This document shows positions 1 to 64,000 of a stretch of 64,000 bases of DNA, piece after piece (the stretch's first letter is position 1; every line of letters begins with the position of its first letter). This DNA is from Zhihengliuella halotolerans (GTDB taxonomy: Bacteria > Actinomycetota > Actinomycetes > Actinomycetales > Micrococcaceae), in contig NZ_SHLA01000001.1 of NCBI RefSeq assembly GCF_004217565.1, positions 2,728,001 through 2,792,000 of the forward strand, given 5' to 3'. The position numbers and the translations under genes are program-made. The notes under the pieces were generated by a model. It searched no databases, had not been told where the DNA came from, and worked only from the letters and a program-made list of their open reading frames with translations.

Positions 1-387
1 CACACGCTGGAGCAGGATCCGGTTGGTGACCCCGTTCGGGAAGGACTGGGCCAGCCCCGAGAGGCCGGCGGCGACGAGGAGGACGACGAACGCGTCAGCG
101 AGGGCGGCCACCCCGAGGGCCACCGCTGCGAGGGCGAAGACGGCGATCATGAGCGTCCGGTCCGACCGGCGATCCGCGACCCGGCCGAGCGCGGCGTTGC
201 CGACCGTCGCGCACGCGAAGCAGGCCGTCGCAAGGAGCCCGAACTGGGCGGCGTTGATGCCGAGGTCGCGGATGATCAGGTCGCTCGTGGCGCTCAGCCC
301 GTAGAGGAGCAGCGGGCCGACGGCGATGGCGCCGAGCAGTGCCGCTAAGAGACCTGGTCCGGCTGGTCGTCCCGCTCTGGTGCGCAT
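1..387 (-). CDS. MFS transporter, N-terminal part (gene runs off the window)
   Basis: The 129 visible codons give four hydrophobic segments typical of the first half of a 12-TM major facilitator. Between the second and third lies GRVADRRSDRT, the conserved cytoplasmic loop 2-3 motif (G-x-x-x-D-R-x-x-R-R/K). The start ATG at 387 lies 5 bp after the stop of the upstream small gene, so the two are probably co-transcribed. The substrate cannot be told from this half; drug or sugar-phosphate exporters are the usual members. The C-terminal half lies outside the window. Confidence 0.75.
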   Translation of the reverse strand, partial: MRTRAGRPAGPGLLAALLGAIAVGPLLLYGLSATSDLIIRDLGINAAQFGLLATACFACATVGNAALGRVADRRSDRTLMIAVFALAAVALGVAALADAFVVLLVAAGLSGLAQSFPNGVTNRILLQRV

Positions 388-392
388 GCGCA

Positions 393-791
393 CTACCGAC
401 GGTCGTGGGGTTCGACGCCGTGGCGCAGTTCCGCCCAGAGCCGTTCGCGCTCCGGCCCCGCGACCGCTCTGACCTCGAACTCTACGTCGGAATCCGTCCG
501 CGGATCGAGCGCTCCATACGAACCGGCACGCAGTTCCGCCACGACGGGCCACTCGGGACCATAGTCCTCCTCGCAGTACTCGTGCTCCCCTCCCAGCCAG
601 TGGACCTGCGTCCATATCTGCTCGCGCTTGACTCCGAACAACGGAAAACTGCGCATCGGCGTGACGGAGGTCGTGAGGCACCCCCGGCTCTCCCCGTTCA
701 GGCTCAGCTCCCAGACCGCATCGCGGAAGTCGTCCAGGGCGGGGTCGTGTGGCCAGTTGGAATCGTCGAACCATCGACTCATTCTGCGCAT
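393..791 (-). CDS. Conserved hypothetical protein, 132 aa
   Basis: I do not recognise this protein. It is soluble and Trp- and acid-rich (WFDDSNWPHDP near the N-terminus, WLGGEHEYCEEDYGPEW in the middle), with no signal peptide or membrane segment. An AAAGGA ribosome binding site lies just before ATG 791, supporting this start. It ends 5 bp before the MFS gene and may be co-transcribed with it. The high third-position GC and the RBS argue that it is a real gene; its function is unknown. Confidence 0.6.
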   Translation of the reverse strand: MRRMSRWFDDSNWPHDPALDDFRDAVWELSLNGESRGCLTTSVTPMRSFPLFGVKREQIWTQVHWLGGEHEYCEEDYGPEWPVVAELRAGSYGALDPRTDSDVEFEVRAVAGPERERLWAELRHGVEPHDRR

Positions 792-850
792 GAGTCCTTT
801 GTACTCGATGTTTCAGCCGGAGGCGCGTTGGAAGGCCCCACTTGTCCGAG

Positions 851-1777
851 TCAGCCGCGGGTCAGGAGCAGGAAGTCAGGCTCCGTCAGCACCAGGATCT
901 CCTGGCCCGCCGCCATGTAGGCGTGGGCCTTGCGCTCCTTGCTGCTGCCGGCGGCGAGGTCGGCCGGTGCCACACGGCTGCGCCCGTCGCCCACCACCAG
1001 AACCGCGGTCTTCTTCGTCACGCCCTTGCCGTTGGTGCCGCCGTGCGCGGCGATGGCCTCCATCGCCTCCCACCGGCCCATGGATTCCAGATCCCCGGTG
1101 AGCACCACGTGCCGCCCATGGAACGGGTGGGCCGGATCCGCCGTCGTGCTGGGGGCGGGGAGTTCCTTGCTGGAGGCCGTGTAGGCGCGGCCGTAGAACT
1201 TCGAGGCCGCGGAGCCGCCGGCGGCCGGCGCCGGGCGCGCCGGCCAGAGCTCCGAGACGTGCGCGGCGCGCTCGCGGCGGGCCAGCTCCAGTACGATCTC
1301 GGCGGCGACGCGCGCGTCCTCGCCGGCGTCGTGATGCTGGAACGCGCCGAGGCCCAGGTGCTGCGCGACGTCGGGCAGCCGGTGCCGCGGCAACCGGAGT
1401 ACCCGGCGCGCGAGCACGAGCGCGCAGTGGAAGTCGTTGGCCGGGGCCGGCAGGCCGGAGAGATCGCAGGCCTGGCGGATGGCGCTCTTGTCGAACGCGG
1501 TATTGAACGCCACCAGCGGGTGCTCGCCCGCCGCGCCGTACAGCAGGTCCATCGACTCCCGCCAGTCCGGCGCACCCGCGACCATGCCGGCCGAGATGCC
1601 GTGGATGGCCGTGTTGCGCGCCGTGAACTCGCCGACGCTGACGTGCGGGCGCACGTACCAGGCGCGCTGATCGACGATTTGACCGCCGCGGACCTGCACG
1701 GCCGCGACCTGGCAGATCGACGCGTAGTTGCTGTTGGCGGTCTCGACGTCGACGGCGGTGAAGTTCAGATCCTGCAC
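851..1777 (-). CDS. DEDDh 3'-5' exonuclease with C-terminal BRCT domain
   Basis: Residues 1-165 form an RNase T / DNA polymerase III epsilon-type exonuclease. The metal ligands are visible as DVET near residue 10 (Exo I), NTAFDKSAI near 91-99 (Exo II) and H-D-A-x-x-D-A around 148-154 (Exo III, the DEDDh form). After a linker, about residues 220-305 look like a BRCT domain (H-V-V-L-T-G near the start and a T-x-L-V-V-G motif). Micrococcaceae carry such exonuclease-BRCT proteins as stand-alone DNA repair or proofreading-like enzymes. The start is a GTG with GAGGAG upstream. It lies 12 bp downstream of the cyclodeaminase-like gene, so the two are probably one transcript. Confidence 0.85.
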   Translation of the reverse strand: MQDLNFTAVDVETANSNYASICQVAAVQVRGGQIVDQRAWYVRPHVSVGEFTARNTAIHGISAGMVAGAPDWRESMDLLYGAAGEHPLVAFNTAFDKSAIRQACDLSGLPAPANDFHCALVLARRVLRLPRHRLPDVAQHLGLGAFQHHDAGEDARVAAEIVLELARRERAAHVSELWPARPAPAAGGSAASKFYGRAYTASSKELPAPSTTADPAHPFHGRHVVLTGDLESMGRWEAMEAIAAHGGTNGKGVTKKTAVLVVGDGRSRVAPADLAAGSSKERKAHAYMAAGQEILVLTEPDFLLLTRG

Positions 1778-1789
1778 TGGTGCGCTCCT

Positions 1790-2413
1790 CTATCGGGCCA
1801 AGTCGTCGCGGACGCGCCGCGTGACGGTGGCAGCTGTTGCCACGGCCACCTCGCCGCGTTCGACGTCGCGGCGCAGCTCGTCGCGGGTGCCTTCGTCGTC
1901 GACTGCGCGGATGTTAATCTCCAATGTCACGATCGCCGTTGAGGCGGCCGCGCGCGCCGACTCGGCCGCAGCGGCGACGTCACTGAGGACGTTGGGGTTC
2001 ACGACTCCGACGATTTCAGCGCACATCTCAATGACTTCCGCCGCGATCCGGGTCAGTTCTCGCGGAGGTTCGACGGCGCCGAGTAGTGCCCGCTGGATGG
2101 CCTCCGAACGGTCGGCCTCCTCGTCCGCGGTCTCGCCGGGCAGCTTGTACGACTCGGCGACGGCGGCAAAGGCCTCCTGATCGTCGTCGGAGACCTTCAG
2201 GGCCCTACGAATGATCTCCTCGGACCGCGACGCGATCCGCTCCATCCGGTCCGCCTGGTCCTCATACCCCTCGCCCGTCGTGAACCGTGCAGCCATGCCG
2301 AGCAGCGCGGCTCCTTGGGCGGCCTGAAGCGCACCGGTCGCTCCGCCCCCGGGCGTGGGACGGCCCGCCGCAAGCCGGTTCAGATAGCTGCCGATAGTCT
2401 CCGAACCGCTCAT
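1790..2413 (-). CDS. Cyclodeaminase/cyclohydrolase family protein (FTCD_C-like)
   Basis: The 207-aa, all-helical protein has the family hallmark PTPGGGATGA near residues 19-28 and the V-N-P-N-V-L-S-D-V-A-A-A motif near 138-149. These match the formiminotetrahydrofolate cyclodeaminase / methenyl-THF cyclohydrolase fold. In that family the enzyme converts 5-formimino-THF to 5,10-methenyl-THF and ammonia. Stand-alone versions next to no histidine genes are common in actinobacteria and their true substrate is unproven. An SD (GAGGAG) precedes ATG 2413. The gene follows the CitE-like gene by 39 bp on the same strand. Confidence 0.8.
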   Translation of the reverse strand: MSGSETIGSYLNRLAAGRPTPGGGATGALQAAQGAALLGMAARFTTGEGYEDQADRMERIASRSEEIIRRALKVSDDDQEAFAAVAESYKLPGETADEEADRSEAIQRALLGAVEPPRELTRIAAEVIEMCAEIVGVVNPNVLSDVAAAAESARAAASTAIVTLEINIRAVDDEGTRDELRRDVERGEVAVATAATVTRRVRDDLAR

Positions 2414-2452
2414 TGCCGCCGTCTCCTCGCCGTTGCCGTTCCGGGCGTTGTC

Positions 2453-3298
2453 CTATGCGTTCCAGAGGCCGTAGGACTCCGCGAGGTCCGCGATCTTCTG
2501 GGCGCGGGCCAGGCGCGGCAGGTAGGAGCCGTCGCCGATGGACCCGCCGGCTGCGTGCGCCTCGAGCAGTTCCTTGGCCCACAGCAATTCGTCGACACTC
2601 GGGGCCAGTGCCTGGTTCACGTCTTCGACCTGGTCGACGGACAGGGAGAGCTTTCCCGTCATGCCCATCGACGCCGTCACGTCGGCGTCCGCGATGACCT
2701 GCTCGCGCGGCGCGGTCCCCAGCGAGGGGCCGTCAATCGGGCCGGGCAGCTTGCCGACGCGGGACGCGATGACGAGGCGGCTGCGGGCGTACGCCAGGGC
2801 CATCGGGTCCTCGGAGATACCGGTGTCCTTGCGGAAGTCGTTGGTCCCGAAGGCGAGCCGGAACGTGCCCGGGGCCGAGGCGACGGCGGTCGCATTCTCG
2901 AGCCCGAGAGCCGTCTCGATGAGCGCGAGCACCGGAGTGCCGGCCTGCAGGCGCATCGCGGTGTGCGCGACCTGCTCCGGCTTCTCGGCCATGGCGAGCA
3001 TGACGCCGCGCAACCCCTTGGTCTTGGAGAGCTGCATGAGGTCGTCGCCCCAGAAGTCGGTATCGATGCCGTTGACGCGCACCCAGGCCGTCATGCCGGA
3101 GTTCAGCGCGGAGACGACATTCTCGCGGGCGGCTTCCTTGCCGTCGTCGGGCACCGCCGCCTCCATGTCGAAGATCACGGAGTCGGCCTCGGACGCGAGG
3201 GCGGGCGCGAAGAGCTCGGGCTTCGCGGCGTTCACGAGCAGCCAGGAACGGGACAGTTTGGCGGGCAACGCTGCCGCGCGACGATTGCGAAGGGACAT
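2453..3298 (-). CDS. CitE-like CoA ester lyase (HpcH/HpaI aldolase family)
   Basis: The 281-aa protein reads as a citrate lyase beta-like TIM barrel. SVIFDMEAAVPDDGKEAAR (about 40-58) supplies the acidic metal-binding residue, VRVNGIDT (about 93-100) the CoA/substrate arginine, ALIETALGLEN (about 145-155) the catalytic Glu region, and RLAFGTNDFRKD the final strand. Relatives cleave malyl-CoA or citramalyl-CoA; no citrate lyase alpha or gamma subunit is nearby, so citrate lyase itself is unlikely. The start looks leaderless: TAGGCT lies 6 nt before ATG 3298. The substrate is not resolved. Confidence 0.82.
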   Translation of the reverse strand: MSLRNRRAAALPAKLSRSWLLVNAAKPELFAPALASEADSVIFDMEAAVPDDGKEAARENVVSALNSGMTAWVRVNGIDTDFWGDDLMQLSKTKGLRGVMLAMAEKPEQVAHTAMRLQAGTPVLALIETALGLENATAVASAPGTFRLAFGTNDFRKDTGISEDPMALAYARSRLVIASRVGKLPGPIDGPSLGTAPREQVIADADVTASMGMTGKLSLSVDQVEDVNQALAPSVDELLWAKELLEAHAAGGSIGDGSYLPRLARAQKIADLAESYGLWNA

Positions 3299-3398
3299 GC
3301 ACCCAGCCTATCGGGCCGCATGGCGGCCGCTCCATTTGCGCACATATTCGTCGTGTGGCCCGCTCCGATTATTAAGCGCGGCGCACGCATCACGACGC

Positions 3399-3435
3399 CG
3401 GCGGGCGGCGACCGTCTCCCGGTCACCGCCCGCCG
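3399..3435 (-). terminator. Hairpin terminator downstream of malic enzyme
   Basis: A 15-bp stem (CGGCGGGCGGCGACC pairing with GGTCACCGCCCGCCG, one G-T type mismatch, 7-nt loop) lies 24 bp after the malic enzyme stop and before the CitE-like gene. There is no clear U tract, as is common in high-GC actinobacteria. Confidence 0.7.
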
Positions 3436-3458
3436 TGCGCGCCTCGGAGCCGCCGTGC

Positions 3459-4628
3459 CTACTGGCCTGACGCAGCGGCCACGGCCGCGGCGACGGCAGG
3501 CCCGACCCGCGGGTCCAGCGGCGAGGGCACGATGTAGTCCGAGCTGAGCTTGTCGTCGGCGAGCTCAGCGATCGCCTCGGCCGCGGCGAGCTTCATCTCG
3601 GAGGTGATGCGCCGCGCGCCGGCGTCGAGGGCCCCGCGGAAGATCCCCGGGAACGCGAGCACGTTGTTGATCTGGTTCGGGAAGTCCGAACGCCCGGTGG
3701 CGACGACGGCCGCATGCCGGGCCGCGACGTCGGGCATGACCTCCGGATCGGGATTCGACAGCGCGAAGATGATGGCGTCGTCGTTCATGCGCGCCAGGTC
3801 CTCTTCGGCGACCTTGGACGAGGAGACGCCGATGAACGCGTCCGCGCCCTCGAGCGCGTCGGCGATCCCGCCGAGCACGTGGTTGCGGTTCGTCTTGGCG
3901 GCGTAGCGCGCCTTGACGTGGTTCAAGTCGTCGCGATCACGGTGGATGACGCCCTTGGAGTCGGTGATGATGACATCGCCGATGCCGCGCGCGGTGAGGA
4001 TCTCGGCGATCGCGATACCGGCCGAGCCGGCACCCGCGATGACGACCCGCATGTCCTCGAAGCGCCGGCCGGTCAGCTTGGCGGCGTTGGTCAGAGCGGC
4101 GAGGACGACGACGGCGGTGCCGTGCTGGTCGTCGTGCATGACCGGGCAATCGAGTGCTTCGATGACCTTTTCCTCAAGCTCGAAGCACCGCGGGGCGGCG
4201 ATGTCCTCGAGGTTCACGGCGCCGAAGCTCGGGCGCAGCCGGACGAGAGTCTCGACGATCTCGTCGACGTCCGTCGTGTCGAGGACCAGCGGGATCGAGT
4301 TCAGCCCGCCGAACTCGCGGAAGAGCGCGGACTTGCCCTCCATGACGGGCAGGGACGCGGCGGCCCCGATGTCACCGAGGCCCAGGACCGCCGTACCGTC
4401 GGAGACGACCACGACGAGGCGCGAGGCCCACGTGTGGGTGGCGTGTTTGGAGGGATCTTCGGCGATCTCGCGGGAGACCTGCGCGACCCCGGGCGTATAG
4501 GCGATCGAGAGGGCACGTTTGGTATCGAGCGGCATCGTGGACTCGACGGTGAGTTTGCCGCCCTCGTGGGCTGCGAAGATCTCGTCGCGAGTGATGGGCG
4601 TCGTCGTTGACGCGGTGGAAACAGACAC
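3459..4628 (-). CDS. NAD(P)-dependent malic enzyme, 389 aa
   Basis: Oxidative decarboxylation of malate to pyruvate. The short bacterial form is shown by SIAYTPGVAQVSREIA (substrate-binding Tyr), the metal-binding cluster NLEDIAAPRCFELEE and PVMHDDQHGTAVV, and the Rossmann motif GAGSAGIAIAEIL. The start was moved to GTG 4628 because AAGGAG lies 7 nt upstream; an ATG 78 nt further out has no RBS and adds an unlikely leader. Cofactor preference cannot be decided here. It is transcribed alone, with a strong hairpin behind it. Confidence 0.93.
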   Translation of the reverse strand: MSVSTASTTTPITRDEIFAAHEGGKLTVESTMPLDTKRALSIAYTPGVAQVSREIAEDPSKHATHTWASRLVVVVSDGTAVLGLGDIGAAASLPVMEGKSALFREFGGLNSIPLVLDTTDVDEIVETLVRLRPSFGAVNLEDIAAPRCFELEEKVIEALDCPVMHDDQHGTAVVVLAALTNAAKLTGRRFEDMRVVIAGAGSAGIAIAEILTARGIGDVIITDSKGVIHRDRDDLNHVKARYAAKTNRNHVLGGIADALEGADAFIGVSSSKVAEEDLARMNDDAIIFALSNPDPEVMPDVAARHAAVVATGRSDFPNQINNVLAFPGIFRGALDAGARRITSEMKLAAAEAIAELADDKLSSDYIVPSPLDPRVGPAVAAAVAAASGQ

Positions 4629-5077
4629 GGGGTGCTCCTTGAGAACAACAGGGAAGAAAGGCTGATCGACGGCACACCCGGATGGCATGCGGCGGGCGTG
4701 CACCATGGCAATACGCTGCGCTGAGTCGCGAGGTCGTCGGCGACGTCAGTGTCGCAGTGGTCAGTACTTTCTTTAGACCGTGCACTTCCACGGTACGCGG
4801 GATCCGCGCGAATCTCCACGGGACGTGCACACTAGCCTCGGGCAACGAGCACTCGGCTCGGGAAACGCCGGATCGCGAAGGCCGGTTTCTGACTCACCAC
4901 GGAGAACACATGACGAGGTCTCCGAAGCCAGCCCTCTTGGGTGCTGTCTGGGCCAGTTGGCCGTCTTCGGAACCATGACGATAAGCGCCCTACTCGGCAC
5001 TGAATTCATCGGGCCGAGACCACGTAGGTCGCGCCCACCGACGTCGGACGCCTATCCGCGCGTCGACGCGCCGACGA
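4629..5077. other. Gene-free interval between malic enzyme and iclR
   Basis: No convincing coding frame is seen on either strand in these 449 bp. Two structured elements are visible. An inverted repeat ACCGTG-N6-CACGGT at 4777-4794 lies upstream of malic enzyme and could be an operator. A nested hairpin at 4921-4971 (TCCGAAG pairing with CTTCGGA, enclosing GGCCA-GT-TGGCC) lies about 100 bp downstream of the iclR stop and could end that transcript. Confidence 0.5.
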
Positions 5078-5794
5078 TCACGTCGTGGCCCCCGAAGCCA
5101 GCAGTTCTGCCAGCTCGGTCGCGGCTGCGCGCACGGCGTCGCCGTGCCGAGTGACCACCGTCTCGTCCATTCGAAAGCTCGGGCCGGCGATGCTGAGGGC
5201 CGCCACGACCTGCCCGTCGGGTGCCAACACGGGTGCTCCGATGACCGTCGCGTCTGAATCGACGACGGCGACCATGACGACGTAGCCAATCTCCGGGATA
5301 CGGCCCTCCAGGATTTCACCAGCGACTGATCCACCCATTGGAACGGTTCGCCCAGCCCAGTTGTCGAATCCGACATGCCTAATCGGCAAGGGGCTCTGCA
5401 CCTCACGCAGGAAGGTACAGGTGTTGGCTGGTCCCTTGACGGCCAGATAACTCGACTCCAGCGTCGCTCTGGTCAGCCTGTCCATGACGGGTCCGGACGC
5501 GTCGATCAAGTCCTCCACCCGTGCGCTTTCCGACGAGACGCGGGACTGAACGAAGCGCTGACCCAACGAGTACAGCGCGTCCGATGCCCGGGAAACATAA
5601 CCCCAGTGCTCCAGAGCGCGCAGCATGCGCATGGTTGTGCTCGTCGGCAGCTTGCTGGCGCGGGCGATGTCACTCAGTGCGACGGGGCCCTGCTCGACCA
5701 CATGGGTCAGCACCTCGAGCGCCCGATGAACGGCCTGCGGGCCCAAGGAGGCATCCACCTCGTTGCCTTGCGCCGCCCCCAGCTTGTCACCCAT
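5078..5794 (-). CDS. IclR family transcriptional regulator
   Basis: The 238-aa protein has an N-terminal winged helix (about 15-80; ALSDIARASKLPTSTTMRMLRALEHWGYV) followed by the IclR effector domain (about 95-235) with the typical VLAPDGQVVAALSIAGP stretch. It sits 38 bp behind the lyase-like gene in the same direction, and both are divergent from the quaternary-amine ABC importer. It is therefore the natural candidate for ligand-dependent control of both transcripts through the operator-like repeats at 7371-7401. The effector is unknown; the substrate or product of the lyase is the obvious guess. Confidence 0.88.
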   Translation of the reverse strand: MGDKLGAAQGNEVDASLGPQAVHRALEVLTHVVEQGPVALSDIARASKLPTSTTMRMLRALEHWGYVSRASDALYSLGQRFVQSRVSSESARVEDLIDASGPVMDRLTRATLESSYLAVKGPANTCTFLREVQSPLPIRHVGFDNWAGRTVPMGGSVAGEILEGRIPEIGYVVMVAVVDSDATVIGAPVLAPDGQVVAALSIAGPSFRMDETVVTRHGDAVRAAATELAELLASGATT

Positions 5795-5832
5795 AGCGAT
5801 TCTCCCGTCTCGAACGCCTACCTTGTCGAAGT

Positions 5833-7302
5833 CTAGCCAAGTCCCTGACCGACGGTTTCCCGTTGAGCTCCCCGCAGTACGCGGGCGAATTCAGGGATCA
5901 ACTGCTGCGCGATCTCCACGTCGCCGCGCAGATCGCGATCCTCGAACGCGGCTGGGAGCCGCTGCGCCACGTCGAACAACTCAGCCACTCCGGGCGAGAG
6001 CCGTCCGGCCGCTTTTCCAGACAACCTCAGTGCTCTGACGGCGACGAGGATCTCTGCAGACAGCATGACGCCGTATGCATCCAGCGCGCGAAGGAGTTGA
6101 CCGAGCGCCGTCGGAGCGAACGTAGCGTCTTCCTCGACGCCGCAGGACAACACGGCGCTGTGCGTCGATGCTGGTGCTGCGGCGGCGTGCACCTCACCCA
6201 TGGCACTGGCGGCGAGATACTCGACCACCATCGTGCCGGAGGCACCCCCGCCATGGGGAGCAAGGAATCGTGGCTGCCCGGAGAAGGAATCATCATTCAT
6301 GAAGCGCAGACGGGCCAGCATGAGCGGTGCCGTCTGGGCCAGCGCGATGCCCGTGGCGTCCAGTTCATGAGCCAGCCACGACTCGAAGAAGGCCCCGTGG
6401 TGGACCGCAACCTCACGCTCGAGGTCGAACCCGGGGTTCTCTCGCGACCGACTGACGAGAGTCTCCACTGCCTCGCGCAAACGCGTTGTCGCACAGGAGA
6501 GAACACTGATCGCGGGCAGGAAGGCCCGAAACGCGAATGGATCCTGAATCCGGGCGGACTCCCAGGAGGCATCGCCGAGGAGCCCGGCGAGGCGCTCCGC
6601 ATTCGCTGAAGCGGTTGGCATCGCCACAGCCACTGCCGCTTGCGGAGAGAAGGCTGCGGGGTTCGCTGACGAGGCGAACGCGGACAGGCCGAAGGCCGCC
6701 AGCGAGGCATCGATGAGCTGTTCGAGTCGAGAGACAGCTAGGGCCGCGCCACCCAAGGTCGGCGCGCTTGAACTCATGAACGGCAACGCGCTGTCTGCAC
6801 GGATAGGACCGATCGGCGTGAATGACTCCCCGCTGGTTGGACGCTCTCCAGCCAGCGCGAGGGCCACACCGGCGAGTGCCGGCAGATCTGCGGTGCCGAT
6901 ACCGCCGTACTGGCGGAGTTCGGGCAGGCTGTTGCCGGCGAGCATCCGTTCAAGACCGTCAATCAGCACGGGGTCAATGCCCGAACCCGGATGCAGGAGC
7001 TGATTGAGGCGCACCGCGAGCACGGCGCGAGTCACGTCCGCGCCGAGCGCAGGACCCGCATCAACCGCGTGACTGCGCAGCAGGTTCATACCGTGGGCTT
7101 CGGAATCGGCCCTGGCAGCCGACTCCCGATTCGCTCCGACGCCTGTGGAACGCCCGTACACGGGCGTGCGTTCGGCGATCTTGTTGGCCAGCTCGTAGTG
7201 CTGCTCGATACCCGCCCGCGCGGCGGCAGACACTCGGACATCGGCCCCGGCAGCAATGTCGGCGATCTCGTGAACGGTCAGCACTTTCGGGAGTGTGTAC
7301 AT
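5833..7302 (-). CDS. Histidine/aromatic ammonia-lyase homologue lacking the MIO triad
   Basis: The 489-aa protein aligns by eye with histidine ammonia-lyase along its length: VYGRSTGVG (Tyr49, catalytic Tyr region), AGNSLPE, IQDPFAFR (253-259, where HutH has QDPYSLR) and GVEEDATFAPTA (388-398, HutH GQEDHVSMAP). The segment that in HutH reads GSVGASGDLAPLAH reads GGIGTADLPALAG here (133-145). The Ala-Ser-Gly that cyclises to the MIO electrophile is therefore absent, and ordinary MIO chemistry is not expected. Ergothionase, which eliminates trimethylamine from ergothioneine, is a known HAL-related enzyme without MIO. With the divergent quaternary-amine importer, a betaine lyase is the leading hypothesis; a non-catalytic paralogue is possible. 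Confidence 0.8.
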   Translation of the reverse strand: MYTLPKVLTVHEIADIAAGADVRVSAAARAGIEQHYELANKIAERTPVYGRSTGVGANRESAARADSEAHGMNLLRSHAVDAGPALGADVTRAVLAVRLNQLLHPGSGIDPVLIDGLERMLAGNSLPELRQYGGIGTADLPALAGVALALAGERPTSGESFTPIGPIRADSALPFMSSSAPTLGGAALAVSRLEQLIDASLAAFGLSAFASSANPAAFSPQAAVAVAMPTASANAERLAGLLGDASWESARIQDPFAFRAFLPAISVLSCATTRLREAVETLVSRSRENPGFDLEREVAVHHGAFFESWLAHELDATGIALAQTAPLMLARLRFMNDDSFSGQPRFLAPHGGGASGTMVVEYLAASAMGEVHAAAAPASTHSAVLSCGVEEDATFAPTALGQLLRALDAYGVMLSAEILVAVRALRLSGKAAGRLSPGVAELFDVAQRLPAAFEDRDLRGDVEIAQQLIPEFARVLRGAQRETVGQGLG

Positions 7303-7370
7303 CGTCGTTACCCCGCTGTTTTCTTCGATCGGGTCTTGCGCGACCCATGACGGCTTACTACAGTATGAAC

Positions 7371-7401
7371 AAGTCTAGTTTCATCAGATGAAAAGTCTAG
7401 T
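7371..7401. promoter_or_regulatory. Operator-like repeats in the lyase/ABC divergent promoter
   Basis: The palindrome TTTCATC-A-GATGAAA (7379-7393) is flanked by two direct copies of AAGTCTAGT (7371-7379 and 7393-7401) whose starts are 22 bp apart, two helical turns. It lies between the divergent lyase-iclR and ABC importer transcripts. IclR proteins often bind such paired sites, so the neighbouring IclR is the likely ligand (inference). Confidence 0.55.
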
Positions 7402-7474
7402 CGGTTGTTGGCGGTCGTTTCACATACTCGGACCATCCCGCCGCTCGAATCGCCGCGACGCTAAGGAGAAAAAG

Positions 7475-7549
7475 ATGTCCCCCCATTCCTCGGCCAGCCC
7501 CCTCTCAGCCCACGGCACGGCCTCGCCAGAAAGGGGGCCCTTGTCATGA
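7475..7549 (+). CDS. 24-codon leader ORF coupled to the ABC ATPase gene
   Basis: ATG 7475 has the best ribosome binding site of this operon (AAGGAG, 7463-7468, 6 nt spacing). The 24-residue Ser- and Pro-rich frame stops at a TGA (7547-7549) that overlaps the ATG of the ATPase gene (ATGA). This arrangement suggests translational coupling or an upstream regulatory ORF. The peptide resembles nothing I know and could be non-functional in itself. Confidence 0.4.
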   Translation: MSPHSSASPLSAHGTASPERGPLS

Positions 7550-8637
7550 TCGAGTTCAAAAACGTCGTCAAGACCTACGACAACGGCGTCACCGCCGTCG
7601 ACAATCTGTCGTTTGTAGCGCCGACCGGCAAGATCACCGTCCTCGTCGGCCCCTCCGGCTGCGGCAAGACCACGACGCTGCGCATGGTCAACCGGCTGAT
7701 CGAGCAGAGTTCGGGATCGATCGTGCTCGGCGGCGAGGACAACACGGATGTAGACACCATCCAGATGCGTCGGAAGATCGGATACGTCATCCAGAACGCC
7801 GGCCTCTTCCCGCACCAGACGGTCCTCGACAACGTCTGCGCGGTCCCTTTCCTCAACAGGAACGACAAGCGCGCCAGTCGTGAGCGCGCGTTGGGTCTGC
7901 TTGAGCTCGTCGGGCTGGACCGCGCCTACGCGTCCCGCTACCCCTGGCAGCTCTCCGGAGGCCAGCAGCAACGAGTCGGAGTTGCCCGCGCTCTGGCGGC
8001 TGACCCGCCGTACATGCTGATGGATGAACCCTTCAGCGCAGTCGACCCCATCGTTCGCAAGCAACTGCAGGCCGAGTTCCTCCGCATTCAGGCCGACCTG
8101 GCCAAAACCATCGTCATGGTCACCCACGACATCGATGAAGCTCTCAAACTAGGCGATCAGATCGTCGTGCTCAAAGAGGGAGGCGTTCTCGCGCAGATCG
8201 GTTCCCCTGCCGAGCTCCTCGCCAATCCGGCCGACCGATTCGTGGCCGATTTTCTCGGCGAGTCCCGGGGATACCACGCACTGAACTTCGAACCGCTCGC
8301 CGAACAAGGCACGGTCGCTACACCTCGTGTGCACATCGGAGATCAGCTCGGGCCGAGCTCCGACCCCTGGCTGGTCGCGTGCGCGGCAGACGACCGTCCC
8401 CTCGGCTGGGTGCGCGCGAATAGAGTCGAGAAAACCGTGGAGCACGACGACGTCACCTACGCAACACCGGTCTCCCTTCCCAGAGGCAACTACCGCGAGC
8501 TCCTCGACGCCGCATTGTCCGGCCCCTGTGGGCGGGCGATCCTCACGGACGGCGCCGGCTCCTACGTGGGAACCCTTGGGACCGACGCCGTTGTCCAGCA
8601 GGCGACTCGGGTGCTCGAAGGCGAGCGCTCCTCATGA
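7546..8637 (+). CDS. Quaternary-amine ABC importer, ATP-binding subunit (OpuCA/ProV-like)
   Basis: The 363-aa ATPase has Walker A GPSGCGKTT (about 36-44), Q-loop VIQNAGLFPH, signature LSGGQQQR, Walker B YMLMDEPFSAVDP and the H-loop VTHD. The MRRKIGYVIQ...LFPHQTV region and the long C-terminal extension (about 245-363) are typical of OpuCA-type glycine betaine/choline/carnitine importers. The extension is shorter than the usual tandem CBS pair and looks degenerate. It is the first structural gene of a four-gene operon and overlaps the next gene by an ATGA. It energises uptake of a compatible solute or betaine. Confidence 0.92.
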   Translation: MIEFKNVVKTYDNGVTAVDNLSFVAPTGKITVLVGPSGCGKTTTLRMVNRLIEQSSGSIVLGGEDNTDVDTIQMRRKIGYVIQNAGLFPHQTVLDNVCAVPFLNRNDKRASRERALGLLELVGLDRAYASRYPWQLSGGQQQRVGVARALAADPPYMLMDEPFSAVDPIVRKQLQAEFLRIQADLAKTIVMVTHDIDEALKLGDQIVVLKEGGVLAQIGSPAELLANPADRFVADFLGESRGYHALNFEPLAEQGTVATPRVHIGDQLGPSSDPWLVACAADDRPLGWVRANRVEKTVEHDDVTYATPVSLPRGNYRELLDAALSGPCGRAILTDGAGSYVGTLGTDAVVQQATRVLEGERSS

Positions 8638-9281
8638 GGTTCGACTGGATCGCGAACAACCTCGACTACCTCGTCGAGCTCACCGGGATGCACCTCTGGC
8701 TGACGCTCCTTCCCACGGTGATCGGCCTGCTCGTCTCGATTCCATTGGGCTACCTGGCCTTCACGCTCCGCCGGTTCTATCCGTTGATCGTTGGCGGAAC
8801 CAGCCTCTTCTACACGATTCCGTCGCTCGCCCTTTTCATTCTTCTGCCCAAGATTCTGGGCACCAAGGTCCTCGACCCGCTGAACGTCGTCGTCGCGCTG
8901 GTGTTCTATACGGTGGCGCTGCTCGTTCGGGTCGTGGCGGACGGGCTCGCCTCCGTCCCGCCCGAAGTAGTCGACGCCGCTCGCGGCGTCGGCTTCACTC
9001 GAATGCAGATTCTCTTCAAAATCCAGCTGCCGATCGCCGTGCCCACGATCCTCTCAGGCCTGCGCGTGGTGGTCGTCTCGAACATCTCCATCGTCACAAT
9101 GGCAGCGGTCATCGGAATCACGCAGCTCGGCACGCTGTTCACCATGGGCTTCACCCGCCGCCTCTTCGTACCGATTCTCGCCGGCCTCGTCATCTGCCTG
9201 CTGCTGGCGCTCGCCCTGGACCGGCTCCTAGTCCTGCTCGGAAAAGTGATGACGCCGTGGAGCCGGAAGGGAGCACTCTAA
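8634..9281 (+). CDS. Quaternary-amine ABC importer, permease 1 (OpuCB-like)
   Basis: The 215-aa, six-TM permease has the inner-membrane EAA-type loop VPPEVVDAARGVGFTRMQILFKIQLPIAVPTILSGLRV, characteristic of OpuCB/OpuCD and ProW proteins. The starting ATG overlaps the ATPase stop (ATGA) and its own stop overlaps the next ATG (TAATG). It forms a heterodimeric channel with the permease that follows. Confidence 0.92.
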   Translation: MRFDWIANNLDYLVELTGMHLWLTLLPTVIGLLVSIPLGYLAFTLRRFYPLIVGGTSLFYTIPSLALFILLPKILGTKVLDPLNVVVALVFYTVALLVRVVADGLASVPPEVVDAARGVGFTRMQILFKIQLPIAVPTILSGLRVVVVSNISIVTMAAVIGITQLGTLFTMGFTRRLFVPILAGLVICLLLALALDRLLVLLGKVMTPWSRKGAL

Positions 9282-10009
9282 TGGACATCCTCGCCTGGTT
9301 GACCGACCCGTCCAACTGGGACGGTGTTGGGTCAATCCCCCACCAAGTTCTCATCCATCTGATCTACTCGATCGTGGTCTTGGCAGTTGCGACCGTCATC
9401 GCTGTCCCGCTCGGCGTCTTCGTCGGACACACTGGGCGCGGTGAGAGCCTCATCATGGGGTCCGTCAACGCTATGAGGGCCCTGCCCACGCTGGGCCTGC
9501 TCATCCTCCTCGTTCTGCTCATCGCTCCCACCATCAGCAACAGCCTCGCGTTCGTTGTTCCCTCGCTTGTGGTGCTCGTACTTCTCGCGGTCCCACCGAT
9601 CCTCAGCGGCGTGGCGAGCGGCATCCGTGCCATTGATCGCTCGGTCATCGACGCTGCTCGGGGAATGGGGTTCTCGACTGCCCAGATCATCTGGCGCATC
9701 GAGCTCCCGTGCGCACTCCCACTGACGCTCTCGGGCGTCCGAGGCGCCACGCTTCAAGTCGTTTCGACGGCGACTGTAGCGGCCTACGTATCCCTCGACG
9801 GGCTGGGACGCTTCATCATCGACGGCCGAGCCGGAAACGACTACGCGCAGATGGCAGGCGGTGCGATCGTCCTGGCCCTCCTCGCCATCCTGCTCGAGGC
9901 AGCGTTCGCTGGTCTCGGGCGGGTGGCGATATCGCGCGGCTTGACCCGCCGAATGCCCGCGCATCCGGCTCCGAAAGCAACCGCCCCTCGACCTCGAGCA
10001 ACGGCATGA
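9281..10009 (+). CDS. Quaternary-amine ABC importer, permease 2 (OpuCD-like)
   Basis: The 242-aa permease is paralogous to its neighbour. Its EAA loop reads IDRSVIDAARGMGFSTAQIIWRIELPCALPLTLSGVRGA, with six predicted membrane segments and a short Pro/Ala-rich cytoplasmic tail. ATG 9281 was chosen because it overlaps the preceding stop. Two permeases plus a separate binding protein match the OpuC/OsmVWXY/EgtU layout. Confidence 0.92.
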   Translation: MDILAWLTDPSNWDGVGSIPHQVLIHLIYSIVVLAVATVIAVPLGVFVGHTGRGESLIMGSVNAMRALPTLGLLILLVLLIAPTISNSLAFVVPSLVVLVLLAVPPILSGVASGIRAIDRSVIDAARGMGFSTAQIIWRIELPCALPLTLSGVRGATLQVVSTATVAAYVSLDGLGRFIIDGRAGNDYAQMAGGAIVLALLAILLEAAFAGLGRVAISRGLTRRMPAHPAPKATAPRPRATA

Positions 10010-10042
10010 TCGACGTCATTCACCCCTTGGAAAGGAACCATC

Positions 10043-10951
10043 ATGCGCACTAAAACTCTGTTCACAGCCCTCGCGGCAACGGCGGCACTCGCTCTCACGG
10101 CGTGCGGCGGAGGCGACCCGCTGGCATCGGACGGCGACACATCTCGCGACTCGGACGCCGTCATCGTCGGGTCGGCCGACTTCTCCGAAAGCCAGCTGTT
10201 GGCGACGATCTACTCCCATGCCCTGCAGAACGCCGGCATCGCCGTCGACGAGAAGCTGAACATCGGAAGCCGCGAGGTCTACATGGAAGCCCTGCGCGAC
10301 GGCTCCATCGACCTTCTCCCGGAGTACAACGGCTACCTTCTCGGCGAACTGGATGCCGATGCGGAGGCGGACAACCGGGACACGATCCGCACGCAGCTCG
10401 AAACGCTGCTCGCACCGGAGGGGATCGTCGTCCTTGATGAGGCGGAGGCGGAAAACACCGACGTGCTCGTCGTGACTCCCGATGTCGCCGCCGACCACGA
10501 CCTCGTCACCATTTCCGACCTGCAGCCCATCGCCGGCGAGCTCGTCCTGGCCGGCCCTGCCGAGTGGAAGACGCGCTTCGTCGGATTGCCCGGCCTGGAG
10601 GAGGTCTACGGCCTGGAGTTCAAGGAGTTCAAAGTGCTCGACGCCGGCGGCACGCTGACCCTTTCCGCACTGCAGAACGGTCAGGCTCAGGTCGGGGACA
10701 TGTTCAGCTCTGACCCCGCCATCGAGGAGAACGGGCTTGTGGGCCTCGAGGACGACAAGGGGCTCTTCCTCCCGGCCAATATCGTCCCCGTCATCCGCGA
10801 GGCCAGCGCGACGGATGAAGTGAAGGACGTGCTCAACGGCATCGCCGCCGAACTGACGACAGACGACCTCATGGCGATGAACCGCCAGATCTCCGAAGGA
10901 GACGACATCGGCAGGATCGCCGATGAGTGGTTGGAGGCCAAAGGCCTCTGA
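10043..10951 (+). CDS. Quaternary-amine substrate-binding lipoprotein (OpuCC/OsmX-like)
   Basis: The 302-aa protein has a lipoprotein signal with lipobox L-T-A-C (Cys21) and the family segments VGSADFSESQLLATIYSHAL, LNIGSREVYMEALRDGSIDLLPEYNGYL and GDMFSSDPAIEENGLVGLEDDKGLFL. PEY-N-G supplies one of the pocket tyrosines. Where OpuCC-type proteins usually have an NGY/NGF-A-V-T segment, this one has NTDVLVVT, so a second aromatic ligand seems missing and the substrate may not be glycine betaine. An SD (GGAAAGGAACC) precedes ATG 10043. This subunit decides the operon's substrate. Confidence 0.9.
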   Translation: MRTKTLFTALAATAALALTACGGGDPLASDGDTSRDSDAVIVGSADFSESQLLATIYSHALQNAGIAVDEKLNIGSREVYMEALRDGSIDLLPEYNGYLLGELDADAEADNRDTIRTQLETLLAPEGIVVLDEAEAENTDVLVVTPDVAADHDLVTISDLQPIAGELVLAGPAEWKTRFVGLPGLEEVYGLEFKEFKVLDAGGTLTLSALQNGQAQVGDMFSSDPAIEENGLVGLEDDKGLFLPANIVPVIREASATDEVKDVLNGIAAELTTDDLMAMNRQISEGDDIGRIADEWLEAKGL

Positions 10952-10993
10952 GGCATCGATCCCTCGTTGTTCGCGCCACCGCGGATCAGACAG

Positions 10994-11046
10994 GACGACG
11001 CCGGCGCCCGCACCCTTGAATTCAGGGTGTGGGCGCCGGCGTCGTC
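10994..11046. terminator. Bidirectional hairpin terminator between the ABC operon and codA
   Basis: A stem of about 25 bp with arms 10994-11020 and 11021-11046 (one mismatch, one bulge) lies between convergent transcripts. The centre is TTGAATTCAG, and the outer arms are GACGACGCCGGCGCC and its complement. Confidence 0.85.
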
Positions 11047-11063
11047 GTTCCGGGTGTCCGGTT

Positions 11064-12632
11064 CTAGCCGCGGATCAGGTCCGCGCAGCGTTCCCCGATC
11101 ATCATCGTCGTGATGTTCGGATTCACCGTCACGAGTTCGGGCATGACCGAGGCGTCGGCCACGCGCAGGCCCTTCACGCCCTTGACTCGCAACTCCGGAT
11201 CCAGCGGCGCGTCCACGTCGTCGGCCGCACCCATGCGCACCGTGCCGGCCGGGTGGTAGACCGTGTTGTGGGTCTTCTTGATGTAGTCCTGGATCTCCTC
11301 ATCGGTCTGCGCGTCCTGCCCCGGGTAGAGCTCCCGGCCCGCCCACTCGGCCATCGCCGGCTGGGAGACGATCTCGCGGGCCTTGCGGATGCCCGCGACC
11401 ATGACGCGCATGTCGTGGCCCTCCGGGTCGGTGAAGTAGCGCGGATCGACCATCGGCTTGTCGCGGAAGTCGCGCGAGCGCAAACGCACCGTGCCGCGGG
11501 ACTTCGCGTGCGTGACGTTCGGGGTCAGGCAGAACCCGTTCTCCGTAGTCGGGTAGCCCTGGCGCAGGGTGTGCATATCGAACGGCACCGAACCGTAGTG
11601 CATCATCAGGTCCGGCCGGTCCAGACCCTCCTGCGTGGGCGTGAACACGCCGATCTCCCACCACTGGGTCGATTCCTCGACCATGGGCTGCTTCGCCTCC
11701 CACTGGATCACACCCTCGGGGTGGTCCTGCAGGTTCTCCCCCACGCCGGGCGAGTCCACGCGGACCTCGATGCCGTGCTCGGCCAGGTGCGCGGCCGGGC
11801 CGATACCGGAGAGCATGAGCAGCTTCGGCGAGTCGATCGCCCCGGCCGAGAGGATGACCTCTTTACGGGCGGTGAGCTCGTGGGTGCGGGCGAACGCGTT
11901 GTCGACGACGGCGACGCCGGTGCACGTGTCCCCGTCGAAGAGCAGCTCCTTGCCGCGCAGGCCCGTGAGCAGGTGGAAGTTCTCCCGATCCATGATCGGG
12001 TGGATGTAGGAGACGGAGGATGAGGAGCGGGTCCCATCAGCGCGCCGGTTGATCTGGAAGAAGTTCGCGCCGTTGATCACGGTCTCGTTGTTGTTGAACT
12101 TCGCCCGCGGGATGCCTGCCTGCTCGGCGGCGTCGAGCAGCGCGACACCGGAGGGGTCGTTCGCGGGAACGTTCATCAGGTGCACGGGCCCGGAGTCGCC
12201 GTGGTGCGGGGCGTCGTCACCGGCGTCCTCGTTGGTTTCGAGGCGCTTGAGCACCGGGTAGAGGTTCTCCGCGTTCCAGCCGGTCGCCCCGAACTTCGCT
12301 TCCCATTCGTCCAGGTCCTCGCGCGGGGCCCAGAACGCGATGCAGGAGTTGTGACTCGAGCACCCGCCCATGACCCGGGCGCGGGCGTGGCGCATGAAGG
12401 AGTTGCCGTTTTCCTGCGGCTCGATCGGGTAGTCCCAGTCGTAGCCGGACTCGAGCAGTTCCATCCACCGGTCCAGCTGCAGGATCTCGGGCAGGTCCCG
12501 GTCGTCCGGGCCGGCCTCGACGAGAGCGACCTGCACGGCCGGGTCCTCGCTCAAGCGCGCCGCGACGGCCGCACCAGCGGACCCGCCGCCGATGACGATG
12601 TAATCGAATTCGGTCTGGTTGTTCTCGGTCAA
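11064..12632 (-). CDS. codA: Choline oxidase (FAD-dependent GMC oxidoreductase)
   Basis: The protein oxidises choline to betaine aldehyde and on to glycine betaine, reducing O2 to H2O2. The 522-aa sequence opens with the ADP-binding motif GGGSAGAAVAARL and is very close, as I recall it, to Arthrobacter globiformis choline oxidase. The residues known there are all present: His94 (covalent FAD), Ser96, Glu306, His345, His460 and Asn504 in this numbering. The start is TTG 12632, chosen because GAGGAG lies 6 nt upstream and the gene then begins 11 bp after the betB stop; in-frame ATGs further out lie inside betB. It is the third gene of betT-betB-codA. Confidence 0.93.
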   Translation of the reverse strand: MTENNQTEFDYIVIGGGSAGAAVAARLSEDPAVQVALVEAGPDDRDLPEILQLDRWMELLESGYDWDYPIEPQENGNSFMRHARARVMGGCSSHNSCIAFWAPREDLDEWEAKFGATGWNAENLYPVLKRLETNEDAGDDAPHHGDSGPVHLMNVPANDPSGVALLDAAEQAGIPRAKFNNNETVINGANFFQINRRADGTRSSSSVSYIHPIMDRENFHLLTGLRGKELLFDGDTCTGVAVVDNAFARTHELTARKEVILSAGAIDSPKLLMLSGIGPAAHLAEHGIEVRVDSPGVGENLQDHPEGVIQWEAKQPMVEESTQWWEIGVFTPTQEGLDRPDLMMHYGSVPFDMHTLRQGYPTTENGFCLTPNVTHAKSRGTVRLRSRDFRDKPMVDPRYFTDPEGHDMRVMVAGIRKAREIVSQPAMAEWAGRELYPGQDAQTDEEIQDYIKKTHNTVYHPAGTVRMGAADDVDAPLDPELRVKGVKGLRVADASVMPELVTVNPNITTMMIGERCADLIRG

Positions 12633-12643
12633 CGTCGCTCCTC

Positions 12644-14143
12644 TTAGTTGGCGGATCGGTCGGCGAACCAGCCGGTGACCGCCGGTGCCGTGTTCTGGTA
12701 GATGTGCTTGGCTTCCTGGTACTCCGACAGGCCCATCGGGCCCAGCTCGCGGCCGACGCCGGACTGACCGAAGCCGCCCCACTCCGCCTGCGGCAGGTAC
12801 GGGTGGTAGTCGTTGATCCAGATGGTGCCGTGGCGCAGGCGCCCAGCGACCCGCTGTGCGAGGCCGGCGTCCTGGGTCCACACCGCGCCCGCGAGCCCGT
12901 AAACGGTGTCGTTGGCGATGGCGACCGCCTCGTCCTCGTCGGAGAAGGTCTCCACGGTGACGGTGGGACCGAACGCCTCGTCGGTGACAACCGACATGCC
13001 GCGCTTGACGTTGTCGATCACGGTGGGCAGGTAGTAGACGCCCGCGGACAGGCCCGCGCCGTCGTCGTCCGTGGCCCGGCGACCACCGCAGCGCACGCGC
13101 GCGCCCTCGGCGATACCGGCCTCGACGTACGCGTGCACCTTCGCCAGGTGCGCCTCGGAGATGAGCGGGCCGGTCTCGGCGTCGTCGTCGTACGGTCCGC
13201 CGATGCGGATCTGCTGGGCGCGCTCGACCAGCTTGTCCACGAAGCGCTCGGCGATGTCCTCGTGCACGATCAGGCGCGCGCCGGCCGAGCAGACCTGGCC
13301 GGAGTGCACGAACGCTGCGTTGAGGGCGTTGTCGACGGCGGCGTCGAAGTCCGCGTCGGCGAAGATCACGTTCGGGTTCTTGCCACCGAGCTCGAGGGCG
13401 ACCTTCTTAACCGTGCCGGCCGCGGCCGCCGCGATGACCTTGCCGGTGGCGAGCCCGCCCGTGAAGGAAACGAGGTCGACGTCCGGGTGCTCGGAGAGCG
13501 GGGCGCCGGCCTCTGGGCCCGTGCCCGTGACCAGGTTCGCGACGCCGGCGGGCAGGCCCAGCTCGTCGAAGACGTCCATCATCAGGATCGACGTCGACGG
13601 GGTGAGTTCGGAGGGCTTGAGCACGAACGAGCAGCCGGCAGCGATCGCCGGGGCCATCTTCCACGCGGCCTGCAGCAGCGGGTAGTTCCACGGCGCGATC
13701 ATGCCGCACACGCCCACGGGCTCGTAGACGATCCGGCTGAGGACCGCGTTGTCGTTGGCGTCGACAATCCGGCCGGCGTTCTGGCCCGCCAGGCGGCCGA
13801 AGAACTCGTAGCAGGCGGCGATGTCGTCCATGTCGATCTGCGACTCGACGAACCGCTTGCCGGTGTCGCCGGTCTCGGCCTTCGCGAACTCGTCTTTGCG
13901 CTCGCGGAGCCGCGCAGCGACCTTGAGCAGGAACGCCCCGCGCTCGGGCGCGGGCACTGAGGACCACACGCCGGAGTCGAACGCCTCGCGGGCGGCCGCG
14001 ATGGCGCGCTCCGAATCCGCGCGCGTAGCCTCGGAGACCACGGCGTACTCCGTCCCGTCGGCGGGGCAGACGATCGTGCGGGTGGCGCCGGATTCAGCGG
14101 CGGCCCACTGGCCGTTGATGTAGAGGGTTGAAGTTTTTGCCAT
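12644..14143 (-). CDS. betB: Betaine aldehyde dehydrogenase
   Basis: NAD(P)+-dependent oxidation of betaine aldehyde to glycine betaine. The 499-aa ALDH has the PWNYPL motif (Asn153), the general base in LELGGKNPN (Glu251) and the nucleophile in SGQVCSAGAR (Cys285). The C-terminal WGGFGQSGVGRELG is typical of the BADH group. ATG 14143 lies 4 bp after the betT stop, with GGAAGGA upstream. Because CodA can itself make glycine betaine, BetB may mainly clear released aldehyde. Confidence 0.92.
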   Translation of the reverse strand: MAKTSTLYINGQWAAAESGATRTIVCPADGTEYAVVSEATRADSERAIAAAREAFDSGVWSSVPAPERGAFLLKVAARLRERKDEFAKAETGDTGKRFVESQIDMDDIAACYEFFGRLAGQNAGRIVDANDNAVLSRIVYEPVGVCGMIAPWNYPLLQAAWKMAPAIAAGCSFVLKPSELTPSTSILMMDVFDELGLPAGVANLVTGTGPEAGAPLSEHPDVDLVSFTGGLATGKVIAAAAAGTVKKVALELGGKNPNVIFADADFDAAVDNALNAAFVHSGQVCSAGARLIVHEDIAERFVDKLVERAQQIRIGGPYDDDAETGPLISEAHLAKVHAYVEAGIAEGARVRCGGRRATDDDGAGLSAGVYYLPTVIDNVKRGMSVVTDEAFGPTVTVETFSDEDEAVAIANDTVYGLAGAVWTQDAGLAQRVAGRLRHGTIWINDYHPYLPQAEWGGFGQSGVGRELGPMGLSEYQEAKHIYQNTAPAVTGWFADRSAN

Positions 14144-14147
14144 GACC

Positions 14148-16301
14148 CTATCCTTCCTTTGCGGGCTCGGCGTCGCCGCCAGCCGGGTTCTCAGCCGGTT
14201 CTTCGGCTGTCTCGTAGTCGCCACCCCACCCGGTGGTGACGTTATGCGGTTCAGTAACGGTGCTGGTTGGCAGCGCTCCCGTGGTCTGGTGCAGGAACTC
14301 AAGATGAATCTCGTAGTGATCCAGCACGTCAGCGATGACTTGCTCCTGGCTCAGACCGTACAAGTCGTACCCGTAGCTTCCCTCCAGAGAGAAAGCCTCG
14401 AGCCGGTAGTAGCGGTCGCTGGCACTGGTCGCCCGTGCGTAGGACGGGATCTCATGTTGAACCGGGTACACCTGGTACTTGAAGTCCCGTTCGCCGTCGT
14501 AGTCGATGAACAAATCGACGGTGTCAATGCCGAAGGCGTCTAGGCGCTGAATGTTCAGCTTGGCAGCGACTCCCTGGCGTTCGAGCTCGGTTCTGACCTC
14601 CAACAAGGCCGGGCAAACGACCTCGGTCATGAAACGCTGGGTGGTCCGGCTGCCCGGGTAGCTCAGGGCACGCGAGAGGCGCTGACGCCAACCGCGACGC
14701 TGCTCGCCAGCCGCGTTGGCCCGCGACGAGAGCACTCCCGGCAGTCCGTGCCGGTAGGAATCGGCGAGAGCCGACTCGACACGCAATGCCTTGTACAGAC
14801 CCGCCATGATAAATATCAGCACGATCGAGAACGGCAACCCCATGATGACGGTGGCCGCTTGCAACGTCCCGACGCCGTCGACGATCAACATCGCGAGGGT
14901 CAGCAGTCCAGTCACCACGGCCCAGAAGATACGGAGCCACGGTGGACCGTCCGCTTCCGGGTCAGTCAGCCGGGAGGTGAAGTTGCTCATGACCAGAGCA
15001 CCGGAGTCGGCACTGGTGACGTAGAACAGCATGCCGGTGAACGTGGCGATCGCCGCGCTGATGATGACCCCCGGATATTGCTCGAGCAGTCCATAGAACG
15101 CTTGTTCCGGTTGGTTGATTGCGATCTCGGCGAATGCACCGTTTCCGCTCCGGACAACGTCCAGAGCACTGTTGCCGAAGATGGAGATCCACAGAGCAAT
15201 AAAGGCGAACGGCACGACGAGGACACCGGTCACGAACTGACGAATAGTACGCCCGCGGGAAATGCGGGCGAGGAAGAGTCCAACAAAAGGTGCCCACGCA
15301 ATCCACCACGCCCAGAAGAAGAGGGTCCAAGCGTTCAGCCAGTCGTCCGGACGATCATAAGCGAAGGTATCTAGGGCCATCCCCGGGAAGCGGGAAATGA
15401 GATCGCCGACGTTGTTCACGATCCCGTCGGCAAGGTACGTGGTCTTGCCTGCGATGAACACATAGACCATCAGGGCGATGGCCAGCAGCACGTTGAGCTC
15501 AGCGAGCCGGCGGATGCCTTTGTCGACACCGGACACCACAGACGCCGTCGCCATGATGACGGCCACCGCGATCAGTGCGACCTGCATAGCAGTGTTCTCC
15601 GGCAAACCGAACATGAAAGACAGCCCGTAATTGAGCTGCGCGACGCCGATACCGAGCGAGGTCGCAATGCCGAAGATCGTTCCAAACATGGCCGCGATGT
15701 CGACGGCGTCGCCAGCGGCACCGTGAATTCGTTTGCCGATGATTGGGTACAGGGCAGAACGAATGCTCAACGGCAGGTTGTGCCGGTAGGCGAAGTACGC
15801 GAGGGCAAGACCCATCAGGGCGTAGAGTCCCCAGCCGAGGATCCCGTAGTGGAAGAGCGTCCACACCATGGCTTGACGTGCGGCTTCGACCGTCTCACCT
15901 TCGCCAGTCGGCGGTTGGATGTACTGAGTGATCGGCTCAGAAACGGAGAAGAACATGAGATCCACACCGATGCCGGCCGCAAACAGCATGGCCGTCCAGG
16001 TGAAGAGGTTGAAGTGTGGCCGGGAGTGATCCGGCCCGAGTCGGGTCTTGCCGACCTTGCTGGCGGCAACGAAAATGACGAACCCTAGGACGACGACTAC
16101 CAGCAGCGAGTAGTACCAGCCGAAAGTGCCACCGACCCACGTCACGGCCGCGAAAATGGCATCCCGTGCGTTGTCCGGCGCAATCATCGCCCAGAGGGAA
16201 ATTGCCAGAACTCCCGCCGCGGAACCGATCAGGACGGGTTTGTTGACTTTGATCTTCGCCCTCCCGGGCGGTGCGTCAGTTGCAGTTGATTCAGTTGTCA
16301 T
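14148..16301 (-). CDS. betT: BCCT-family choline/betaine transporter with long C-terminal tail
   Basis: The 717-aa protein has 12 membrane segments of the betaine/choline/carnitine family. GIGVDLMFFSVSEP is the glycine-rich TM3 motif, and WAWWIAWAPFVGLFLARISRGRT is the TM8 signature whose tryptophans form the substrate cage. About 190 hydrophilic residues after the last TM match the osmosensing tail of BetT/LcoP proteins. The Asp in the first motif (usually Gly) is also seen in H+-coupled BetT, so proton coupling is more likely than Na+ (inference). ATG 16301 is the start just before the first hydrophobic segment. Its base composition looks less GC-rich than betB and codA (not computed). Confidence 0.92.
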   Translation of the reverse strand: MTTESTATDAPPGRAKIKVNKPVLIGSAAGVLAISLWAMIAPDNARDAIFAAVTWVGGTFGWYYSLLVVVVLGFVIFVAASKVGKTRLGPDHSRPHFNLFTWTAMLFAAGIGVDLMFFSVSEPITQYIQPPTGEGETVEAARQAMVWTLFHYGILGWGLYALMGLALAYFAYRHNLPLSIRSALYPIIGKRIHGAAGDAVDIAAMFGTIFGIATSLGIGVAQLNYGLSFMFGLPENTAMQVALIAVAVIMATASVVSGVDKGIRRLAELNVLLAIALMVYVFIAGKTTYLADGIVNNVGDLISRFPGMALDTFAYDRPDDWLNAWTLFFWAWWIAWAPFVGLFLARISRGRTIRQFVTGVLVVPFAFIALWISIFGNSALDVVRSGNGAFAEIAINQPEQAFYGLLEQYPGVIISAAIATFTGMLFYVTSADSGALVMSNFTSRLTDPEADGPPWLRIFWAVVTGLLTLAMLIVDGVGTLQAATVIMGLPFSIVLIFIMAGLYKALRVESALADSYRHGLPGVLSSRANAAGEQRRGWRQRLSRALSYPGSRTTQRFMTEVVCPALLEVRTELERQGVAAKLNIQRLDAFGIDTVDLFIDYDGERDFKYQVYPVQHEIPSYARATSASDRYYRLEAFSLEGSYGYDLYGLSQEQVIADVLDHYEIHLEFLHQTTGALPTSTVTEPHNVTTGWGGDYETAEEPAENPAGGDAEPAKEG

Positions 16302-16563
16302 CGCGCTTATCGCCTCACGTAAGTGCTTGTCTGTCTCGTTCTCGTACTGAAACGGAGAAGGAACCCGACCCCCTTGCTCCTTCGCCTCTGACACCCTATC
16401 GAAGCCCTTATGGCGCGTATACGCCGATAGCACAAGAGATTTGTGACCTCTTCCATCAGGGGTAGTGCTTAAGGTCATAATGGGGAGGAGGACGCTCGCT
16501 CGCGGCAAACACATCCGTGAGGCGGGGCGGAACGGGCCACACCTCGGACGACAGGCGGACACG

Positions 16564-16986
16564 ATGTCCAGAACCACCGGATCGAACACCACCGCGCTGA
16601 CTAAGGCGACCAACCACCCGGCACTGCCGGCGGAGGATGCTGCCAAGCTGGCCCGCGCCCTCGAGGAATCCGAGGACGTGACCGTCTTCGTCGACGGGAC
16701 GGCGCTTCGACTTCCGGCGGACGCGACCGCCGTCGTGCTGGACGTGCTCACGCGCATGGGCGCGGGCGAGGCCGTCACGGTGAGCACGGCGGAGGCGTGG
16801 CTGAACACGTCGCAGGCCGCGCAGCTGGCAGGGGTATCCAACACCTACATGCGGAACCTCACCGACGCCGGCGCCATCCCCGTGCACTACCGGGGCACGC
16901 ACCGCCGCATCCGCACCCAGGACGTGCATGCGTGGCTCGAGTCCCGCGCGGCGGCCGCGCACGACGCGGAGGAGGCCGACGGCTGA
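16564..16986 (+). CDS. Excisionase/antitoxin-type HTH DNA-binding protein, apparently without a toxin
   Basis: The 140-aa protein ends in a MerR-like/HTH_17 domain: WLNTSQAAQLAGVSNTYMRN (about 77-96) then PVHYRGTHRRIRTQDVHAWLESR. Its N-terminal half carries E-D-V-T-V-F-V-D-G-T-A-L-R-L-P, as in antitoxins that precede PIN-domain toxins in actinobacteria. No PIN gene follows: the next 250 bp hold only a 42-codon frame on the other strand. Start choice is uncertain; ATG 16480 is in frame and near a TAAGGT hexamer. Confidence 0.65.
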   Translation: MSRTTGSNTTALTKATNHPALPAEDAAKLARALEESEDVTVFVDGTALRLPADATAVVLDVLTRMGAGEAVTVSTAEAWLNTSQAAQLAGVSNTYMRNLTDAGAIPVHYRGTHRRIRTQDVHAWLESRAAAAHDAEEADG

Positions 16987-17245
16987 TCAGACGTTGACTC
17001 CGCGCTCGCGCAGCATGGCGAACCGCTCCCCCGTCAGCGCGGGCGCGGAAGCGTCGCTTTCGGCCAGCACCTCGGCTTGTTCGGGCCCCAGCCTTCCGTC
17101 GATTCGTCCTGTCACCTAGTACGTGTCCGGTCCCCAAGAAAACGTCCACAGAGTCCCTCGACTTTCTTGGCCAGAGAGAATTCCAACCCCCGCAGATGCT
17201 GGCGCTACGTCCGGGCGGTGGACGGGCGGGCCTAACATGGAGACC

Positions 17246-18745
17246 GTGTCCGATTTCCGCCGCCCCTCCCGCCGCGCCGTCGTAGGCGGGTTCACGTCGC
17301 TGGGCCTGCTGGCCCTGACGGGAACGTTGGCCGCCTGCGGCCGGCAGAACGAGATCCAGCTGGCCGCGGCCCCCGCGACCTCCCTGCCGATCCCTCCGGT
17401 CGCCGACTCGCGCGTCGAGGACGGCATACGGGTCTTCGAACTCGAGGCCCGGACCGGGACGCTTGATCTGGTGCCCGGGTTCCCCACGACGAGCGCCGGC
17501 TTCAATGGCCCTTACCTCGGCCCCACGCTGCGGGCCGAGCGCGGCGAGCACGTGCGCGTGAAGATAACCAACAGCCTGGATGAGGTCACCTCCGTGCACT
17601 GGCACGGAATGCACCTGCCGCCGGAGATGGATGGCGGACCGCACCAGCCGGTCGCCGCCGGGTCCACGTGGGAGCCCGAATGGCTCATCGATCAGCCGGC
17701 CGCGACCCTCTGGTACCACCCGCACCCGCACGGCGAGACGCAGCGGCATGTGAACCTGGGCCTGGCCGGAATGTTCATCGTCGACGATGCGGACGCTCCT
17801 GAGGGGCTGCCGTCCGATTACGGCGTCGACGACGTGCCGGTGATCGTGCAGGACAAGATGGTCGGGGACGAGGGCGACTTCCTGCTGGACAGCTCCGGCA
17901 ACGAGGTCGGCACCCTCGGCAAGACGCTCCTCGTCAACGGTGTCCGCAACGCCCAACTCGAGGTCGCGTCCCGGCGGATCCGCTTGCGCCTGCTCAACGC
18001 CGCACCCGCCCGGACCTTCAACTTCACCTTCGCGGACAGCCGCGAGTTCGCGCTCATCGCGTCCGACGGCGGCCTGCTCACCGCCCCCGTGCCGCTCACC
18101 TCGATCCGCCTGTCGCCGGCCGAGCGGGCGGAGATTGTGGTCGATATCGAGCCGGGCGAGCGGGTCATGCTCCGCTCGGCCGGGGTCGAGTTGGGCGCCG
18201 TCGCGGTACCGGCGGCATTCGGCGGGGACGACGAGTTCGACGTGCTCGAGCTGCGCGCGGCGGGCGAGCTGGCGCCGTCGTCGTCCGTACCGGAGACGCT
18301 GGCCTCGATCGAACGGCTGCGGGAGGACGACGCCGTCGGACTGCGGGAGTTCCGCCTCGCCGACCGGAAGATCAACTCCAAGGACATGGACATGGGGCGC
18401 GTCGATGAGATCGTGCGCGTCGGCACCACGGAGGTCTGGGAGGTGCGGAACACGAACCCGTACCCGCACAACTTCCATGTGCACGACGTCCAGTTTCAGG
18501 TGCTTGCGATCGACGGCGAGGAGCCGCCGCCGGAGCTCGGCGGTTGGAAGGACACGATCTATCTGGAACCGCGCCGCGTGTACCGGATCATCCTGCGGTT
18601 CGGAGACTACACGTCGTCTTCCGTGCCGTACATGTACCACTGCCACCTGCTGCTGCACGAGGACGAAGGCATGATGGGTCAGTTCGTGGTCCTCGAGAAG
18701 GGCGAGGCCGCACCGCTGCGGATCAGCATGGACCACGACCACTGA
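17246..18745 (+). CDS. Multicopper oxidase, Tat-type lipoprotein
   Basis: The 499-aa laccase/CotA/CueO-like enzyme has all four copper motifs: HWHGMH, WYHPHPHG, HNFHVHDVQF and HCHLLLHEDEGMMG, the last with a Met-containing T1 site. The N-terminus has a twin-arginine-like RRPSRRAVVGG followed by a hydrophobic stretch and a lipobox L-A-A-C (Cys31), so it is probably exported folded and membrane-anchored. GTG 17246 was chosen because TAACAT lies 7 nt upstream (leaderless); ATG 17237 would lie inside that -10. Likely roles are cuprous or metal ion oxidation, or phenol oxidation. No copper genes adjoin it. Confidence 0.9.
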   Translation: MSDFRRPSRRAVVGGFTSLGLLALTGTLAACGRQNEIQLAAAPATSLPIPPVADSRVEDGIRVFELEARTGTLDLVPGFPTTSAGFNGPYLGPTLRAERGEHVRVKITNSLDEVTSVHWHGMHLPPEMDGGPHQPVAAGSTWEPEWLIDQPAATLWYHPHPHGETQRHVNLGLAGMFIVDDADAPEGLPSDYGVDDVPVIVQDKMVGDEGDFLLDSSGNEVGTLGKTLLVNGVRNAQLEVASRRIRLRLLNAAPARTFNFTFADSREFALIASDGGLLTAPVPLTSIRLSPAERAEIVVDIEPGERVMLRSAGVELGAVAVPAAFGGDDEFDVLELRAAGELAPSSSVPETLASIERLREDDAVGLREFRLADRKINSKDMDMGRVDEIVRVGTTEVWEVRNTNPYPHNFHVHDVQFQVLAIDGEEPPPELGGWKDTIYLEPRRVYRIILRFGDYTSSSVPYMYHCHLLLHEDEGMMGQFVVLEKGEAAPLRISMDHDH

Positions 18746-18749
18746 CGGG

Positions 18750-18783
18750 CGGCCGCGACGCGAGAATCAACGGGTCGCGGCCG
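18750..18783. terminator. Convergent hairpin terminator, multicopper oxidase / zapE
   Basis: A perfect 10-bp stem (CGGCCGCGAC, 18750-18759, with GTCGCGGCCG, 18774-18783) and a 14-nt loop fill the gap between two converging genes. Confidence 0.75.
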
Positions 18784-19785
18784 TCATGTCCTCAGCAAGC
18801 TCAGCCGGCTGAGGAACCGTTCCGCATCCCGCGGCATGCCACCCCGCGTCGTCCACTCCTCGAACGGCAGGTCGGCCGTGACGTCGAGCCGGTGCTGCGC
18901 GTCGACGAGCACATCCACCAGGTACGCGAACCGCTGGAATCCCTGCTCGTCGATCTCCCCCGGCGCCGGCACGTCCGTCAGTTCCCAGCGCGTGTACCGG
19001 GACGCCAGCGCCACGTAGTCCGCCGCCGACAACGGCGCCTCGCACAGCTGCGCGAACGTCCCCGACAGCACGCCGCGCCCCGCATCCGCGGCACGCACCG
19101 GCACCGTCCGGCTCCCCAACACGACGACGTCGCCGCCCCAGCCGTCGTCACACCGGCCGGCCGTCCAGGCACCCGCAGCGAAGCCCCCGTCCGCGGAGCC
19201 GGCGACGCGATAGTCCGTGCCGGGCACCACCTCGACAACGGCGAGGTGCGCACGGATCTGCTCGATCGCCGGGAGCATGTGGTGATGGAAGAGCGGGTTG
19301 GGCAGCAGGTCCTCCGGCGCGTAGTTCGAGGTGACGACCAGGCCGATCCGCGCCCGGAGAAGGACGTCCAGCAGCCGGCGGATCAGTATGGCGTCTCCGA
19401 CGTCGTGCACGTGGAATTCGTCGATGAAGAGGAGACGCGCCTCGCCGATGAGGCGGGCGATCGCGTCCGCCGCCGGTTCGGCGCGGGCGGCGACGGCCGC
19501 GTTGATCTCGGCGAGGAAGGAGTGCATGTGCACGCGGCGCTTGGGCCCCGGGGCTGCGGCGAAGCAGGCGTCGGCCATCCAGGTCTTGCCGCGACCGACC
19601 CCGCCGAACAGGTACACGCCGCGATCGTGGGCGGCGGTGAGTTGCATGACGGCGGAGCGCTGGCCGGGGTCGAGCGTTCGGCCGCCGACCTCGAGTCCAG
19701 CCGCCAGTTCCTCGGTGTCGACGCCGGGCCACAGGTTTGGGCGCCGCCCGGGCCACTGCATTCCGACTCCCTCCGCCGATTTCAC
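18784..19785 (-). CDS. zapE: AFG1/ZapE-family ATPase
   Basis: The 333-aa AAA-type P-loop ATPase has Walker A GGVGRGKTWM (about 62-71) and Walker B ARLLFIDEFHVHD (about 113-125), followed by the family's TSNYAPEDLLPNPLFHHHMLP stretch. E. coli ZapE binds FtsZ and supports division under stress; mitochondrial AFG1 is related. The initiating ATG lies about 60 bp from the divergent tetR gene and the two share the region with the palindromic operator at 19804-19821. A shorter start eight codons in is possible. Confidence 0.85.
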   Translation of the reverse strand: MKSAEGVGMQWPGRRPNLWPGVDTEELAAGLEVGGRTLDPGQRSAVMQLTAAHDRGVYLFGGVGRGKTWMADACFAAAPGPKRRVHMHSFLAEINAAVAARAEPAADAIARLIGEARLLFIDEFHVHDVGDAILIRRLLDVLLRARIGLVVTSNYAPEDLLPNPLFHHHMLPAIEQIRAHLAVVEVVPGTDYRVAGSADGGFAAGAWTAGRCDDGWGGDVVVLGSRTVPVRAADAGRGVLSGTFAQLCEAPLSAADYVALASRYTRWELTDVPAPGEIDEQGFQRFAYLVDVLVDAQHRLDVTADLPFEEWTTRGGMPRDAERFLSRLSLLRT

Positions 19786-19803
19786 CCTCTACTTCTCTAG
19801 AGT

Positions 19804-19821
19804 ATGTAGACTACTCTACAT
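19804..19821. promoter_or_regulatory. Palindromic operator candidate between zapE and tetR
   Basis: ATGTAGACTACTCTACAT has 7-bp arms with a 4-bp spacer and sits in the divergent intergenic region, 25 bp before the tetR start. The position and symmetry suit autoregulation by the TetR protein and possible control of zapE. Confidence 0.6.
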
Positions 19822-19845
19822 CTACCGAGGAAGGGAACCGGAGCC

Positions 19846-20406
19846 ATGGCGGGAACGGACCGGCGCGAGGCGATCGCCGAAGCGGTGCTCGAGCTCGTCT
19901 CCCACGGAGGGGCCCGCGCGCTCAGCCACGGCGCGATCGACACGCATCTGGGCCTGCCGCGCGGCTCGTCGTCGTACTACTTCCGGACCCGGACACACCT
20001 CATCGCCGCTGCTGCTGACCGGCTGATCGAGCGGTCGCGGGCGCAGTTCATCGCCCTGACCTCAACCATGCCCCCGGCGCCGGCCCCGCAGCAGGCCGCC
20101 GAGGTGATCGCCGGGTACACGGACCGGCTCGTGACGCGGCGCGTGGGCGAGGTGCGGGCGCGGTTCGCGCTGGCGCCGGAGGTTGACGATCCGGTGGTGC
20201 GCGAACATTTGACCCGCGCGTTCTTCTCGCCGGACGCGGCCGCCGCGCTGTGCGAAACGCTGGGGCACCCCGTCCCGCACACCACCGCCCGCGGGCTGCT
20301 CGCCTACTTGGAGGGTGTGGCCGCGCAGGCTGCACTCGGGGTCCCGGACGTGCGCGCCGACGTCCCCCTTCTCGAACGCCTGCTCACCCCGCCGGAGCCG
20401 CACTAG
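19846..20406 (+). CDS. TetR/AcrR family regulator
   Basis: The 186-aa protein has an N-terminal TetR helix-turn-helix (about 6-50; GARALSHGAIDTHLGLPRGSSSYYFRTRTHLI) and a helical ligand domain with a late ALGVPD region. An SD (GAGGAAGGG) precedes ATG 19846. The palindrome 25 bp upstream is its likely operator. Its stop codon TAG is part of the 21-bp repeat that flanks the following ABC cassette, so tetR probably once lay directly before the methyltransferase gene. Confidence 0.85.
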   Translation: MAGTDRREAIAEAVLELVSHGGARALSHGAIDTHLGLPRGSSSYYFRTRTHLIAAAADRLIERSRAQFIALTSTMPPAPAPQQAAEVIAGYTDRLVTRRVGEVRARFALAPEVDDPVVREHLTRAFFSPDAAAALCETLGHPVPHTTARGLLAYLEGVAAQAALGVPDVRADVPLLERLLTPPEPH

Positions 20407-20423
20407 ACTGCACGCGTGAGCGA
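20403..20423. repeat. 21-bp direct repeat, copy 1 (left edge of ABC cassette)
   Basis: The sequence beginning CTAGACTGCACGCG and ending TGAGCGA is identical to 23395-23415. It contains the tetR stop codon and a ghost start (GTG AGC GA) that leads into non-coding sequence antisense to the ABC ATPase gene. The 8-bp palindrome CACGCGTG lies inside it. Confidence 0.85.
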
Positions 20424-20430
20424 GCAAGCC

Positions 20431-21090
20431 TCAATCGCGTTCGACGAGCTTCCCGCCCGCCAGCACCAGGCGGTAGTCGCACGCCTGGGCAACGGTCTCA
20501 CTGTGCGTGGCGATGATGAACTTGCTGCCGCGGTCCTGCAGATCGGCGAAGAGGTCCAGAATGCCACGCTCGGTGGTCTCGTCGAGCGCGCCCGTCGGCT
20601 CGTCCGCCAGCACGACGTTCGGTCGCTTCGCCAGCGCCCGGGCGATCGCCACGCGCTGTGCCTCGCCTCCGGAGAGGTGCTGGACGCGCTTCTGTTCGAA
20701 ACCGCTCAGCTGCACTTCGGCGAGGCATTGGGAGATCAGCGCCGACTTGTCGCCGCGCCCCGCGATGCCCAGGCGGACGTTCTGCGCAACGTTGCGGTCG
20801 TCGAGCAGGTCGTAGCTCTGAGTCACGAATCCGATGTGCTTCATCCGGAAGTCCGCCGACGCCTGAGAATTCTGCGGCACCAGGTCCTGACCGTGGTAGT
20901 ACCGGCCCTCGTAGGCGACATCGAGCCCGGCAAGGACGCGCAGCAGAGTGCTCTTGCCGGATCCGCTGCGCCCCAGAATCGCAATGGAACGATCGCTCTC
21001 GAACATGGACAGGTCCAGCCCGTCGAAGAGGAGCCGACGCTGCCCGTTGGGCTCGCGGATGGACTTGGTGATGGATTCGAGCTGCAGCAT
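20431..21090 (-). CDS. ABC transporter ATP-binding protein (MacB/LolD-like)
   Basis: The 219-aa ATPase has Walker A GRSGSGKST, the Q-loop VTQSYDLL, the signature HLSGGEAQRVAIARAL and Walker B VLADEPTGALDE, a combination typical of the LolD/MacB/FtsE export-type branch. ATG 21090 overlaps the preceding permease stop (TGATG). It should power the two FtsX-like permeases encoded upstream. The cargo is unknown; candidates are a lipoprotein, peptide or bacteriocin. It is the last gene of the cassette. Confidence 0.88.
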   Translation of the reverse strand: MLQLESITKSIREPNGQRRLLFDGLDLSMFESDRSIAILGRSGSGKSTLLRVLAGLDVAYEGRYYHGQDLVPQNSQASADFRMKHIGFVTQSYDLLDDRNVAQNVRLGIAGRGDKSALISQCLAEVQLSGFEQKRVQHLSGGEAQRVAIARALAKRPNVVLADEPTGALDETTERGILDLFADLQDRGSKFIIATHSETVAQACDYRLVLAGGKLVERD

Positions 21091-22370
21091 CAGAGACTGG
21101 CCGCCTTTCCGGAGTCGACGTCGAGGCAACGCCTGAGGAGATAGTGCTGGTGGGCCGAGTCGAGAACCACCAGGAGGACAAAAACCCACAGCGCCGTGAA
21201 CAGTGCTCCAGAACTGCTCGCCGGCACCATGCGCACGGCGACCGCAGTGGCGAGAAACGTCAGCCCGTAGCCGATCATCGAACTGCGCACGAACATCCGG
21301 CTGATCGCATGCTGGCTGCGACCGAGCCGCAAGAACACCAGCGTCTTATTGCGGCGTCGCCGCATGAGCTGCCAGTTCGCGAACCCGCTAGCCACCACGA
21401 CGCCCAGGAAGAGCATGGCGCCGATGGCCTGAACAAGCGCAGCATTGCCCTGGATGACCGACTTCACCAGCGAGAACTGCACCAGGTACGTCGGCAAATT
21501 CAGCAGCGAGTACTGGTCGAAGCCGCTCGCTTCCGACGCGGCGGCGATTTCGCGGAGTACTTGATCAGCACTCAGCTCTTTCGGAGCAGCCACATTGGCG
21601 TTGATCATTTCGAAGTAGAGCATCCCGGCCAGAGACTGCTCGTCGGCGGCGAAGTCGCCTAGTACGGACGGGTAGGGAATCAGCACGTAGTGGTCCAAGT
21701 ACTGGTTCAGCTCGCCCTGATAGTACATAGACGCACGCTCATCGAGGATGCCAGCAATCTCAAACTGTCTCGGCTCGAACCAGAGGTATCCGTCGATCAG
21801 ATCACCCACCTCATAGAGGTCGGAGTAGCTGCTTCCGAGTAGGACCGGGACAGTTCCGCTGGAGTAGTCGACCGCGTCCCAGTCGAAGACCCGGCCTTCA
21901 GCGACCTCCAACCGGTAGAAGTCGAAAGCCGCTCGATTGATACTCATCGACTTCACGTCGAGGACAGTGTTTCCATCCGGACCCTCAAACGGGCCATTAA
22001 CAGTCATCTCGTCGCCGTACCCGTGCTGGAAAGCGGTGTCACCCGGAAAGTCCCGGAGAGGCAGAGCGCTGGCGAACGCTGACAGCAGGTCGAACTCCTT
22101 GTTCGCGTTGAGTTCGTTGTAGAAATCGCCGAGCTGTTCGAGATTCTCCCGGGAATGCCGGAACTCGTCGAAGGCATCCGGCTCGGCCAGCATGTCGACG
22201 ATCCCGTACATGTTCACGTCCGCGTCCTGGGAGAAACTCTGGTCAACGGCCGCATTGCTCGACGACGTGAAAGACGACACGTTGAAGACGGTCAACACCA
22301 GCAAGGCCCAGACCGCCGCCTTGCCACCCAGAATCGCCCAGTTGCGGCGCAGATCGAAGATCAGCTCCAT
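21090..22370 (-). CDS. ABC permease with large extracytoplasmic domain (FtsX/MacB-like), 1
   Basis: The 426-aa protein has one N-terminal TM (about 12-32), an extracytoplasmic domain of some 250 residues, then three C-terminal TMs (about 305-410), the MacB/FtsX topology. It overlaps the next permease by 10 bp and the ATPase by one base. The extracellular domain is unusually acidic and aromatic-rich; I do not recognise it. Codon choice looks less GC-extreme than the flanking tetR and methyltransferase genes, in line with a transferred cassette. Confidence 0.75.
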   Translation of the reverse strand: MELIFDLRRNWAILGGKAAVWALLVLTVFNVSSFTSSSNAAVDQSFSQDADVNMYGIVDMLAEPDAFDEFRHSRENLEQLGDFYNELNANKEFDLLSAFASALPLRDFPGDTAFQHGYGDEMTVNGPFEGPDGNTVLDVKSMSINRAAFDFYRLEVAEGRVFDWDAVDYSSGTVPVLLGSSYSDLYEVGDLIDGYLWFEPRQFEIAGILDERASMYYQGELNQYLDHYVLIPYPSVLGDFAADEQSLAGMLYFEMINANVAAPKELSADQVLREIAAASEASGFDQYSLLNLPTYLVQFSLVKSVIQGNAALVQAIGAMLFLGVVVASGFANWQLMRRRRNKTLVFLRLGRSQHAISRMFVRSSMIGYGLTFLATAVAVRMVPASSSGALFTALWVFVLLVVLDSAHQHYLLRRCLDVDSGKAASL

Positions 22371-23290
22371 GAGCGCACCCCCTTGCGCGGAACGACGGCC
22401 AGCACGAATACGACAACGACGATCGCCGCCAGTGCTGCTTCGATTCGGAGGACGTTGCCGACCGAGACCAGCGGATCACGTGCAAAGGCCACGATGAGGG
22501 CAGCAGGCAGCCCTGCCCCGACAGCGACACCCACGACCTGGCCCGCTGACCAGGCCGCCGTCCTGGCTCGCCGGTGTCCCAGCAGGTGGAGAACTTCGTG
22601 GCGCCGTCGCAGAAGGGTTGCCGCAAGCAAGCCCGTCATGGCCGCTCCGATCGTCACGATCGTGAACCCGAGGCCGAGCAGGATCGGTGAGACATAGTCG
22701 ATATTCGTTCGCTTGTTTGTGGAACCGTCTATTGACGCGACTCCGTCCGCTCCGAAGGCGTCAACGTATCGCGCGTGCGCATCCGGCAGATCCACGACGA
22801 CGTCGCCGAGGCCGCCGCTCGTGCGGTCGGGGTCGCTGATCAAGACGTCGGCTGAAAGCAGACTTTCCTCGTTGGTGCCGAGTCGGCCGGTCACCTCGTA
22901 GGACTCGCCGTCGTACTCGAAGTATTCAACACCGCCGCGTTCGACCACGGGAATCTCCGACCCGACGATCGCTTTGTCGTGCTCGCCTGAGGCGAAAACT
23001 CGGCCCTCGTACAGCGGCAGCGAAAGTCCGGATGCGTCTTCGATCAGCAGGTTCCGCACTCGGGCGTTGCCGGGGAGATGCACGTAAACACGTGCCTCCG
23101 GAGCGAGTTCGTGCGCATTGGCCGCGATCCGCTCGGCATCACCGCTCACCTGGATGCTCTCGGTCGAATAGAGCTTGTTGCCCTCGAGAGTGATGGCCTC
23201 CTGCTTCACGCTGTAGACCGTCAACGCGGACCCCAACAGCATGAACAGCACCAGCAGCGAGCCTGTGACCAGCCCGTTTCGATTATTCAT
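22361..23290 (-). CDS. ABC permease (FtsX/MacB-like), 2
   Basis: The 309-aa protein has an N-terminal TM (about 7-27), an extracytoplasmic domain of about 170 residues, and three TMs after residue 200 (PILLGLGFTIVTIGAAMTGLLAA and two more). It probably pairs with the neighbouring permease as a heterodimer. ATG 23290 was chosen for its GGGGGA upstream and position just before the first TM. It is the first gene of the three-gene cassette, which is transcribed against both neighbours. Confidence 0.75.
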   Translation of the reverse strand: MNNRNGLVTGSLLVLFMLLGSALTVYSVKQEAITLEGNKLYSTESIQVSGDAERIAANAHELAPEARVYVHLPGNARVRNLLIEDASGLSLPLYEGRVFASGEHDKAIVGSEIPVVERGGVEYFEYDGESYEVTGRLGTNEESLLSADVLISDPDRTSGGLGDVVVDLPDAHARYVDAFGADGVASIDGSTNKRTNIDYVSPILLGLGFTIVTIGAAMTGLLAATLLRRRHEVLHLLGHRRARTAAWSAGQVVGVAVGAGLPAALIVAFARDPLVSVGNVLRIEAALAAIVVVVFVLAVVPRKGVRSWS

Positions 23291-23394
23291 CGTCCCCCAT
23301 CGCCTGCTTCGACCATCGCGCAGACCCAGCAAGAGACAATACAGACCCCGCGACGCCGAACAGATTTCGACTCACCGGATTCGGGCGGGCGGGC

Positions 23395-23415
23395 CTAGAC
23401 TGCACGCGTGAGCGA
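23395..23415. repeat. 21-bp direct repeat, copy 2 (right edge of ABC cassette)
   Basis: Identical to 20403-20423. Here the repeat is functional: TAGACT is a -10 hexamer, 6 nt later GTG 23408 starts the methyltransferase, and the repeat ends in its second and third codons. Confidence 0.85.
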
Positions 23416-24010
23416 AGAATCCACAACGGCCGCCTACTCTGCGCGCGCCGACGAATACACGAGACTGCTCGGATCGATCGAGGACACCCACGCGCAAGAC
23501 CGCGAGTTGATCGCCGCGTGGGCAGACACGGCGCCGGGGCTGATCGTCGATGCCGGCTGCGGCCCCGGGCACTGGGCCGGATGGCTGCACGGGCGCGGAC
23601 AAGACGTCGTCGGGATCGACTTGGTGCCCGAGTTCGTCGCCGTCGCGCGGGAACGGTTCCCCCAGGTCCGCTTCGAGCGCTCCTCCCTGGCCGACGTCGC
23701 GACCGGCGAGCCGGCCGGCGGAATCCTCGCCTGGTACTCGCTCATCCACACACCACCGGAGGACGTACTCGACATCTTGGTCGGCTTCCACACGCGCCTC
23801 ACGCCCGGAGGAACGGCGCTGCTCGGATTCTTCGAAGGTCCCAGCCGTCAGCAGTTTCACCACGCCGTGGCACCCGCCTATTACTGGTCTCTCGAGGAAC
23901 TCTCCGCCCTGTTGCGCGAGGCCGGCTTCGCCGTCGGCGCCACGCACCGTCGCACCTCCGCCGAGCACCGCCCGCACGCCGCGATCCTCGCGCGCAGGCC
24001 CGCCCGATAG
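23408..24010 (+). CDS. Class I SAM-dependent methyltransferase
   Basis: The 200-aa enzyme has motif I VDAGCGPGHWAGWL (about 46-59), an acidic GIDLVPEFVAVAR loop for the SAM ribose, and the post-motif RFERSSLAD. Substrate unknown. The start is leaderless (TAGACT, 6 nt, GTG). The promoter and first codons lie in the repeat bordering the ABC cassette, so the gene survived the insertion intact. Confidence 0.85.
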   Translation: MSEESTTAAYSARADEYTRLLGSIEDTHAQDRELIAAWADTAPGLIVDAGCGPGHWAGWLHGRGQDVVGIDLVPEFVAVARERFPQVRFERSSLADVATGEPAGGILAWYSLIHTPPEDVLDILVGFHTRLTPGGTALLGFFEGPSRQQFHHAVAPAYYWSLEELSALLREAGFAVGATHRRTSAEHRPHAAILARRPAR

Positions 24011-24051
24011 GCTGGCACCAGACTCCCGCCACACCAGTTCAGAGGATCCCC

Positions 24052-25494
24052 ATGCAGCATTTCGACCTGATCATCATCGGTACCGGATCCGGCAACTCGA
24101 TCCTCGACGAGCGCTTCCGCGGCAGGAAGGTCGCCCTCATCGAGCGCGACAAGTTCGGCGGAACGTGCCTGAACGTCGGCTGCATCCCCACCAAGATGCT
24201 CGTCTACACGGCCGACGTCGCGGCCACGCCCTCCCGCTCCAGCCGGCTCGGCGTCGACGAGACCCTCGACAACGTGCGCTGGTCCGACATCCGCGACCGC
24301 ATCTTCGCCGACCGGATCGACCAGATAGCCGCCGGCGGACGCGACTACCGTCTGAACCACGAGGACAACGCCAACGTCACCGTCTTCGAAGGCGACGCCC
24401 GCTTCACGGGCCCGAAGCAGCTCACCGTCGCCCCGAACGACGGCGGCACGGCGACGACCATCACGGGCGACGAGATCGTGCTCGCCGCCGGCGGCCGGCC
24501 CTCCGTACCGGACATCGAAGGCCTGGCCGACGTCGACTTCCACACGAGCGACACCGTCATGCGCCTCGAGCGCCTGCCCGCATCCATGACGATCCTCGGC
24601 AGCGGCTTCATCGCCGCCGAGTTCGCGCACGTGTTCGCCGCGCTCGGCGTCGCTGTCACGCTCGTCGCCCGCTCCGGCGCACTGCTGCGCGCACAGGACG
24701 CGGAGGTCTCCGAGCGCTTCACCGAGATCGCGCGCGGCAGCTGGGACGTCCGGCTCAACACTGCCACCCGGAAGGTGGAGCAGTACGACGGCGGCATCCG
24801 TCTGCACGTCGAATCCCCTGATGGGCCGGGCGTCATCGAGTCCGAGGTCCTCCTCGTCGCGACCGGCCGGACTCCGAACACCGACCAACTCGACGTGGCC
24901 GCCGGCGGCCTCGAAACCGACGAGGCGGGGCTGCTGAAAGTCGACGAATTCCAGCGCGCAGTGGTCGGCGGCACCCGCGGCGAGAACGGCGCGGTGGCGG
25001 GCGGCGCCGTCGTGCCGGGCGTGTGGGCGCTCGGCGACATCTGCTCGCCGTACCAGCTCAAGCACGTGGCCAACCACGAACAGCGCGTGGTCCAGCACAA
25101 CCTCGTCACCCCGGATGCGCTGGTGGCGTCCGACCACCGGTTCGTCCCGCACGCGGTCTTCAGCTCGCCGCAGGTCGCGTCCGTGGGACTGACGGAGGAG
25201 CAGGCCCGCGCGCGGGGGCTCGAGATCTCGGTCGCGCGGCAGGACTACGGCGGCATCGCCTACGGCTGGGCGATGGAGGACACCACCGGGTTCGCGAAGC
25301 TCCTCGCGGACAAGAACACCGGGATGCTGGTCGGCGCGCACATCATCGGGCCGCAGGCCTCGAGCCTGCTCCAGCCGCTCATCCAGGCGATGAGCTTCGG
25401 CCAGCCGGTGAAGAACCTGGCGCGCGGGCAGTACTGGATCCACCCGTCACTGCCGGAGCTGATCGAGAACGCCCTGCTCCAGCTGGACGCCTGA
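24052..25494 (+). CDS. mtr: Mycothione reductase
   Basis: A NADPH/FAD disulfide reductase that regenerates mycothiol from mycothione. The 480-aa protein begins with DLIIIGTGSGNSILDERF (FAD), the redox pair GGTCLNVGCIPTK (Cys39, Cys44), a second nucleotide site ILGSGFIAAEFAHVFAALG, and the catalytic His464/Glu469 in WIHPSLPELIEN. GSGNS and the NALLQL ending separate Mtr from lipoamide and mercuric reductases. An upstream TAGGCT and an AGAGGA SD support ATG 24052. It fits an actinobacterium using mycothiol. Confidence 0.92.
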   Translation: MQHFDLIIIGTGSGNSILDERFRGRKVALIERDKFGGTCLNVGCIPTKMLVYTADVAATPSRSSRLGVDETLDNVRWSDIRDRIFADRIDQIAAGGRDYRLNHEDNANVTVFEGDARFTGPKQLTVAPNDGGTATTITGDEIVLAAGGRPSVPDIEGLADVDFHTSDTVMRLERLPASMTILGSGFIAAEFAHVFAALGVAVTLVARSGALLRAQDAEVSERFTEIARGSWDVRLNTATRKVEQYDGGIRLHVESPDGPGVIESEVLLVATGRTPNTDQLDVAAGGLETDEAGLLKVDEFQRAVVGGTRGENGAVAGGAVVPGVWALGDICSPYQLKHVANHEQRVVQHNLVTPDALVASDHRFVPHAVFSSPQVASVGLTEEQARARGLEISVARQDYGGIAYGWAMEDTTGFAKLLADKNTGMLVGAHIIGPQASSLLQPLIQAMSFGQPVKNLARGQYWIHPSLPELIENALLQLDA

Positions 25495-25504
25495 TCCGGC
25501 GCGC

Positions 25505-25537
25505 TTGACCCGGCCAGTGAGGGCGGAGCCGGGTTCA
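25505..25537. terminator. Hairpin between mtr and the small membrane gene
   Basis: TTGACCCGGC pairs with GCCGGGTTCA across a 13-nt loop with a one-base bulge, between convergent genes; it slightly overlaps the stop of the minus-strand gene. Confidence 0.5.
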
Positions 25538-25777
25538 GGCGGCGCGTGTGAGGAGCCGGGCCCGCACCCGGTGCAGGCCGGGCATGAGCGCGTAGATCAC
25601 AATCGGGACCGCAACCGTCACCAGAACGAGGGTGCGGAGCACGGGGTGCAGTGCCTCGAGCCAGGCCCCGAAGACGAGGTTGATGATGGTGAGGGTAGGG
25701 AAGACCGCCACCCAGATCATCAGGGCCAGCTGATGTTTGTTCGGCGGCGGAACCGCCGGGGCGCGCGGCGAGCGCAT
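25535..25777 (-). CDS. Small two-TM membrane protein, 80 aa
   Basis: Two hydrophobic segments (about 17-37 and 46-67) follow a Pro-rich N-terminus, and the tail is Arg-rich. Its ATG overlaps the azoreductase stop (TGATG), so it is translated with that gene. Short proteins of this form often accompany HxlR-regulated oxidoreductases; no function is known to me. Confidence 0.7.
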   Translation of the reverse strand: MRSPRAPAVPPPNKHQLALMIWVAVFPTLTIINLVFGAWLEALHPVLRTLVLVTVAVPIVIYALMPGLHRVRARLLTRAA

Positions 25778-26454
25778 CACTTGCCGGCCAGCTCGAAGGC
25801 CCCCACGGAGCTGAGCTTGCCGGCGAATTCGGGGGCCGCGGCGGCGAGCTCGGCTTCGGCGATCCGGCGGGTGCCGTCCACGTCCCCGTTGAGCACGGTC
25901 GGGGCAAACCGGACGTGCATGGCATCCTCGATGCCCACGAAGTTCAACCAGTCGGCGAAGAACGTGCTGCTGAAATCGTTGCCGAAGGCCGCGGGAACGC
26001 CAGGGGCGTACACACCGCTGGTGTGGACGGCCATGGCCTGCTTGCCCTCCATGAGGCCGCGATAGCCGCGTTCGGGATCGAAACCGAAGCTCCACCCGGG
26101 CTGGGTGATGATGTCGATCCACTGCTTCAGCACGTAGGGGACGCCGGCGTTCCACATGGGAATGTTGAAGACGTAGGCGTCCGCCGAGGCGAACTGGTCG
26201 AACACCGCGCGAGCAGATTCCCAGGCCGTGATCTGCTCCGGCGTCTGCTCCTGACCGGAGAAGACCGCCATCTTGGCGGCCGCCGCGGTCCGGCCGAACG
26301 CTGGCAGCGCGCCGTCGTCGAACAGATCCAGAGTCTCCACCTCGATTCCGTCCTGCCCCTCGGCGCGGACGGAATCGATGAAGAGCCGCGCCAGGCGCAG
26401 GGACTCGCTGCTGGCGAAGCGGGGAGAGGCGTTGACATGCAGAATGGCTGGCAT
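25777..26454 (-). CDS. azoR: FMN-dependent NADH azoreductase / quinone reductase
   Basis: The 225-aa flavodoxin-fold enzyme has the FMN-binding ILHVNASPRFASSESLRLAR at its N-terminus, MWNAGVPYVLKQWIDIITQPGWSF in the middle and a HTSGVY loop, all typical of AzoR. It reduces quinones and azo compounds by two electrons. An AAGGA SD precedes ATG 26454. It is divergent from the HxlR regulator, which probably induces it under quinone or electrophile stress. Confidence 0.88.
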   Translation of the reverse strand: MPAILHVNASPRFASSESLRLARLFIDSVRAEGQDGIEVETLDLFDDGALPAFGRTAAAAKMAVFSGQEQTPEQITAWESARAVFDQFASADAYVFNIPMWNAGVPYVLKQWIDIITQPGWSFGFDPERGYRGLMEGKQAMAVHTSGVYAPGVPAAFGNDFSSTFFADWLNFVGIEDAMHVRFAPTVLNGDVDGTRRIAEAELAAAAPEFAGKLSSVGAFELAGK

Positions 26455-26552
26455 TGGTGTCCTTCCGAAGATCGTTGACCGGCACCCGGTGTGCCCGCTG
26501 TCGATCCTGACGCAGTCGCGCTGACCTGGGAAGAACGCACTTTTCGGTGCCC

Positions 26553-26572
26553 GAGGCACCTCGAGGTGCCTC
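26553..26572. promoter_or_regulatory. 20-bp perfect palindrome between azoR and hxlR
   Basis: GAGGCACCTCGAGGTGCCTC lies in the divergent promoter region, 64 bp before hxlR. It is the likely HxlR operator; a further partial copy, GGTGCC, lies just upstream. Confidence 0.65.
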
Positions 26573-26635
26573 CCTCCCCACGTAGGCTGGTCCCACCACT
26601 CGAATGGATCGATCGGATCAGAAGGGCACCGGGAC

Positions 26636-27043
26636 ATGACCCTCACAGCCGAACAGAAGCGCCAGGCGGCCAAGGAGCGCTACAACGCGTCGCTGGAGCA
26701 CTGTCCGGCGCGCCAACTCCTGGAGACGATCAGCAGCAAGTGGGTCGCGCTGATCCTGCTCGCGCTGGTCGACGGGCAGCAGCGGCACAGCGACCTCCGA
26801 CGGCGGATTCCCGGAGCCAGCCAGAAGATGCTGACGTCAACCCTGCGCTCGCTGGAACGCGACGGGCTGATCGCGCGACACGTGACGGCTTCCGTTCCCG
26901 TGCGCACGGACTACGAGCTCACCGACCTCGGGCACTCGCTTCTGCGCGTCGTCACCGAAATGAAGGAGTGGGCCGAGGAGAACATGGACGACGTTGCGGC
27001 GTCCCGCATGGACCACGACCGGCACCGGCTCGAGTTCGACTAA
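26636..27043 (+). CDS. HxlR family winged-helix regulator
   Basis: The 135-aa protein shows the HxlR pattern: a Cys near the N-terminus (HCPARQLLETISSKWVALILLAL), RHSDLRRRIPGASQKMLTSTLRSLERDGLI and YELTDLGHSL. In relatives the N-terminal Cys senses electrophiles. It is divergent from azoR, with a 20-bp palindrome between them, the classic arrangement for YodB/HypR-like control of an azoreductase. Its end overlaps the end of the next gene by 4 bp. Confidence 0.9.
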   Translation: MTLTAEQKRQAAKERYNASLEHCPARQLLETISSKWVALILLALVDGQQRHSDLRRRIPGASQKMLTSTLRSLERDGLIARHVTASVPVRTDYELTDLGHSLLRVVTEMKEWAEENMDDVAASRMDHDRHRLEFD

Positions 27044-27258
27044 CCGCGCTTCCGCGCCCACAGGAGTAGTTGGACCGCGGCGACGAGAAGCGTCACGCCG
27101 AACACGATCGGCCAGCCGAAATCGAAGATGACCAGCGCCGGCACCGCGACGGCGAGTGCAACGACAGCCCAGACGAACGACGTCCAACGGCTCTGCTCCT
27201 CGTGGCTCCCCGACTCCCGGTAGTCTCGCTCGTCGACTTTCCTCATCGGCTGAATCAT
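27040..27258 (-). CDS. Small two-TM membrane protein, 72 aa
   Basis: A charged N-terminus of about 30 residues is followed by two TM segments (about 30-48 and 50-66) and a short Arg/Lys tail. ATG 27258 was chosen by the GAAAGAG about 12 nt upstream; an ATG four codons later is possible. It converges on hxlR with a 4-bp overlap. Function unknown. Confidence 0.6.
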   Translation of the reverse strand: MIQPMRKVDERDYRESGSHEEQSRWTSFVWAVVALAVAVPALVIFDFGWPIVFGVTLLVAAVQLLLWARKRG

Positions 27259-27312
27259 CGTCTGTTCACTCTTTCCGGATTCGGTCGGGAACGCGCCGCT
27301 TCGCCCTGGCAT

Positions 27313-28125
27313 TCAGAGCTCGCGCTCGTAGGTCCACGGCAGGTCGGTGACGTCCAGGCGGTGGGTCCCGGCGGTCGGGGGCGCCCCGGGCAGGTGCGGG
27401 CCGTGGCCGGCGGCGGCGAGCTCGTCCTCCCAGCCCGCATCCCCGTGCCAGAGCACGTACTTCCGGCCGCCTTCGGCGAACTGTTGACTGCGGAAGGCCT
27501 CGAACTCCACTCCCGATCCCCCGCTGGCGCGCGCCTCGGCGGCGGCCACCGCGTCGGCGACCGTCGCCGAACCGGCAAGCGTTGCGAGTTCGTGCAACGT
27601 CACCCACGTCGGCGGGACCAGCAGCATCTCTCCGGCCCCATGGCGCGCGAGTGCGTCGGCCGGCGTCAGCCACTCGGCCTCAGCATGCTCTCCGGGACTG
27701 AGCCGGACGGGAGCGTCCGCACCCGCCGTGAGCGGAGCGAGGAAGTACCAGGCGCGCATGCGCTTCGGTGCGCCCACGGGCGGAACCCAGCAGGTCAACG
27801 GGACGAGGTTGCCGGAGTCCAGCAGCAGCCCGGTCTCCTCCTCCGTCTCGCGCACGGCCGCGGCACGGGCAGCCGCGCGCAACCCGGCCGGCACCTCGCG
27901 GACGGGCACGTCCGCACCCCAGGAGGCGGCGGCGTCGTGCCGGTACTCCTCCGAGGTGTCCTCGGGGTCGACGTAGCCGCCCGGGAACACCCAGGCTCCC
28001 GCGAACGAGCCGCGGTCCAGCCTGCGCAGCATGAGCACCTCGAGCCCTGCGGGCCCGTCACGTACGACGACGGCGCTCGCGGCGTCGCCGTCGACCCGGG
28101 TCGGCTCCGGGAAATCTTTCGTCAT
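27313..28125 (-). CDS. Nudix hydrolase, NUDT19-like with an insertion in the Nudix box
   Basis: The 270-aa protein has WVFPGGYVDPED (about 45-56) and the catalytic RETEEETGLLL (about 93-103). The distance between the Gly and the RE...EE core is longer than the standard GX5EX7REUXEEXGU. That insertion is known from the NUDT19/RP2p group, which hydrolyses CoA or acyl-CoA. SD GGAGG precedes ATG 28125. It is divergent from the following NAD(P)-binding gene. A CoA-type substrate is inference. Confidence 0.82.
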   Translation of the reverse strand: MTKDFPEPTRVDGDAASAVVVRDGPAGLEVLMLRRLDRGSFAGAWVFPGGYVDPEDTSEEYRHDAAASWGADVPVREVPAGLRAAARAAAVRETEEETGLLLDSGNLVPLTCWVPPVGAPKRMRAWYFLAPLTAGADAPVRLSPGEHAEAEWLTPADALARHGAGEMLLVPPTWVTLHELATLAGSATVADAVAAAEARASGGSGVEFEAFRSQQFAEGGRKYVLWHGDAGWEDELAAAGHGPHLPGAPPTAGTHRLDVTDLPWTYEREL

Positions 28126-28209
28126 GTGGCCTCCTGCTGGAATGCTAGCGCGGTCGAGTGCGTTGAACGAGGCGCAGAGCTTGAACCTACAACCAATGAG
28201 GAGCTGTTC

Positions 28210-28812
28210 ATGAAGATCGCAGTCTACGGAGCCACCGGCATGGTCGGAAGCCAGATCGTCGCCGAGGCGAAGAACCGCGGCCACGAGGTCACGGCCGTCT
28301 CCCGCAGCGGGGCCGAGGTGCCGGGCGCCGCGTCGTTCACGGCGGAGCTCGGCGACCTCGCCGCGTACCGCGAGCTGGGCGCCAGCCACGACGTCGTCGT
28401 GCTGTCCGTGCCGACCCCGCGCGACGGCAGCGACCACGCTCCGATCCGCGAGGCGCACGAGGCGATCGCCGAGACTCTCATCCCGGCCCGCGTGTTCGTG
28501 GTCGGCGGCGCTGGTGCGCTCGAGGTCGACGGCGTGCAGCTGCGCAACACCGACGGCTTCCCCGAGGCCTACAAGCCCGAGGCCGACAGCTTCGCCGAGA
28601 TTCTGAACTACTACCAGGACTCCTCAGGCGTGAACTGGACGATGCTGGCCCCGGCCCCGATGATCGCCCCCGGCGAGCGCACGGGCGAGTACAAGGTCGG
28701 CGTGAACTCGCCGGTCGGCGACTCGGTCTCGACGCAGGACTTCGCCGTCGCCGTGCTCGACGAGCTGGAGTCCCCGAAGAACGAGAACCGCCGCTTCACC
28801 GTCGCCAACTGA
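28210..28812 (+). CDS. NAD(P)-binding protein of the NmrA/atypical SDR type
   Basis: The 200-aa protein begins MKIAVYGATGMVGSQIVAEA, an atypical-SDR dinucleotide site, with VVGGAGALEVDG in the middle and MLAPAPMIAPGERTG near residue 150, as in NAD-dependent epimerase/NmrA-like YwnB-type proteins. Catalytic Ser-Tyr-Lys are not obvious. GAGGAG lies 8 nt upstream, inside a five-codon ATG frame (28195) whose stop overlaps this ATG. The 13-nt sequence AACCTACAACCAA at 28184-28196 also occurs at the arsR start. Confidence 0.8.
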   Translation: MKIAVYGATGMVGSQIVAEAKNRGHEVTAVSRSGAEVPGAASFTAELGDLAAYRELGASHDVVVLSVPTPRDGSDHAPIREAHEAIAETLIPARVFVVGGAGALEVDGVQLRNTDGFPEAYKPEADSFAEILNYYQDSSGVNWTMLAPAPMIAPGERTGEYKVGVNSPVGDSVSTQDFAVAVLDELESPKNENRRFTVAN

Positions 28813-28838
28813 GTCGACCAGCGGCGGGCGGCGCCGCA

Positions 28839-28929
28839 GCGTCGTCGTTCTGAGCGGTCGGATCGCGTTTCATCCGCCCAGAACGACGACGCAGGGCCGG
28901 GGTGGCGCATGCTGCCACCCCGGCCCTGC
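28839..28929 (+). terminator. Double hairpin terminator
   Basis: Stem 1 pairs GCGTCGTCGTTCTG (28839-28852) with CAGAACGACGACGC (28879-28892). Stem 2 is a perfect 16-bp stem (28891-28906 with 28914-28929) with a 7-nt loop GCATGCT. The two stems share two bases, so they follow each other directly after the NmrA-like gene. Confidence 0.8.
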
Positions 28930-28967
28930 TCTAGCCGGACAGATCCGGGACCCCTAACATGGGCGGC

Positions 28968-29429
28968 ATGCGGATCGACCGGGCCTCACGACACATCGCC
29001 GCCGGCGCCGACGCCGTCCTGTCGGCGTTCACCGAGCCAGCGGCGTTTCTCGCCTGGCTGCCGCCGGCCGGCATGAGCGGGCGGCTCGAGCGCTTCGACC
29101 CGCGCATCGGCGGCGGCTTCCGCATGGTGCTCACCTACGACGACCCGCCGGACGGTGGCGGCAAGTCGGGCGCGGACACCGACACCGCCGAAGCCCGCAT
29201 CGCCGAGCTCGGCCCGCGGGGGATCGTCTGGCTCGTCGATTTCCCCTCCGATGACCCCGCCGCCTCCGGAACCATGACCATGGTCTGGTCCCTCACCCCG
29301 GACGACGCCGGCACGCTCGTGAGCGTCGAAGCCTCCGACGTCCCGGAGGCCATCGAGCCCGCCGCCCACGCTGAAGGTCTCGCGTCCTCGCTCGCGCAAC
29401 TCGCGGCCGTCGTCGTACGGCCCGCCTGA
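28968..29429 (+). CDS. SRPBCC (AHSA1-like) domain protein
   Basis: The 153-aa protein has the START/AHSA1 pattern: DAVLSAFTEPAAFLAWLPPAGMSG, F-D-P-R-I-G-G-G-F-R-M-V-L and a C-terminal helix. The family binds hydrophobic ligands or acts in stress responses. The start is leaderless (TAACAT, 7 nt, ATG 28968); an in-frame ATG at 28959 would overlap the -10. Ligand unknown. The double hairpin upstream isolates it from the preceding gene. Confidence 0.82.
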   Translation: MRIDRASRHIAAGADAVLSAFTEPAAFLAWLPPAGMSGRLERFDPRIGGGFRMVLTYDDPPDGGGKSGADTDTAEARIAELGPRGIVWLVDFPSDDPAASGTMTMVWSLTPDDAGTLVSVEASDVPEAIEPAAHAEGLASSLAQLAAVVVRPA

Positions 29430-29443
29430 GCCGGGCGTTAGCC

Positions 29444-30193
29444 CTAGCCGCCGAAACCGACCGGAACCGCGACGACCTGCTCCAGACTGCCGTCCATGGC
29501 GCTGTAGGTCAGGAACAGGACGGCGCCCTGCCCCGAACCGGGATCAGTAAAGGCGATGTCTCCGGAGAACGGCCCGAGGTCGGGTCCGCCGCTGCCCGTG
29601 ACCGGCTCCTGCCCGAGCACGTCGCCGTCGACCCCGCGGACCTGCACCACCACGTTGCCCTCGAAGGCGACCGCCTCACCACCGACTGTCACCGGCGAGG
29701 AGATTGCCGCGCCCGAGACCGGCTCGGCGACCTGGATGTCAGGGGTCGTGGACCCGATGACGTACCAGGCGTCGTCGGACATCTGCCGGACGAGGACCGT
29801 GGTGACTCGATTGCCGCCGGCCGAAACCTCGAACTCGCCCGACCTGCTGTCGCCCTGCATGTAGTCGGAAATCTCCGGGGCGGCGAACTCCGCGTAGTCG
29901 GCGGTGAAGCCGCCCACCGCCGATTCGGGATCGACGAAGTCGCTCTCGCCCGGGGCGGGATAGACGACGGACGCCGCCTCCTCCGCGGGGAGCGATGCGG
30001 ACGGCGCGTCCGTCGGCGTCACGCTCGGCTGAGGGGTCGCCGTGGCGGACGGCGAACCTGGCGTCGTGGTCTCCGCAGGGGCCGAACCGGTGCCGGTCGG
30101 GACACTCGGGTCGCCCGGGCTGCACGCACTGAGCAGCCCGATGCACACCGCCGCCACGGCGGCGGCTCCCGCGCGCGCTCTCGTAGTTCTCAT
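29444..30193 (-). CDS. Lipoprotein with C-terminal Gmad2-like Ig domain
   Basis: A lipoprotein signal with L-S-A-C (Cys24) is followed by a Ser/Thr/Pro/Ala-rich linker (about 25-75), a middle domain, and a C-terminal segment (about 155-249; ISSPVTVGGEAVAFEGNVVV ... FLTYSAMDGS) that resembles the Gmad2 immunoglobulin-like domain. It is a cell-surface protein of unknown role. It converges on the SRPBCC gene, 14 bp apart, with no clear terminator. Confidence 0.78.
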   Translation of the reverse strand: MRTTRARAGAAAVAAVCIGLLSACSPGDPSVPTGTGSAPAETTTPGSPSATATPQPSVTPTDAPSASLPAEEAASVVYPAPGESDFVDPESAVGGFTADYAEFAAPEISDYMQGDSRSGEFEVSAGGNRVTTVLVRQMSDDAWYVIGSTTPDIQVAEPVSGAAISSPVTVGGEAVAFEGNVVVQVRGVDGDVLGQEPVTGSGGPDLGPFSGDIAFTDPGSGQGAVLFLTYSAMDGSLEQVVAVPVGFGG

Positions 30194-30369
30194 GGTTCAA
30201 GGAAACCACCGCGCGACCGGGGGCAACAGGGGCGCCCGGATTCGATTCGGCCACGATCCGACGGCGATACGGTTACGCGCGCTCCCGCTATGCGCCCGCC
30301 GTCGGACTCTGCCGCGGCACCCGGCTGAAACCCGGGCGAATCCCAGCCAGCGGGCGTAACGTTCGAGAC

Positions 30370-31188
30370 ATGGGACCAGCACCGATCGTCGTGACCGGCG
30401 GGACAGGAACCCTGGGCCGCGCCGTCGTCTCCGAGCTCGAGCGCCGCGGGCGTCGCGTCCGCGTGCTCAGCCGCTCCCCCGCGCCCGGGGCCCTGCCCGC
30501 CGGCCGCGAGTGGGCCACAGCGGACCTGCTGGAGGGCGAGAGCGCCGACATCGGACGTGCCGTCTCCGGCTCGGAGACGGTCATTCACTGCGCCACCACG
30601 CTCAACGGGCCGCGAGACGTGACGGTGGCGCAGCAGATGATCGCGGCGTGCGCGGCCGCCGGAGTGCGGCACTTCGTGCTCGTCTCGATCGTCGGAATCG
30701 ACCGCATCCCTTTGTCCTACTACCGGGGCAAGCTCGAGGTCGAGCGACTCGTCGCGGCGTCCGGCGTGCCGGCCACGATTCAGCGCGCCACGCAGTTCCA
30801 CGACCTCGTCCGCTCCCTGTTTGCCCGACTGGCGCGGCTGCCGATCCTGTTGGTGCCGGACATGAACTTCCAGTCGGTCGACGTCGCCGATGTGGCCGCC
30901 CGGCTGGCCGACGTCGCCTGCCGCGGGCCCCAGGGCCGGGTTGCCGACTTCGGCGGACCGCGCATCGACTGCTCGGTCGACATGGCGCGGGAATTCGTGG
31001 CCACCTCAGGCCTGCGCCGCCGCGTCGTGCCGCTGCGGGTGCCCCGCTTCCTGCAGCAAGGGGCCGTGCGCGCGCTCGCGGACGGGGCGAACCTCGTCGG
31101 CGACGACGCCCCACGCGGCACGACGACGTTCGCGGACCACCTGGCGGCGCACCCCGACCCGGCCGCGCGCGAATACCGCGACGCGTAA
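30370..31188 (+). CDS. NmrA-like NAD(P)-binding protein
   Basis: The 272-aa protein has the nucleotide motif VVTGGTGTLGRAVVSEL, then HFVLVSIVGIDRIPLSYYRGKLEVERLVAASGVPATIQRATQF, the pattern of actinobacterial SDR family NAD(P)-binding proteins with an S-x-Y-x-x-K-like element. It may be a reductase or a redox sensor. The start is leaderless: TAACGT 7 nt before ATG 30370. It stands alone, divergent from the Gmad2 lipoprotein. Confidence 0.83.
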   Translation: MGPAPIVVTGGTGTLGRAVVSELERRGRRVRVLSRSPAPGALPAGREWATADLLEGESADIGRAVSGSETVIHCATTLNGPRDVTVAQQMIAACAAAGVRHFVLVSIVGIDRIPLSYYRGKLEVERLVAASGVPATIQRATQFHDLVRSLFARLARLPILLVPDMNFQSVDVADVAARLADVACRGPQGRVADFGGPRIDCSVDMAREFVATSGLRRRVVPLRVPRFLQQGAVRALADGANLVGDDAPRGTTTFADHLAAHPDPAAREYRDA

Positions 31189-31321
31189 AGCGCCGCAGGC
31201 CGCGTCCGGGGCAAGTCACAGCACGCCGACAAGGCCTCCACAGTCACCCCATAGACCCCGTCCCCAGACTTGAGAGCGAAGGCCTTCCCGCCTTCGAACC
31301 CTCAACAGGAAGGACCATGTC

Positions 31322-31690
31322 ATGGACACCAACACCACCGGGAACAGCACCGAACCCCGCCGCTCGCGCGCGAAGATCCTCGGCGCGTCCACTGCCGTCG
31401 CCGTCGCCGGGCTGCTCGGGCTGGGCGTGATGTCGGCGAACGCCGCCGAGACCGGGGACCCCGCCGATTCGTCGGTCTCCGCGGAGGCGCCGGACCAGGG
31501 CGCCGAGGCCGGAGCGGAGTCGACGGCCCCGGAGGACGGAACCGGCGCCCAGCCCGATCGCGGCGAGCGCGACGGTTCCGGCGCGGGCTGCGACGACGCC
31601 GGCGGGCCCGCACCCGAGCAGAACGCCGAGTCGGATACCGATGCGGACACGGACGCGACGGCCGAGACCTCGCTCTTCACTACCACGTAG
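31322..31690 (+). CDS. Small secreted acidic protein, 122 aa
   Basis: An N-terminal signal peptide (RRSRAKILGASTAVAVAGLL then A-N-A-A-E, cleavage near residue 40) is followed by about 80 residues rich in Asp, Glu, Ala, Gly and Thr with no predicted fold. The only Cys is in SGAGCDDAGG. SD AGGAAGG precedes ATG 31322. It resembles low-complexity secreted proteins common in Arthrobacter; function unknown. Confidence 0.6.
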   Translation: MDTNTTGNSTEPRRSRAKILGASTAVAVAGLLGLGVMSANAAETGDPADSSVSAEAPDQGAEAGAESTAPEDGTGAQPDRGERDGSGAGCDDAGGPAPEQNAESDTDADTDATAETSLFTTT

Positions 31691-31825
31691 CCCCGGGCGG
31701 GCCCCGCCCTACCCGGTCGCGCGGAACCCGCGGGCCGCCGTCGTACCCCCTTTCCCCACGACGGCGGCCCGCCGGCATTTAATTCCCGGTGACCCCTTGC
31801 GCTTCGAACCTGCGCGGGCGTAACC

Positions 31826-31843
31826 TACAACCAAATGGTTGTA
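31826..31843. promoter_or_regulatory. 18-bp operator candidate overlapping the arsR start codon
   Basis: TACAACCAAATGGTTGTA is a perfect inverted repeat (8-bp arms, 2-bp spacer) containing the arsR ATG (31835-31837). TAACCT just upstream is a likely -10, so a bound repressor would block both polymerase and a leaderless start. Confidence 0.7.
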
Positions 31844-32176
31844 CATCAGTTATCGAATGCAGAAGTGGACCGGATTTTCCGGGCCCTGGCGGACGCCACG
31901 CGGAGAGACATCGTGCGGCGGACGCTCACCGGCGAGGCCTCCGTCTCGGAGCTCGCCGGCGACTACGACATGTCGTTCGCGGCGGTCCAGAAGCACGTCG
32001 CCACCCTCGAGGCCGCCGGCCTCGTCACCAAATACCCGCGCGGCCGGGAGCGCATGGTCCGCGGAAAACCCGAGAACCTTCGGCAGGTACAGCAGCTGCT
32101 GTCGCACTTCGAGGAGCTCTGGCGCTCACGCGTCGGTCGCCTCGATGCACTTCTAGCCGAGGATCCAACACCGTAG
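31835..32176 (+). CDS. ArsR family regulator of an SRPBCC operon
   Basis: The 113-aa winged-helix protein (IFRALADATRRDIVRRTL, SVSELAGDYDMSFAAVQKHVATLEAAGLV) lacks the metal-binding ELCVCDL motif and belongs to the group paired with AHSA1/SRPBCC partners. ATG 35-37 of the palindrome gives a leaderless start after TAACCT. The SRPBCC gene follows 15 bp downstream. The regulator probably senses a small molecule rather than metal. Confidence 0.88.
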   Translation: MVVHQLSNAEVDRIFRALADATRRDIVRRTLTGEASVSELAGDYDMSFAAVQKHVATLEAAGLVTKYPRGRERMVRGKPENLRQVQQLLSHFEELWRSRVGRLDALLAEDPTP

Positions 32177-32191
32177 GAGAAAGGCAAGACC

Positions 32192-33166
32192 ATGCCCATC
32201 ACCACCATCGATAAAGACGTGGACGCCCTCACGCTCACCGTCGTCGCCGACTTCCCGGCGCCCGTGCGGCGCTTGTGGGACGCCTATCAGGACCCCCGCC
32301 AGCTCGAGAAGTTCTGGGGCCCGCCCAGCTACCCCGCGACCTTCACCCGCCACGATGCCTACCCCGGCGGGCTGACCACCTATTACATGACCGGCCCCGA
32401 GGGCGATACGCACGGCGGCTACTGGGAGTGGCTCGCGATCGACGCCCCGAACTCCTTCGAAGTGCTCGACGGATTCCTCACCGACGACGGCGAACCGAAT
32501 CTGGACATGCCACGGATCCGCATGACGTTCGCGTTCGAGGCCACCGACGCCGGTTCCCGGATGACCACAACGAGCCACTTCGCCTCTCGCGAGAACCTCG
32601 AAGAGCTCGTCGCGATGGGCATGATGGAGGGCATGAAAGAAGCGATGGGGCAGATCGACGCGGTCATCGCCGACCTGGAGGCCTTCGCCGCCGGCCGCGG
32701 GACCGACGCGCAGATCCTCTCCGACACGCAGGTGCGCATCTCGCGCGTGGTGCGCGGCGACGTCGAGCAGGTCTGGCGCGCGCACAACGAACCGGACCTG
32801 CTCAAGCGCTGGATGCTCGGCCCCGAGGGCTGGAGCATGCCGGTCTGCGAGGTGGCCTCCTCCGTCGGCGAGACATACCGCTACGAGTGGGAGAACGACG
32901 CAGACCAGCAGCGCTTTGGCTTCACCGGCGAGCTACTCGGGGCTGAGGCCCCGCACCGGATGGTCACGACGGAGGCCATGATCGGCAACGAGGGGACGGC
33001 GACCCGCAACGAGATGACGCTCACGCCGGTGGACGGCGGGACGCTCGTCAGCATGCTGATCACCTATCCCGACGCGGAGACCCGCGACATGATCCTGGCG
33101 ACCGGCATGACCGACGGCATGGAGACCAGCTACGCCCGACTCGAACAGGCCGTCCTGACCGCCTGA
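32192..33166 (+). CDS. Tandem SRPBCC (AHSA1) protein, 324 aa
   Basis: Two AHSA1/START-like domains lie in tandem. The first (about 10-160) has PAPVRRLWDAYQDPRQLEKFWGPPSYPATF, and the second (about 170-320) has RGDVEQVWRAHNEPDLLKRWMLGPEGWSMP. The first ends with a helix rich in Met and Gly (AMGMMEGMKEAMGQ) and the second with the similar ATGMTDGMETSYARLEQ, supporting internal duplication. Family members usually have one domain of about 150 aa. AGGAGAAAGG precedes the ATG; it is co-transcribed with arsR. Confidence 0.85.
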   Translation: MPITTIDKDVDALTLTVVADFPAPVRRLWDAYQDPRQLEKFWGPPSYPATFTRHDAYPGGLTTYYMTGPEGDTHGGYWEWLAIDAPNSFEVLDGFLTDDGEPNLDMPRIRMTFAFEATDAGSRMTTTSHFASRENLEELVAMGMMEGMKEAMGQIDAVIADLEAFAAGRGTDAQILSDTQVRISRVVRGDVEQVWRAHNEPDLLKRWMLGPEGWSMPVCEVASSVGETYRYEWENDADQQRFGFTGELLGAEAPHRMVTTEAMIGNEGTATRNEMTLTPVDGGTLVSMLITYPDAETRDMILATGMTDGMETSYARLEQAVLTA

Positions 33167-33314
33167 CGCACTCCGCGATCCCCACCGAAAGAGCCTGACC
33201 TGTTGACTTGAGCCGCACCATCCCGGCGCCCCCTTGGTCAACACGTCAGGCTCTCGTGGCGCGGGTGCCGGAAATAGTTCCGCACGGTCTGGATTGTTCC
33301 GCGCGGCAGTGGCA

Positions 33315-33336
33315 GTATGTGTCACGTGACACATAC
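33315..33336. promoter_or_regulatory. 22-bp perfect palindrome covering the S9 peptidase start
   Basis: The left half GTATGTGTCAC is followed immediately by its exact complement, reading outward from the central CACGTG. Both possible start codons (ATG 33317, GTG 33326) lie inside it. The outer TGTG...CACA recalls CRP/GlxR sites, but the TGTGT-N6-ACACA form also suits TetR-type operators. Confidence 0.65.
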
Positions 33337-35398
33337 CAAGCATTCCTTTCAGAATTCCCCGTTCCACGACCTCGACGCGTTCATCGCGTTGCCGCGCCTG
33401 AGCGGGCTCGCCCTGAACGACGACGGCACGCGCCTCGTTTCCAGCCTCAGCACGCTGAACGAGGAGCGGACCGCCTACGTCAGCGCACTGTGGGAAATCG
33501 ATCCCACGGGAGAGCGCCCTGCACGCCAGGTGTCCCGCGGCGCCGACGCAGGCAAGGGTGCGAAGGGCGAGTCGGCCCCGGCGTTCACCGCCGCCGGCGA
33601 CCTGCTCTTCACCGCCGCCCGTCCGGGTACGGAGAACGAGGACAAGCCTGCCCTCTGGTCCCTGCCGGCCGGCGGCGGCGAGGCCCGCCTGCTCGCCGAG
33701 CACCCCGGCGGCATCGCGGCGGCGCGCACGACGGGGACGGACGTCGTCGTTCTGAAAGCTGACGCGACCCGCCGCGCGGGTGACCTGGCCGCGGAGGCCG
33801 AGGTGCAGAAGGGCCGCAAAGACAAGAAGGTCGCCGCGATCCTGCACGACGGCTACCCCGTGCGCTTCTGGGACCACGATCTGGGCCCGGCCACACCTCG
33901 CTACTATGCACTCGCGCTGAATTCTGACGGTGCTGCCGGCGAGCCGCTCCGCGAAGTCGGTACCGACACCCACGGGCGCCTGACCGAGACGGGATACGAC
34001 GTCGCCCACGACGGCACGTTCCTCGTCACCGATTGGCACACACCCGAGGGCCGCGGCAGCATTCGGACCGATCTGGTCCGGATCGATGTCGCGACCGGAG
34101 CGACAACCGTGCTCCGGGCAGCCGACGACGAGCACGAGTACTCGGTCCAGGCGATCAGCCCTGCCGGATCGCACGTTGTCTTCACCCGCTGGGTCCGCTC
34201 GACTCCGGAGCTCCCCTCGCGCCAGGAGCTGCGTGTGCTGGACCTGGAATCCGGTGAGGACCAGCAGATCGCGGCTGTCTGGGACAGGTACCCGACGTCC
34301 GTGAAGTGGCTGCCGGACGCAAGCGGCCTGCTAATCACCGCCGACGAGGACGGCCGTTCACCCGTCTTCCACCTGGACCTGGCGACCGATGCGGTCACAC
34401 GCCTGACGGAGGAAGGTGCGTTCACCGACGTCACGATCGCCCGCGACGGAACCGCCGCCTACGCCCTGCGCTCGAGCTACGAATTCCCAGCCGAGCCCGT
34501 GCGGCTCGATCTGACGCAGCTGGCCGAGGGCGTCGCGCCGCTGACCGCACTGCGCGGGCCCGCCGAGCGCCCGCAGCTGCCGGGCACGCTGACCGAAATC
34601 GAGACGATGGCCGACGACGGCACGCGCGTTCGCGCGTGGCTGGCGCTGCCGGAGGGCGCCTCCGACCAGAGCCCGGCGCCGCTGTTGCTGTGGATCCACG
34701 GCGGGCCGGTCGCCTCATGGAACGCATGGAGCTGGCGCTGGACGCCGTGGATCTTGGTGGCTGCCGGTTACGCAGTGCTGCTGCCGGACCCGGCGCTCTC
34801 GACGGGCTACGGGCAGTCGTTCATCGACCGCGGCTGGGGCGCGTGGGGCGATGCGCCCTACACCGACCTGATGGCGATCACCGACGCCGCCGAGGTACGC
34901 GATGACATCGACGAAACCCGCACCGCCGCGATGGGCGGCTCCTTCGGCGGCTACATGGCCAACTGGGTCGCCGGCCACACGGATCGATTCAAAGCGATCG
35001 TCACGCACGCGAGCCTGTGGGCGCTCGACGGATTCGGCCCCACGACGGACGCCTCCTTCTTCTGGGCCCGCGAGATGAGCGAAGAGATGCAGGAGGCCCA
35101 CTCTCCGCACCGCTACGTCAGCGAGATCCGGACCCCGATGCTCGTGATCCACGGCGACAAGGACTACCGCGTACCGATCGGCGAGGGCCTGCGCCTCTGG
35201 TACGAGCTGCTATCCAAATCGGGGCTGCCGCAGGAGGCGGACGGCACCACCGCGCACCGGTTCCTGTACTTCCCGGACGAGAATCACTGGATCCTCACCC
35301 CGCAGCACGCGAAGATCTGGTACCAGGTGAACCTCGGCTTCCTCGCCGAGCGCGTCTTGGAGAAGGGGCCGCAGGAACTTCCGGAACTCCTCGGCTAA
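33326..35398 (+). CDS. Prolyl oligopeptidase family (S9) serine peptidase
   Basis: An acylaminoacyl-peptidase/dipeptidyl-peptidase-like enzyme of 690 aa: an N-terminal beta-propeller (about 1-430; repeated SPAGSHVVFTRW and DASGLLITAD-type blades) and a C-terminal alpha/beta hydrolase. The triad is visible as Ser539 (GGSFGGY), Asp613 (HGDKDYRVP) and His654 (DENHWI). No signal peptide, so it is cytoplasmic. GTG 33326 gives an N-terminus MTHTKHSFQNSPFHDLDAFI; ATG 33317 would add three residues. Expression is probably governed by whatever binds the overlapping palindrome. Confidence 0.92.
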   Translation: MTHTKHSFQNSPFHDLDAFIALPRLSGLALNDDGTRLVSSLSTLNEERTAYVSALWEIDPTGERPARQVSRGADAGKGAKGESAPAFTAAGDLLFTAARPGTENEDKPALWSLPAGGGEARLLAEHPGGIAAARTTGTDVVVLKADATRRAGDLAAEAEVQKGRKDKKVAAILHDGYPVRFWDHDLGPATPRYYALALNSDGAAGEPLREVGTDTHGRLTETGYDVAHDGTFLVTDWHTPEGRGSIRTDLVRIDVATGATTVLRAADDEHEYSVQAISPAGSHVVFTRWVRSTPELPSRQELRVLDLESGEDQQIAAVWDRYPTSVKWLPDASGLLITADEDGRSPVFHLDLATDAVTRLTEEGAFTDVTIARDGTAAYALRSSYEFPAEPVRLDLTQLAEGVAPLTALRGPAERPQLPGTLTEIETMADDGTRVRAWLALPEGASDQSPAPLLLWIHGGPVASWNAWSWRWTPWILVAAGYAVLLPDPALSTGYGQSFIDRGWGAWGDAPYTDLMAITDAAEVRDDIDETRTAAMGGSFGGYMANWVAGHTDRFKAIVTHASLWALDGFGPTTDASFFWAREMSEEMQEAHSPHRYVSEIRTPMLVIHGDKDYRVPIGEGLRLWYELLSKSGLPQEADGTTAHRFLYFPDENHWILTPQHAKIWYQVNLGFLAERVLEKGPQELPELLG

Positions 35399-35405
35399 GC
35401 CAGCT

Positions 35406-36284
35406 TCAGCCGTCGAGTCGCGCGAGCTTGTCGGGGTTGGCGACGAACCGGATCGCCCGGACCCGGCCGGCTGCGGCCTCGACGTGCAGGACGTGGCTGC
35501 GGCCGTCGTAGACCAGCACGAGGGCCGGGGCGCCGTTGACGTTGCGCCACTCGACGGCGACGCCGCCCCGGTCCGCGAAGACTCCGACCAGGAACCGGGC
35601 CACACGGTCCGGGCCGAAGATCGGGTTGATGGCCGCCTTGACGCGCCCGCCGCCGTCGGACCACCACGTGACGTCGTCCGTCAGCAGTGAGACGGTGCGG
35701 TCGACGTCACCCGCGGATACCGCGTCCAGGAGTTCAGCCAGCAGCATCCGGACAGCTGCCGGCTCATGCGCGGGTTCCCTGTCGGGTTCGAGGCGCCGGG
35801 CCGCACGGGAGAGTACTTGGCGCACAGCCGCCGGAGTCGAGTCGAGAATCTCGGCGATCTGCGGCGAGCTCATCCCGAACCCGTTCTTCAGTACGTAGGC
35901 CGCGCGACCCTCCGGGGAGAGCTGCTCCATGAGGTGGAGCATGCCCAGAGAGAGCATCTCGCGATCCATTACCTCAGCGTCGGGCAGCCGGGCCGTGTCC
36001 ACGGGTTCCGGCAGCCACGGCCCGATGTAGTCCTCGCGGCGCCGAGTGGCCGCCCGCAGCGCATCGATCGACCGGCGCGTCACGAGCGTCGTCAAGAAGG
36101 CCGGCCACGAGCGGACGACGTCTTGGTCGGGCCTGCTCATGCGCGCCACTTGCTCGCCCACCTCGGCCAAAACGTCCTCCGCATCAGCCAAGCCGCCCAG
36201 CATCTGGTACGCCAGCCCGAGCAATCGCGGACGTTCGTCGGCCCATGCCCGCACTCCGGGGGCGGGCGGGGCGTATGACGTCAC
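35406..36284 (-). CDS. ECF41-type RNA polymerase sigma factor with SnoaL-like C-terminus
   Basis: The 292-aa protein has sigma region 2 (LLGLAYQMLGGLADAEDVLAEV), region 4 (SPEGRAAYVLKNGFGMSSPQIAEIL...VRQVLSRAARRL) and a C-terminal NTF2/SnoaL-like domain with the ECF41 hallmarks WWSDGGGRVKAAINPIFG and VANPDKLARL. In ECF41 proteins this extension acts as a built-in regulator in place of an anti-sigma factor. GTG 36284 overlaps the stop of the carboxymuconolactone decarboxylase gene. A longer GTG start at 36326 is possible. SigJ-like names are also used. Confidence 0.9.
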   Translation of the reverse strand: MTSYAPPAPGVRAWADERPRLLGLAYQMLGGLADAEDVLAEVGEQVARMSRPDQDVVRSWPAFLTTLVTRRSIDALRAATRRREDYIGPWLPEPVDTARLPDAEVMDREMLSLGMLHLMEQLSPEGRAAYVLKNGFGMSSPQIAEILDSTPAAVRQVLSRAARRLEPDREPAHEPAAVRMLLAELLDAVSAGDVDRTVSLLTDDVTWWSDGGGRVKAAINPIFGPDRVARFLVGVFADRGGVAVEWRNVNGAPALVLVYDGRSHVLHVEAAAGRVRAIRFVANPDKLARLDG

Positions 36285-36715
36285 GCCATCGGTTCGAGCC
36301 GCGTCGTTATGGCTATCCGGTTCCACACGTTGATCGTAGCGATCGCCAGCACCAGCTCCCCCACCTCGCCCTCCGGGAAATGCAGCATCGCTTCGTCCCA
36401 CACGTCGTCGGGCACTCCCTCGGGTGCGAGCCGCGTCACCGCGTCCGTAAGCCGCAGGACGGCCCGCTCGCGGTCGTCGAAGTGCGGCGATTCGTGCCAC
36501 GCCGCCACACCGAAGAGCTTGGCCGCCGGCGTACCGCGCTCGAGCCCGTCGCGAGAGTGCATGTCCGTGCAGAAGGAACACCCATTGAGAATCGACGCCC
36601 GCAGCTTCACGATCTCGTAGAGATCTTCAGGGACGGCGCTCCGCACGTGCTCCTCGAGACCGCGCGCAGCCGCATAGCCAGCCCGGTTGGCGGAGAACAT
36701 ATTCATTCGTGTCAT
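36281..36715 (-). CDS. Carboxymuconolactone decarboxylase family protein (AhpD-like)
   Basis: The 144-aa protein has the AhpD-type redox motif NGCSFCTDMH (Cys-x-x-Cys...His; about 45-54) and the INVWNRIAI ending. Such proteins are the standard partner of ECF41 sigma factors (with oxidoreductases and epimerases). GGAG lies 6 nt before ATG 36715. It is the first gene of a two-gene operon with the sigma factor and lies behind an ECF41-like promoter, so it should be a direct target. Peroxidase-like reduction is inferred from CxxC. Confidence 0.9.
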   Translation of the reverse strand: MTRMNMFSANRAGYAAARGLEEHVRSAVPEDLYEIVKLRASILNGCSFCTDMHSRDGLERGTPAAKLFGVAAWHESPHFDDRERAVLRLTDAVTRLAPEGVPDDVWDEAMLHFPEGEVGELVLAIATINVWNRIAITTRLEPMA

Positions 36716-36737
36716 CTTCGCTCCATCGTCGTCGTCT

Positions 36738-36760
36738 GACGCCGGGCGATTTCCGGCGTC
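36738..36760 (-). other. Hairpin in the leader of the ECF41 operon
   Basis: GACGCCGG pairs exactly with CCGGCGTC around a 7-nt loop, between the predicted promoter and the SD of the decarboxylase gene. Confidence 0.45.
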
Positions 36761-36768
36761 ACCAATCT

Positions 36769-36795
36769 GTCGATGGGGGATGCGAAAGTGTGACG
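36769..36795 (-). promoter_or_regulatory. Predicted ECF41 promoter of the decarboxylase-sigma operon
   Basis: On the minus strand CGTCACA is followed by 16 nt and CGAC. The published ECF41 target promoter, as I recall it, is TGTCACA-N16-CGTC, so only the first base of the -35 and one base of the -10 differ. It lies 54 bp before ATG 36715 and suggests autoregulation. Confidence 0.65.
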
Positions 36796-36864
36796 GCCGG
36801 AGCCAACATTCTCGGCATAGACGACCTCGGACACCACGGGTGACCCGCCTCACATCCTAAGTTA

Positions 36865-36880
36865 TGGACAATAGTGTTCA
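36865..36880. promoter_or_regulatory. TetR operator candidate 1
   Basis: TGGACA-ATAG-TGTTCA (6-bp arms, one mismatch) lies 20 bp before the tetR start at 36901. A related TGAACA-GATA-CGTACA (37501-37516) precedes the MFS gene. Confidence 0.5.
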
Positions 36881-36900
36881 GAACGGCCTAGCATCGAGAC

Positions 36901-37479
36901 ATGGCACGCCCCCGCGCATTCGAACCCGACGACGTCCTGGACAAGGCCCTCGAGGTCTTCAGTCACCAGGGCTTCACCGCAACGAGCACCCAACAGCTGT
37001 GCGACGCCACGGACCTGAGCCGTTCGAGTTTCTACAACGCGTTCGAGAGCAAGGAGATCCTGCTCATGCGAACGCTCGAGCGATACGCGCTGCTCCGGCA
37101 GGACGACTACCGCCAGACACTGGACTGCGACGGGACCGGTCGCGAGATCATCGACGGCCTCATCGCCGACCTGATCACCCTGCAGTTCGCCACGGCAGAG
37201 CGGGAATCATGCTTCATCCTCCGCCTCGCCGGCGAACTCGGAATGAAGCACGAGGCCGTCGGCCACCTCCTGCGGCGCTCGCTGCGCGACTCCCGCACCA
37301 TGCTCGAGGAGCTCGTCCGCCGCGGCCAACGCGACGGCAGCATCACCAACTGCGCACCCGCGCGCGACCTCGCCGCGCTCGTCGACGCCACCGTAGCCGG
37401 ACTGCAAACCCTCGGTCGAACGGCGCTCGACGACGCCGACTCGCGCCGCATCCACGCCACGCTCATGGCGCTGCTGTGA
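36901..37479 (+). CDS. TetR family regulator of an MFS exporter
   Basis: The 192-aa regulator has a DNA-binding domain (about 6-52; FSHQGFTATSTQQLCDATDLSRSSFYNAFESKEIL) typical of the AcuR/NemR-like TetR branch, and a helical sensor domain with a single Cys in ERESCFILRL. The start is leaderless (TAGCAT, 6 nt, ATG 36901). Similar inverted repeats precede it and the MFS gene 55 bp downstream, so it probably represses both; the inducer is presumably a toxic substrate of the exporter. Confidence 0.88.
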   Translation: MARPRAFEPDDVLDKALEVFSHQGFTATSTQQLCDATDLSRSSFYNAFESKEILLMRTLERYALLRQDDYRQTLDCDGTGREIIDGLIADLITLQFATAERESCFILRLAGELGMKHEAVGHLLRRSLRDSRTMLEELVRRGQRDGSITNCAPARDLAALVDATVAGLQTLGRTALDDADSRRIHATLMALL

Positions 37480-37500
37480 CCGCGGCAGGCCCCCACATAC

Positions 37501-37516
37501 TGAACAGATACGTACA
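37501..37516. promoter_or_regulatory. TetR operator candidate 2
   Basis: TGAACA-GATA-CGTACA lies 18 bp before the MFS start and shares the TGAACA half and spacing with the site upstream of tetR (read on the minus strand: TGAACA-CTAT-TGTCCA). Confidence 0.45.
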
Positions 37517-37534
37517 AAACCATGGAGGACAATC

Positions 37535-38767
37535 ATGAGCACGTCACGAACTGACGGGCGCATGCCCCTCGGCATCCTCATCCTGACGCTCGGCATCTTC
37601 TCGCTTGGGACCAGTGAATTCATGATGGCCGGCATTCTGGAGATGTTCGCCGGCGAACTCGGGATCTCGATCCCGGACGCGGGCCTGTCGATCACCGTCT
37701 TCGCGATCGGGATGTTCGTTAGCGCCCCGATCGTTTCCGCGCTGACCATCACCCTTCCACCGAAGTCCACCCTCCTGACCGCCATGAGCGTCTTCACGGC
37801 CGCCCACTTCGCGACGGCCCTCACCGAGGACTACCGCGTCATTCTGGCTCTTCGCCTCGTCTCGGCAATCGCGTGCGCGGCGTTCTGGGCCATCGGCACC
37901 GTCGTAGCCGTGCGCATGGTGCCGGCCGCCTACTCGGGTCGGGCGATCGCCACCCTCGTCGGCGGCATCACCCTGGCGAACGTCCTCGGCATTCCGCTGG
38001 GCTCCTTTGTCGGACACCTCTGGGGGTGGCAGGCGGTCTTCGTGACCGTCGGCATCTTCTCGGCCATCGGTCTGGTCCTCACGGCACTCTTCGTCGACGG
38101 GGAGCACACGCCCTCCACGGAGCCCCTGGGCCGGATCCTCCGCCGCGAGATCGTCATCTTCAAGCGGCTGCCCCTGCTCGTCGCACTGGGGACCACCGTG
38201 CTGTTCCAATCAGCCGTCTTCACCACCCTGTCGTACATCACTCCCATGCTCACCCAGGTCGCAGGGCTCCCCGAGCACCTTGTGAGCGTTGCGATGCTCA
38301 TGTTCGGTGTCGGCACTCTCATCGGGGTGATGATCGGCGGCCGCTACGCGCACGTGAACATGCTCGGCAACATCTTCCTGAGCCTGGCCGGCATGCTCGT
38401 CTCACTCGCCCTGATGTGGCTATTCTCCGGGTGGGCGCCCGGCTTCCTGGGCGCGTTCGTCCTGTTCGGCATCGCGTCGTTCTCGATTGCGGGAGCCCTC
38501 AACGGACGCGTCTTCCAGATCGCCAGCGACTCGCAGGTACTGGTCGCCGGCTTCAACGTGGCCGCCTTCAACATCGGCAATACGATCGGCCCGACGGTCG
38601 GCGCCCTGCTGATCAGCGCAGGGATGGGCTATCTGTCGCCTCTCGCCGGTTCAGCCGCACTCGGTCTCGGCGCCGTCGGATTCGCCACCTGGGCATGGGT
38701 CTTGCAGCGCCGGTCCAAGCAGGCTGAACTCCACGAGACCAGCCAGGAGCAACTCTCCCGCGTTTGA
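37535..38767 (+). CDS. MFS exporter, DHA1 family (Cmx/AraJ-like)
   Basis: The 410-aa, 12-TM protein opens with LGIFSLGTSEFMMAGIL, typical of DHA1 drug exporters such as chloramphenicol exporters Cmx/CmlR and the AraJ/YdhP group, and has motif C-like GITLANVLGIPLGSFVGHLWGW in TM5. GGAGG precedes ATG 37535. It is co-directional with its TetR regulator. The substrate is unproven; an exported small toxicant or antibiotic is likely. Confidence 0.87.
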   Translation: MSTSRTDGRMPLGILILTLGIFSLGTSEFMMAGILEMFAGELGISIPDAGLSITVFAIGMFVSAPIVSALTITLPPKSTLLTAMSVFTAAHFATALTEDYRVILALRLVSAIACAAFWAIGTVVAVRMVPAAYSGRAIATLVGGITLANVLGIPLGSFVGHLWGWQAVFVTVGIFSAIGLVLTALFVDGEHTPSTEPLGRILRREIVIFKRLPLLVALGTTVLFQSAVFTTLSYITPMLTQVAGLPEHLVSVAMLMFGVGTLIGVMIGGRYAHVNMLGNIFLSLAGMLVSLALMWLFSGWAPGFLGAFVLFGIASFSIAGALNGRVFQIASDSQVLVAGFNVAAFNIGNTIGPTVGALLISAGMGYLSPLAGSAALGLGAVGFATWAWVLQRRSKQAELHETSQEQLSRV

Positions 38768-38796
38768 CCGGCAACGCCGACGACGCGTGCGAGGTC

Positions 38797-39603
38797 TCAG
38801 TCCACACTCTCCATGAGCGTCAGCAGCTGCAGGTACCGCTCCGTCCCCATGAACTCGGCGATCTGCGCGTCATCGGGATCCTCCACGGTTTCGCCGTCAA
38901 GCTGCAGGAACTCGGCAGTGGAGACGAAGTACGCCCAGTCGTCGTCGGTCTGCATGAATCCCAGCGGGGAGCGCAGCTCCGTCAGCCACGCCTCCGCCTG
39001 CTCCGGATCAAGGATGCCGACCTGGAACTTCCGCACGTTCTCGGTCGCGTCCTCGGAGGGCTCGGTCGCCACGGTCAGCAGGATCTGGTCGGCGTCGGCG
39101 TCCGTGTCGACGGCGATCCGGCCCAGCTCGTCGACCGCGCTGACGAGGATGGGCCCGTCGGCGTCACCCTCGAAGGGCTCCGGCGTGAACTGCGCGACGA
39201 CGCCCCCTTCCTCGTCGACAACGTCCATGAGCCAGGACGCCGCCGGACCCGCCGAGGTGACGACGTCCCACTCAGGCGGGTACTCGAACTCGACGAAGCC
39301 GTTGTCGAACTCCTGCCAGTCATAGGTCTCGAGCAGATCGTCTTCGGTGATCTCTGGGATCTCCGGCTGTTCGGTCTCGGGGGAGCTCGACGGGTCGGGC
39401 GATTCGGACGTCGGGGAAGGTGCCGCGCTCGGCGACTGCACGGGTTCGCCCGTGTCTGTCGGTGTCGGCTCCGCCTGTCCTCCGGTGCAGCCCGCGAGCA
39501 GCGCGCCGGTCGCCGCCAGCACGACGACGGCACTCGCGCCCCGCGTCCGGGCGCGTCCGGGCCGCGCACTCCGGGGGTGTTGAGTTGCCTCGCCGCGTGT
39601 CAT
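38797..39603 (-). CDS. Lipoprotein with Asp/Glu-rich linker, paralogue A
   Basis: A 268-aa lipoprotein (lipobox L-A-G-C, Cys39) with a Pro/Ser/Thr/Glu linker (about 40-85) and a globular domain containing GFVEFEYPPEWDVV and ending GTERYLQLLTLMESV. The same two features (LTFSYPEGWTVEE and ETERYRQILAMMDSV) occur in the neighbouring lipoprotein, so the two are tandem paralogues. GGAGGAAGG precedes ATG 39603. A PsbP/DcrB-like fold is conceivable; function unknown. Confidence 0.75.
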   Translation of the reverse strand: MTRGEATQHPRSARPGRARTRGASAVVVLAATGALLAGCTGGQAEPTPTDTGEPVQSPSAAPSPTSESPDPSSSPETEQPEIPEITEDDLLETYDWQEFDNGFVEFEYPPEWDVVTSAGPAASWLMDVVDEEGGVVAQFTPEPFEGDADGPILVSAVDELGRIAVDTDADADQILLTVATEPSEDATENVRKFQVGILDPEQAEAWLTELRSPLGFMQTDDDWAYFVSTAEFLQLDGETVEDPDDAQIAEFMGTERYLQLLTLMESVD

Positions 39604-39743
39604 GCCTTCCTCCGATTGCCTCGTGGACCCGGTCGGCGAACGTCCTCGTCGCCGTTGACAGCAGTCTCTCAGGTGCTTGTTGGAGTTTGCTGGACATCCT
39701 GCGGCGAGCTGCCGCCGCGCCCGGGGACCGGACGACTGCAAGG

Positions 39744-40436
39744 TCAGCCGCTCACGCTGTCCATCATGGCCAGGATCTGCCGGTAGCGCTCCGTCTCCAG
39801 GAAGTCCTGCGCCTGCTCCAAGGTGGGGTCGTCGTTCCGCTCGCCATCAGCGTCGACGAGGTCCACGATCACGCGGAAGACGCCCCAGCCGTCGTCGTCC
39901 TGCCTATAGCCGGGTGAATACATCTGGAGGTCGAGATAGTTCTCAGCCTGCTCGGGTGCCAGCAACTGGACCTGGAGCCGATTCACCCACGCGACCGCCC
40001 ACTGAGGAGTCTCGATCGGTTCAGTGAACGTCGTCAGAAGCACCTGCTCTGCGCTCGCACCCGTCGTGACCGGCCGACGATCGAGCACCTCGACGGTTTG
40101 GATCTGGGGATCCCTCTCCGGTCCCTGTGCAACGGGACGCGGAGAGAAGACGGCGACCCAGCTCCCGTTCTCGTCCTGCACGCCGGCGCTCGCGCCGTCG
40201 CCGAGGTCGCCGTGCTCCTCGACCGTCCACCCCTCCGGATAGGAGAAGGTCAGGAAGTCGTTGCTGTACACCTGCCAGTCAGAGACATCGGGCAGGTCGT
40301 CCGAACGGCCCGCATCCGTGGCGCACCCGGCGATCAGGACCGCCGTCGCGACGACCGCCGAGGCCGCCCGCGCACGCCGGACCAGCCTCCGGCGCCCCGG
40401 ACCCGAGCTCTTCTCTTCGGCTGCACTGCAGGACAT
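39744..40436 (-). CDS. Lipoprotein, paralogue B
   Basis: A 230-aa lipoprotein (L-I-A-G-C, Cys38) related to the gene 140 bp downstream by its FSYPEGW and ETERYRQILAMMDSV segments, but without the acidic linker. GGAGG precedes ATG 40436. The 140-bp gap and separate ribosome binding sites suggest duplication rather than a tight operon. Surface-anchored; role unknown. Confidence 0.75.
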   Translation of the reverse strand: MSCSAAEEKSSGPGRRRLVRRARAASAVVATAVLIAGCATDAGRSDDLPDVSDWQVYSNDFLTFSYPEGWTVEEHGDLGDGASAGVQDENGSWVAVFSPRPVAQGPERDPQIQTVEVLDRRPVTTGASAEQVLLTTFTEPIETPQWAVAWVNRLQVQLLAPEQAENYLDLQMYSPGYRQDDDGWGVFRVIVDLVDADGERNDDPTLEQAQDFLETERYRQILAMMDSVSG

Positions 40437-40588
40437 GACGCGACCTCCACTCCGGCGCTCGCGGACGGGCGGGCCCCGTCGGCCGGTTGAGGGGCCAGTC
40501 TCGCAGCGGCGTCTCGGGTCCGCCAGATCCGGTTCGGAATCGTTGCAAAGCGTTCCCATCATGGCCGCCTGCGCCGCGCGTCCACCCT

Positions 40589-42097
40589 TCAGTCGAGCAG
40601 GAGTGCCGGCTCCTCCATGATCGCGGCGACGTCCGCCATGAACCGTGCGGAGAGGTCTCCATCCACGACCCGGTGATCGAAGGACCCGCCGAGGGTCGTG
40701 ATCCAGCGCGGGACGACCTCGCCGGAGACGACCCACGGCTTCTCCTTGATCGTGCCGAACGCGACGATCGCCACCTCACCCGGGTTGATGATCGGGGTCC
40801 CGGTGTCGATGCCCAGCGCGCCGATGTTCGTCACCGTCATCGTCCCGTCCTTCATATCCGCCGGGGACGTCCGGCCCGCGCGTGCCGTCGACGCGAGCTC
40901 GTTGAGCGCCACCGCCAGCTCCTTCAGGCTCAAGTCCTGCGCGTCCTTGATGTTCGGCACCAGCAGACCGCGCGGCGTCGCCGCCGCGATGCCCAGGTTC
41001 ATGAAGTGCTTGACCTGGATCTCGGCGCCGGTCTCGGTCTCGACCCACGAAGCGTTGACGTTCGGGTTGCGCGCGGCCGCCCAGATCACGGCTTTCGCCA
41101 GGATCAGCAGCGGCGAGACGCGGACGCCCTCGAAGTCCTTGGACTTCTTCAGCCGCTGCACGAACTCCATGGTCCGCGTCGCGTCGACGTCGACGAAGAT
41201 CGAGACGTGCGGGGCGCTGAACGCCGACTGCACCATGGCCTTCGCGGTCGCCTTGCGCACACCCTTGACGGGCTGCCGCTCGATTCGCTGTTCCTCACGC
41301 TTTCCGGTGTCCCAGAACGTCGGCGCGGCGGCCTGCTCGGCCTCGCGCTGCGCCTGGTAGGAGAGCAGGTCCTCGCGCGTGATCTCGCCCTGGCCGCCCG
41401 TCGCGGGCACCTTGGCCAGGTCGATCCCGAGCTCCTTGGCGAACTTGCGCACCGGCGGCTTCGCGAGCACGCGCCCGAGCAGGCCGCTCACGGCCGCACC
41501 GGAGGCGGCCACACGGGCCTGCACGACGCCGGCCGTCGCCGCCGCTGTCGGCGCGGCCCGCGGGGTGAACCGCTCGCGGGCCCCCTTGAGCCCCTCGCGC
41601 ACGGCGGCCGACGGGATCGGCCGATTCAGCCGACGACGGCGGCGCGCCGGGTCGGCCTTGGGCCCGGAGCCGACAAGCGGCCCGGCCGTCTGCTCCGGCT
41701 CGGTGGCGCGGGTGCGGTCGGCGGCGGGCGTGGCCTCGCCGTCGTACTCCTCCCCCTCGTCGTCGAGCGAGCGCTCGGTGACCTCACCGAGGATCGACTG
41801 CGCGGCCGGGTCCTCGGGCAGCGGCCGGCCGGCGTCCGGGGCCTCCGGTTCGGCGGGGGAAGCGGCCTCGTCGATCGTGATGAGCGGCTTGCCGACCTCG
41901 AGGGTCTCGCCCTCAGCGGCGTGCAGCTCGGCGACCGTGCCGGCGAACGGGCACGGCAGCTCGACGAGCGACTTGGCCGTCTCGATTTCCACGAAGACCT
42001 GGTTGACGGTCACGGCATCGCCGGCGGCGACCTTCCAGGAGACGATCTCCGCCTCCGTCAGGCCCTCGCCCACATCGGGCAGGTTGAAGGTGTTCAT
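40589..42097 (-). CDS. bkdC: Branched-chain 2-oxoacid dehydrogenase E2 (dihydrolipoyl acyltransferase)
   Basis: The 502-aa E2 has an N-terminal lipoyl domain with Lys42 in [13 protein letters not shown], an Ala/Pro/Glu-rich linker, a peripheral-subunit binding domain ([29 protein letters not shown], about 200-230) and the catalytic acyltransferase domain ending in [11 protein letters not shown] (His475). It transfers the acyl group to CoA. It is the last gene of the E1alpha-E1beta-E2 operon; E3 must be encoded elsewhere. Assignment to branched-chain substrates rests on the split E1; pyruvate cannot be excluded. Confidence 0.9.
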
Positions 42098-42109
42098 GTG
42101 CGTGATCCC

Positions 42110-43084
42110 TTAGTACGTGAAGAGGCGGTCGAGGGCTTCGAGCAGCTTGTCGATGTCCGGCAGGTAGTCTTCCTCGACCTTTGCCACCGGGTACGGCATG
42201 TGGAAGCCGCCGACGCGCAGTACCGGGGCCTCGAGGGAGAGGAACGCGCGCTCGGAGACGCGGGAGGCGATCTCGCCGCCGATGCCGCCGAAAGTCGGGG
42301 CCTCGTGGGCGACGATGAGCCGGCCGGTCTTCTCGACGGAGGCGACCACGGTGTCGAAGTCGATCGGGCTGATCGAACGCAGGTCCACAACCTCGACGCT
42401 GTATCCGTCCTCCTCAGCCGCGTCGGCGGCGGCGAGGGCGACCGGCACGAGCGGGCCGTACGCCACGATCGTGGCGTGGTGGCCCTCGCGCACGACTTGG
42501 GCCTTGAACGCGTCCAGCGCGGGGCGCTCGGTGTCGACCTCGCCCTTGAGCCAGTAGCGGCGCTTGGGCTCGAAGACGATGACCGGGTCCTCGCACTCGA
42601 TCGCCTGCTGGATCATCCAGTAGGCGTCCTGAGCGTTCGAGGGGGTGATGATGCGCAGCCCGGCCGTGTGGGCGAAGAGCGCCTCGGGCGACTCGGAGTG
42701 GTGCTCGACTGAGCCGATTCCGCCGCCGTAGGGGATGCGGATGACGACGGGGACCGTGAGCCGGCCCTCGGAGCGGGCGCGCATCTTGGCCAGCTGCGTC
42801 GTGATCTGGTTGAAGCCGGGGAAGACGAACCCGTCGAACTGGATCTCGGCGACGGGGCGGTAGCCGCGCAGCGCCATCCCGATGCACGTCCCGATGATCC
42901 CGGATTCGGCGAGCGGCGAGTCGATCACGCGGCGCGTGCCGAAGTCCGCCAGGAGCCCGTCCGTGATGCGGTAGACGCCGCCGAGGCGTCCGATGTCCTC
43001 GCCGATGAGCAGGGACTTCTCATCCGACTCGAGGCTGCGGCGCAGCCCGGAGTTGATGGCCTTCGCAATGGTCATCGTGGTCAT
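42110..43084 (-). CDS. bkdB: Branched-chain 2-oxoacid dehydrogenase E1 beta subunit
   Basis: The 324-aa transketolase-like subunit has GEDIGRLGGVYRITDGL, PLAESGIIGTCIGMALRGYRPVAEIQF, RIPYGGGIGSVEHHSES and VVDLRSISPID, the usual E1beta blocks. ATG 43084 overlaps the E1alpha stop (ATGA), showing translational coupling. With E1alpha it forms the thiamine-diphosphate dependent decarboxylase. Confidence 0.92.
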   Translation of the reverse strand: MTTMTIAKAINSGLRRSLESDEKSLLIGEDIGRLGGVYRITDGLLADFGTRRVIDSPLAESGIIGTCIGMALRGYRPVAEIQFDGFVFPGFNQITTQLAKMRARSEGRLTVPVVIRIPYGGGIGSVEHHSESPEALFAHTAGLRIITPSNAQDAYWMIQQAIECEDPVIVFEPKRRYWLKGEVDTERPALDAFKAQVVREGHHATIVAYGPLVPVALAAADAAEEDGYSVEVVDLRSISPIDFDTVVASVEKTGRLIVAHEAPTFGGIGGEIASRVSERAFLSLEAPVLRVGGFHMPYPVAKVEEDYLPDIDKLLEALDRLFTY

Positions 43085-44265
43085 CGGGCGCCTCCCGGGT
43101 GGTTGTCGGCGAAGCCGGCTTCGTACTGGCGGAACCACTCGGATTCCTCGCGGATGAGCGGGTGCGCCTCCGCGTAGACGTTCTTGAACGAGTCCGCGAG
43201 GACCGGGTCTGGGAACGTGAACGCCTTGGCACGCACGCCCGCGGCCATCTCGTCCGCGTCGGCGGCGACCTGTTCGAAGAACGCGTCGTCGCCGGCGCCG
43301 GAGGAGCGCAGGTAGGCCTCGAGCCGCAGCAGCGGGTCCTTCGGCTCCCACGACAGTTCCTCCTCTGAGGCCCGGTACTTGGTCGGGTCGTCGGCAGTCG
43401 TGTGCGCGCTCATGCGGTACGTGACCGCCTCGATGAAGACTGGGCCGTCGCCGCGGCGCGCGTGCTCGAGGGCGTAGCGCGTCACGGCGAGGCACGCGAG
43501 GACGTCGTTGCCGTCGACGCGGAGCCCCTCGAAGCCGTAGCCGGCGGCGCGGGAGGCCAGCGGAACCTTGGACTGGACCTCGAACGGCACCGAGATCGCC
43601 CACTGGTTGTTCTGGCAGAAGAAGACGATCGGTGCGTCGAAACTCGCGGCGAAGACCATCGATTCGTGCACGTCGCCTTCGGACGAGGAACCGTCCCCGA
43701 AGTACGCGACGACGGCGTCGCCCTCAGCAGCGCGGCGCTCGGTATCCCAGTCGGACTGGTCGTGGTTGATGCCCATCGCGTACCCGGTCGCGTGCGGCAC
43801 CTGGGCGGCGAGCACCATCGTGTACATGTGGAAGTTGTTCTCCCGCGGGTCCCAGCCGCCGTTGGAGACGCCCCGGAAGATGCGCAGCATCTCGGCGAAG
43901 TCGACCTGGCGGGTCCACGCGACGCCGTGCTCGCGGTAGGTCGGGAAGATGTAGTCGCCGGGGCGCGTGGCGCGGCCAGACCCGATCTGCGCGGCCTCCT
44001 GACCTCGGCAAGGGACCCAGAGCGCAAGCTGCCCCTGGCGCTGCAGCGCGGTCGCCTCGACGTCGAACCGGCGCGTCAGGGCCATGTCGCGGTAGATGCT
44101 GCGCAGCTCGTCGGCGTCGACGTCCGCCACGTAGGCGGAGAACCGCTCGTCGGCGTGCAACTCGCCGCGCTCGTCGAGCAGCTGAATCAGCGGCCCGTCG
44201 GCGGCGGCGGCGTCTGGCGTCATGAGCCCGTCGCTCGCCGGAGAGGCCTGAGAGGTCGTCGCCAT
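43081..44265 (-). CDS. bkdA: Branched-chain 2-oxoacid dehydrogenase E1 alpha subunit
   Basis: The 394-aa subunit carries the thiamine-diphosphate motif GDGSSSEGDVHESMVFAASFDAPIVFFCQNN and the phosphorylation-loop-like YRMSAHTTADDPTKYR. AAGGGA precedes ATG 44265. It is the first gene of the operon. The long palindrome at 44333-44374 lies 68 bp upstream and may terminate the aminotransferase transcript or serve as an operator. Confidence 0.92.
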   Translation of the reverse strand: MATTSQASPASDGLMTPDAAAADGPLIQLLDERGELHADERFSAYVADVDADELRSIYRDMALTRRFDVEATALQRQGQLALWVPCRGQEAAQIGSGRATRPGDYIFPTYREHGVAWTRQVDFAEMLRIFRGVSNGGWDPRENNFHMYTMVLAAQVPHATGYAMGINHDQSDWDTERRAAEGDAVVAYFGDGSSSEGDVHESMVFAASFDAPIVFFCQNNQWAISVPFEVQSKVPLASRAAGYGFEGLRVDGNDVLACLAVTRYALEHARRGDGPVFIEAVTYRMSAHTTADDPTKYRASEEELSWEPKDPLLRLEAYLRSSGAGDDAFFEQVAADADEMAAGVRAKAFTFPDPVLADSFKNVYAEAHPLIREESEWFRQYEAGFADNHPGGAR

Positions 44266-44332
44266 GCGGGTGTCCCTTCGCATCGGGGGTGTTGATCGTC
44301 TCAACGTTCAATTCTGACGTGGTGTTCCAACG

Positions 44333-44374
44333 AAATATGCCGCTTGCGGAATGCATTCCGCGAGCGGCATATTT
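44333..44374. promoter_or_regulatory. 42-bp near-perfect palindrome between the aminotransferase and bkd operon
   Basis: The arms of 21 bp, beginning AAATATGCCGCT and centred on GCGGAATGCATTCCGC, differ at one position (a possible G-T pair). As RNA it would fold into a very stable hairpin ending in AUAUUU, so terminator and operator are both possible. Confidence 0.65.
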
Positions 44375-44428
44375 ACGGAAGTCCTGTACCAGCCTACTGG
44401 TCGGAAGCGGACTTGCGGCGAATTAGAC

Positions 44429-45616
44429 CTACTTTGAAAGCCGGGGCTTCGTTGGATAGTTCCTACAAATTTCAAGGAATCGCGAGTTCGCCTCGGGTTC
44501 GCCGATGCTCACGCGCACGCCCTCGCCGGCGAACGCGCGCACCGACAGCGCGTGCGTGGCGGCGTACGCAGCGAAATCGGCGGCGGCCTCGCCGAGCTTG
44601 AGCCAGACGAAGTTCCCCTGCGCCTCGGGGATCTCCCAACCGAGTTCCGCCAGCCCGGCGACCACGCGTCGTCGCTCCTGCACGAGGGACTCGACGCGCT
44701 CGGCAACGGCGTCGGCGTTCTCGAGGGAGGCGATCGCGGCCCGCTCGGCGAGCGTCGAGACCGCGAACGGGGTCGCGATCACCCGCAGGTGGGCGGTGAT
44801 CTCCGGCCGGGTGATCGAGTAACCGACGCGCAGATTCGCCAGGCCATGGGCCTTGGAGAAGGTCCGCAGCACAGCCACGTTCGGGTATTTGCGGTACATC
44901 TCGATGCCGTTCACGGCGTCGTCGTCGCGCACGAACTCGGTGTAGGCCTCGTCGATCACGACGAGCACGTTCCGCGGGACGGCCGCGATGAACCGCTCGA
45001 CCTCGTCCGTGCGCAGGATCGGGCCGGTCGGGTTGTTAGGGGTGCACAGCACGACGACGGTGGTCCGCTCGTTCACGGCTGCGGCCATGGCCTCGAGGTC
45101 GTGGCGCCCGTCGTCGAGAACGGGGACCTCGACCGCGCGGGCGCCCGCGGTGCCGACGACGATCGGGTACGCCTCGAACGAACGCCACGCGTAGACGACC
45201 TCGTCCTGGACGCCGTCCTCGTTCTGCCCGGCGAAGGTGTTCAGGATCTGGGTCAGGGCGCCTAGGGAGCCGGCCCCGGTGACGATGTCCTCGGCCGGCA
45301 CGTCCAAGTATTCGGACAATGCGCCGCGCAGCGCAGTCGAGAGCGGGTCCGGGTAGCGGAAGGTGCCGACGTGCTCGCGGATGGCGTCGAGAACGGCCGG
45401 GATCGGCGGCAGCGGGTTCTCGTTGGAGGAGAGCTTGTAGGAGGTCAGCCCCTCGATCGGCGCCGGCGGTTTTCCGGCCGCGTACTTCGGGAGACGGTCC
45501 AGCACGGGTCGCGGCTGGACCGCGTTCGCCTGCAGGGGGGTGGTCTGCGGTTCCGTTGCTGTCTCTAGGTTCTGCGCGCCCGCTTCGTCGCGAGCCGCAC
45601 TGCTGTATTGCGTCAT
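44429..45616 (-). CDS. pat: Aromatic / histidinol-phosphate-type aminotransferase
   Basis: The 395-aa PLP enzyme of fold type I has the HisC-like SSNENPLPP, the PLP Lys255 in RTFSKAHGLANLRVGY, CTPNNPTG and the phosphate-binding Arg near the end (RVSIGEPEANSRFL). Without histidine genes nearby, the actinobacterial aromatic aminotransferase Pat, a HisC paralogue, is the better call; histidinol-phosphate activity is not excluded. The start is leaderless (TATCCT, 6 nt, ATG 45616). The first 35 residues are a variable extension. Confidence 0.83.
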   Translation of the reverse strand: MTQYSSAARDEAGAQNLETATEPQTTPLQANAVQPRPVLDRLPKYAAGKPPAPIEGLTSYKLSSNENPLPPIPAVLDAIREHVGTFRYPDPLSTALRGALSEYLDVPAEDIVTGAGSLGALTQILNTFAGQNEDGVQDEVVYAWRSFEAYPIVVGTAGARAVEVPVLDDGRHDLEAMAAAVNERTTVVVLCTPNNPTGPILRTDEVERFIAAVPRNVLVVIDEAYTEFVRDDDAVNGIEMYRKYPNVAVLRTFSKAHGLANLRVGYSITRPEITAHLRVIATPFAVSTLAERAAIASLENADAVAERVESLVQERRRVVAGLAELGWEIPEAQGNFVWLKLGEAAADFAAYAATHALSVRAFAGEGVRVSIGEPEANSRFLEICRNYPTKPRLSK

Positions 45617-45724
45617 ACAGACAGGATATCGCCCACCGGATGCTGCCTGTGATGGCCACCACGGGCCGCAGTCGCTGTACTAGGTTAGCGATCACCCGCC
45701 CACGCACCCCGGAGGAAAACAAGG

Positions 45725-46081
45725 GTCATTGCATCCGCTCCCTGGTGGCACACAGCCATCCTGGCCGCCGTCGTTCTGGGCGACGCCCTCCTCTCGATCA
45801 GGCCGCCCACATTCATCGCCCAGTGCCTCTCGGGTGTCAACTTCCCCCGTGAGTGATGGTGGACGCTCGTCTACATCAAGCTGGTCGCCACGGCCGGACT
45901 CATCGCAGGGTTCTGGTTCCCCGGGGTCGGCATCGCTGCCAACGTCGGTGTCATCGCCTACTTCGTCGCAGCCAGCGTCGCGCACGTCAAAGCCAGATTC
46001 CTGAAGTCCGAGTTCTGGATCAATTGCCTCGGCATGCTCGCGCTGTCGGCGACGACGTTGATCCTGACCCTCGCCCTCTAA
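45725..46081 (+). pseudogene. Broken DoxX-like membrane protein gene
   Basis: Read through in one frame, this stretch encodes about 118 residues with four hydrophobic segments (HTAILAAVVLGDALLSI, TLVYIKLVATAGLIAGFWF, VGVIAYFVAASVAHV, LGMLALSATTLIL), the pattern of DoxX-like proteins. An in-frame TGA at 45854-45856 interrupts it between P-R-E and W-W-T. There is also no start codon in frame: GTC-ATT follows a good GGAGG. Two lesions point to real decay; one could be a sequence error. Confidence 0.7.
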
Positions 46082-46094
46082 CGCGGACCGCGAG

Positions 46095-46110
46095 CGTGAC
46101 GGGCGTCACG
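46095..46110. promoter_or_regulatory. Inverted repeat upstream of narK
   Basis: CGTGAC-GGGC-GTCACG lies 14 bp after the DoxX-like pseudogene and about 200 bp before narK. It may be an operator for the nitrate genes or a weak terminator. Confidence 0.35.
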
Positions 46111-46306
46111 GTCGGGACGAGATGACGAACCGTGACCAGAGAAACCCCACCTCAGCTGGGGGTACGCAACTTCTCACACGACGCGTCCGGGGGCGTGAGA
46201 GTAGATTGAAGTAAGCGCAACACGATGAAACGCGTCGTGAAATCTTCGCCGGGCAGGCTTGGAACCATCGACCAAGCACCGCCAACTCACGCGGAGGACA
46301 ACCACC

Positions 46307-47704
46307 ATGAGCACCACTGATCGCACGGCGACGACCCCGCCCGTCGCCCCAGAACGTCAACCTGCCACGCTGGACATGCGACCCGGACGCTGGGTCGACA
46401 ATTGGGACTCCGAAAACCTGCACTTCTGGGAGTCGATCGGACGACGCACCGCGAAGACGAACCTCAAGTGGTCGATCTTCGCCGAGTTCCTCGGCTTCGT
46501 CGTCTGGCAGCTCTGGTCCGTCACGGCCGTGTTCCTGCCGCAGGCCGGATTCGACCTGAGCACCAGCCAGGTGTTCTGGCTGATCTCGATCCCGGCACTG
46601 GTCGGCGCCACCCTGCGCATCCCCTACACGTTCATGATCGCGCGCTTCGGCGGCCGCAACTGGACCATCGCCTCCGCCCTGCTGCTGCTCATCCCGGCCG
46701 TGGGCCTCGCGCTGGCCGTGTCCAACCCGGCGACGCCGTTCGCCGTCCTGCTGTTCCTCGCCGGCACCGCCGGCTTCGGCGGCGGCAACTTCGCCTCCTC
46801 GATGGCCAACATCACCTACTTCTACCCGGACCGCGAGAAGGGCTGGGCGCTGGGGCTGAACGCCGCCGGCGGCAACCTCGGAGCCGCCGTCGTGCAGCTG
46901 ATCGTCCCGATCGCCGTGACCGTTTTCGCCGCCACCGCCCTGAACCTGCCCATGGCCGGCTGGATCTGGGTCCCGTTCATCCTGCTGGCGGCCTTCGGCG
47001 CCCGCAAGTACATGCACAACCTCTCCCACGCGAAGGGCGACATCACCGGCGCGGTGGCCGCCCTGAAGGAGAAGCACCTGTGGGTCATCTCCTTCCTCTA
47101 CATCGGCACGTTCGGCTCGTTCATCGGCTTCTCCGCCGTCTTCCCGAAGCTCATCGCCGACACGTTCCCCGAGTTCTCGACGTTCTCGATCGTCTCCGCG
47201 TCCCTGTCGCTGTCCTTCCTCGGCCCGCTGGTCGGCTCCCTGTCCCGCCCCTACGGCGGCAAGCTCGCCGACCGCATCGGCGGCGCCCGCATCACGATCG
47301 TGTCCTTCGCCGTCATGGCGCTCATCACCGTGGGCGTGGTCCTCACGCTCCCGCTCGGTAACTTCTGGGTCTTCCTGGGCCTGTTCCTGCTGCTCTTCAC
47401 GGCCAGCGGCATCGCCAACGGCTCGACCTACAAGATGATCCCCACCGTGTTCTCGCTGCAGTCCGTGGACCGCAACGACGGCGTCTCGGCCGAGCGCAAG
47501 GCCTCAGCCGCCCTCGGCCTCATCTCCGCCATCGGCGCGTACGGCGGCTTCATGATCCCGCAGGCGCTCGGCTTCTCGGCCTCGACGACCGGCGCCTACA
47601 ACGCGGCGTTCATCGGGTTCGTCATCGCCTACGTGGTCATGATGGCCGTGACCTGGTTCTTCTACCTTCGCCCGGGCACCGTGTTCGCCCGCCAGGGCGT
47701 CTAA
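46307..47704 (+). CDS. narK: Nitrate/nitrite MFS transporter
   Basis: The 465-aa, 12-TM NarK has the first nitrate signature GGNFASSMANITYFYPDREKGWALGLNAAGGNLG (TM5 region) and the second, FLGPLVGSLSRPYGGKLADRIGGARIT (TM8-9), with arginines for anion binding (for example RIPYTF). GCGGAGGACA precedes ATG 46307. It lies 17 bp before nasA and should import nitrate for assimilation, possibly exchanging nitrite. Confidence 0.93.
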   Translation: MSTTDRTATTPPVAPERQPATLDMRPGRWVDNWDSENLHFWESIGRRTAKTNLKWSIFAEFLGFVVWQLWSVTAVFLPQAGFDLSTSQVFWLISIPALVGATLRIPYTFMIARFGGRNWTIASALLLLIPAVGLALAVSNPATPFAVLLFLAGTAGFGGGNFASSMANITYFYPDREKGWALGLNAAGGNLGAAVVQLIVPIAVTVFAATALNLPMAGWIWVPFILLAAFGARKYMHNLSHAKGDITGAVAALKEKHLWVISFLYIGTFGSFIGFSAVFPKLIADTFPEFSTFSIVSASLSLSFLGPLVGSLSRPYGGKLADRIGGARITIVSFAVMALITVGVVLTLPLGNFWVFLGLFLLLFTASGIANGSTYKMIPTVFSLQSVDRNDGVSAERKASAALGLISAIGAYGGFMIPQALGFSASTTGAYNAAFIGFVIAYVVMMAVTWFFYLRPGTVFARQGV

Positions 47705-47721
47705 AGAGGCTATCCCCCACT

Positions 47722-50012
<2,291 letters not shown>

Positions 50013-50016
<4 letters not shown>

Positions 50017-51569
50017 GCGCGGAACGCATCGTGGTGATCGGGTTCGGTCCGGTGTCGGCCCGGCTCGTCGAAGACCTGCTGCCCACGCTGGCCGCCGGCG
50101 AGATCGAGCTGACCGTCCTGGGCGCGGAGCCACACGCGGCGTACAACCGCGTCATGGTCGGCGAGGTCGGCGGCGGCCGCGCCGACGTCGAGGCCATCAC
50201 GATGGCCGACGTCGACGAGCTGCGCGGACAGGGCGTCGACGTGCGCGTCGGCGCGATCGTGAAACGGGTCGACCGCTCCCGCCGGCACGTCGTGCTCGAG
50301 ACGGGCGAGGCGCTGGCCTACGACCGGGTCGTGTTCGCGACCGGCGCCCGCCCGGTGCTGCCGACCCTGCGCGGACTGAACTTCGCGCCCCACGTCGAAC
50401 CCGAGCTGCCCGCCGGCGTCGCGGCGCTGCGCGATCTGGAGGACGCGGCCGCCCTGCGGAGCGTGATCGAGGCTCGCGGTCGCGTCGTCGTGCTCGGCGG
50501 CGGCGTGCTCGGCGTCGAGGCCGCCCTCCTGGTCCAGGAGCAGGGCGGCCAGGCCGTGCTCGTGCACAACGGCGACTTCCCGATGGCCCGCGCCGTCGAC
50601 GCCGACGCCGGCCGGCTGCTCTCCGCGCGGCTGTGCGCGGCGGGCGTGCAGCTCGTCCCGTCGGCCACGGCCGTCGGCGTGCGCGAGGAGCGGGATTCCT
50701 TCTCCGGGCTCGAGCTCGACGACGGCACGGTGATCGACGGCGACCTGCTGGTCCTGTCGATCGGCGTGCGCCCGCGCGATGAGATTGCGGCCGGGTGCGG
50801 ACTGACCACGGGCGGCGGCATCCACGTGGACCAGGGCCTCTGCGCCGACACCGAGGACCGGGTCTTCGCGATCGGTGACTGCGCCGCCGTCGACGGCGCC
50901 CGCCCGTCGGGCCTGATCGGGCCGGGCTGGTCGCAGGCGAGCTGGCTCGCCGGATACTTCGCCACGCACCGCGTCCGCAACCCCTTCCTCGACGGCCCCA
51001 TCGACGAGGTTGCTGAGGCCCGACGTGCGGCCGAAGACCCGTACTCCGCAGGCGTGCCCCAGGAGCTGCCCGGCGTCATCCTGCTCAAGGCCCGCGGAAT
51101 CGACATGGCCGCCGGCGGCCTGGTCGACGTGAGCCTGTGGGACGAGGGGCCGCAGCGGGTCTCCGTCTGGGCGGACCCACGGCAGGGCAAGTACGTCAAG
51201 ATGGTCACCGAGGACGGTGTGCTCTCGGGGTTCGTGGCGATCGGTATGCCGCGCACCGCCGCCGAGCTCGTCATGCTCTACGAGCGCGGCCGGGAACTGC
51301 CCGCGGACCGCACCACGCTCTTCCGGCTGGACGACGCGGCGATGTCGGTCGAGGCCGAGCCGTCACCCGACGACGTGCTGTGCCGCTGTTCGGGCGCCAC
51401 CCACGGCCAGGTCGTCGAGGCACGGGACGCCGGCAACGCGAGCGTCGAATCGATCGGCTCCGCGTGCCGTGCGGGCACTGGCTGCGGTGGCTGCCGCGAC
51501 AAGATCGAGGCGATCCTCGCCACCGCCCCGGCTGCGAGCGGCGACGCGGAGGGCCTCGTCAGGGCGTGA
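50013..51569 (+). CDS. FAD/NAD(P)H oxidoreductase with Bfd-like [2Fe-2S] domain (NasB/NirB-N-like)
   Basis: The 518-aa protein has two Rossmann sites (IVVIGFGPVSARLVEDL and VVVLGGGVLGVEAALL), FAD contact FAIGDCAAVDG, and a C-terminal Bfd-like cluster (CRCSGATHG...CRAGTGCGGC). This matches the electron-transfer subunit of assimilatory nitrate reductase (Bacillus NasB type) and the N-terminal half of NirB; the sulfite/nitrite-reductase-like domain of NirB is missing. It most likely passes electrons from NAD(P)H to NasA. No nitrite reductase is in the window. Confidence 0.88.
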
Positions 51570-51683
51570 TTACCCGGAGTCGAGCCAGTACGCGAGAACG
51601 CCGGACATCATGATGGCGACTGACACGGCAAACACGGCCAGGCCGATGGCGATGACCGTCCACACTTTGCGTCGCTCGTTCAT
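51570..51683 (-). CDS. Tiny single-TM protein, 37 aa
   Basis: MNERRKVWTVIAIGLAVFAV is the first half: a positively charged N-terminus and then one membrane span ending in a short LAYWLDSG tail. TACCGT lies 7 nt before ATG 51683, in line with a leaderless start. It abuts the end of the nitrate operon in the opposite direction. Proteins of this size and layout are common in Micrococcaceae genomes but uncharacterised. Confidence 0.5.
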   Translation of the reverse strand: MNERRKVWTVIAIGLAVFAVSVAIMMSGVLAYWLDSG

Positions 51684-51775
51684 GCAGCAACGGTAGACCA
51701 CGACTTGGAATGAATCCCCTGTGAATCCGGCATTTCCGCCCAGCCGCGCCCCGGGCGCATGCCAGACTTGGGGCC

Positions 51776-52186
51776 ATGATGGCTTTTATCGTTCGCGTCG
51801 TTGTCAACGCCCTTGCCCTGGCCGCTGCCGCGTGGCTGCTGCCCGGCATCACCGTCGGTGCCGAGGCCACAACCTCCGCGGCGGGCAGCGACTCGGCCGG
51901 CGTCGCCCTTGCCTACCTGTTCATCGGCCTGATCTTCGGCCTCGTCAACGCGATCGTCAAACCCATCATCGGCTTCCTCTCGCTGCCGATCACCTGCCTC
52001 ACGCTGGGCCTTTTCACGATCGTCATCAACGCTGGGATGCTCGCGCTGACCGCGTGGATCACGCAGTACACACCGGTCTCCTTCACGATCGACGCCTTCT
52101 TCTGGGACGCCGTCCTCGGCGCGATCATCGTCGCCGTCGTCTCCGCGCTGCTCAGCTGGCTCGTCCCCGATAAGCGCCGCGACTAG
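51776..52186 (+). CDS. Phage-holin-family (Phage_holin_4_2) membrane protein
   Basis: The 136-aa protein has four TM segments: VRVVVNALALAAAAWLLPGI, YLFIGLIFGLVNAIVKPIIGFLS, LPITCLTLGLFTIVINAGML and AVLGAIIVAVVSALLSWL. The NAIVKP and LP-x-T-x-L-T-L-G-L-F motifs are typical. Despite the family name it is a chromosomal housekeeping-type membrane protein with unknown role, and no phage genes are near. Its 3' end overlaps the convergent hydrolase gene by 35 bp. Confidence 0.82.
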   Translation: MMAFIVRVVVNALALAAAAWLLPGITVGAEATTSAAGSDSAGVALAYLFIGLIFGLVNAIVKPIIGFLSLPITCLTLGLFTIVINAGMLALTAWITQYTPVSFTIDAFFWDAVLGAIIVAVVSALLSWLVPDKRRD

Positions 52187-53657
52187 CCGGTGCCAGGTGC
52201 CGGGGCCGGTGCGCGTCGCCGCGGTTCTTCTCCAGCCTGTCGACGAACTGATTCACGGTCTCGGCCGGCCGTAGCGTTGATCCGCGCCGGCGCAGCCGCG
52301 CCCGATGCAGCGTCGTGGCTCCAGTCGGCGCCAGCAGCGCCGTCAGCCCGGCCTCGGCCTCCCGCACCGCCGGGTCGTCCGCGGCCGTCGCCCCTGCGGC
52401 GAGGTACCGGTAGTTTTCCAACGCGTGGGCCGGCCCGAACACCCCGCCCGGTTCCGTGGGGTCGACGCCCGGCGCGTAACCCGCACCATAGACCGTGACG
52501 CGAGATTCGGAAGCCTCGTTCGGCCTCCCGTCGAGGCCGGGCACCGGATCATGCACGTGCTCGAGGTGTAGTGACGGCACATCCTGCGGGATGGCCGTCT
52601 CCCCCACAGGCGATCCTGCGGTCACGACGTACTCGACGCGGTACAGGCCCCGGACCTGCTTGCTGGCCGCCGCGTTGGCCGCGTGCATTCCGCCCTGGCT
52701 GTGCCCGCTGAAGACGAGCCGGTCCCCTTCGTCGACACCCACCCGCTCGAGAGCTTCCAGGGTCGCCTCGATCACGTATTCACTCTCCGCGCCCGCCGCC
52801 TCCACTGCACCGCCGGCGTCAGCGAAGTTCCTTCCGTCGTCAACACCGCCGATCTGGGTTCCTGGAAACGCGACGACGTGCACCGTGCCCGCGGCCGTCT
52901 CGGTGGAACTGATCAGGATGTTCGCCTCCGGCACGTCGTCCCGAGCGAACCCCGCCTGAAACTCGAGTATCCCCTCGAGCGTCCCGGTCACCGGCCGGGC
53001 ACCGGGCACTTCCGCGACTTCCTCCACGGCGATCGGCCCCAGCCTGCCGACACCGGCGGTGCGCACCAGTTCCGCGAGGACGGGCGCCGCCCGCTCAAAA
53101 ACAGACTGCTCCACGAGCCCGCCGCGCTCGCGGTCACGCCACCCGCCGAACACCGTCCTTCCCGCGGCCCTGCCGACCCCGCTGCCGCCCAGTAGGAATC
53201 CCACCAGAAGTTCACCGGCGAGCGCCGGTGATTGATTGATGAGATCCTCGACCAGCCGCGTCGAGGGGTACCAGCCCGGGGACTCGAGCGCGTAGTTGAG
53301 CAGTATCGACCGGGTGCGCCCGCGGAGCTGCTCTGCGCTGCGCAGCACCTCGGCCTCGCAGGCCTCGTACGTCAGCCGCGCGTTGCGCACGCGGAACGCG
53401 AGGGTCGCCGATTCGCGGTCCATCTCCTCAGCGAGCGCCCGCGCCGCCTCCACAGTCGCCGCATCAGCGAAGAAGCCCCTCTCCCGAGGCGGAAAACTGC
53501 CCTGCGCGCCCTCCGCCACGCGCAGGGCGCTGGCGGCCTCGGCGAAGATGCCGGACACCTCCTCCAGCCGTCGGGCGGCCGCTTCGAGATCGTCGCTGCG
53601 GCAGTCGATGCTCGCCTGCCCCGCGCCGCCGCTGCTGATGAACCCGCTCATCCCCAT
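52152..53657 (-). CDS. Lipase-like alpha/beta hydrolase with WXG/LXG-like N-terminus
   Basis: The 501-aa protein has a helical N-terminal part (about 15-125) resembling ESX/LXG-type substrates, a Gly-rich hydrophobic segment (about 143-165), and a lipase-like domain with VVAFPGTQIGG and the nucleophile elbow SGHSQGG (Ser320); a later HVHDPVPGLDG may hold the acid/His. It overlaps the WXG100-like gene by 10 bp. A secreted surface lipase or an interbacterial toxin are possible readings. No immunity gene or ESX machinery is visible. Confidence 0.72.
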   Translation of the reverse strand: MGMSGFISSGGAGQASIDCRSDDLEAAARRLEEVSGIFAEAASALRVAEGAQGSFPPRERGFFADAATVEAARALAEEMDRESATLAFRVRNARLTYEACEAEVLRSAEQLRGRTRSILLNYALESPGWYPSTRLVEDLINQSPALAGELLVGFLLGGSGVGRAAGRTVFGGWRDRERGGLVEQSVFERAAPVLAELVRTAGVGRLGPIAVEEVAEVPGARPVTGTLEGILEFQAGFARDDVPEANILISSTETAAGTVHVVAFPGTQIGGVDDGRNFADAGGAVEAAGAESEYVIEATLEALERVGVDEGDRLVFSGHSQGGMHAANAAASKQVRGLYRVEYVVTAGSPVGETAIPQDVPSLHLEHVHDPVPGLDGRPNEASESRVTVYGAGYAPGVDPTEPGGVFGPAHALENYRYLAAGATAADDPAVREAEAGLTALLAPTGATTLHRARLRRRGSTLRPAETVNQFVDRLEKNRGDAHRPRHLAPASRGAYRGRAS

Positions 53658-53947
53658 CCCGCCCTCGAACCGTAGGCCGCGCCCGGTCCGGCCCACTGCG
53701 ACCGCTCGGCGTCGGCCCGCGCGGACGCCGCGACCGCCGCGGAATGCGCCGCGTCGATCCGCTGCGCCAGCATCTCCGATGTGCGTCGCATCGACTCGAC
53801 GCGCTGCGCGAACCGTTCCCCGGCGGGCGAATCCCAGCTGGTCTGGGTGAGCAGTCGGGTGTAGGCGTCGCGCGCCGCGTACACGCGCTCGGCGGCCAGC
53901 GCGGTGTGATCGGCCAGTTCCGCCCACGTCCGCGTCGAATCCCACAC
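53648..53947 (-). CDS. WXG100-like small helical protein, 99 aa
   Basis: Two long helices flank TSWDSPAGERFAQRVESMRR, where W-D-S replaces the usual W-x-G turn; the length (99 aa) fits the WXG100 family. GTG 53947 was chosen over ATGs further out because it starts exactly before the family-like TWAELADHTALAAERV and has AAAGGGG about 12 nt upstream. It is the first gene of a two-gene operon with the lipase-like protein and could be its export partner. Confidence 0.65.
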   Translation of the reverse strand: MWDSTRTWAELADHTALAAERVYAARDAYTRLLTQTSWDSPAGERFAQRVESMRRTSEMLAQRIDAAHSAAVAASARADAERSQWAGPGAAYGSRAGWG

Positions 53948-54119
53948 CCCGCCCACCCCTTTTCTTGTGCCCGTCGCGGCCGGCGGCCGCGCCCTGAGAC
54001 ACCACGCTAGGAGCGCGACGACGGCGGCTGGCGTCGTCGTCGTGCCATGTGGGTAACGTGGCCGGTTTCGCGGACTGTGGATGGCGGGACGGCCGCCCGT
54101 GCATGGAAGAATAGGAGCC

Positions 54120-55526
54120 ATGGCTGAATCTGCGCGCTTCTCACTGGCATCCGAACCTCTGGCACTCGGTGCGCTCGACGGACGGTACCGCTCCGCCGTC
54201 GCGCCCCTGGTCGACTACCTCTCCGAAGCGGCCCTGAACCGCGACCGCGTGCACGTCGAGGTCGAGTGGCTGATCCACCTGACCGCCAACTCCGTGCTGC
54301 CGGGCACCGCACCGCTGGAGGACGAGCAGGTTGCCGCGCTGCGGAAGATCGTGACTGATTTCGACGGCGAATCCGTGTCCGAGCTCGCCGAGATCGAGGC
54401 CGTGACCGTGCACGACGTCAAGGCCGTCGAGTATTACATCGGCCGCCGCCTCGAGGCCATCGGCATCGGGGAGCTCAAGCCGCTCGTGCACTTCGGCTGT
54501 ACGTCGGAGGACATCAACAACCTCTCCTACGCGGTCGGCATCAAGGGCGCCGTCGAGGACGTCTGGCTGCCCGCGGCCCGAGCCCTCGTCGAACAGATCA
54601 CCAAGATGGCGGAGGAGACCCGCGAGGTCCCGATGCTCTCGCGCACACACGGCCAGCCGGCCACGCCGACCACCCTCGGCAAGGAGCTCGCCGTCATCGC
54701 GTGGCGCCTGGCCCGCCAGCTGGACCGGATCGGGCGCACTGAGTTCCTCGGCAAGATCAACGGCGCGACCGGCACCTACGCCGCCCACTACGCCTCCGTC
54801 CCCGGTGCGGACTGGCAGCAGGTCGCGAAGGGCTTCGTCGAAGGCCTCGGCCTGACCTGGAACCCGCTGACCACCCAGATCGAATCGCACGACTGGCAGG
54901 CCGAGCTGTACGCCGACGTCGCGCGCTTCAACCGGATCCTGCACAACGTCTGCACGGACATCTGGAGCTACATCTCGATCGGCTACTTCGCGCAGATCCC
55001 GGTCGCCGGCGCCACCGGCTCCTCGACCATGCCGCACAAGGTCAACCCGATCCGCTTCGAAAACGCCGAGGCCAACCTGGAGATCTCCAACGGCCTGCTC
55101 GACACCCTGGCGGCCACGCTCGTGACGTCGCGCTGGCAGCGCGACCTCACCGACTCGTCGAGCCAGCGCAACATCGGTACGGCGTTCGGCCACTCGCTCC
55201 TGGCGATCTCCAACGTCGCGAAGGGCCTGGACCGGCTCGACGTCGCGGAGGACGTGCTCGCCGCCGACCTCGACACCAACTGGGAGGTACTCGGCGAGGC
55301 CATCCAGATGGTCATGCGCGCCGAGGCTATCGCCGGCGTCGACGGCATGGAAAACCCGTACGAGCGCCTCAAGGACCTCACCCGCGGCCACCGCGTGGAC
55401 GCCGAGCGCATGAAGGAGTTCGTCTCCTCACTCGGCCTCTCCGCCGACGCCGAGGCCCGCCTGCTGGCCCTGACCCCGGGCAGTTACCACGGCATCGCCC
55501 CGGCCCTGGTGGACCACCTGAAGTAG
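54120..55526 (+). CDS. purB: Adenylosuccinate lyase
   Basis: Cleaves SAICAR and adenylosuccinate in purine synthesis. The 468-aa fumarase-superfamily enzyme has FGCTSEDINNLSYAVG, SRTHGQPATPTTLGKE (general acid His), GKINGATGTYAAH and the signature GATGSSTMPHKVNPIRFENAE with the flexible-loop catalytic Ser. It is of the E. coli PurB type. GGAGCC precedes ATG 54120. It is transcribed alone with a strong hairpin after it. Confidence 0.96.
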   Translation: MAESARFSLASEPLALGALDGRYRSAVAPLVDYLSEAALNRDRVHVEVEWLIHLTANSVLPGTAPLEDEQVAALRKIVTDFDGESVSELAEIEAVTVHDVKAVEYYIGRRLEAIGIGELKPLVHFGCTSEDINNLSYAVGIKGAVEDVWLPAARALVEQITKMAEETREVPMLSRTHGQPATPTTLGKELAVIAWRLARQLDRIGRTEFLGKINGATGTYAAHYASVPGADWQQVAKGFVEGLGLTWNPLTTQIESHDWQAELYADVARFNRILHNVCTDIWSYISIGYFAQIPVAGATGSSTMPHKVNPIRFENAEANLEISNGLLDTLAATLVTSRWQRDLTDSSSQRNIGTAFGHSLLAISNVAKGLDRLDVAEDVLAADLDTNWEVLGEAIQMVMRAEAIAGVDGMENPYERLKDLTRGHRVDAERMKEFVSSLGLSADAEARLLALTPGSYHGIAPALVDHLK

Positions 55527-55542
55527 GCTCCCAGCGCACGTC

Positions 55543-55588
55543 GAGCGGCCGTCGTCGTACCGAGAAACGGGTACGACGGCGGCCGCTC
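55543..55588. terminator. Hairpin terminator after purB
   Basis: A 19-bp stem (55543-55561 with 55570-55588; GAGCGGCCG... and its complement, one mismatch) with an 8-nt loop GAGAAACG lies 16 bp after the purB stop and could also serve the convergent SPOR-like gene. Confidence 0.85.
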
Positions 55589-55602
55589 CAGTTGGCGGCG
55601 GC

Positions 55603-55779
55603 CTAGTCCTCGTCGTCCTTGTCCCAGGCCTCGTTGCGCTTCTGGACCTTCTCGAGGGCCGCCTCAGCCTCGGCGCGGGTCGCGTACGGGCCGAGCAGCT
55701 GCGACCAGTCTGACTGCGGCCCCACCTCGACCTCGTGGGTGTTGACGTTGAACCAGTAATCTCCCGTGCGCTCTGCCAT
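55603..55779 (-). CDS. Small SPOR-like protein, 58 aa
   Basis: The 58 residues read MAERTGDYWFNVNTHEVEVG then QSDWSQLLGPYATRAEAEAAL and an acidic tail. The YATRAEAEAAL pattern is that of a single SPOR-like repeat, and I recall near-identical small proteins widely in Micrococcaceae, often annotated as SPOR domain or wrongly as methionine aminopeptidase. AAAGGGTTGG lies upstream of ATG 55779. It may bind peptidoglycan if exported, but no signal peptide is present, so the role is unclear. Confidence 0.75.
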   Translation of the reverse strand: MAERTGDYWFNVNTHEVEVGPQSDWSQLLGPYATRAEAEAALEKVQKRNEAWDKDDED

Positions 55780-55905
55780 CGGACCAACCCTTTCCTCGGA
55801 ATGTGCAGTCGATAGAAGTCAGTATGGCTTAAGAACCCCGCCCCGTCCCCCTGCGTCGGGGGTGGGCGCGGCCCGATGGCGACGCCGTTCAACTAGGCTG
55901 AAGCG

Positions 55906-56907
55906 GTGTCCTCCTTGATCGTCTCCGCCGCACTCTTCGCCCTCTACGCGCACTGGCGCGCCCGTGACCGGCGCATGCTGCGCAACGGCGTCGTGCTCGT
56001 CGCTGCCGCCTGGTTCGCCCTCAACGGCGCCATGGAGATCCTCTCCCAATGGTTGCCGGGGTTCGGGTTCGTCTCGCTGGCCGTCCTGCTGCTGGTCCCG
56101 GTCGCCGTCGTCGTGCTTGCCGGATTCCTGATCGCAAACGGGATCACGATGCTCCGGCGGGAGGGCCGCCGCCTCGCGAACCTGCTCTCCCTGGCGCTCG
56201 GCTGCGCGATCGTGCTCCTGCCGCCCTTCGCCGTGCTCCTGGTCATGACGGAGAACGCGTTCGCCGTCGGCACCGCCGCACTGCTCTTCTTCCTCTGCAG
56301 CTACCTGGGTGTTGTCTTCGTGGTGGTACTCGCCTACGCGTTCGCGTACGGGCGGATGGAGCCCGACGCGCCGCCCGCGGCGATTGTCGTTCTCGGCTCC
56401 CGCCTCATCGACGGCAGCCCGCCGCCCCTGCTGCGCAGCCGCCTCGACAAGGCACTCGCGCTGTACAACGCCACCACACCGCACCCCCTGCTGATCCCGT
56501 CCGGCGGGCAGGGGCCCGACGAGTCCCGGCCCGAGGGCGAGGGCATGGCCGATTACCTGCGATCCGCGGGGGCCGACGCGGCCGACGTCGTCCCGGAGAA
56601 CGCCGCGCGCACCACCGAGGAGAACCTGCGGTTCTCCCAGCGGATCCAGCACGACGTCGGCCGTGAGGGCGCCCTCGTCGCCGTCACCAACAACTATCAC
56701 GTGTTGCGGGCGGCCCTGCTGGCTCGCCGGCAAAAACTCGACGCCGAGGTCGTCGGCGCGCCGACCGCCCGGTACTACGCACCGAGCGCCTTCCTGCGCG
56801 AATTCGTCGCGATCCTCGTCGAGCATAAGTGGCTGCACGCCGTGCTCTGCCTGCCGTTCGTGGCGTTCAGCGCACTGCTGGTCGTCGCCGTCCTGGCCTC
56901 CACGTAG
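55906..56907 (+). CDS. YdcF/SanA-like DUF218 membrane protein
   Basis: The 333-aa protein has four N-terminal TM segments (about 1-140), a DUF218 domain (about 158-295; AAIVVLGSRLIDGSPPPLLRSRLDKAL, LIPSGGQGPDESRPEGEGMADYL, ARTTEENLRFSQ, NNYHVLRAALLA) and one C-terminal TM. Relatives affect cell envelope integrity and vancomycin resistance. The start is leaderless: TAGGCT, 6 nt, GTG 55906. Confidence 0.88.
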   Translation: MSSLIVSAALFALYAHWRARDRRMLRNGVVLVAAAWFALNGAMEILSQWLPGFGFVSLAVLLLVPVAVVVLAGFLIANGITMLRREGRRLANLLSLALGCAIVLLPPFAVLLVMTENAFAVGTAALLFFLCSYLGVVFVVVLAYAFAYGRMEPDAPPAAIVVLGSRLIDGSPPPLLRSRLDKALALYNATTPHPLLIPSGGQGPDESRPEGEGMADYLRSAGADAADVVPENAARTTEENLRFSQRIQHDVGREGALVAVTNNYHVLRAALLARRQKLDAEVVGAPTARYYAPSAFLREFVAILVEHKWLHAVLCLPFVAFSALLVVAVLAST

Positions 56908-56922
56908 CAGGCGGGCGAGGGA

Positions 56923-57264
56923 TCAGCGGGCCAGGTCCTGGGGATCAGTGGCTGGATCTGCCTCGGCGCCGGAGAGGTACGCGGCCCGGGCGAGGGCGTT
57001 GGAGCCGACGGACGAGACGATGACCAACGCCATCACGGTGATCGCGTACTGGATGAGATGCACCCAGTCGAACCCGTCGGCGTAGATCTGGTGCAGGTAG
57101 GCCGCGGTGACGATGAGCGGCAGGCCGAGACCCGTCGCCGGGCTGAGGGCGTTGATGCGGGTCAGCGCGTCGGTCGCGTGCAACATGGAGACCGCGCTGA
57201 TCAGCACGCACAGCGCGCCGCTCACCGCGAACACGCTCACTAGAATCGACAAGACAAGTTCCAT
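56923..57264 (-). CDS. mrpG: Mrp Na+/H+ antiporter subunit G
   Basis: The 113-aa, three-TM protein has the MnhG pattern (SAVSMLHATDALTRINALSPATGLGLPLI). It is the last gene of the Mrp operon and follows mrpF by 1 bp. In Mrp complexes G is a small membrane subunit needed for assembly. Confidence 0.92.
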   Translation of the reverse strand: MELVLSILVSVFAVSGALCVLISAVSMLHATDALTRINALSPATGLGLPLIVTAAYLHQIYADGFDWVHLIQYAITVMALVIVSSVGSNALARAAYLSGAEADPATDPQDLAR

Positions 57265-57265
57265 G

Positions 57266-57526
57266 TCAGCGCCGTCCTCTCGTCAGGATGCGGGCCAGAG
57301 CGATCGTCGCCAGAATGCCCAGGAGCGAGGCCAGCAGCGCGGCGTCCATCGAGACCGCCGAGTGCGTGAAGAGCCCGATCAGGACGAGGAATCCGACGCA
57401 GCAGAAGAACACCAGGTCGCCGACGACCGCGCGCGAGGCGCCGTCGACGGCTCGGGCGATCGCCACGAGACCGACGATGACGCTCACGGCCAGCAGGCCG
57501 AGAGCGGTCCACAGAGCGATGATCAT
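57266..57526 (-). CDS. mrpF: Mrp Na+/H+ antiporter subunit F
   Basis: The 86-aa, three-TM protein matches MnhF (RAVDGASRAVVGDLVFFCCVGFLVLIGLF), including the conserved Asp of the family. It overlaps mrpE by 4 bp (ATGA). Confidence 0.92.
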   Translation of the reverse strand: MIIALWTALGLLAVSVIVGLVAIARAVDGASRAVVGDLVFFCCVGFLVLIGLFTHSAVSMDAALLASLLGILATIALARILTRGRR

Positions 57527-57900
57527 GCTGCACCTCCGGTTCCCGGCGCCGCGTTCTCCGCCGAGCCGCGCGTCATGCGCAAGAGTCGGTTCTCCATGTC
57601 GCGCAGCCCCTCGACGACCGAGGTGCGGTCATTGTCGAACATGGAATGCACGAAGAGCGTCGCCGGCGCAGCGGACGTGCCCGGGGCCATCCCGACGACG
57701 AGGGTGCCGGGCGTGATGGTGATCGACGAGGCGAACCACGTGATCTCGAGGTCGGTCGCGCAGCGCATCTCGTACTCGACGATCGCGAGTTTGCCGCGTG
57801 CGCGCCCGGACAGCGCGTAGCGGGCGGTGCGCCCCGTTCCGGCGAGGATCTCGCGGACGAGGAACGCGCCGTAGCGCACGGTGTTCCACGGATGCAGCAT
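57523..57900 (-). CDS. mrpE: Mrp Na+/H+ antiporter subunit E, short form
   Basis: The 125-aa protein keeps the conserved C-terminal part (TWFASSITITPGTLVVGM, LFVHSMFDND) but begins where Bacillus MrpE (158 aa, as I recall it) reaches about residue 55. The N-terminal membrane hairpin is therefore missing. Its ATG shares one base with the mrpD stop, so there is no room for a longer start that does not overlap mrpD. Short forms may be normal in this lineage. Confidence 0.85.
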   Translation of the reverse strand: MLHPWNTVRYGAFLVREILAGTGRTARYALSGRARGKLAIVEYEMRCATDLEITWFASSITITPGTLVVGMAPGTSAAPATLFVHSMFDNDRTSVVEGLRDMENRLLRMTRGSAENAAPGTGGAA

Positions 57901-59438
57901 CAGCCCAGCACCGCCTTAATGTAGGAGGAGGGATCCATGAGCCCGTGGGCCGCGGTTTCGAAGAGCGGCAGGACGAGCCCGGCAAAGAAGAACAGCGCCA
58001 GGCTGGCCGCGATCAGCACGGTCGCCGGTGCCAGCAGGCGGGCGCTGCACTTGACGTCGGCGGTCAGCGGCTTGGGGTCGCCCCGGCCGGTGCGGGTGTC
58101 GTCCGGCCGGTACGTCTCTTGCACGTGCCCGAAGAACAACGTGGACCAGACGCGCTGCAGGGCGATGAGCGAGATGATGCTCGCGACGATGATGCCGCCG
58201 ATGGTCAGCCCCGCGATCCACGCTCCGGACACCCCGGCCGCGTCCTCAGCCGCCGCCGCGGAGACCACGAGCCCCGCCTTGCCCCACAGTCCCGAGGTGG
58301 GCGGAAGTCCCACGAGGGAGCCGAGTCCCAGGGCGAAGAGCACCGCCAGGAGCTTCTCCCGTCCCAGCATTCCGCTCAGTCCGCCCAGTTTGGCGTTGCC
58401 GTAGGTGTGCTCGAGCGCCCCGGAGGCCAGGATCAGCCCGCCCATCGTGATGATGTGGTGGACCATGTAGAACATGCCGGCGGCCAGCGACGCCTCGGTC
58501 ATGACGACGACGGCCACCAGGATGTGCCCGACGCCGGCGACCATCTGGAATGCCAGCGCGCCACGGAGGGTTTTGGACGCCATCGTGCTGAACGAGCCGA
58601 CGAGCATTGTGGCCAGGACGAGCACCAGCAGGACCGGCATCCACGGCGCCGCGCCCTCGAACGTGATGGAGTAGATCCGGAAGATCGCGTACAGGGCCAC
58701 CTTGGTGTGCAGGGCCGAGAAGAGCGCCATGATCCCGGCGGATGTCATGGGGTAGGTGCTCGGCAGCCAGCCGTGCACCGGAACCATGCCGCCCTTGATC
58801 GCCAAGGCCACGAGCACCACGGTCACGGCGAGCCCGATCATCGGGTCTTCCGACGCCGCGCCGGCCAGCGCCGCGAGGTTGACCGTCCCGGCCGCGCCGT
58901 AGACAAGCCCGACGCCGATGAGCAGGACGGTCGAGGTGACCAGGTTGACGATCACGAACGACCGCCCGATGCCGAGCCGGCGCCACGTGCCGGTGATCGC
59001 GATGAGCGCGTACGACGGCAGCAGCATGACTTCGACGAACACGAAGAGGTTGAAGAGGTCACCCGTCAGCAGGGCGCCGTTGACGCCGCCGGACAGCAGC
59101 AGGATCAGCGCCGTCGCGAAACGGAACCGGTCCTCGCCCGTCTTGAGCAGGAACACGCTCGCACACAGGGTCGCGAAGCCGGTCACCGCCAGCATGATGG
59201 CCGTGAAGGTGTCACTCACGAAGGGGATCGCCACGACGCCCGAGAAGGAGCCAACCGAGTGCGCGACGACGGCGTTGCTCTGGTGGTGGATCAGCAGTGC
59301 GACTGCGCCGATGAGCGTTCCCACGGGCACCAGCAGGAGCAGCGCACGATCGAGCCACGCGCGGCGGACCACCACGGACAGGCCGGCCGCGAGCAGCGGA
59401 ATCGCGGCGAAGAGAGGAAGGAGGGAGCTGAACGTCAT
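57900..59438 (-). CDS. mrpD: Mrp Na+/H+ antiporter subunit D
   Basis: The 512-aa, about 14-TM protein belongs to the complex I NuoL/M/N-like proton-translocating family (LPSYALIAITGTWRR, the key Lys in AIKGGMVPVHGWLPSTYPM and the helix-breaking HTKVALYAIFRIY). With MrpA it forms the ion-translocating core. It overlaps mrpC by 4 bp. Confidence 0.94.
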   Translation of the reverse strand: MTFSSLLPLFAAIPLLAAGLSVVVRRAWLDRALLLLVPVGTLIGAVALLIHHQSNAVVAHSVGSFSGVVAIPFVSDTFTAIMLAVTGFATLCASVFLLKTGEDRFRFATALILLLSGGVNGALLTGDLFNLFVFVEVMLLPSYALIAITGTWRRLGIGRSFVIVNLVTSTVLLIGVGLVYGAAGTVNLAALAGAASEDPMIGLAVTVVLVALAIKGGMVPVHGWLPSTYPMTSAGIMALFSALHTKVALYAIFRIYSITFEGAAPWMPVLLVLVLATMLVGSFSTMASKTLRGALAFQMVAGVGHILVAVVVMTEASLAAGMFYMVHHIITMGGLILASGALEHTYGNAKLGGLSGMLGREKLLAVLFALGLGSLVGLPPTSGLWGKAGLVVSAAAAEDAAGVSGAWIAGLTIGGIIVASIISLIALQRVWSTLFFGHVQETYRPDDTRTGRGDPKPLTADVKCSARLLAPATVLIAASLALFFFAGLVLPLFETAAHGLMDPSSYIKAVLG

Positions 59439-59767
59439 TTCTCGTGCGTCTCCCCTGTTTCCGGCGGACGCCGGGTGTCGTCGTTGTGGCCAAGCACTGC
59501 CAGCGCCAGCATGAAGATCGTCACGGCCAGGGTGATGACAATGGCCGTGAGCACGAAGGCCTGGGGCAGCGGATCAGCGGCCTGGGCCATGTCCATGCGG
59601 TTCACGAGCGGCTCGTCGCGCCAGGCCGGCACGCCGGAGGCCAGCAGCAGGAAGTTGGCGGCGTGGCTCAGCAGGCCCACGCCGAAGACCATGCGCACCA
59701 TCTCCCGCTGCAAGAGCAGGTAGGTGCCGCCGGCGGCGAGCACTCCTACGGTCATCGCGAGAATCAT
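59435..59767 (-). CDS. mrpC: Mrp Na+/H+ antiporter subunit C
   Basis: The 110-aa, three-TM NuoK-like subunit has GGTYLLLQREMVRMVFGVGLLSHAANFLLLASG and ADPLPQAFVLTAIVI. It overlaps mrpA by 4 bp and mrpD by 4 bp. Confidence 0.93.
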   Translation of the reverse strand: MILAMTVGVLAAGGTYLLLQREMVRMVFGVGLLSHAANFLLLASGVPAWRDEPLVNRMDMAQAADPLPQAFVLTAIVITLAVTIFMLALAVLGHNDDTRRPPETGETHEK

Positions 59768-62730
59768 CGTCCCCCCTCCCGTGGCGGTTCGCCGGATGAA
59801 ATGAACTGGGTGCGTGCGGCGATCCGTTCCGGACGCTCGCCGCGAACCGTGTTCAACGGTCCGGGCAGTTCACCCTCCACCGTTTCGTCGGTGCGCTCGC
59901 GGAGCTGCTCAGCGCCTGGGCGCTGGATGTCCTCCGGGCTGACACCGAGCAGGTTGAACGCGACCATGACGAGTCCGAGGACAGCCATGTACACGCCGAC
60001 GTCGAAGACCAGCGAGCTGGACATGTGCAGACTGCCGATGTCGAAGTGCGACGGCTGCAGGAACGAACCGTACTTCACGACTCCGAAGAGGCCCGTTCCG
60101 ACGGCGACGGAGACGCCGCCGCCAATCAGGAACACGGGCAGCCGGGGCGGGCCCACCTGCCGGTCGCGGGACGCCGACAGATAGATGAAACCGACGATCG
60201 CCGAGCCGACGAGCGCGGCGATGAAGCCGCCACCGGGCTCGTTGTGGCCGCGCCAGAACAACAGCGCCGAGACGATCGCGAGCACGGGGTTGATGACCCG
60301 GAGCATGAGCTGCAGCGGAGCGACGTTGCCCCACGCGTTGGTGATCGCGCGGTGCGCCGTCGTGCCTTCGGCCTTGAGCGCGGGGCTCAGCTCTTCCTCG
60401 TCCTCCTGGCGGCGCTTGGTCTCGGGGTCGAGGAAGCGCTGGCGGACGGTGGAGAGCACGGCGATGATGGCGACGCCGGCCATGCCGAGCACGGCGAGCT
60501 CACCTAGGGTATCGAGGGCACGGAATTCGACGAGGATGACGTTGACGATGTTGTAGCCGCCGGTGACGTCGTACGCGTTCTCGAGGTAGTAGTCCGCGAC
60601 CGCGCTGCGTTCGCGGCGCCCCGTGAGCGCCCAGGTCGCGGCGAAGGCCGCGAGGCCCACGACGCCGGCGAGCAGCAGCGCGCCGGTGCGGCGGGGGCCC
60701 GACTGCCGGCCGAAGCTCAGCGGTAGCTTCTGCAGGACGAGCATGATGACGATGATCGTCAGCGTTTCGACCAGCAACTGGGTCAGACCGACGTCGGGCG
60801 CGCCGAGGGCCATGATCTGCACCGTGGCGAGGATGCCGACGGCGGAGAGCGAGACCGTCGCGCCGAGCCTCGACTTCGCGCGGCACACGAACACGACGGC
60901 CAGCGTGATCAGCACCAACAGGACCGCGTCCACCGGGCGGCTGAGGTCGCTGACCATGGGCGTCAGCTCGCCGCGCCCGACGAGCGCACCCACGCCGGCC
61001 AAGACGACGAGTGCGAACAGGCCGAGCATGAACGCGGTGTGGCGCTTGATGCCGTCAGCTACCACGAAGACGCTGGCGAGGGCGTGACCGACCCTGGCGA
61101 CCGCCTGGTTGAGGCCCTCGAGCACCTCGGCTCCGGAGAGGCCGTGGGGGCGGGCACCGATCCAGCGCCCGAGTGCGGCCCGGCGCAGAATGACGACGAC
61201 GCCGATCGCCAACACGACGCCGGTCGCGATGAGTTCAGGCGTCACCCCGTGCCACAGCGAAATGTGCGGGTGCGGGTCGCTGTTCGGCAACGCCGCCTTG
61301 GTGGCGATCGTCAGCGGATTATCGAAGCTGGAGAGCGTGAAGATCAGCGGGATCGACGCGAGGATCGGCAGCGCCGCGGTTCCCAGCAGCCAGGGGTCGG
61401 TGCGCTCGATCTCCCGGTCGCTGGTGCCGTCGACGAACCCGCCGAAGGTGATCTTGACGCAGTAGGCGAAGGTCAGGACCGCGGCCCCCGCGCCGGCGAT
61501 GAGCGCGAGATAGCCGAGGGTGGTTCCGCCCGGGGCCTCGAGCAGGGCCGCGAAGATGCCCTCCTTCGAAACGAAGCCGAGCATCGGCGGGATGCCCGCC
61601 ATCGATGCGCAGCCGAGGACCATGACGGCGAAAGAAACGGGCATGGCCCGGTAGAGCTGAGGAATGCGGCGCAGGTCGCGCGTGTGCACGGCGTGGTCGA
61701 CGACGCCGACCATCATGAAGAGCCCGGACTTGAACAGGGCGTGAGCAATCGTGTGCAGGATGGCGGCCGTGAGCGCGGCTTCGGTGCCGACGCCGATGGT
61801 GGCGACGATAAAGCCGAGCTGGCTGACGGTCGAGTACGCCATGAGCTTCTTGAGGTCGTCCTGCTTCAGGGCGAACCAGCCGCCGAGCGCCGCCGTGAAC
61901 AGGCCGGCGATGATCAGTGTCGCGTTCCAGACCGGGGTCTCGTGGAATGCGGGGCTGAAGCGCATCAGCAGGAAGATACCGGCCTTGACGACGGCGGCGG
62001 CGTGCAGATAGGCGGACACGGGCGTCGCCGCGGCCATCGCGTCGGGCAGCCAGACGTGGAACGGGAACTGCGCGCTCTTGGAGAAGGCCGCCAGCAGGAC
62101 GAGGACCGCCACCAGCGAGGTGAAGCCGGCGTCGTTGGCCCAGACCTCGTGGCCGAGGGCTTCGGAGACGGAGAAGGTCCCGGTGCGCCAGACGATGGCG
62201 GCGACGGCGGCGAGCAGGAACAGGCCGCCGATGAACGTCATCAGCAGGGTGCGCATCGACGCCGGTTGCCCGCCATGCCCGGAGCGGGCGATCAGCAGGA
62301 AGGAGGCCAGGGACGTGAATTCCCAGCAGACGAAGAGCAGCAGCAAATCGTCGGCGAGCACGAGCCCCAGCATGGCCAGCGTGAAGAAGGCCATGACCCA
62401 GTAGAAGCTGAGGTTCGGGCCTTTGGCGAGGTACCGGGTGGAGTAGGCGAAGACCGCGGCACCGATGATCAACGCGATGAAGGCGAAGACGACGCCCAGG
62501 CCGTCGGCCGCGAAGCCGAATTCGACTCCCCAGCTCGGGACCCAGTCGACCGACCACGTGGGACGTTCACCGTTCATGACCGCCACAGCCGTCGGCGTGA
62601 AAGCGGCCGCCGCGCCAAGGTAGGCGAGCGCCAGCGGCCACCCGGCCGCACGGCCGAACACACGCGTGAGTACGGGTGTAGCGGCGACGGCGACGAACAG
62701 GATCAGGAGCGTCAGAGGAATGCCCGGCAT
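59764..62730 (-). CDS. mrpA: Mrp Na+/H+ antiporter fused subunits A and B
   Basis: The 988-aa protein joins MrpA (about 1-790: NuoL-like FTSLASFLLIARSGHGGQPASM, FSKSAQFPFHVWLPDAMAAATPVSAYLHAAAVVKAG, then a NuoJ-like end) to a MrpB domain (about 825-960; RVINPVLAIVSALLFWRGHNEPGGGFIAALVGSAIVGF). Such AB fusions are known in actinobacteria. The complex exports Na+ in exchange for H+ and helps tolerate salt and alkaline pH. ATG 62730 overlaps the stop of a 24-codon leaderless leader ORF and has no SD, so it probably depends on coupling. Confidence 0.94.
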   Translation of the reverse strand: MPGIPLTLLILFVAVAATPVLTRVFGRAAGWPLALAYLGAAAAFTPTAVAVMNGERPTWSVDWVPSWGVEFGFAADGLGVVFAFIALIIGAAVFAYSTRYLAKGPNLSFYWVMAFFTLAMLGLVLADDLLLLFVCWEFTSLASFLLIARSGHGGQPASMRTLLMTFIGGLFLLAAVAAIVWRTGTFSVSEALGHEVWANDAGFTSLVAVLVLLAAFSKSAQFPFHVWLPDAMAAATPVSAYLHAAAVVKAGIFLLMRFSPAFHETPVWNATLIIAGLFTAALGGWFALKQDDLKKLMAYSTVSQLGFIVATIGVGTEAALTAAILHTIAHALFKSGLFMMVGVVDHAVHTRDLRRIPQLYRAMPVSFAVMVLGCASMAGIPPMLGFVSKEGIFAALLEAPGGTTLGYLALIAGAGAAVLTFAYCVKITFGGFVDGTSDREIERTDPWLLGTAALPILASIPLIFTLSSFDNPLTIATKAALPNSDPHPHISLWHGVTPELIATGVVLAIGVVVILRRAALGRWIGARPHGLSGAEVLEGLNQAVARVGHALASVFVVADGIKRHTAFMLGLFALVVLAGVGALVGRGELTPMVSDLSRPVDAVLLVLITLAVVFVCRAKSRLGATVSLSAVGILATVQIMALGAPDVGLTQLLVETLTIIVIMLVLQKLPLSFGRQSGPRRTGALLLAGVVGLAAFAATWALTGRRERSAVADYYLENAYDVTGGYNIVNVILVEFRALDTLGELAVLGMAGVAIIAVLSTVRQRFLDPETKRRQEDEEELSPALKAEGTTAHRAITNAWGNVAPLQLMLRVINPVLAIVSALLFWRGHNEPGGGFIAALVGSAIVGFIYLSASRDRQVGPPRLPVFLIGGGVSVAVGTGLFGVVKYGSFLQPSHFDIGSLHMSSSLVFDVGVYMAVLGLVMVAFNLLGVSPEDIQRPGAEQLRERTDETVEGELPGPLNTVRGERPERIAARTQFISSGEPPREGGR

Positions 62731-62804
62731 CACGTCAGTTGCTTCGCAGCTGAGCGGGCTCCAAGCAGTCCACGCAGGGGGCAACACGGATAGGCACGAG
62801 TCAT
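62730..62804 (-). CDS. 24-codon leaderless leader ORF coupled to mrpA
   Basis: ATG 62804 lies 6 nt after a TAGGCT hexamer, the leaderless pattern seen across this window. The frame contains adjacent Cys codons (PCCPLR) and ends in a TGA that overlaps the mrpA ATG (TGATG), while mrpA itself lacks an SD. Leaderless Cys-containing leader ORFs act as attenuators in mycobacteria; a comparable role here is inference. Confidence 0.5.
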   Translation of the reverse strand: MTRAYPCCPLRGLLGARSAAKQLT

Positions 62805-62983
62805 GCCGACAGCCTACCGAATACAACCTATCGGCACGTACTCAGCACCTGCCGTTGGAGCCGTTTCGAGAAGGCCCTATTTAATACGAGGGGACCATCA
62901 GAAAAATGTGACGTAGGTGACACCCCTGATGTCGTTCTTCCCAATTGAACTGTCACGTCCACGGGACGCGGGGCCGGCCGCCT

Positions 62984-63973
62984 CTACCAGCGCGGGTGGA
63001 TGGAGGCGCGCAGCTCGCGGTCGTAAAGCTCGCGCACGGCGGCGTCGAACGAGTCCGGCAGCTCCAGCGCCCCTGCCGCCGCGTTGGCGCGCGCCTGTTC
63101 GGCGTTGCGCGCACCGGGGATGATCGAGGAGATCTCCGGGCGCGACGCGAGCCAGGCCAGGGCGGCCTGCGCGGCCGTCGCCTTCGGTGCGGCCCCGCGG
63201 GCCAGCTCCGTGAACTGCGCTGCCGCGCGCACCCCGGTGGCGTAGTCGACGCCGGAGAACGTCTCTCCGACGTCGAACGCGGAGCCGTCGCGGTTGTAGT
63301 TGCGGTGGTCGTTGGCCGCGAACTCGGTGTCGAGCGAGTAGCGGCCGGTCAGAAGGCCCGAGGCCAGGGGGACGCGCGCGATGATGCCGACGCCCGCGGC
63401 AGCCGCGGCCGGGAGCACCTCCTCGACCGGCTTGAGGCGGAACGCGTTCACGATGATCTGCACGGTCGAGACGTTCGGGCGCGCGATTGCGGTCAGCGCC
63501 TCCTCGGCGGTCTCGACGGATACGCCGTAGTTCGCGATGCGCCCCTCCTCGACCATCGTGTCCAGGGCGTCGTAGACGGCGTCGTCGGAGTAGACCGACG
63601 TCGGCGGGCAGTGCAGCTGAACGAGGTCGAGGGTGTCAACGCCGAGGTTCGACCGCGAGCGGTCGTTCCAGGCGCGGAAGGCGTCCAAGGTGTAGTTCTC
63701 GTGCAGCTGCTCGACGCGGCGACCCATCTTGGTGGCCACCGTGACGGAGGCGCCCGGGTTGGCCTTCAGCCAGCGGCCGATCAGCGCTTCGCTGCGCCCG
63801 TCGCCGTACACGTCGGCCGTGTCGAAGAAGGTGACGCCGGAGTCGTACGCGGCGTCGAGGACGGCGAGCGCGTCTTCTTCCTTCACGTCGCCCCAGTCCG
63901 CGCCGAGTTGCCAGGTGCCGAGCCCGATCACGGAGACGTCGAATCCAGTGCGTCCGAGAGTTCGTTTCATCAT
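62984..63973 (-). CDS. Aldo/keto reductase
   Basis: The 329-aa TIM-barrel NADPH-dependent oxidoreductase has GLGTWQLGADW, the catalytic tetrad in FFDTADVYGDGRSE (Asp, Tyr), VATKMG (Lys) and LVQLHCPP (His), and the cofactor motif IIPGARNAEQARAN. It belongs to the YajO/general stress protein 69-like branch. The start is leaderless (TAGGTT, 6 nt, ATG 63973). Substrate unknown. Confidence 0.9.
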   Translation of the reverse strand: MMKRTLGRTGFDVSVIGLGTWQLGADWGDVKEEDALAVLDAAYDSGVTFFDTADVYGDGRSEALIGRWLKANPGASVTVATKMGRRVEQLHENYTLDAFRAWNDRSRSNLGVDTLDLVQLHCPPTSVYSDDAVYDALDTMVEEGRIANYGVSVETAEEALTAIARPNVSTVQIIVNAFRLKPVEEVLPAAAAAGVGIIARVPLASGLLTGRYSLDTEFAANDHRNYNRDGSAFDVGETFSGVDYATGVRAAAQFTELARGAAPKATAAQAALAWLASRPEISSIIPGARNAEQARANAAAGALELPDSFDAAVRELYDRELRASIHPRW

Positions 63974-64000
63974 GTTCCCAACCTACTCCCGGGCCGGCCG

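Follow-up and report, generated by a model that had tools for sequence, protein, structure and literature searches.

A three-gene ABC cassette between two copies of a tetR-methyltransferase junction in Zhihengliuella halotolerans

In a 64-kb stretch of the Zhihengliuella halotolerans genome (G000, 3.58 Mb), here called the window, three ABC transporter genes lie between two perfect copies of a 21-bp sequence that links the end of a tetR gene to the start of a methyltransferase gene. The anatomy of this locus is well supported, as is an insertion history in which the tetR-methyltransferase junction was duplicated around the incoming DNA. The decisive evidence that the duplication is real is homology with a relative, in the form of a single junction copy and the borders of the alignment, rather than the length of the repeat.

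The repeat, the empty site and the borders of the insert

The sequence CTAGACTGCACGCGTGAGCGA is present exactly at 20403-20423 and at 23395-23415 on the plus strand, 2992 bp apart, and encloses the three-gene cassette as the initial annotation had described. A search of the whole 3.58-Mb genome with up to two mismatches found it at these two places only, which excluded a dispersed repeat or the end of a mobile element. No other exact direct repeat in the window is as long, the next ones measuring 17 bp, and a wider 32-bp match around the two copies stands at 88%. None of 60 Markov-5 simulations produced a repeat of 21 bp; the longest repeats reached 20 bp without a distance limit and 19 bp with the copies within 6 kb of each other, and the length by itself is only modestly above chance.

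The two copies do different work. The left copy (20403-20423, plus strand) contains the tetR stop codon TAG at 20404-20406, the hexamer TAGACT and, from 20416, a ghost of the methyltransferase start (GTGAGCGA) that reads GTG-AGC-GA. The right copy (23395-23415, plus strand) contains TAGACT as a -10 element at 23396-23401, a spacer and the working methyltransferase GTG at 23408, six bases beyond the hexamer. The sequence confirmed this division of roles, which had been noted earlier. The tetR stop TAG is the first half of the -10 hexamer, so that tetR ends inside the methyltransferase promoter; today the left copy serves the end of tetR only, and the methyltransferase starts from the right copy. 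TAGACT and GTG in the right copy are arranged as in leaderless actinobacterial promoters, from which we infer promoter activity. An open reading frame that begins at the ghost GTG (20416-21144, plus strand), antisense to the ABC ATPase gene, is probably spurious.

The palindrome within the repeat, CACGCGTG, had been proposed as a mark of the target; the window has one further occurrence of it, and it shows no tie to the event. As a TetR operator it was rejected, because the tetR promoter holds another palindrome, TAGAGT-N9-ACTCTA. The arms of the latter are conserved in Zhihengliuella salsuginis, and it is the likely TetR operator.

The search for an empty site that the initial annotation had proposed was successful in Z. 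salsuginis KCTC 19466 (G003). There the methyltransferase gene (76% identical) comes directly after a tetR homologue (84%), with a single copy of the junction that is identical to the repeat over all 21 bp, and no homologue of the first cassette permease (permease A) was found anywhere in the genome. When 294 kb of G000 was compared by blastn with a 282-kb contig of G003, the alignment stopped at 20423 and resumed at 23395. The gap at the cassette was 2971 bp in the window and -21 bp in G003, a 21-bp overlap. The insert absent from G003 spans 20424-23394 and measures 2971 bp, or 2992 bp with one repeat copy. Its neighbours, the gene for a TetR-family regulator on the left (19846-20406, plus strand) and that for a SAM-dependent methyltransferase on the right (23408-24010, plus strand), are both whole, as expected from an insertion of about 2.97 kb that left them intact.

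Thirteen clean window-side inserts were seen in this comparison of one 282-kb G003 contig with 294 kb of G000. The cassette ends in a 21-bp exact repeat and the other 12 end in repeats of only 4-9 bp, which led us to reject long duplications as a general feature of inserts in the genus. Taken together, the identical single copy in G003, the exact borders and the short repeats elsewhere indicate that the duplication is both real and exceptional. Another idea is that the two copies are a coincidence of similar promoters, each with TAGACT and a GTG start. Leaderless motifs of the form TAG(A/G)CT-N5-8-(A/G)TG recur in the window and could converge on part of the repeat; beyond the motif, however, sharing is limited to the two repeat copies, which agree at 21 of 21 positions, spacer and first codons included. 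With an identical single junction at the empty site of G003, coincidence is refuted and we regard it as almost inconceivable.

The cassette genes and their relatives

All three cassette genes are on the minus strand. They encode an ABC ATPase of 220 aa (20431-21093), a MacB/FtsX-type permease of 426 aa with a hypervariable extracytoplasmic part (permease A, 21090-22370) and a second FtsX-type permease (permease B, 22361-23290; 309 aa from the ATG at 23290). The ATPase scored 100 bits against ABC_tran, and its best NCBIfam match was TIGR03608 (L_ocin_972_ABC) at 169.3 bits, below the family cut-off of 254.85. Permease B had no match in Pfam, and FtsX and MacB_PCD matches in homologues were weak. 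A LolD/MacB-like ATPase together with permeases of the MacB periplasmic core/FtsX type is the gene set of a MacB/FtsX-type ABC transporter. Of the earlier description as a MacB-like export cassette, the MacB-type gene content stands, with permease A at 27.4 bits against MacB_PCD and barely over the cut-off of 27; export is uncertain, as in the closest arrangements the ABC genes are presumed to confer immunity.

Two other species of the genus, represented by G004 and by G002, the sister genome to G000, also carry the cassette. The ABC genes of G002, like those at five distant Micrococcales loci, follow a gene that encodes a small secreted peptide. The peptides share the conserved stretch HTGKAE...HGWTTW...YHYT...SGRKWG...TYYGK, and had no match in Pfam, NCBIfam or the PDB. 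Two Bacillota plasmids (Paenibacillus polymyxa, Sarcina sp.) have these four genes in the same order. A permease A homologue was detected in 4 of 245 genomes of the family and 5 of 396 genomes of the order. The initial annotation had suggested looking for the cassette with other flanks; these exist in the Micrococcales loci and on the plasmids; the cassettes of G002 and G004 lie at the same locus as that of the window. The peptide-plus-ABC unit is widespread in Actinobacteria and Bacillota, and apparently uncatalogued.

The peptide gene is missing at the locus in both the window and G004. In the window its site corresponds to a 104-bp stretch (23291-23394), and the rest of the G000 genome yielded no homologue of the G002 peptide. 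The window cassette is probably an orphan immunity or transport unit that has lost its peptide gene, with a function in immunity that we infer from gene order alone.

The arrangement recalls the lactococcin 972 and streptococcin B loci. Like these, the units of the relatives are ordered as secreted peptide, membrane component and ATPase, and the window ATPase, whose best family is L_ocin_972_ABC, is 32% identical to the ATPase of pBL1. For the membrane and ATPase genes of lactococcin 972-like loci, a role in immunity or transport is presumed but unverified (PMC11796350, PMC4055356), and some pneumococcal strains are reported to lack a functional peptide (PMC11796350). Unlike these loci, the window has two separate permeases in place of the single 648-aa membrane protein of pBL1, an ATPase under the curated cut-off and no peptide gene. 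Neither the permeases nor the relatives' peptides had detectable homology to their pBL1 counterparts, and identification of the peptide as lactococcin 972 was rejected (hhalign probability 2.9%, no profile support). We would not count the window cassette among the members of the lactococcin 972 family, and would call its arrangement lactococcin-972-like.

Permease A of the window differs from that of G002 mainly in the extracytoplasmic part, at both the amino-acid and the third-position level. Third-position identity between G000 and G002 is 0.35-0.52 in the middle of permease A and 0.75-0.87 in the ATPase. The third positions of permease A can be read as a sign of recombination inside the ABC unit, and its divergence suggests an exchange of specificity alleles.

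The locus across the genus

The edges of the locus are conserved, with HTH and BCCT genes to the left and the genes for an oxidoreductase and a NUDIX protein to the right. The HTH gene lies at 16540-16947 (plus strand; Pfam match of the G004 homologue). A pyridine nucleotide-disulphide oxidoreductase (24052-25494, plus strand), presumably mycothione reductase, forms the right edge in G001. Between these edges the gene content varies. The window and G003 share a multicopper oxidase gene (17123-18745, plus strand; function named from sequence), an AFG1-like ATPase gene (18784-19785, minus strand) with an orthologue common to these two only, tetR and the methyltransferase gene; the window has the cassette in addition. 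G001 carries a siderophore-type ABC operon and no cassette. In G004 the cassette, oriented as in the window, stands beside a remnant of the multicopper oxidase gene that is intact in G003. In G002 a DUF222 gene, the cassette, the peptide gene and the methyltransferase gene fill the interval, and the genome lacks an orthologue of tetR and a close one of AFG1. The locus is a gene-swapping hotspot at which species exchange whole blocks of genes.

The G002 cassette is upstream of the same methyltransferase and in the window orientation, with the right junction copy only (18 of 21 bp) and a different left flank. A decayed left copy was sought in G002 and gave a weak alignment (p about 0.05) that was equalled in score by 112 of 1058 control windows and is not significant. 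The initial annotation had held that ABC genes at this site without both copies would speak against its reading; G002 provides such a case in part, as the replacement of its left flank may have removed that copy. The proposed single insertion likewise stands in part: the junction is doubled around the insert, and against so simple a history the cassette is also found in G002 and G004 at the same locus.

In a tree of 8.4 kb of neighbouring sequence, G000 pairs with G002 (95.8% identical), G003 (88%) joins this pair next, and G001 and G004 come after it. By parsimony, this branching suggests that the cassette was gained on the branch leading to G000 and G002. Its occurrence in G004 allows an older presence with loss in G003. 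If the cassette were ancestral, recombination between the 21-bp copies could have removed it from G003 and left a perfect empty site, and G004, which lies outside the group of G000, G002 and G003, has the cassette at this locus in the same orientation with the multicopper oxidase remnant alongside. However, this history does not explain the origin of the two copies, it requires unconstrained bases to stay identical over a longer time, and G001 is also without the cassette; we consider it quite unlikely. A mosaic G000 with a G003-like left half was rejected, as the BCCT gene is nearer to G003 and the HTH gene nearer to G002, with no simple breakpoint.

How the junction may have been doubled

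We give about an even chance to a transposase-free capture of the three-gene ABC unit, in which the event that survived was one with a doubled junction. Joining of the incoming DNA at one end or at both would have proceeded without a transposase, possibly by homologous recombination on one side and illegitimate recombination on the other, and selection would have retained the event that preserved both tetR and the methyltransferase gene. Because the TAG is common to the tetR stop and the -10 element, an insertion that is to spare both genes must be flanked by the overlap at each end. The captured unit would likely be the immunity or transport half of a bacteriocin-like system whose peptide gene was lost.

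Homology-facilitated illegitimate recombination offers a parallel. In the T6SS arrays of Vibrio cholerae, with one homologous anchor, one illegitimate join and orphan protection genes, modular genes are exchanged at one locus, as they are here. One homologous and one illegitimate join have been proposed for the Vibrio orphan immunity genes (PMC5361080), and conjugation in E. coli is an example of the same kind of recombination (PMC3240628). Unlike those cases, the window is read in this way by analogy only, and the process need not yield identical 21-bp copies. Other routes of entry were also considered. The genomes G000, G001, G002 and G003 yielded no Ku gene, which makes classical Ku end-joining capture unlikely. 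An integrator that leaves long duplications genus-wide is unlikely too, since the end repeats of the other inserts are 4-9 bp.

The two G000 copies are identical to each other and to the G003 junction, and the right copy of G002 differs at 3 of 21 positions. The identity of the G000 copies looks less like a meeting of two diverged alleles than like duplication of one sequence; it counts against the favoured capture and for a target-duplication process. A transposase or site-specific recombinase that acted in trans or was later lost is therefore a serious rival to transposase-free capture. The cassette would then be a mobilisable remnant, and the 21 bp either a long target duplication or attL/attR cores; integrase cores span a size range that includes 21 bp. 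As with insertion sequences and cis-mobilisable att elements, direct repeats surround the insert, here as two perfect copies exactly at the borders, and G003 has an empty site with one copy. The G+C and third-position G+C of the cassette are lower than those of its neighbours, a comparison that the initial annotation had recommended, and the same peptide-plus-ABC unit is found on Bacillota plasmids. Unlike those elements, the insert has no second location. By gene content no transposase or integrase lies in or beside it, as already annotated, and its borders show neither an integrase gene nor a tRNA att site, the target not being a tRNA gene; a trans-acting integrase is possible. No convincing terminal inverted repeats were found, the sole candidate near the insert ends being asymmetric and of low complexity. 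The cassettes of G002 and G004 lack such flanks, and the recurrence of one locus and one orientation in three species argues against free transposition. We judge involvement of a recombinase unlikely.

A second junction of a stop codon with a -10 element was found doubled in G002, where a RidA-like gene lies between two copies (16 of 22 bp alike) of a junction between the methyltransferase stop and the -10 element TAGGCT of the next gene; the window and G003 each have one copy of this junction. The case is imperfect, and chance could account for part of it. We think it improbable that a transposase-free process which doubles about 20 bp over the stop codon and -10 element at tight actinobacterial junctions is a general gene-adding route. 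If it were, the cassette and the RidA-like insert would be two cases of a general mode of gene entry without damage to the neighbours.

The ABC cassette is a known type of unit, and its uncatalogued peptide partner in relatives is of interest, with peptide-less and possibly immune-only versions in two Zhihengliuella species. The locus provides a clean natural record of gene gain at an overlapping stop codon and promoter, with the empty site in hand, and shows what an insertion into such an overlap must do to be tolerated.

Divergence of the ABC unit and the adjoining peptide family

Comparison of the ABC unit (the inserted ATPase, permease A and permease B genes) with that of the sister genome, G002, revealed that its middle (window 21541-22738) was far more divergent than both ends, at third codon positions as well. 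This middle part comprises the extracytoplasmic part of permease A and the end of permease B.

In Micrococcales and on Bacillota plasmids, genes for secreted peptides of one family, about 130-170 aa long, adjoin a split MacB-like ABC unit. The family carries the motifs GGWSE, HTGKAE, HGWTTW, YHYTRARLE, SGRKWG and TYYGK, and showed no matches in Pfam, NCBIfam or PDB. Its genes were located in G002 (L023/L065 5023-5526, minus strand), at L089 1841-2245 and L091 1786-2190, and in loci L059-L063.

Other differences among Zhihengliuella genomes

The window's BCCT transporter gene (14000-16250) was closer to that of Z. salsuginis than to that of sister G002, and its G+C was lower than that of its surroundings; a separate local replacement probably occurred here. 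In G002, a RidA-like (L-PSP) gene (L065, about 6680-7190) was inserted between the methyltransferase and oxidoreductase genes, and the stop/-10 junction stands on each side of it in copies that are imperfect, agreeing at 16/22 positions. A Ku gene was present in one of five Zhihengliuella genomes (G004:C11:415052-415588).

Putative promoter elements flanking tetR

The divergent AFG1/tetR promoter contains an inverted repeat, TAGAGT-N9-ACTCTA (window 19798-19818), which is the probable TetR operator; compared with Z. salsuginis, the arms were kept and the spacer altered. The ghost start, a duplicated methyltransferase GTG in the left repeat copy, opens a 242-codon plus-strand frame (window 20416-21144) antisense to the ABC ATPase gene, and the ghost promoter in this copy could produce RNA antisense to that gene.
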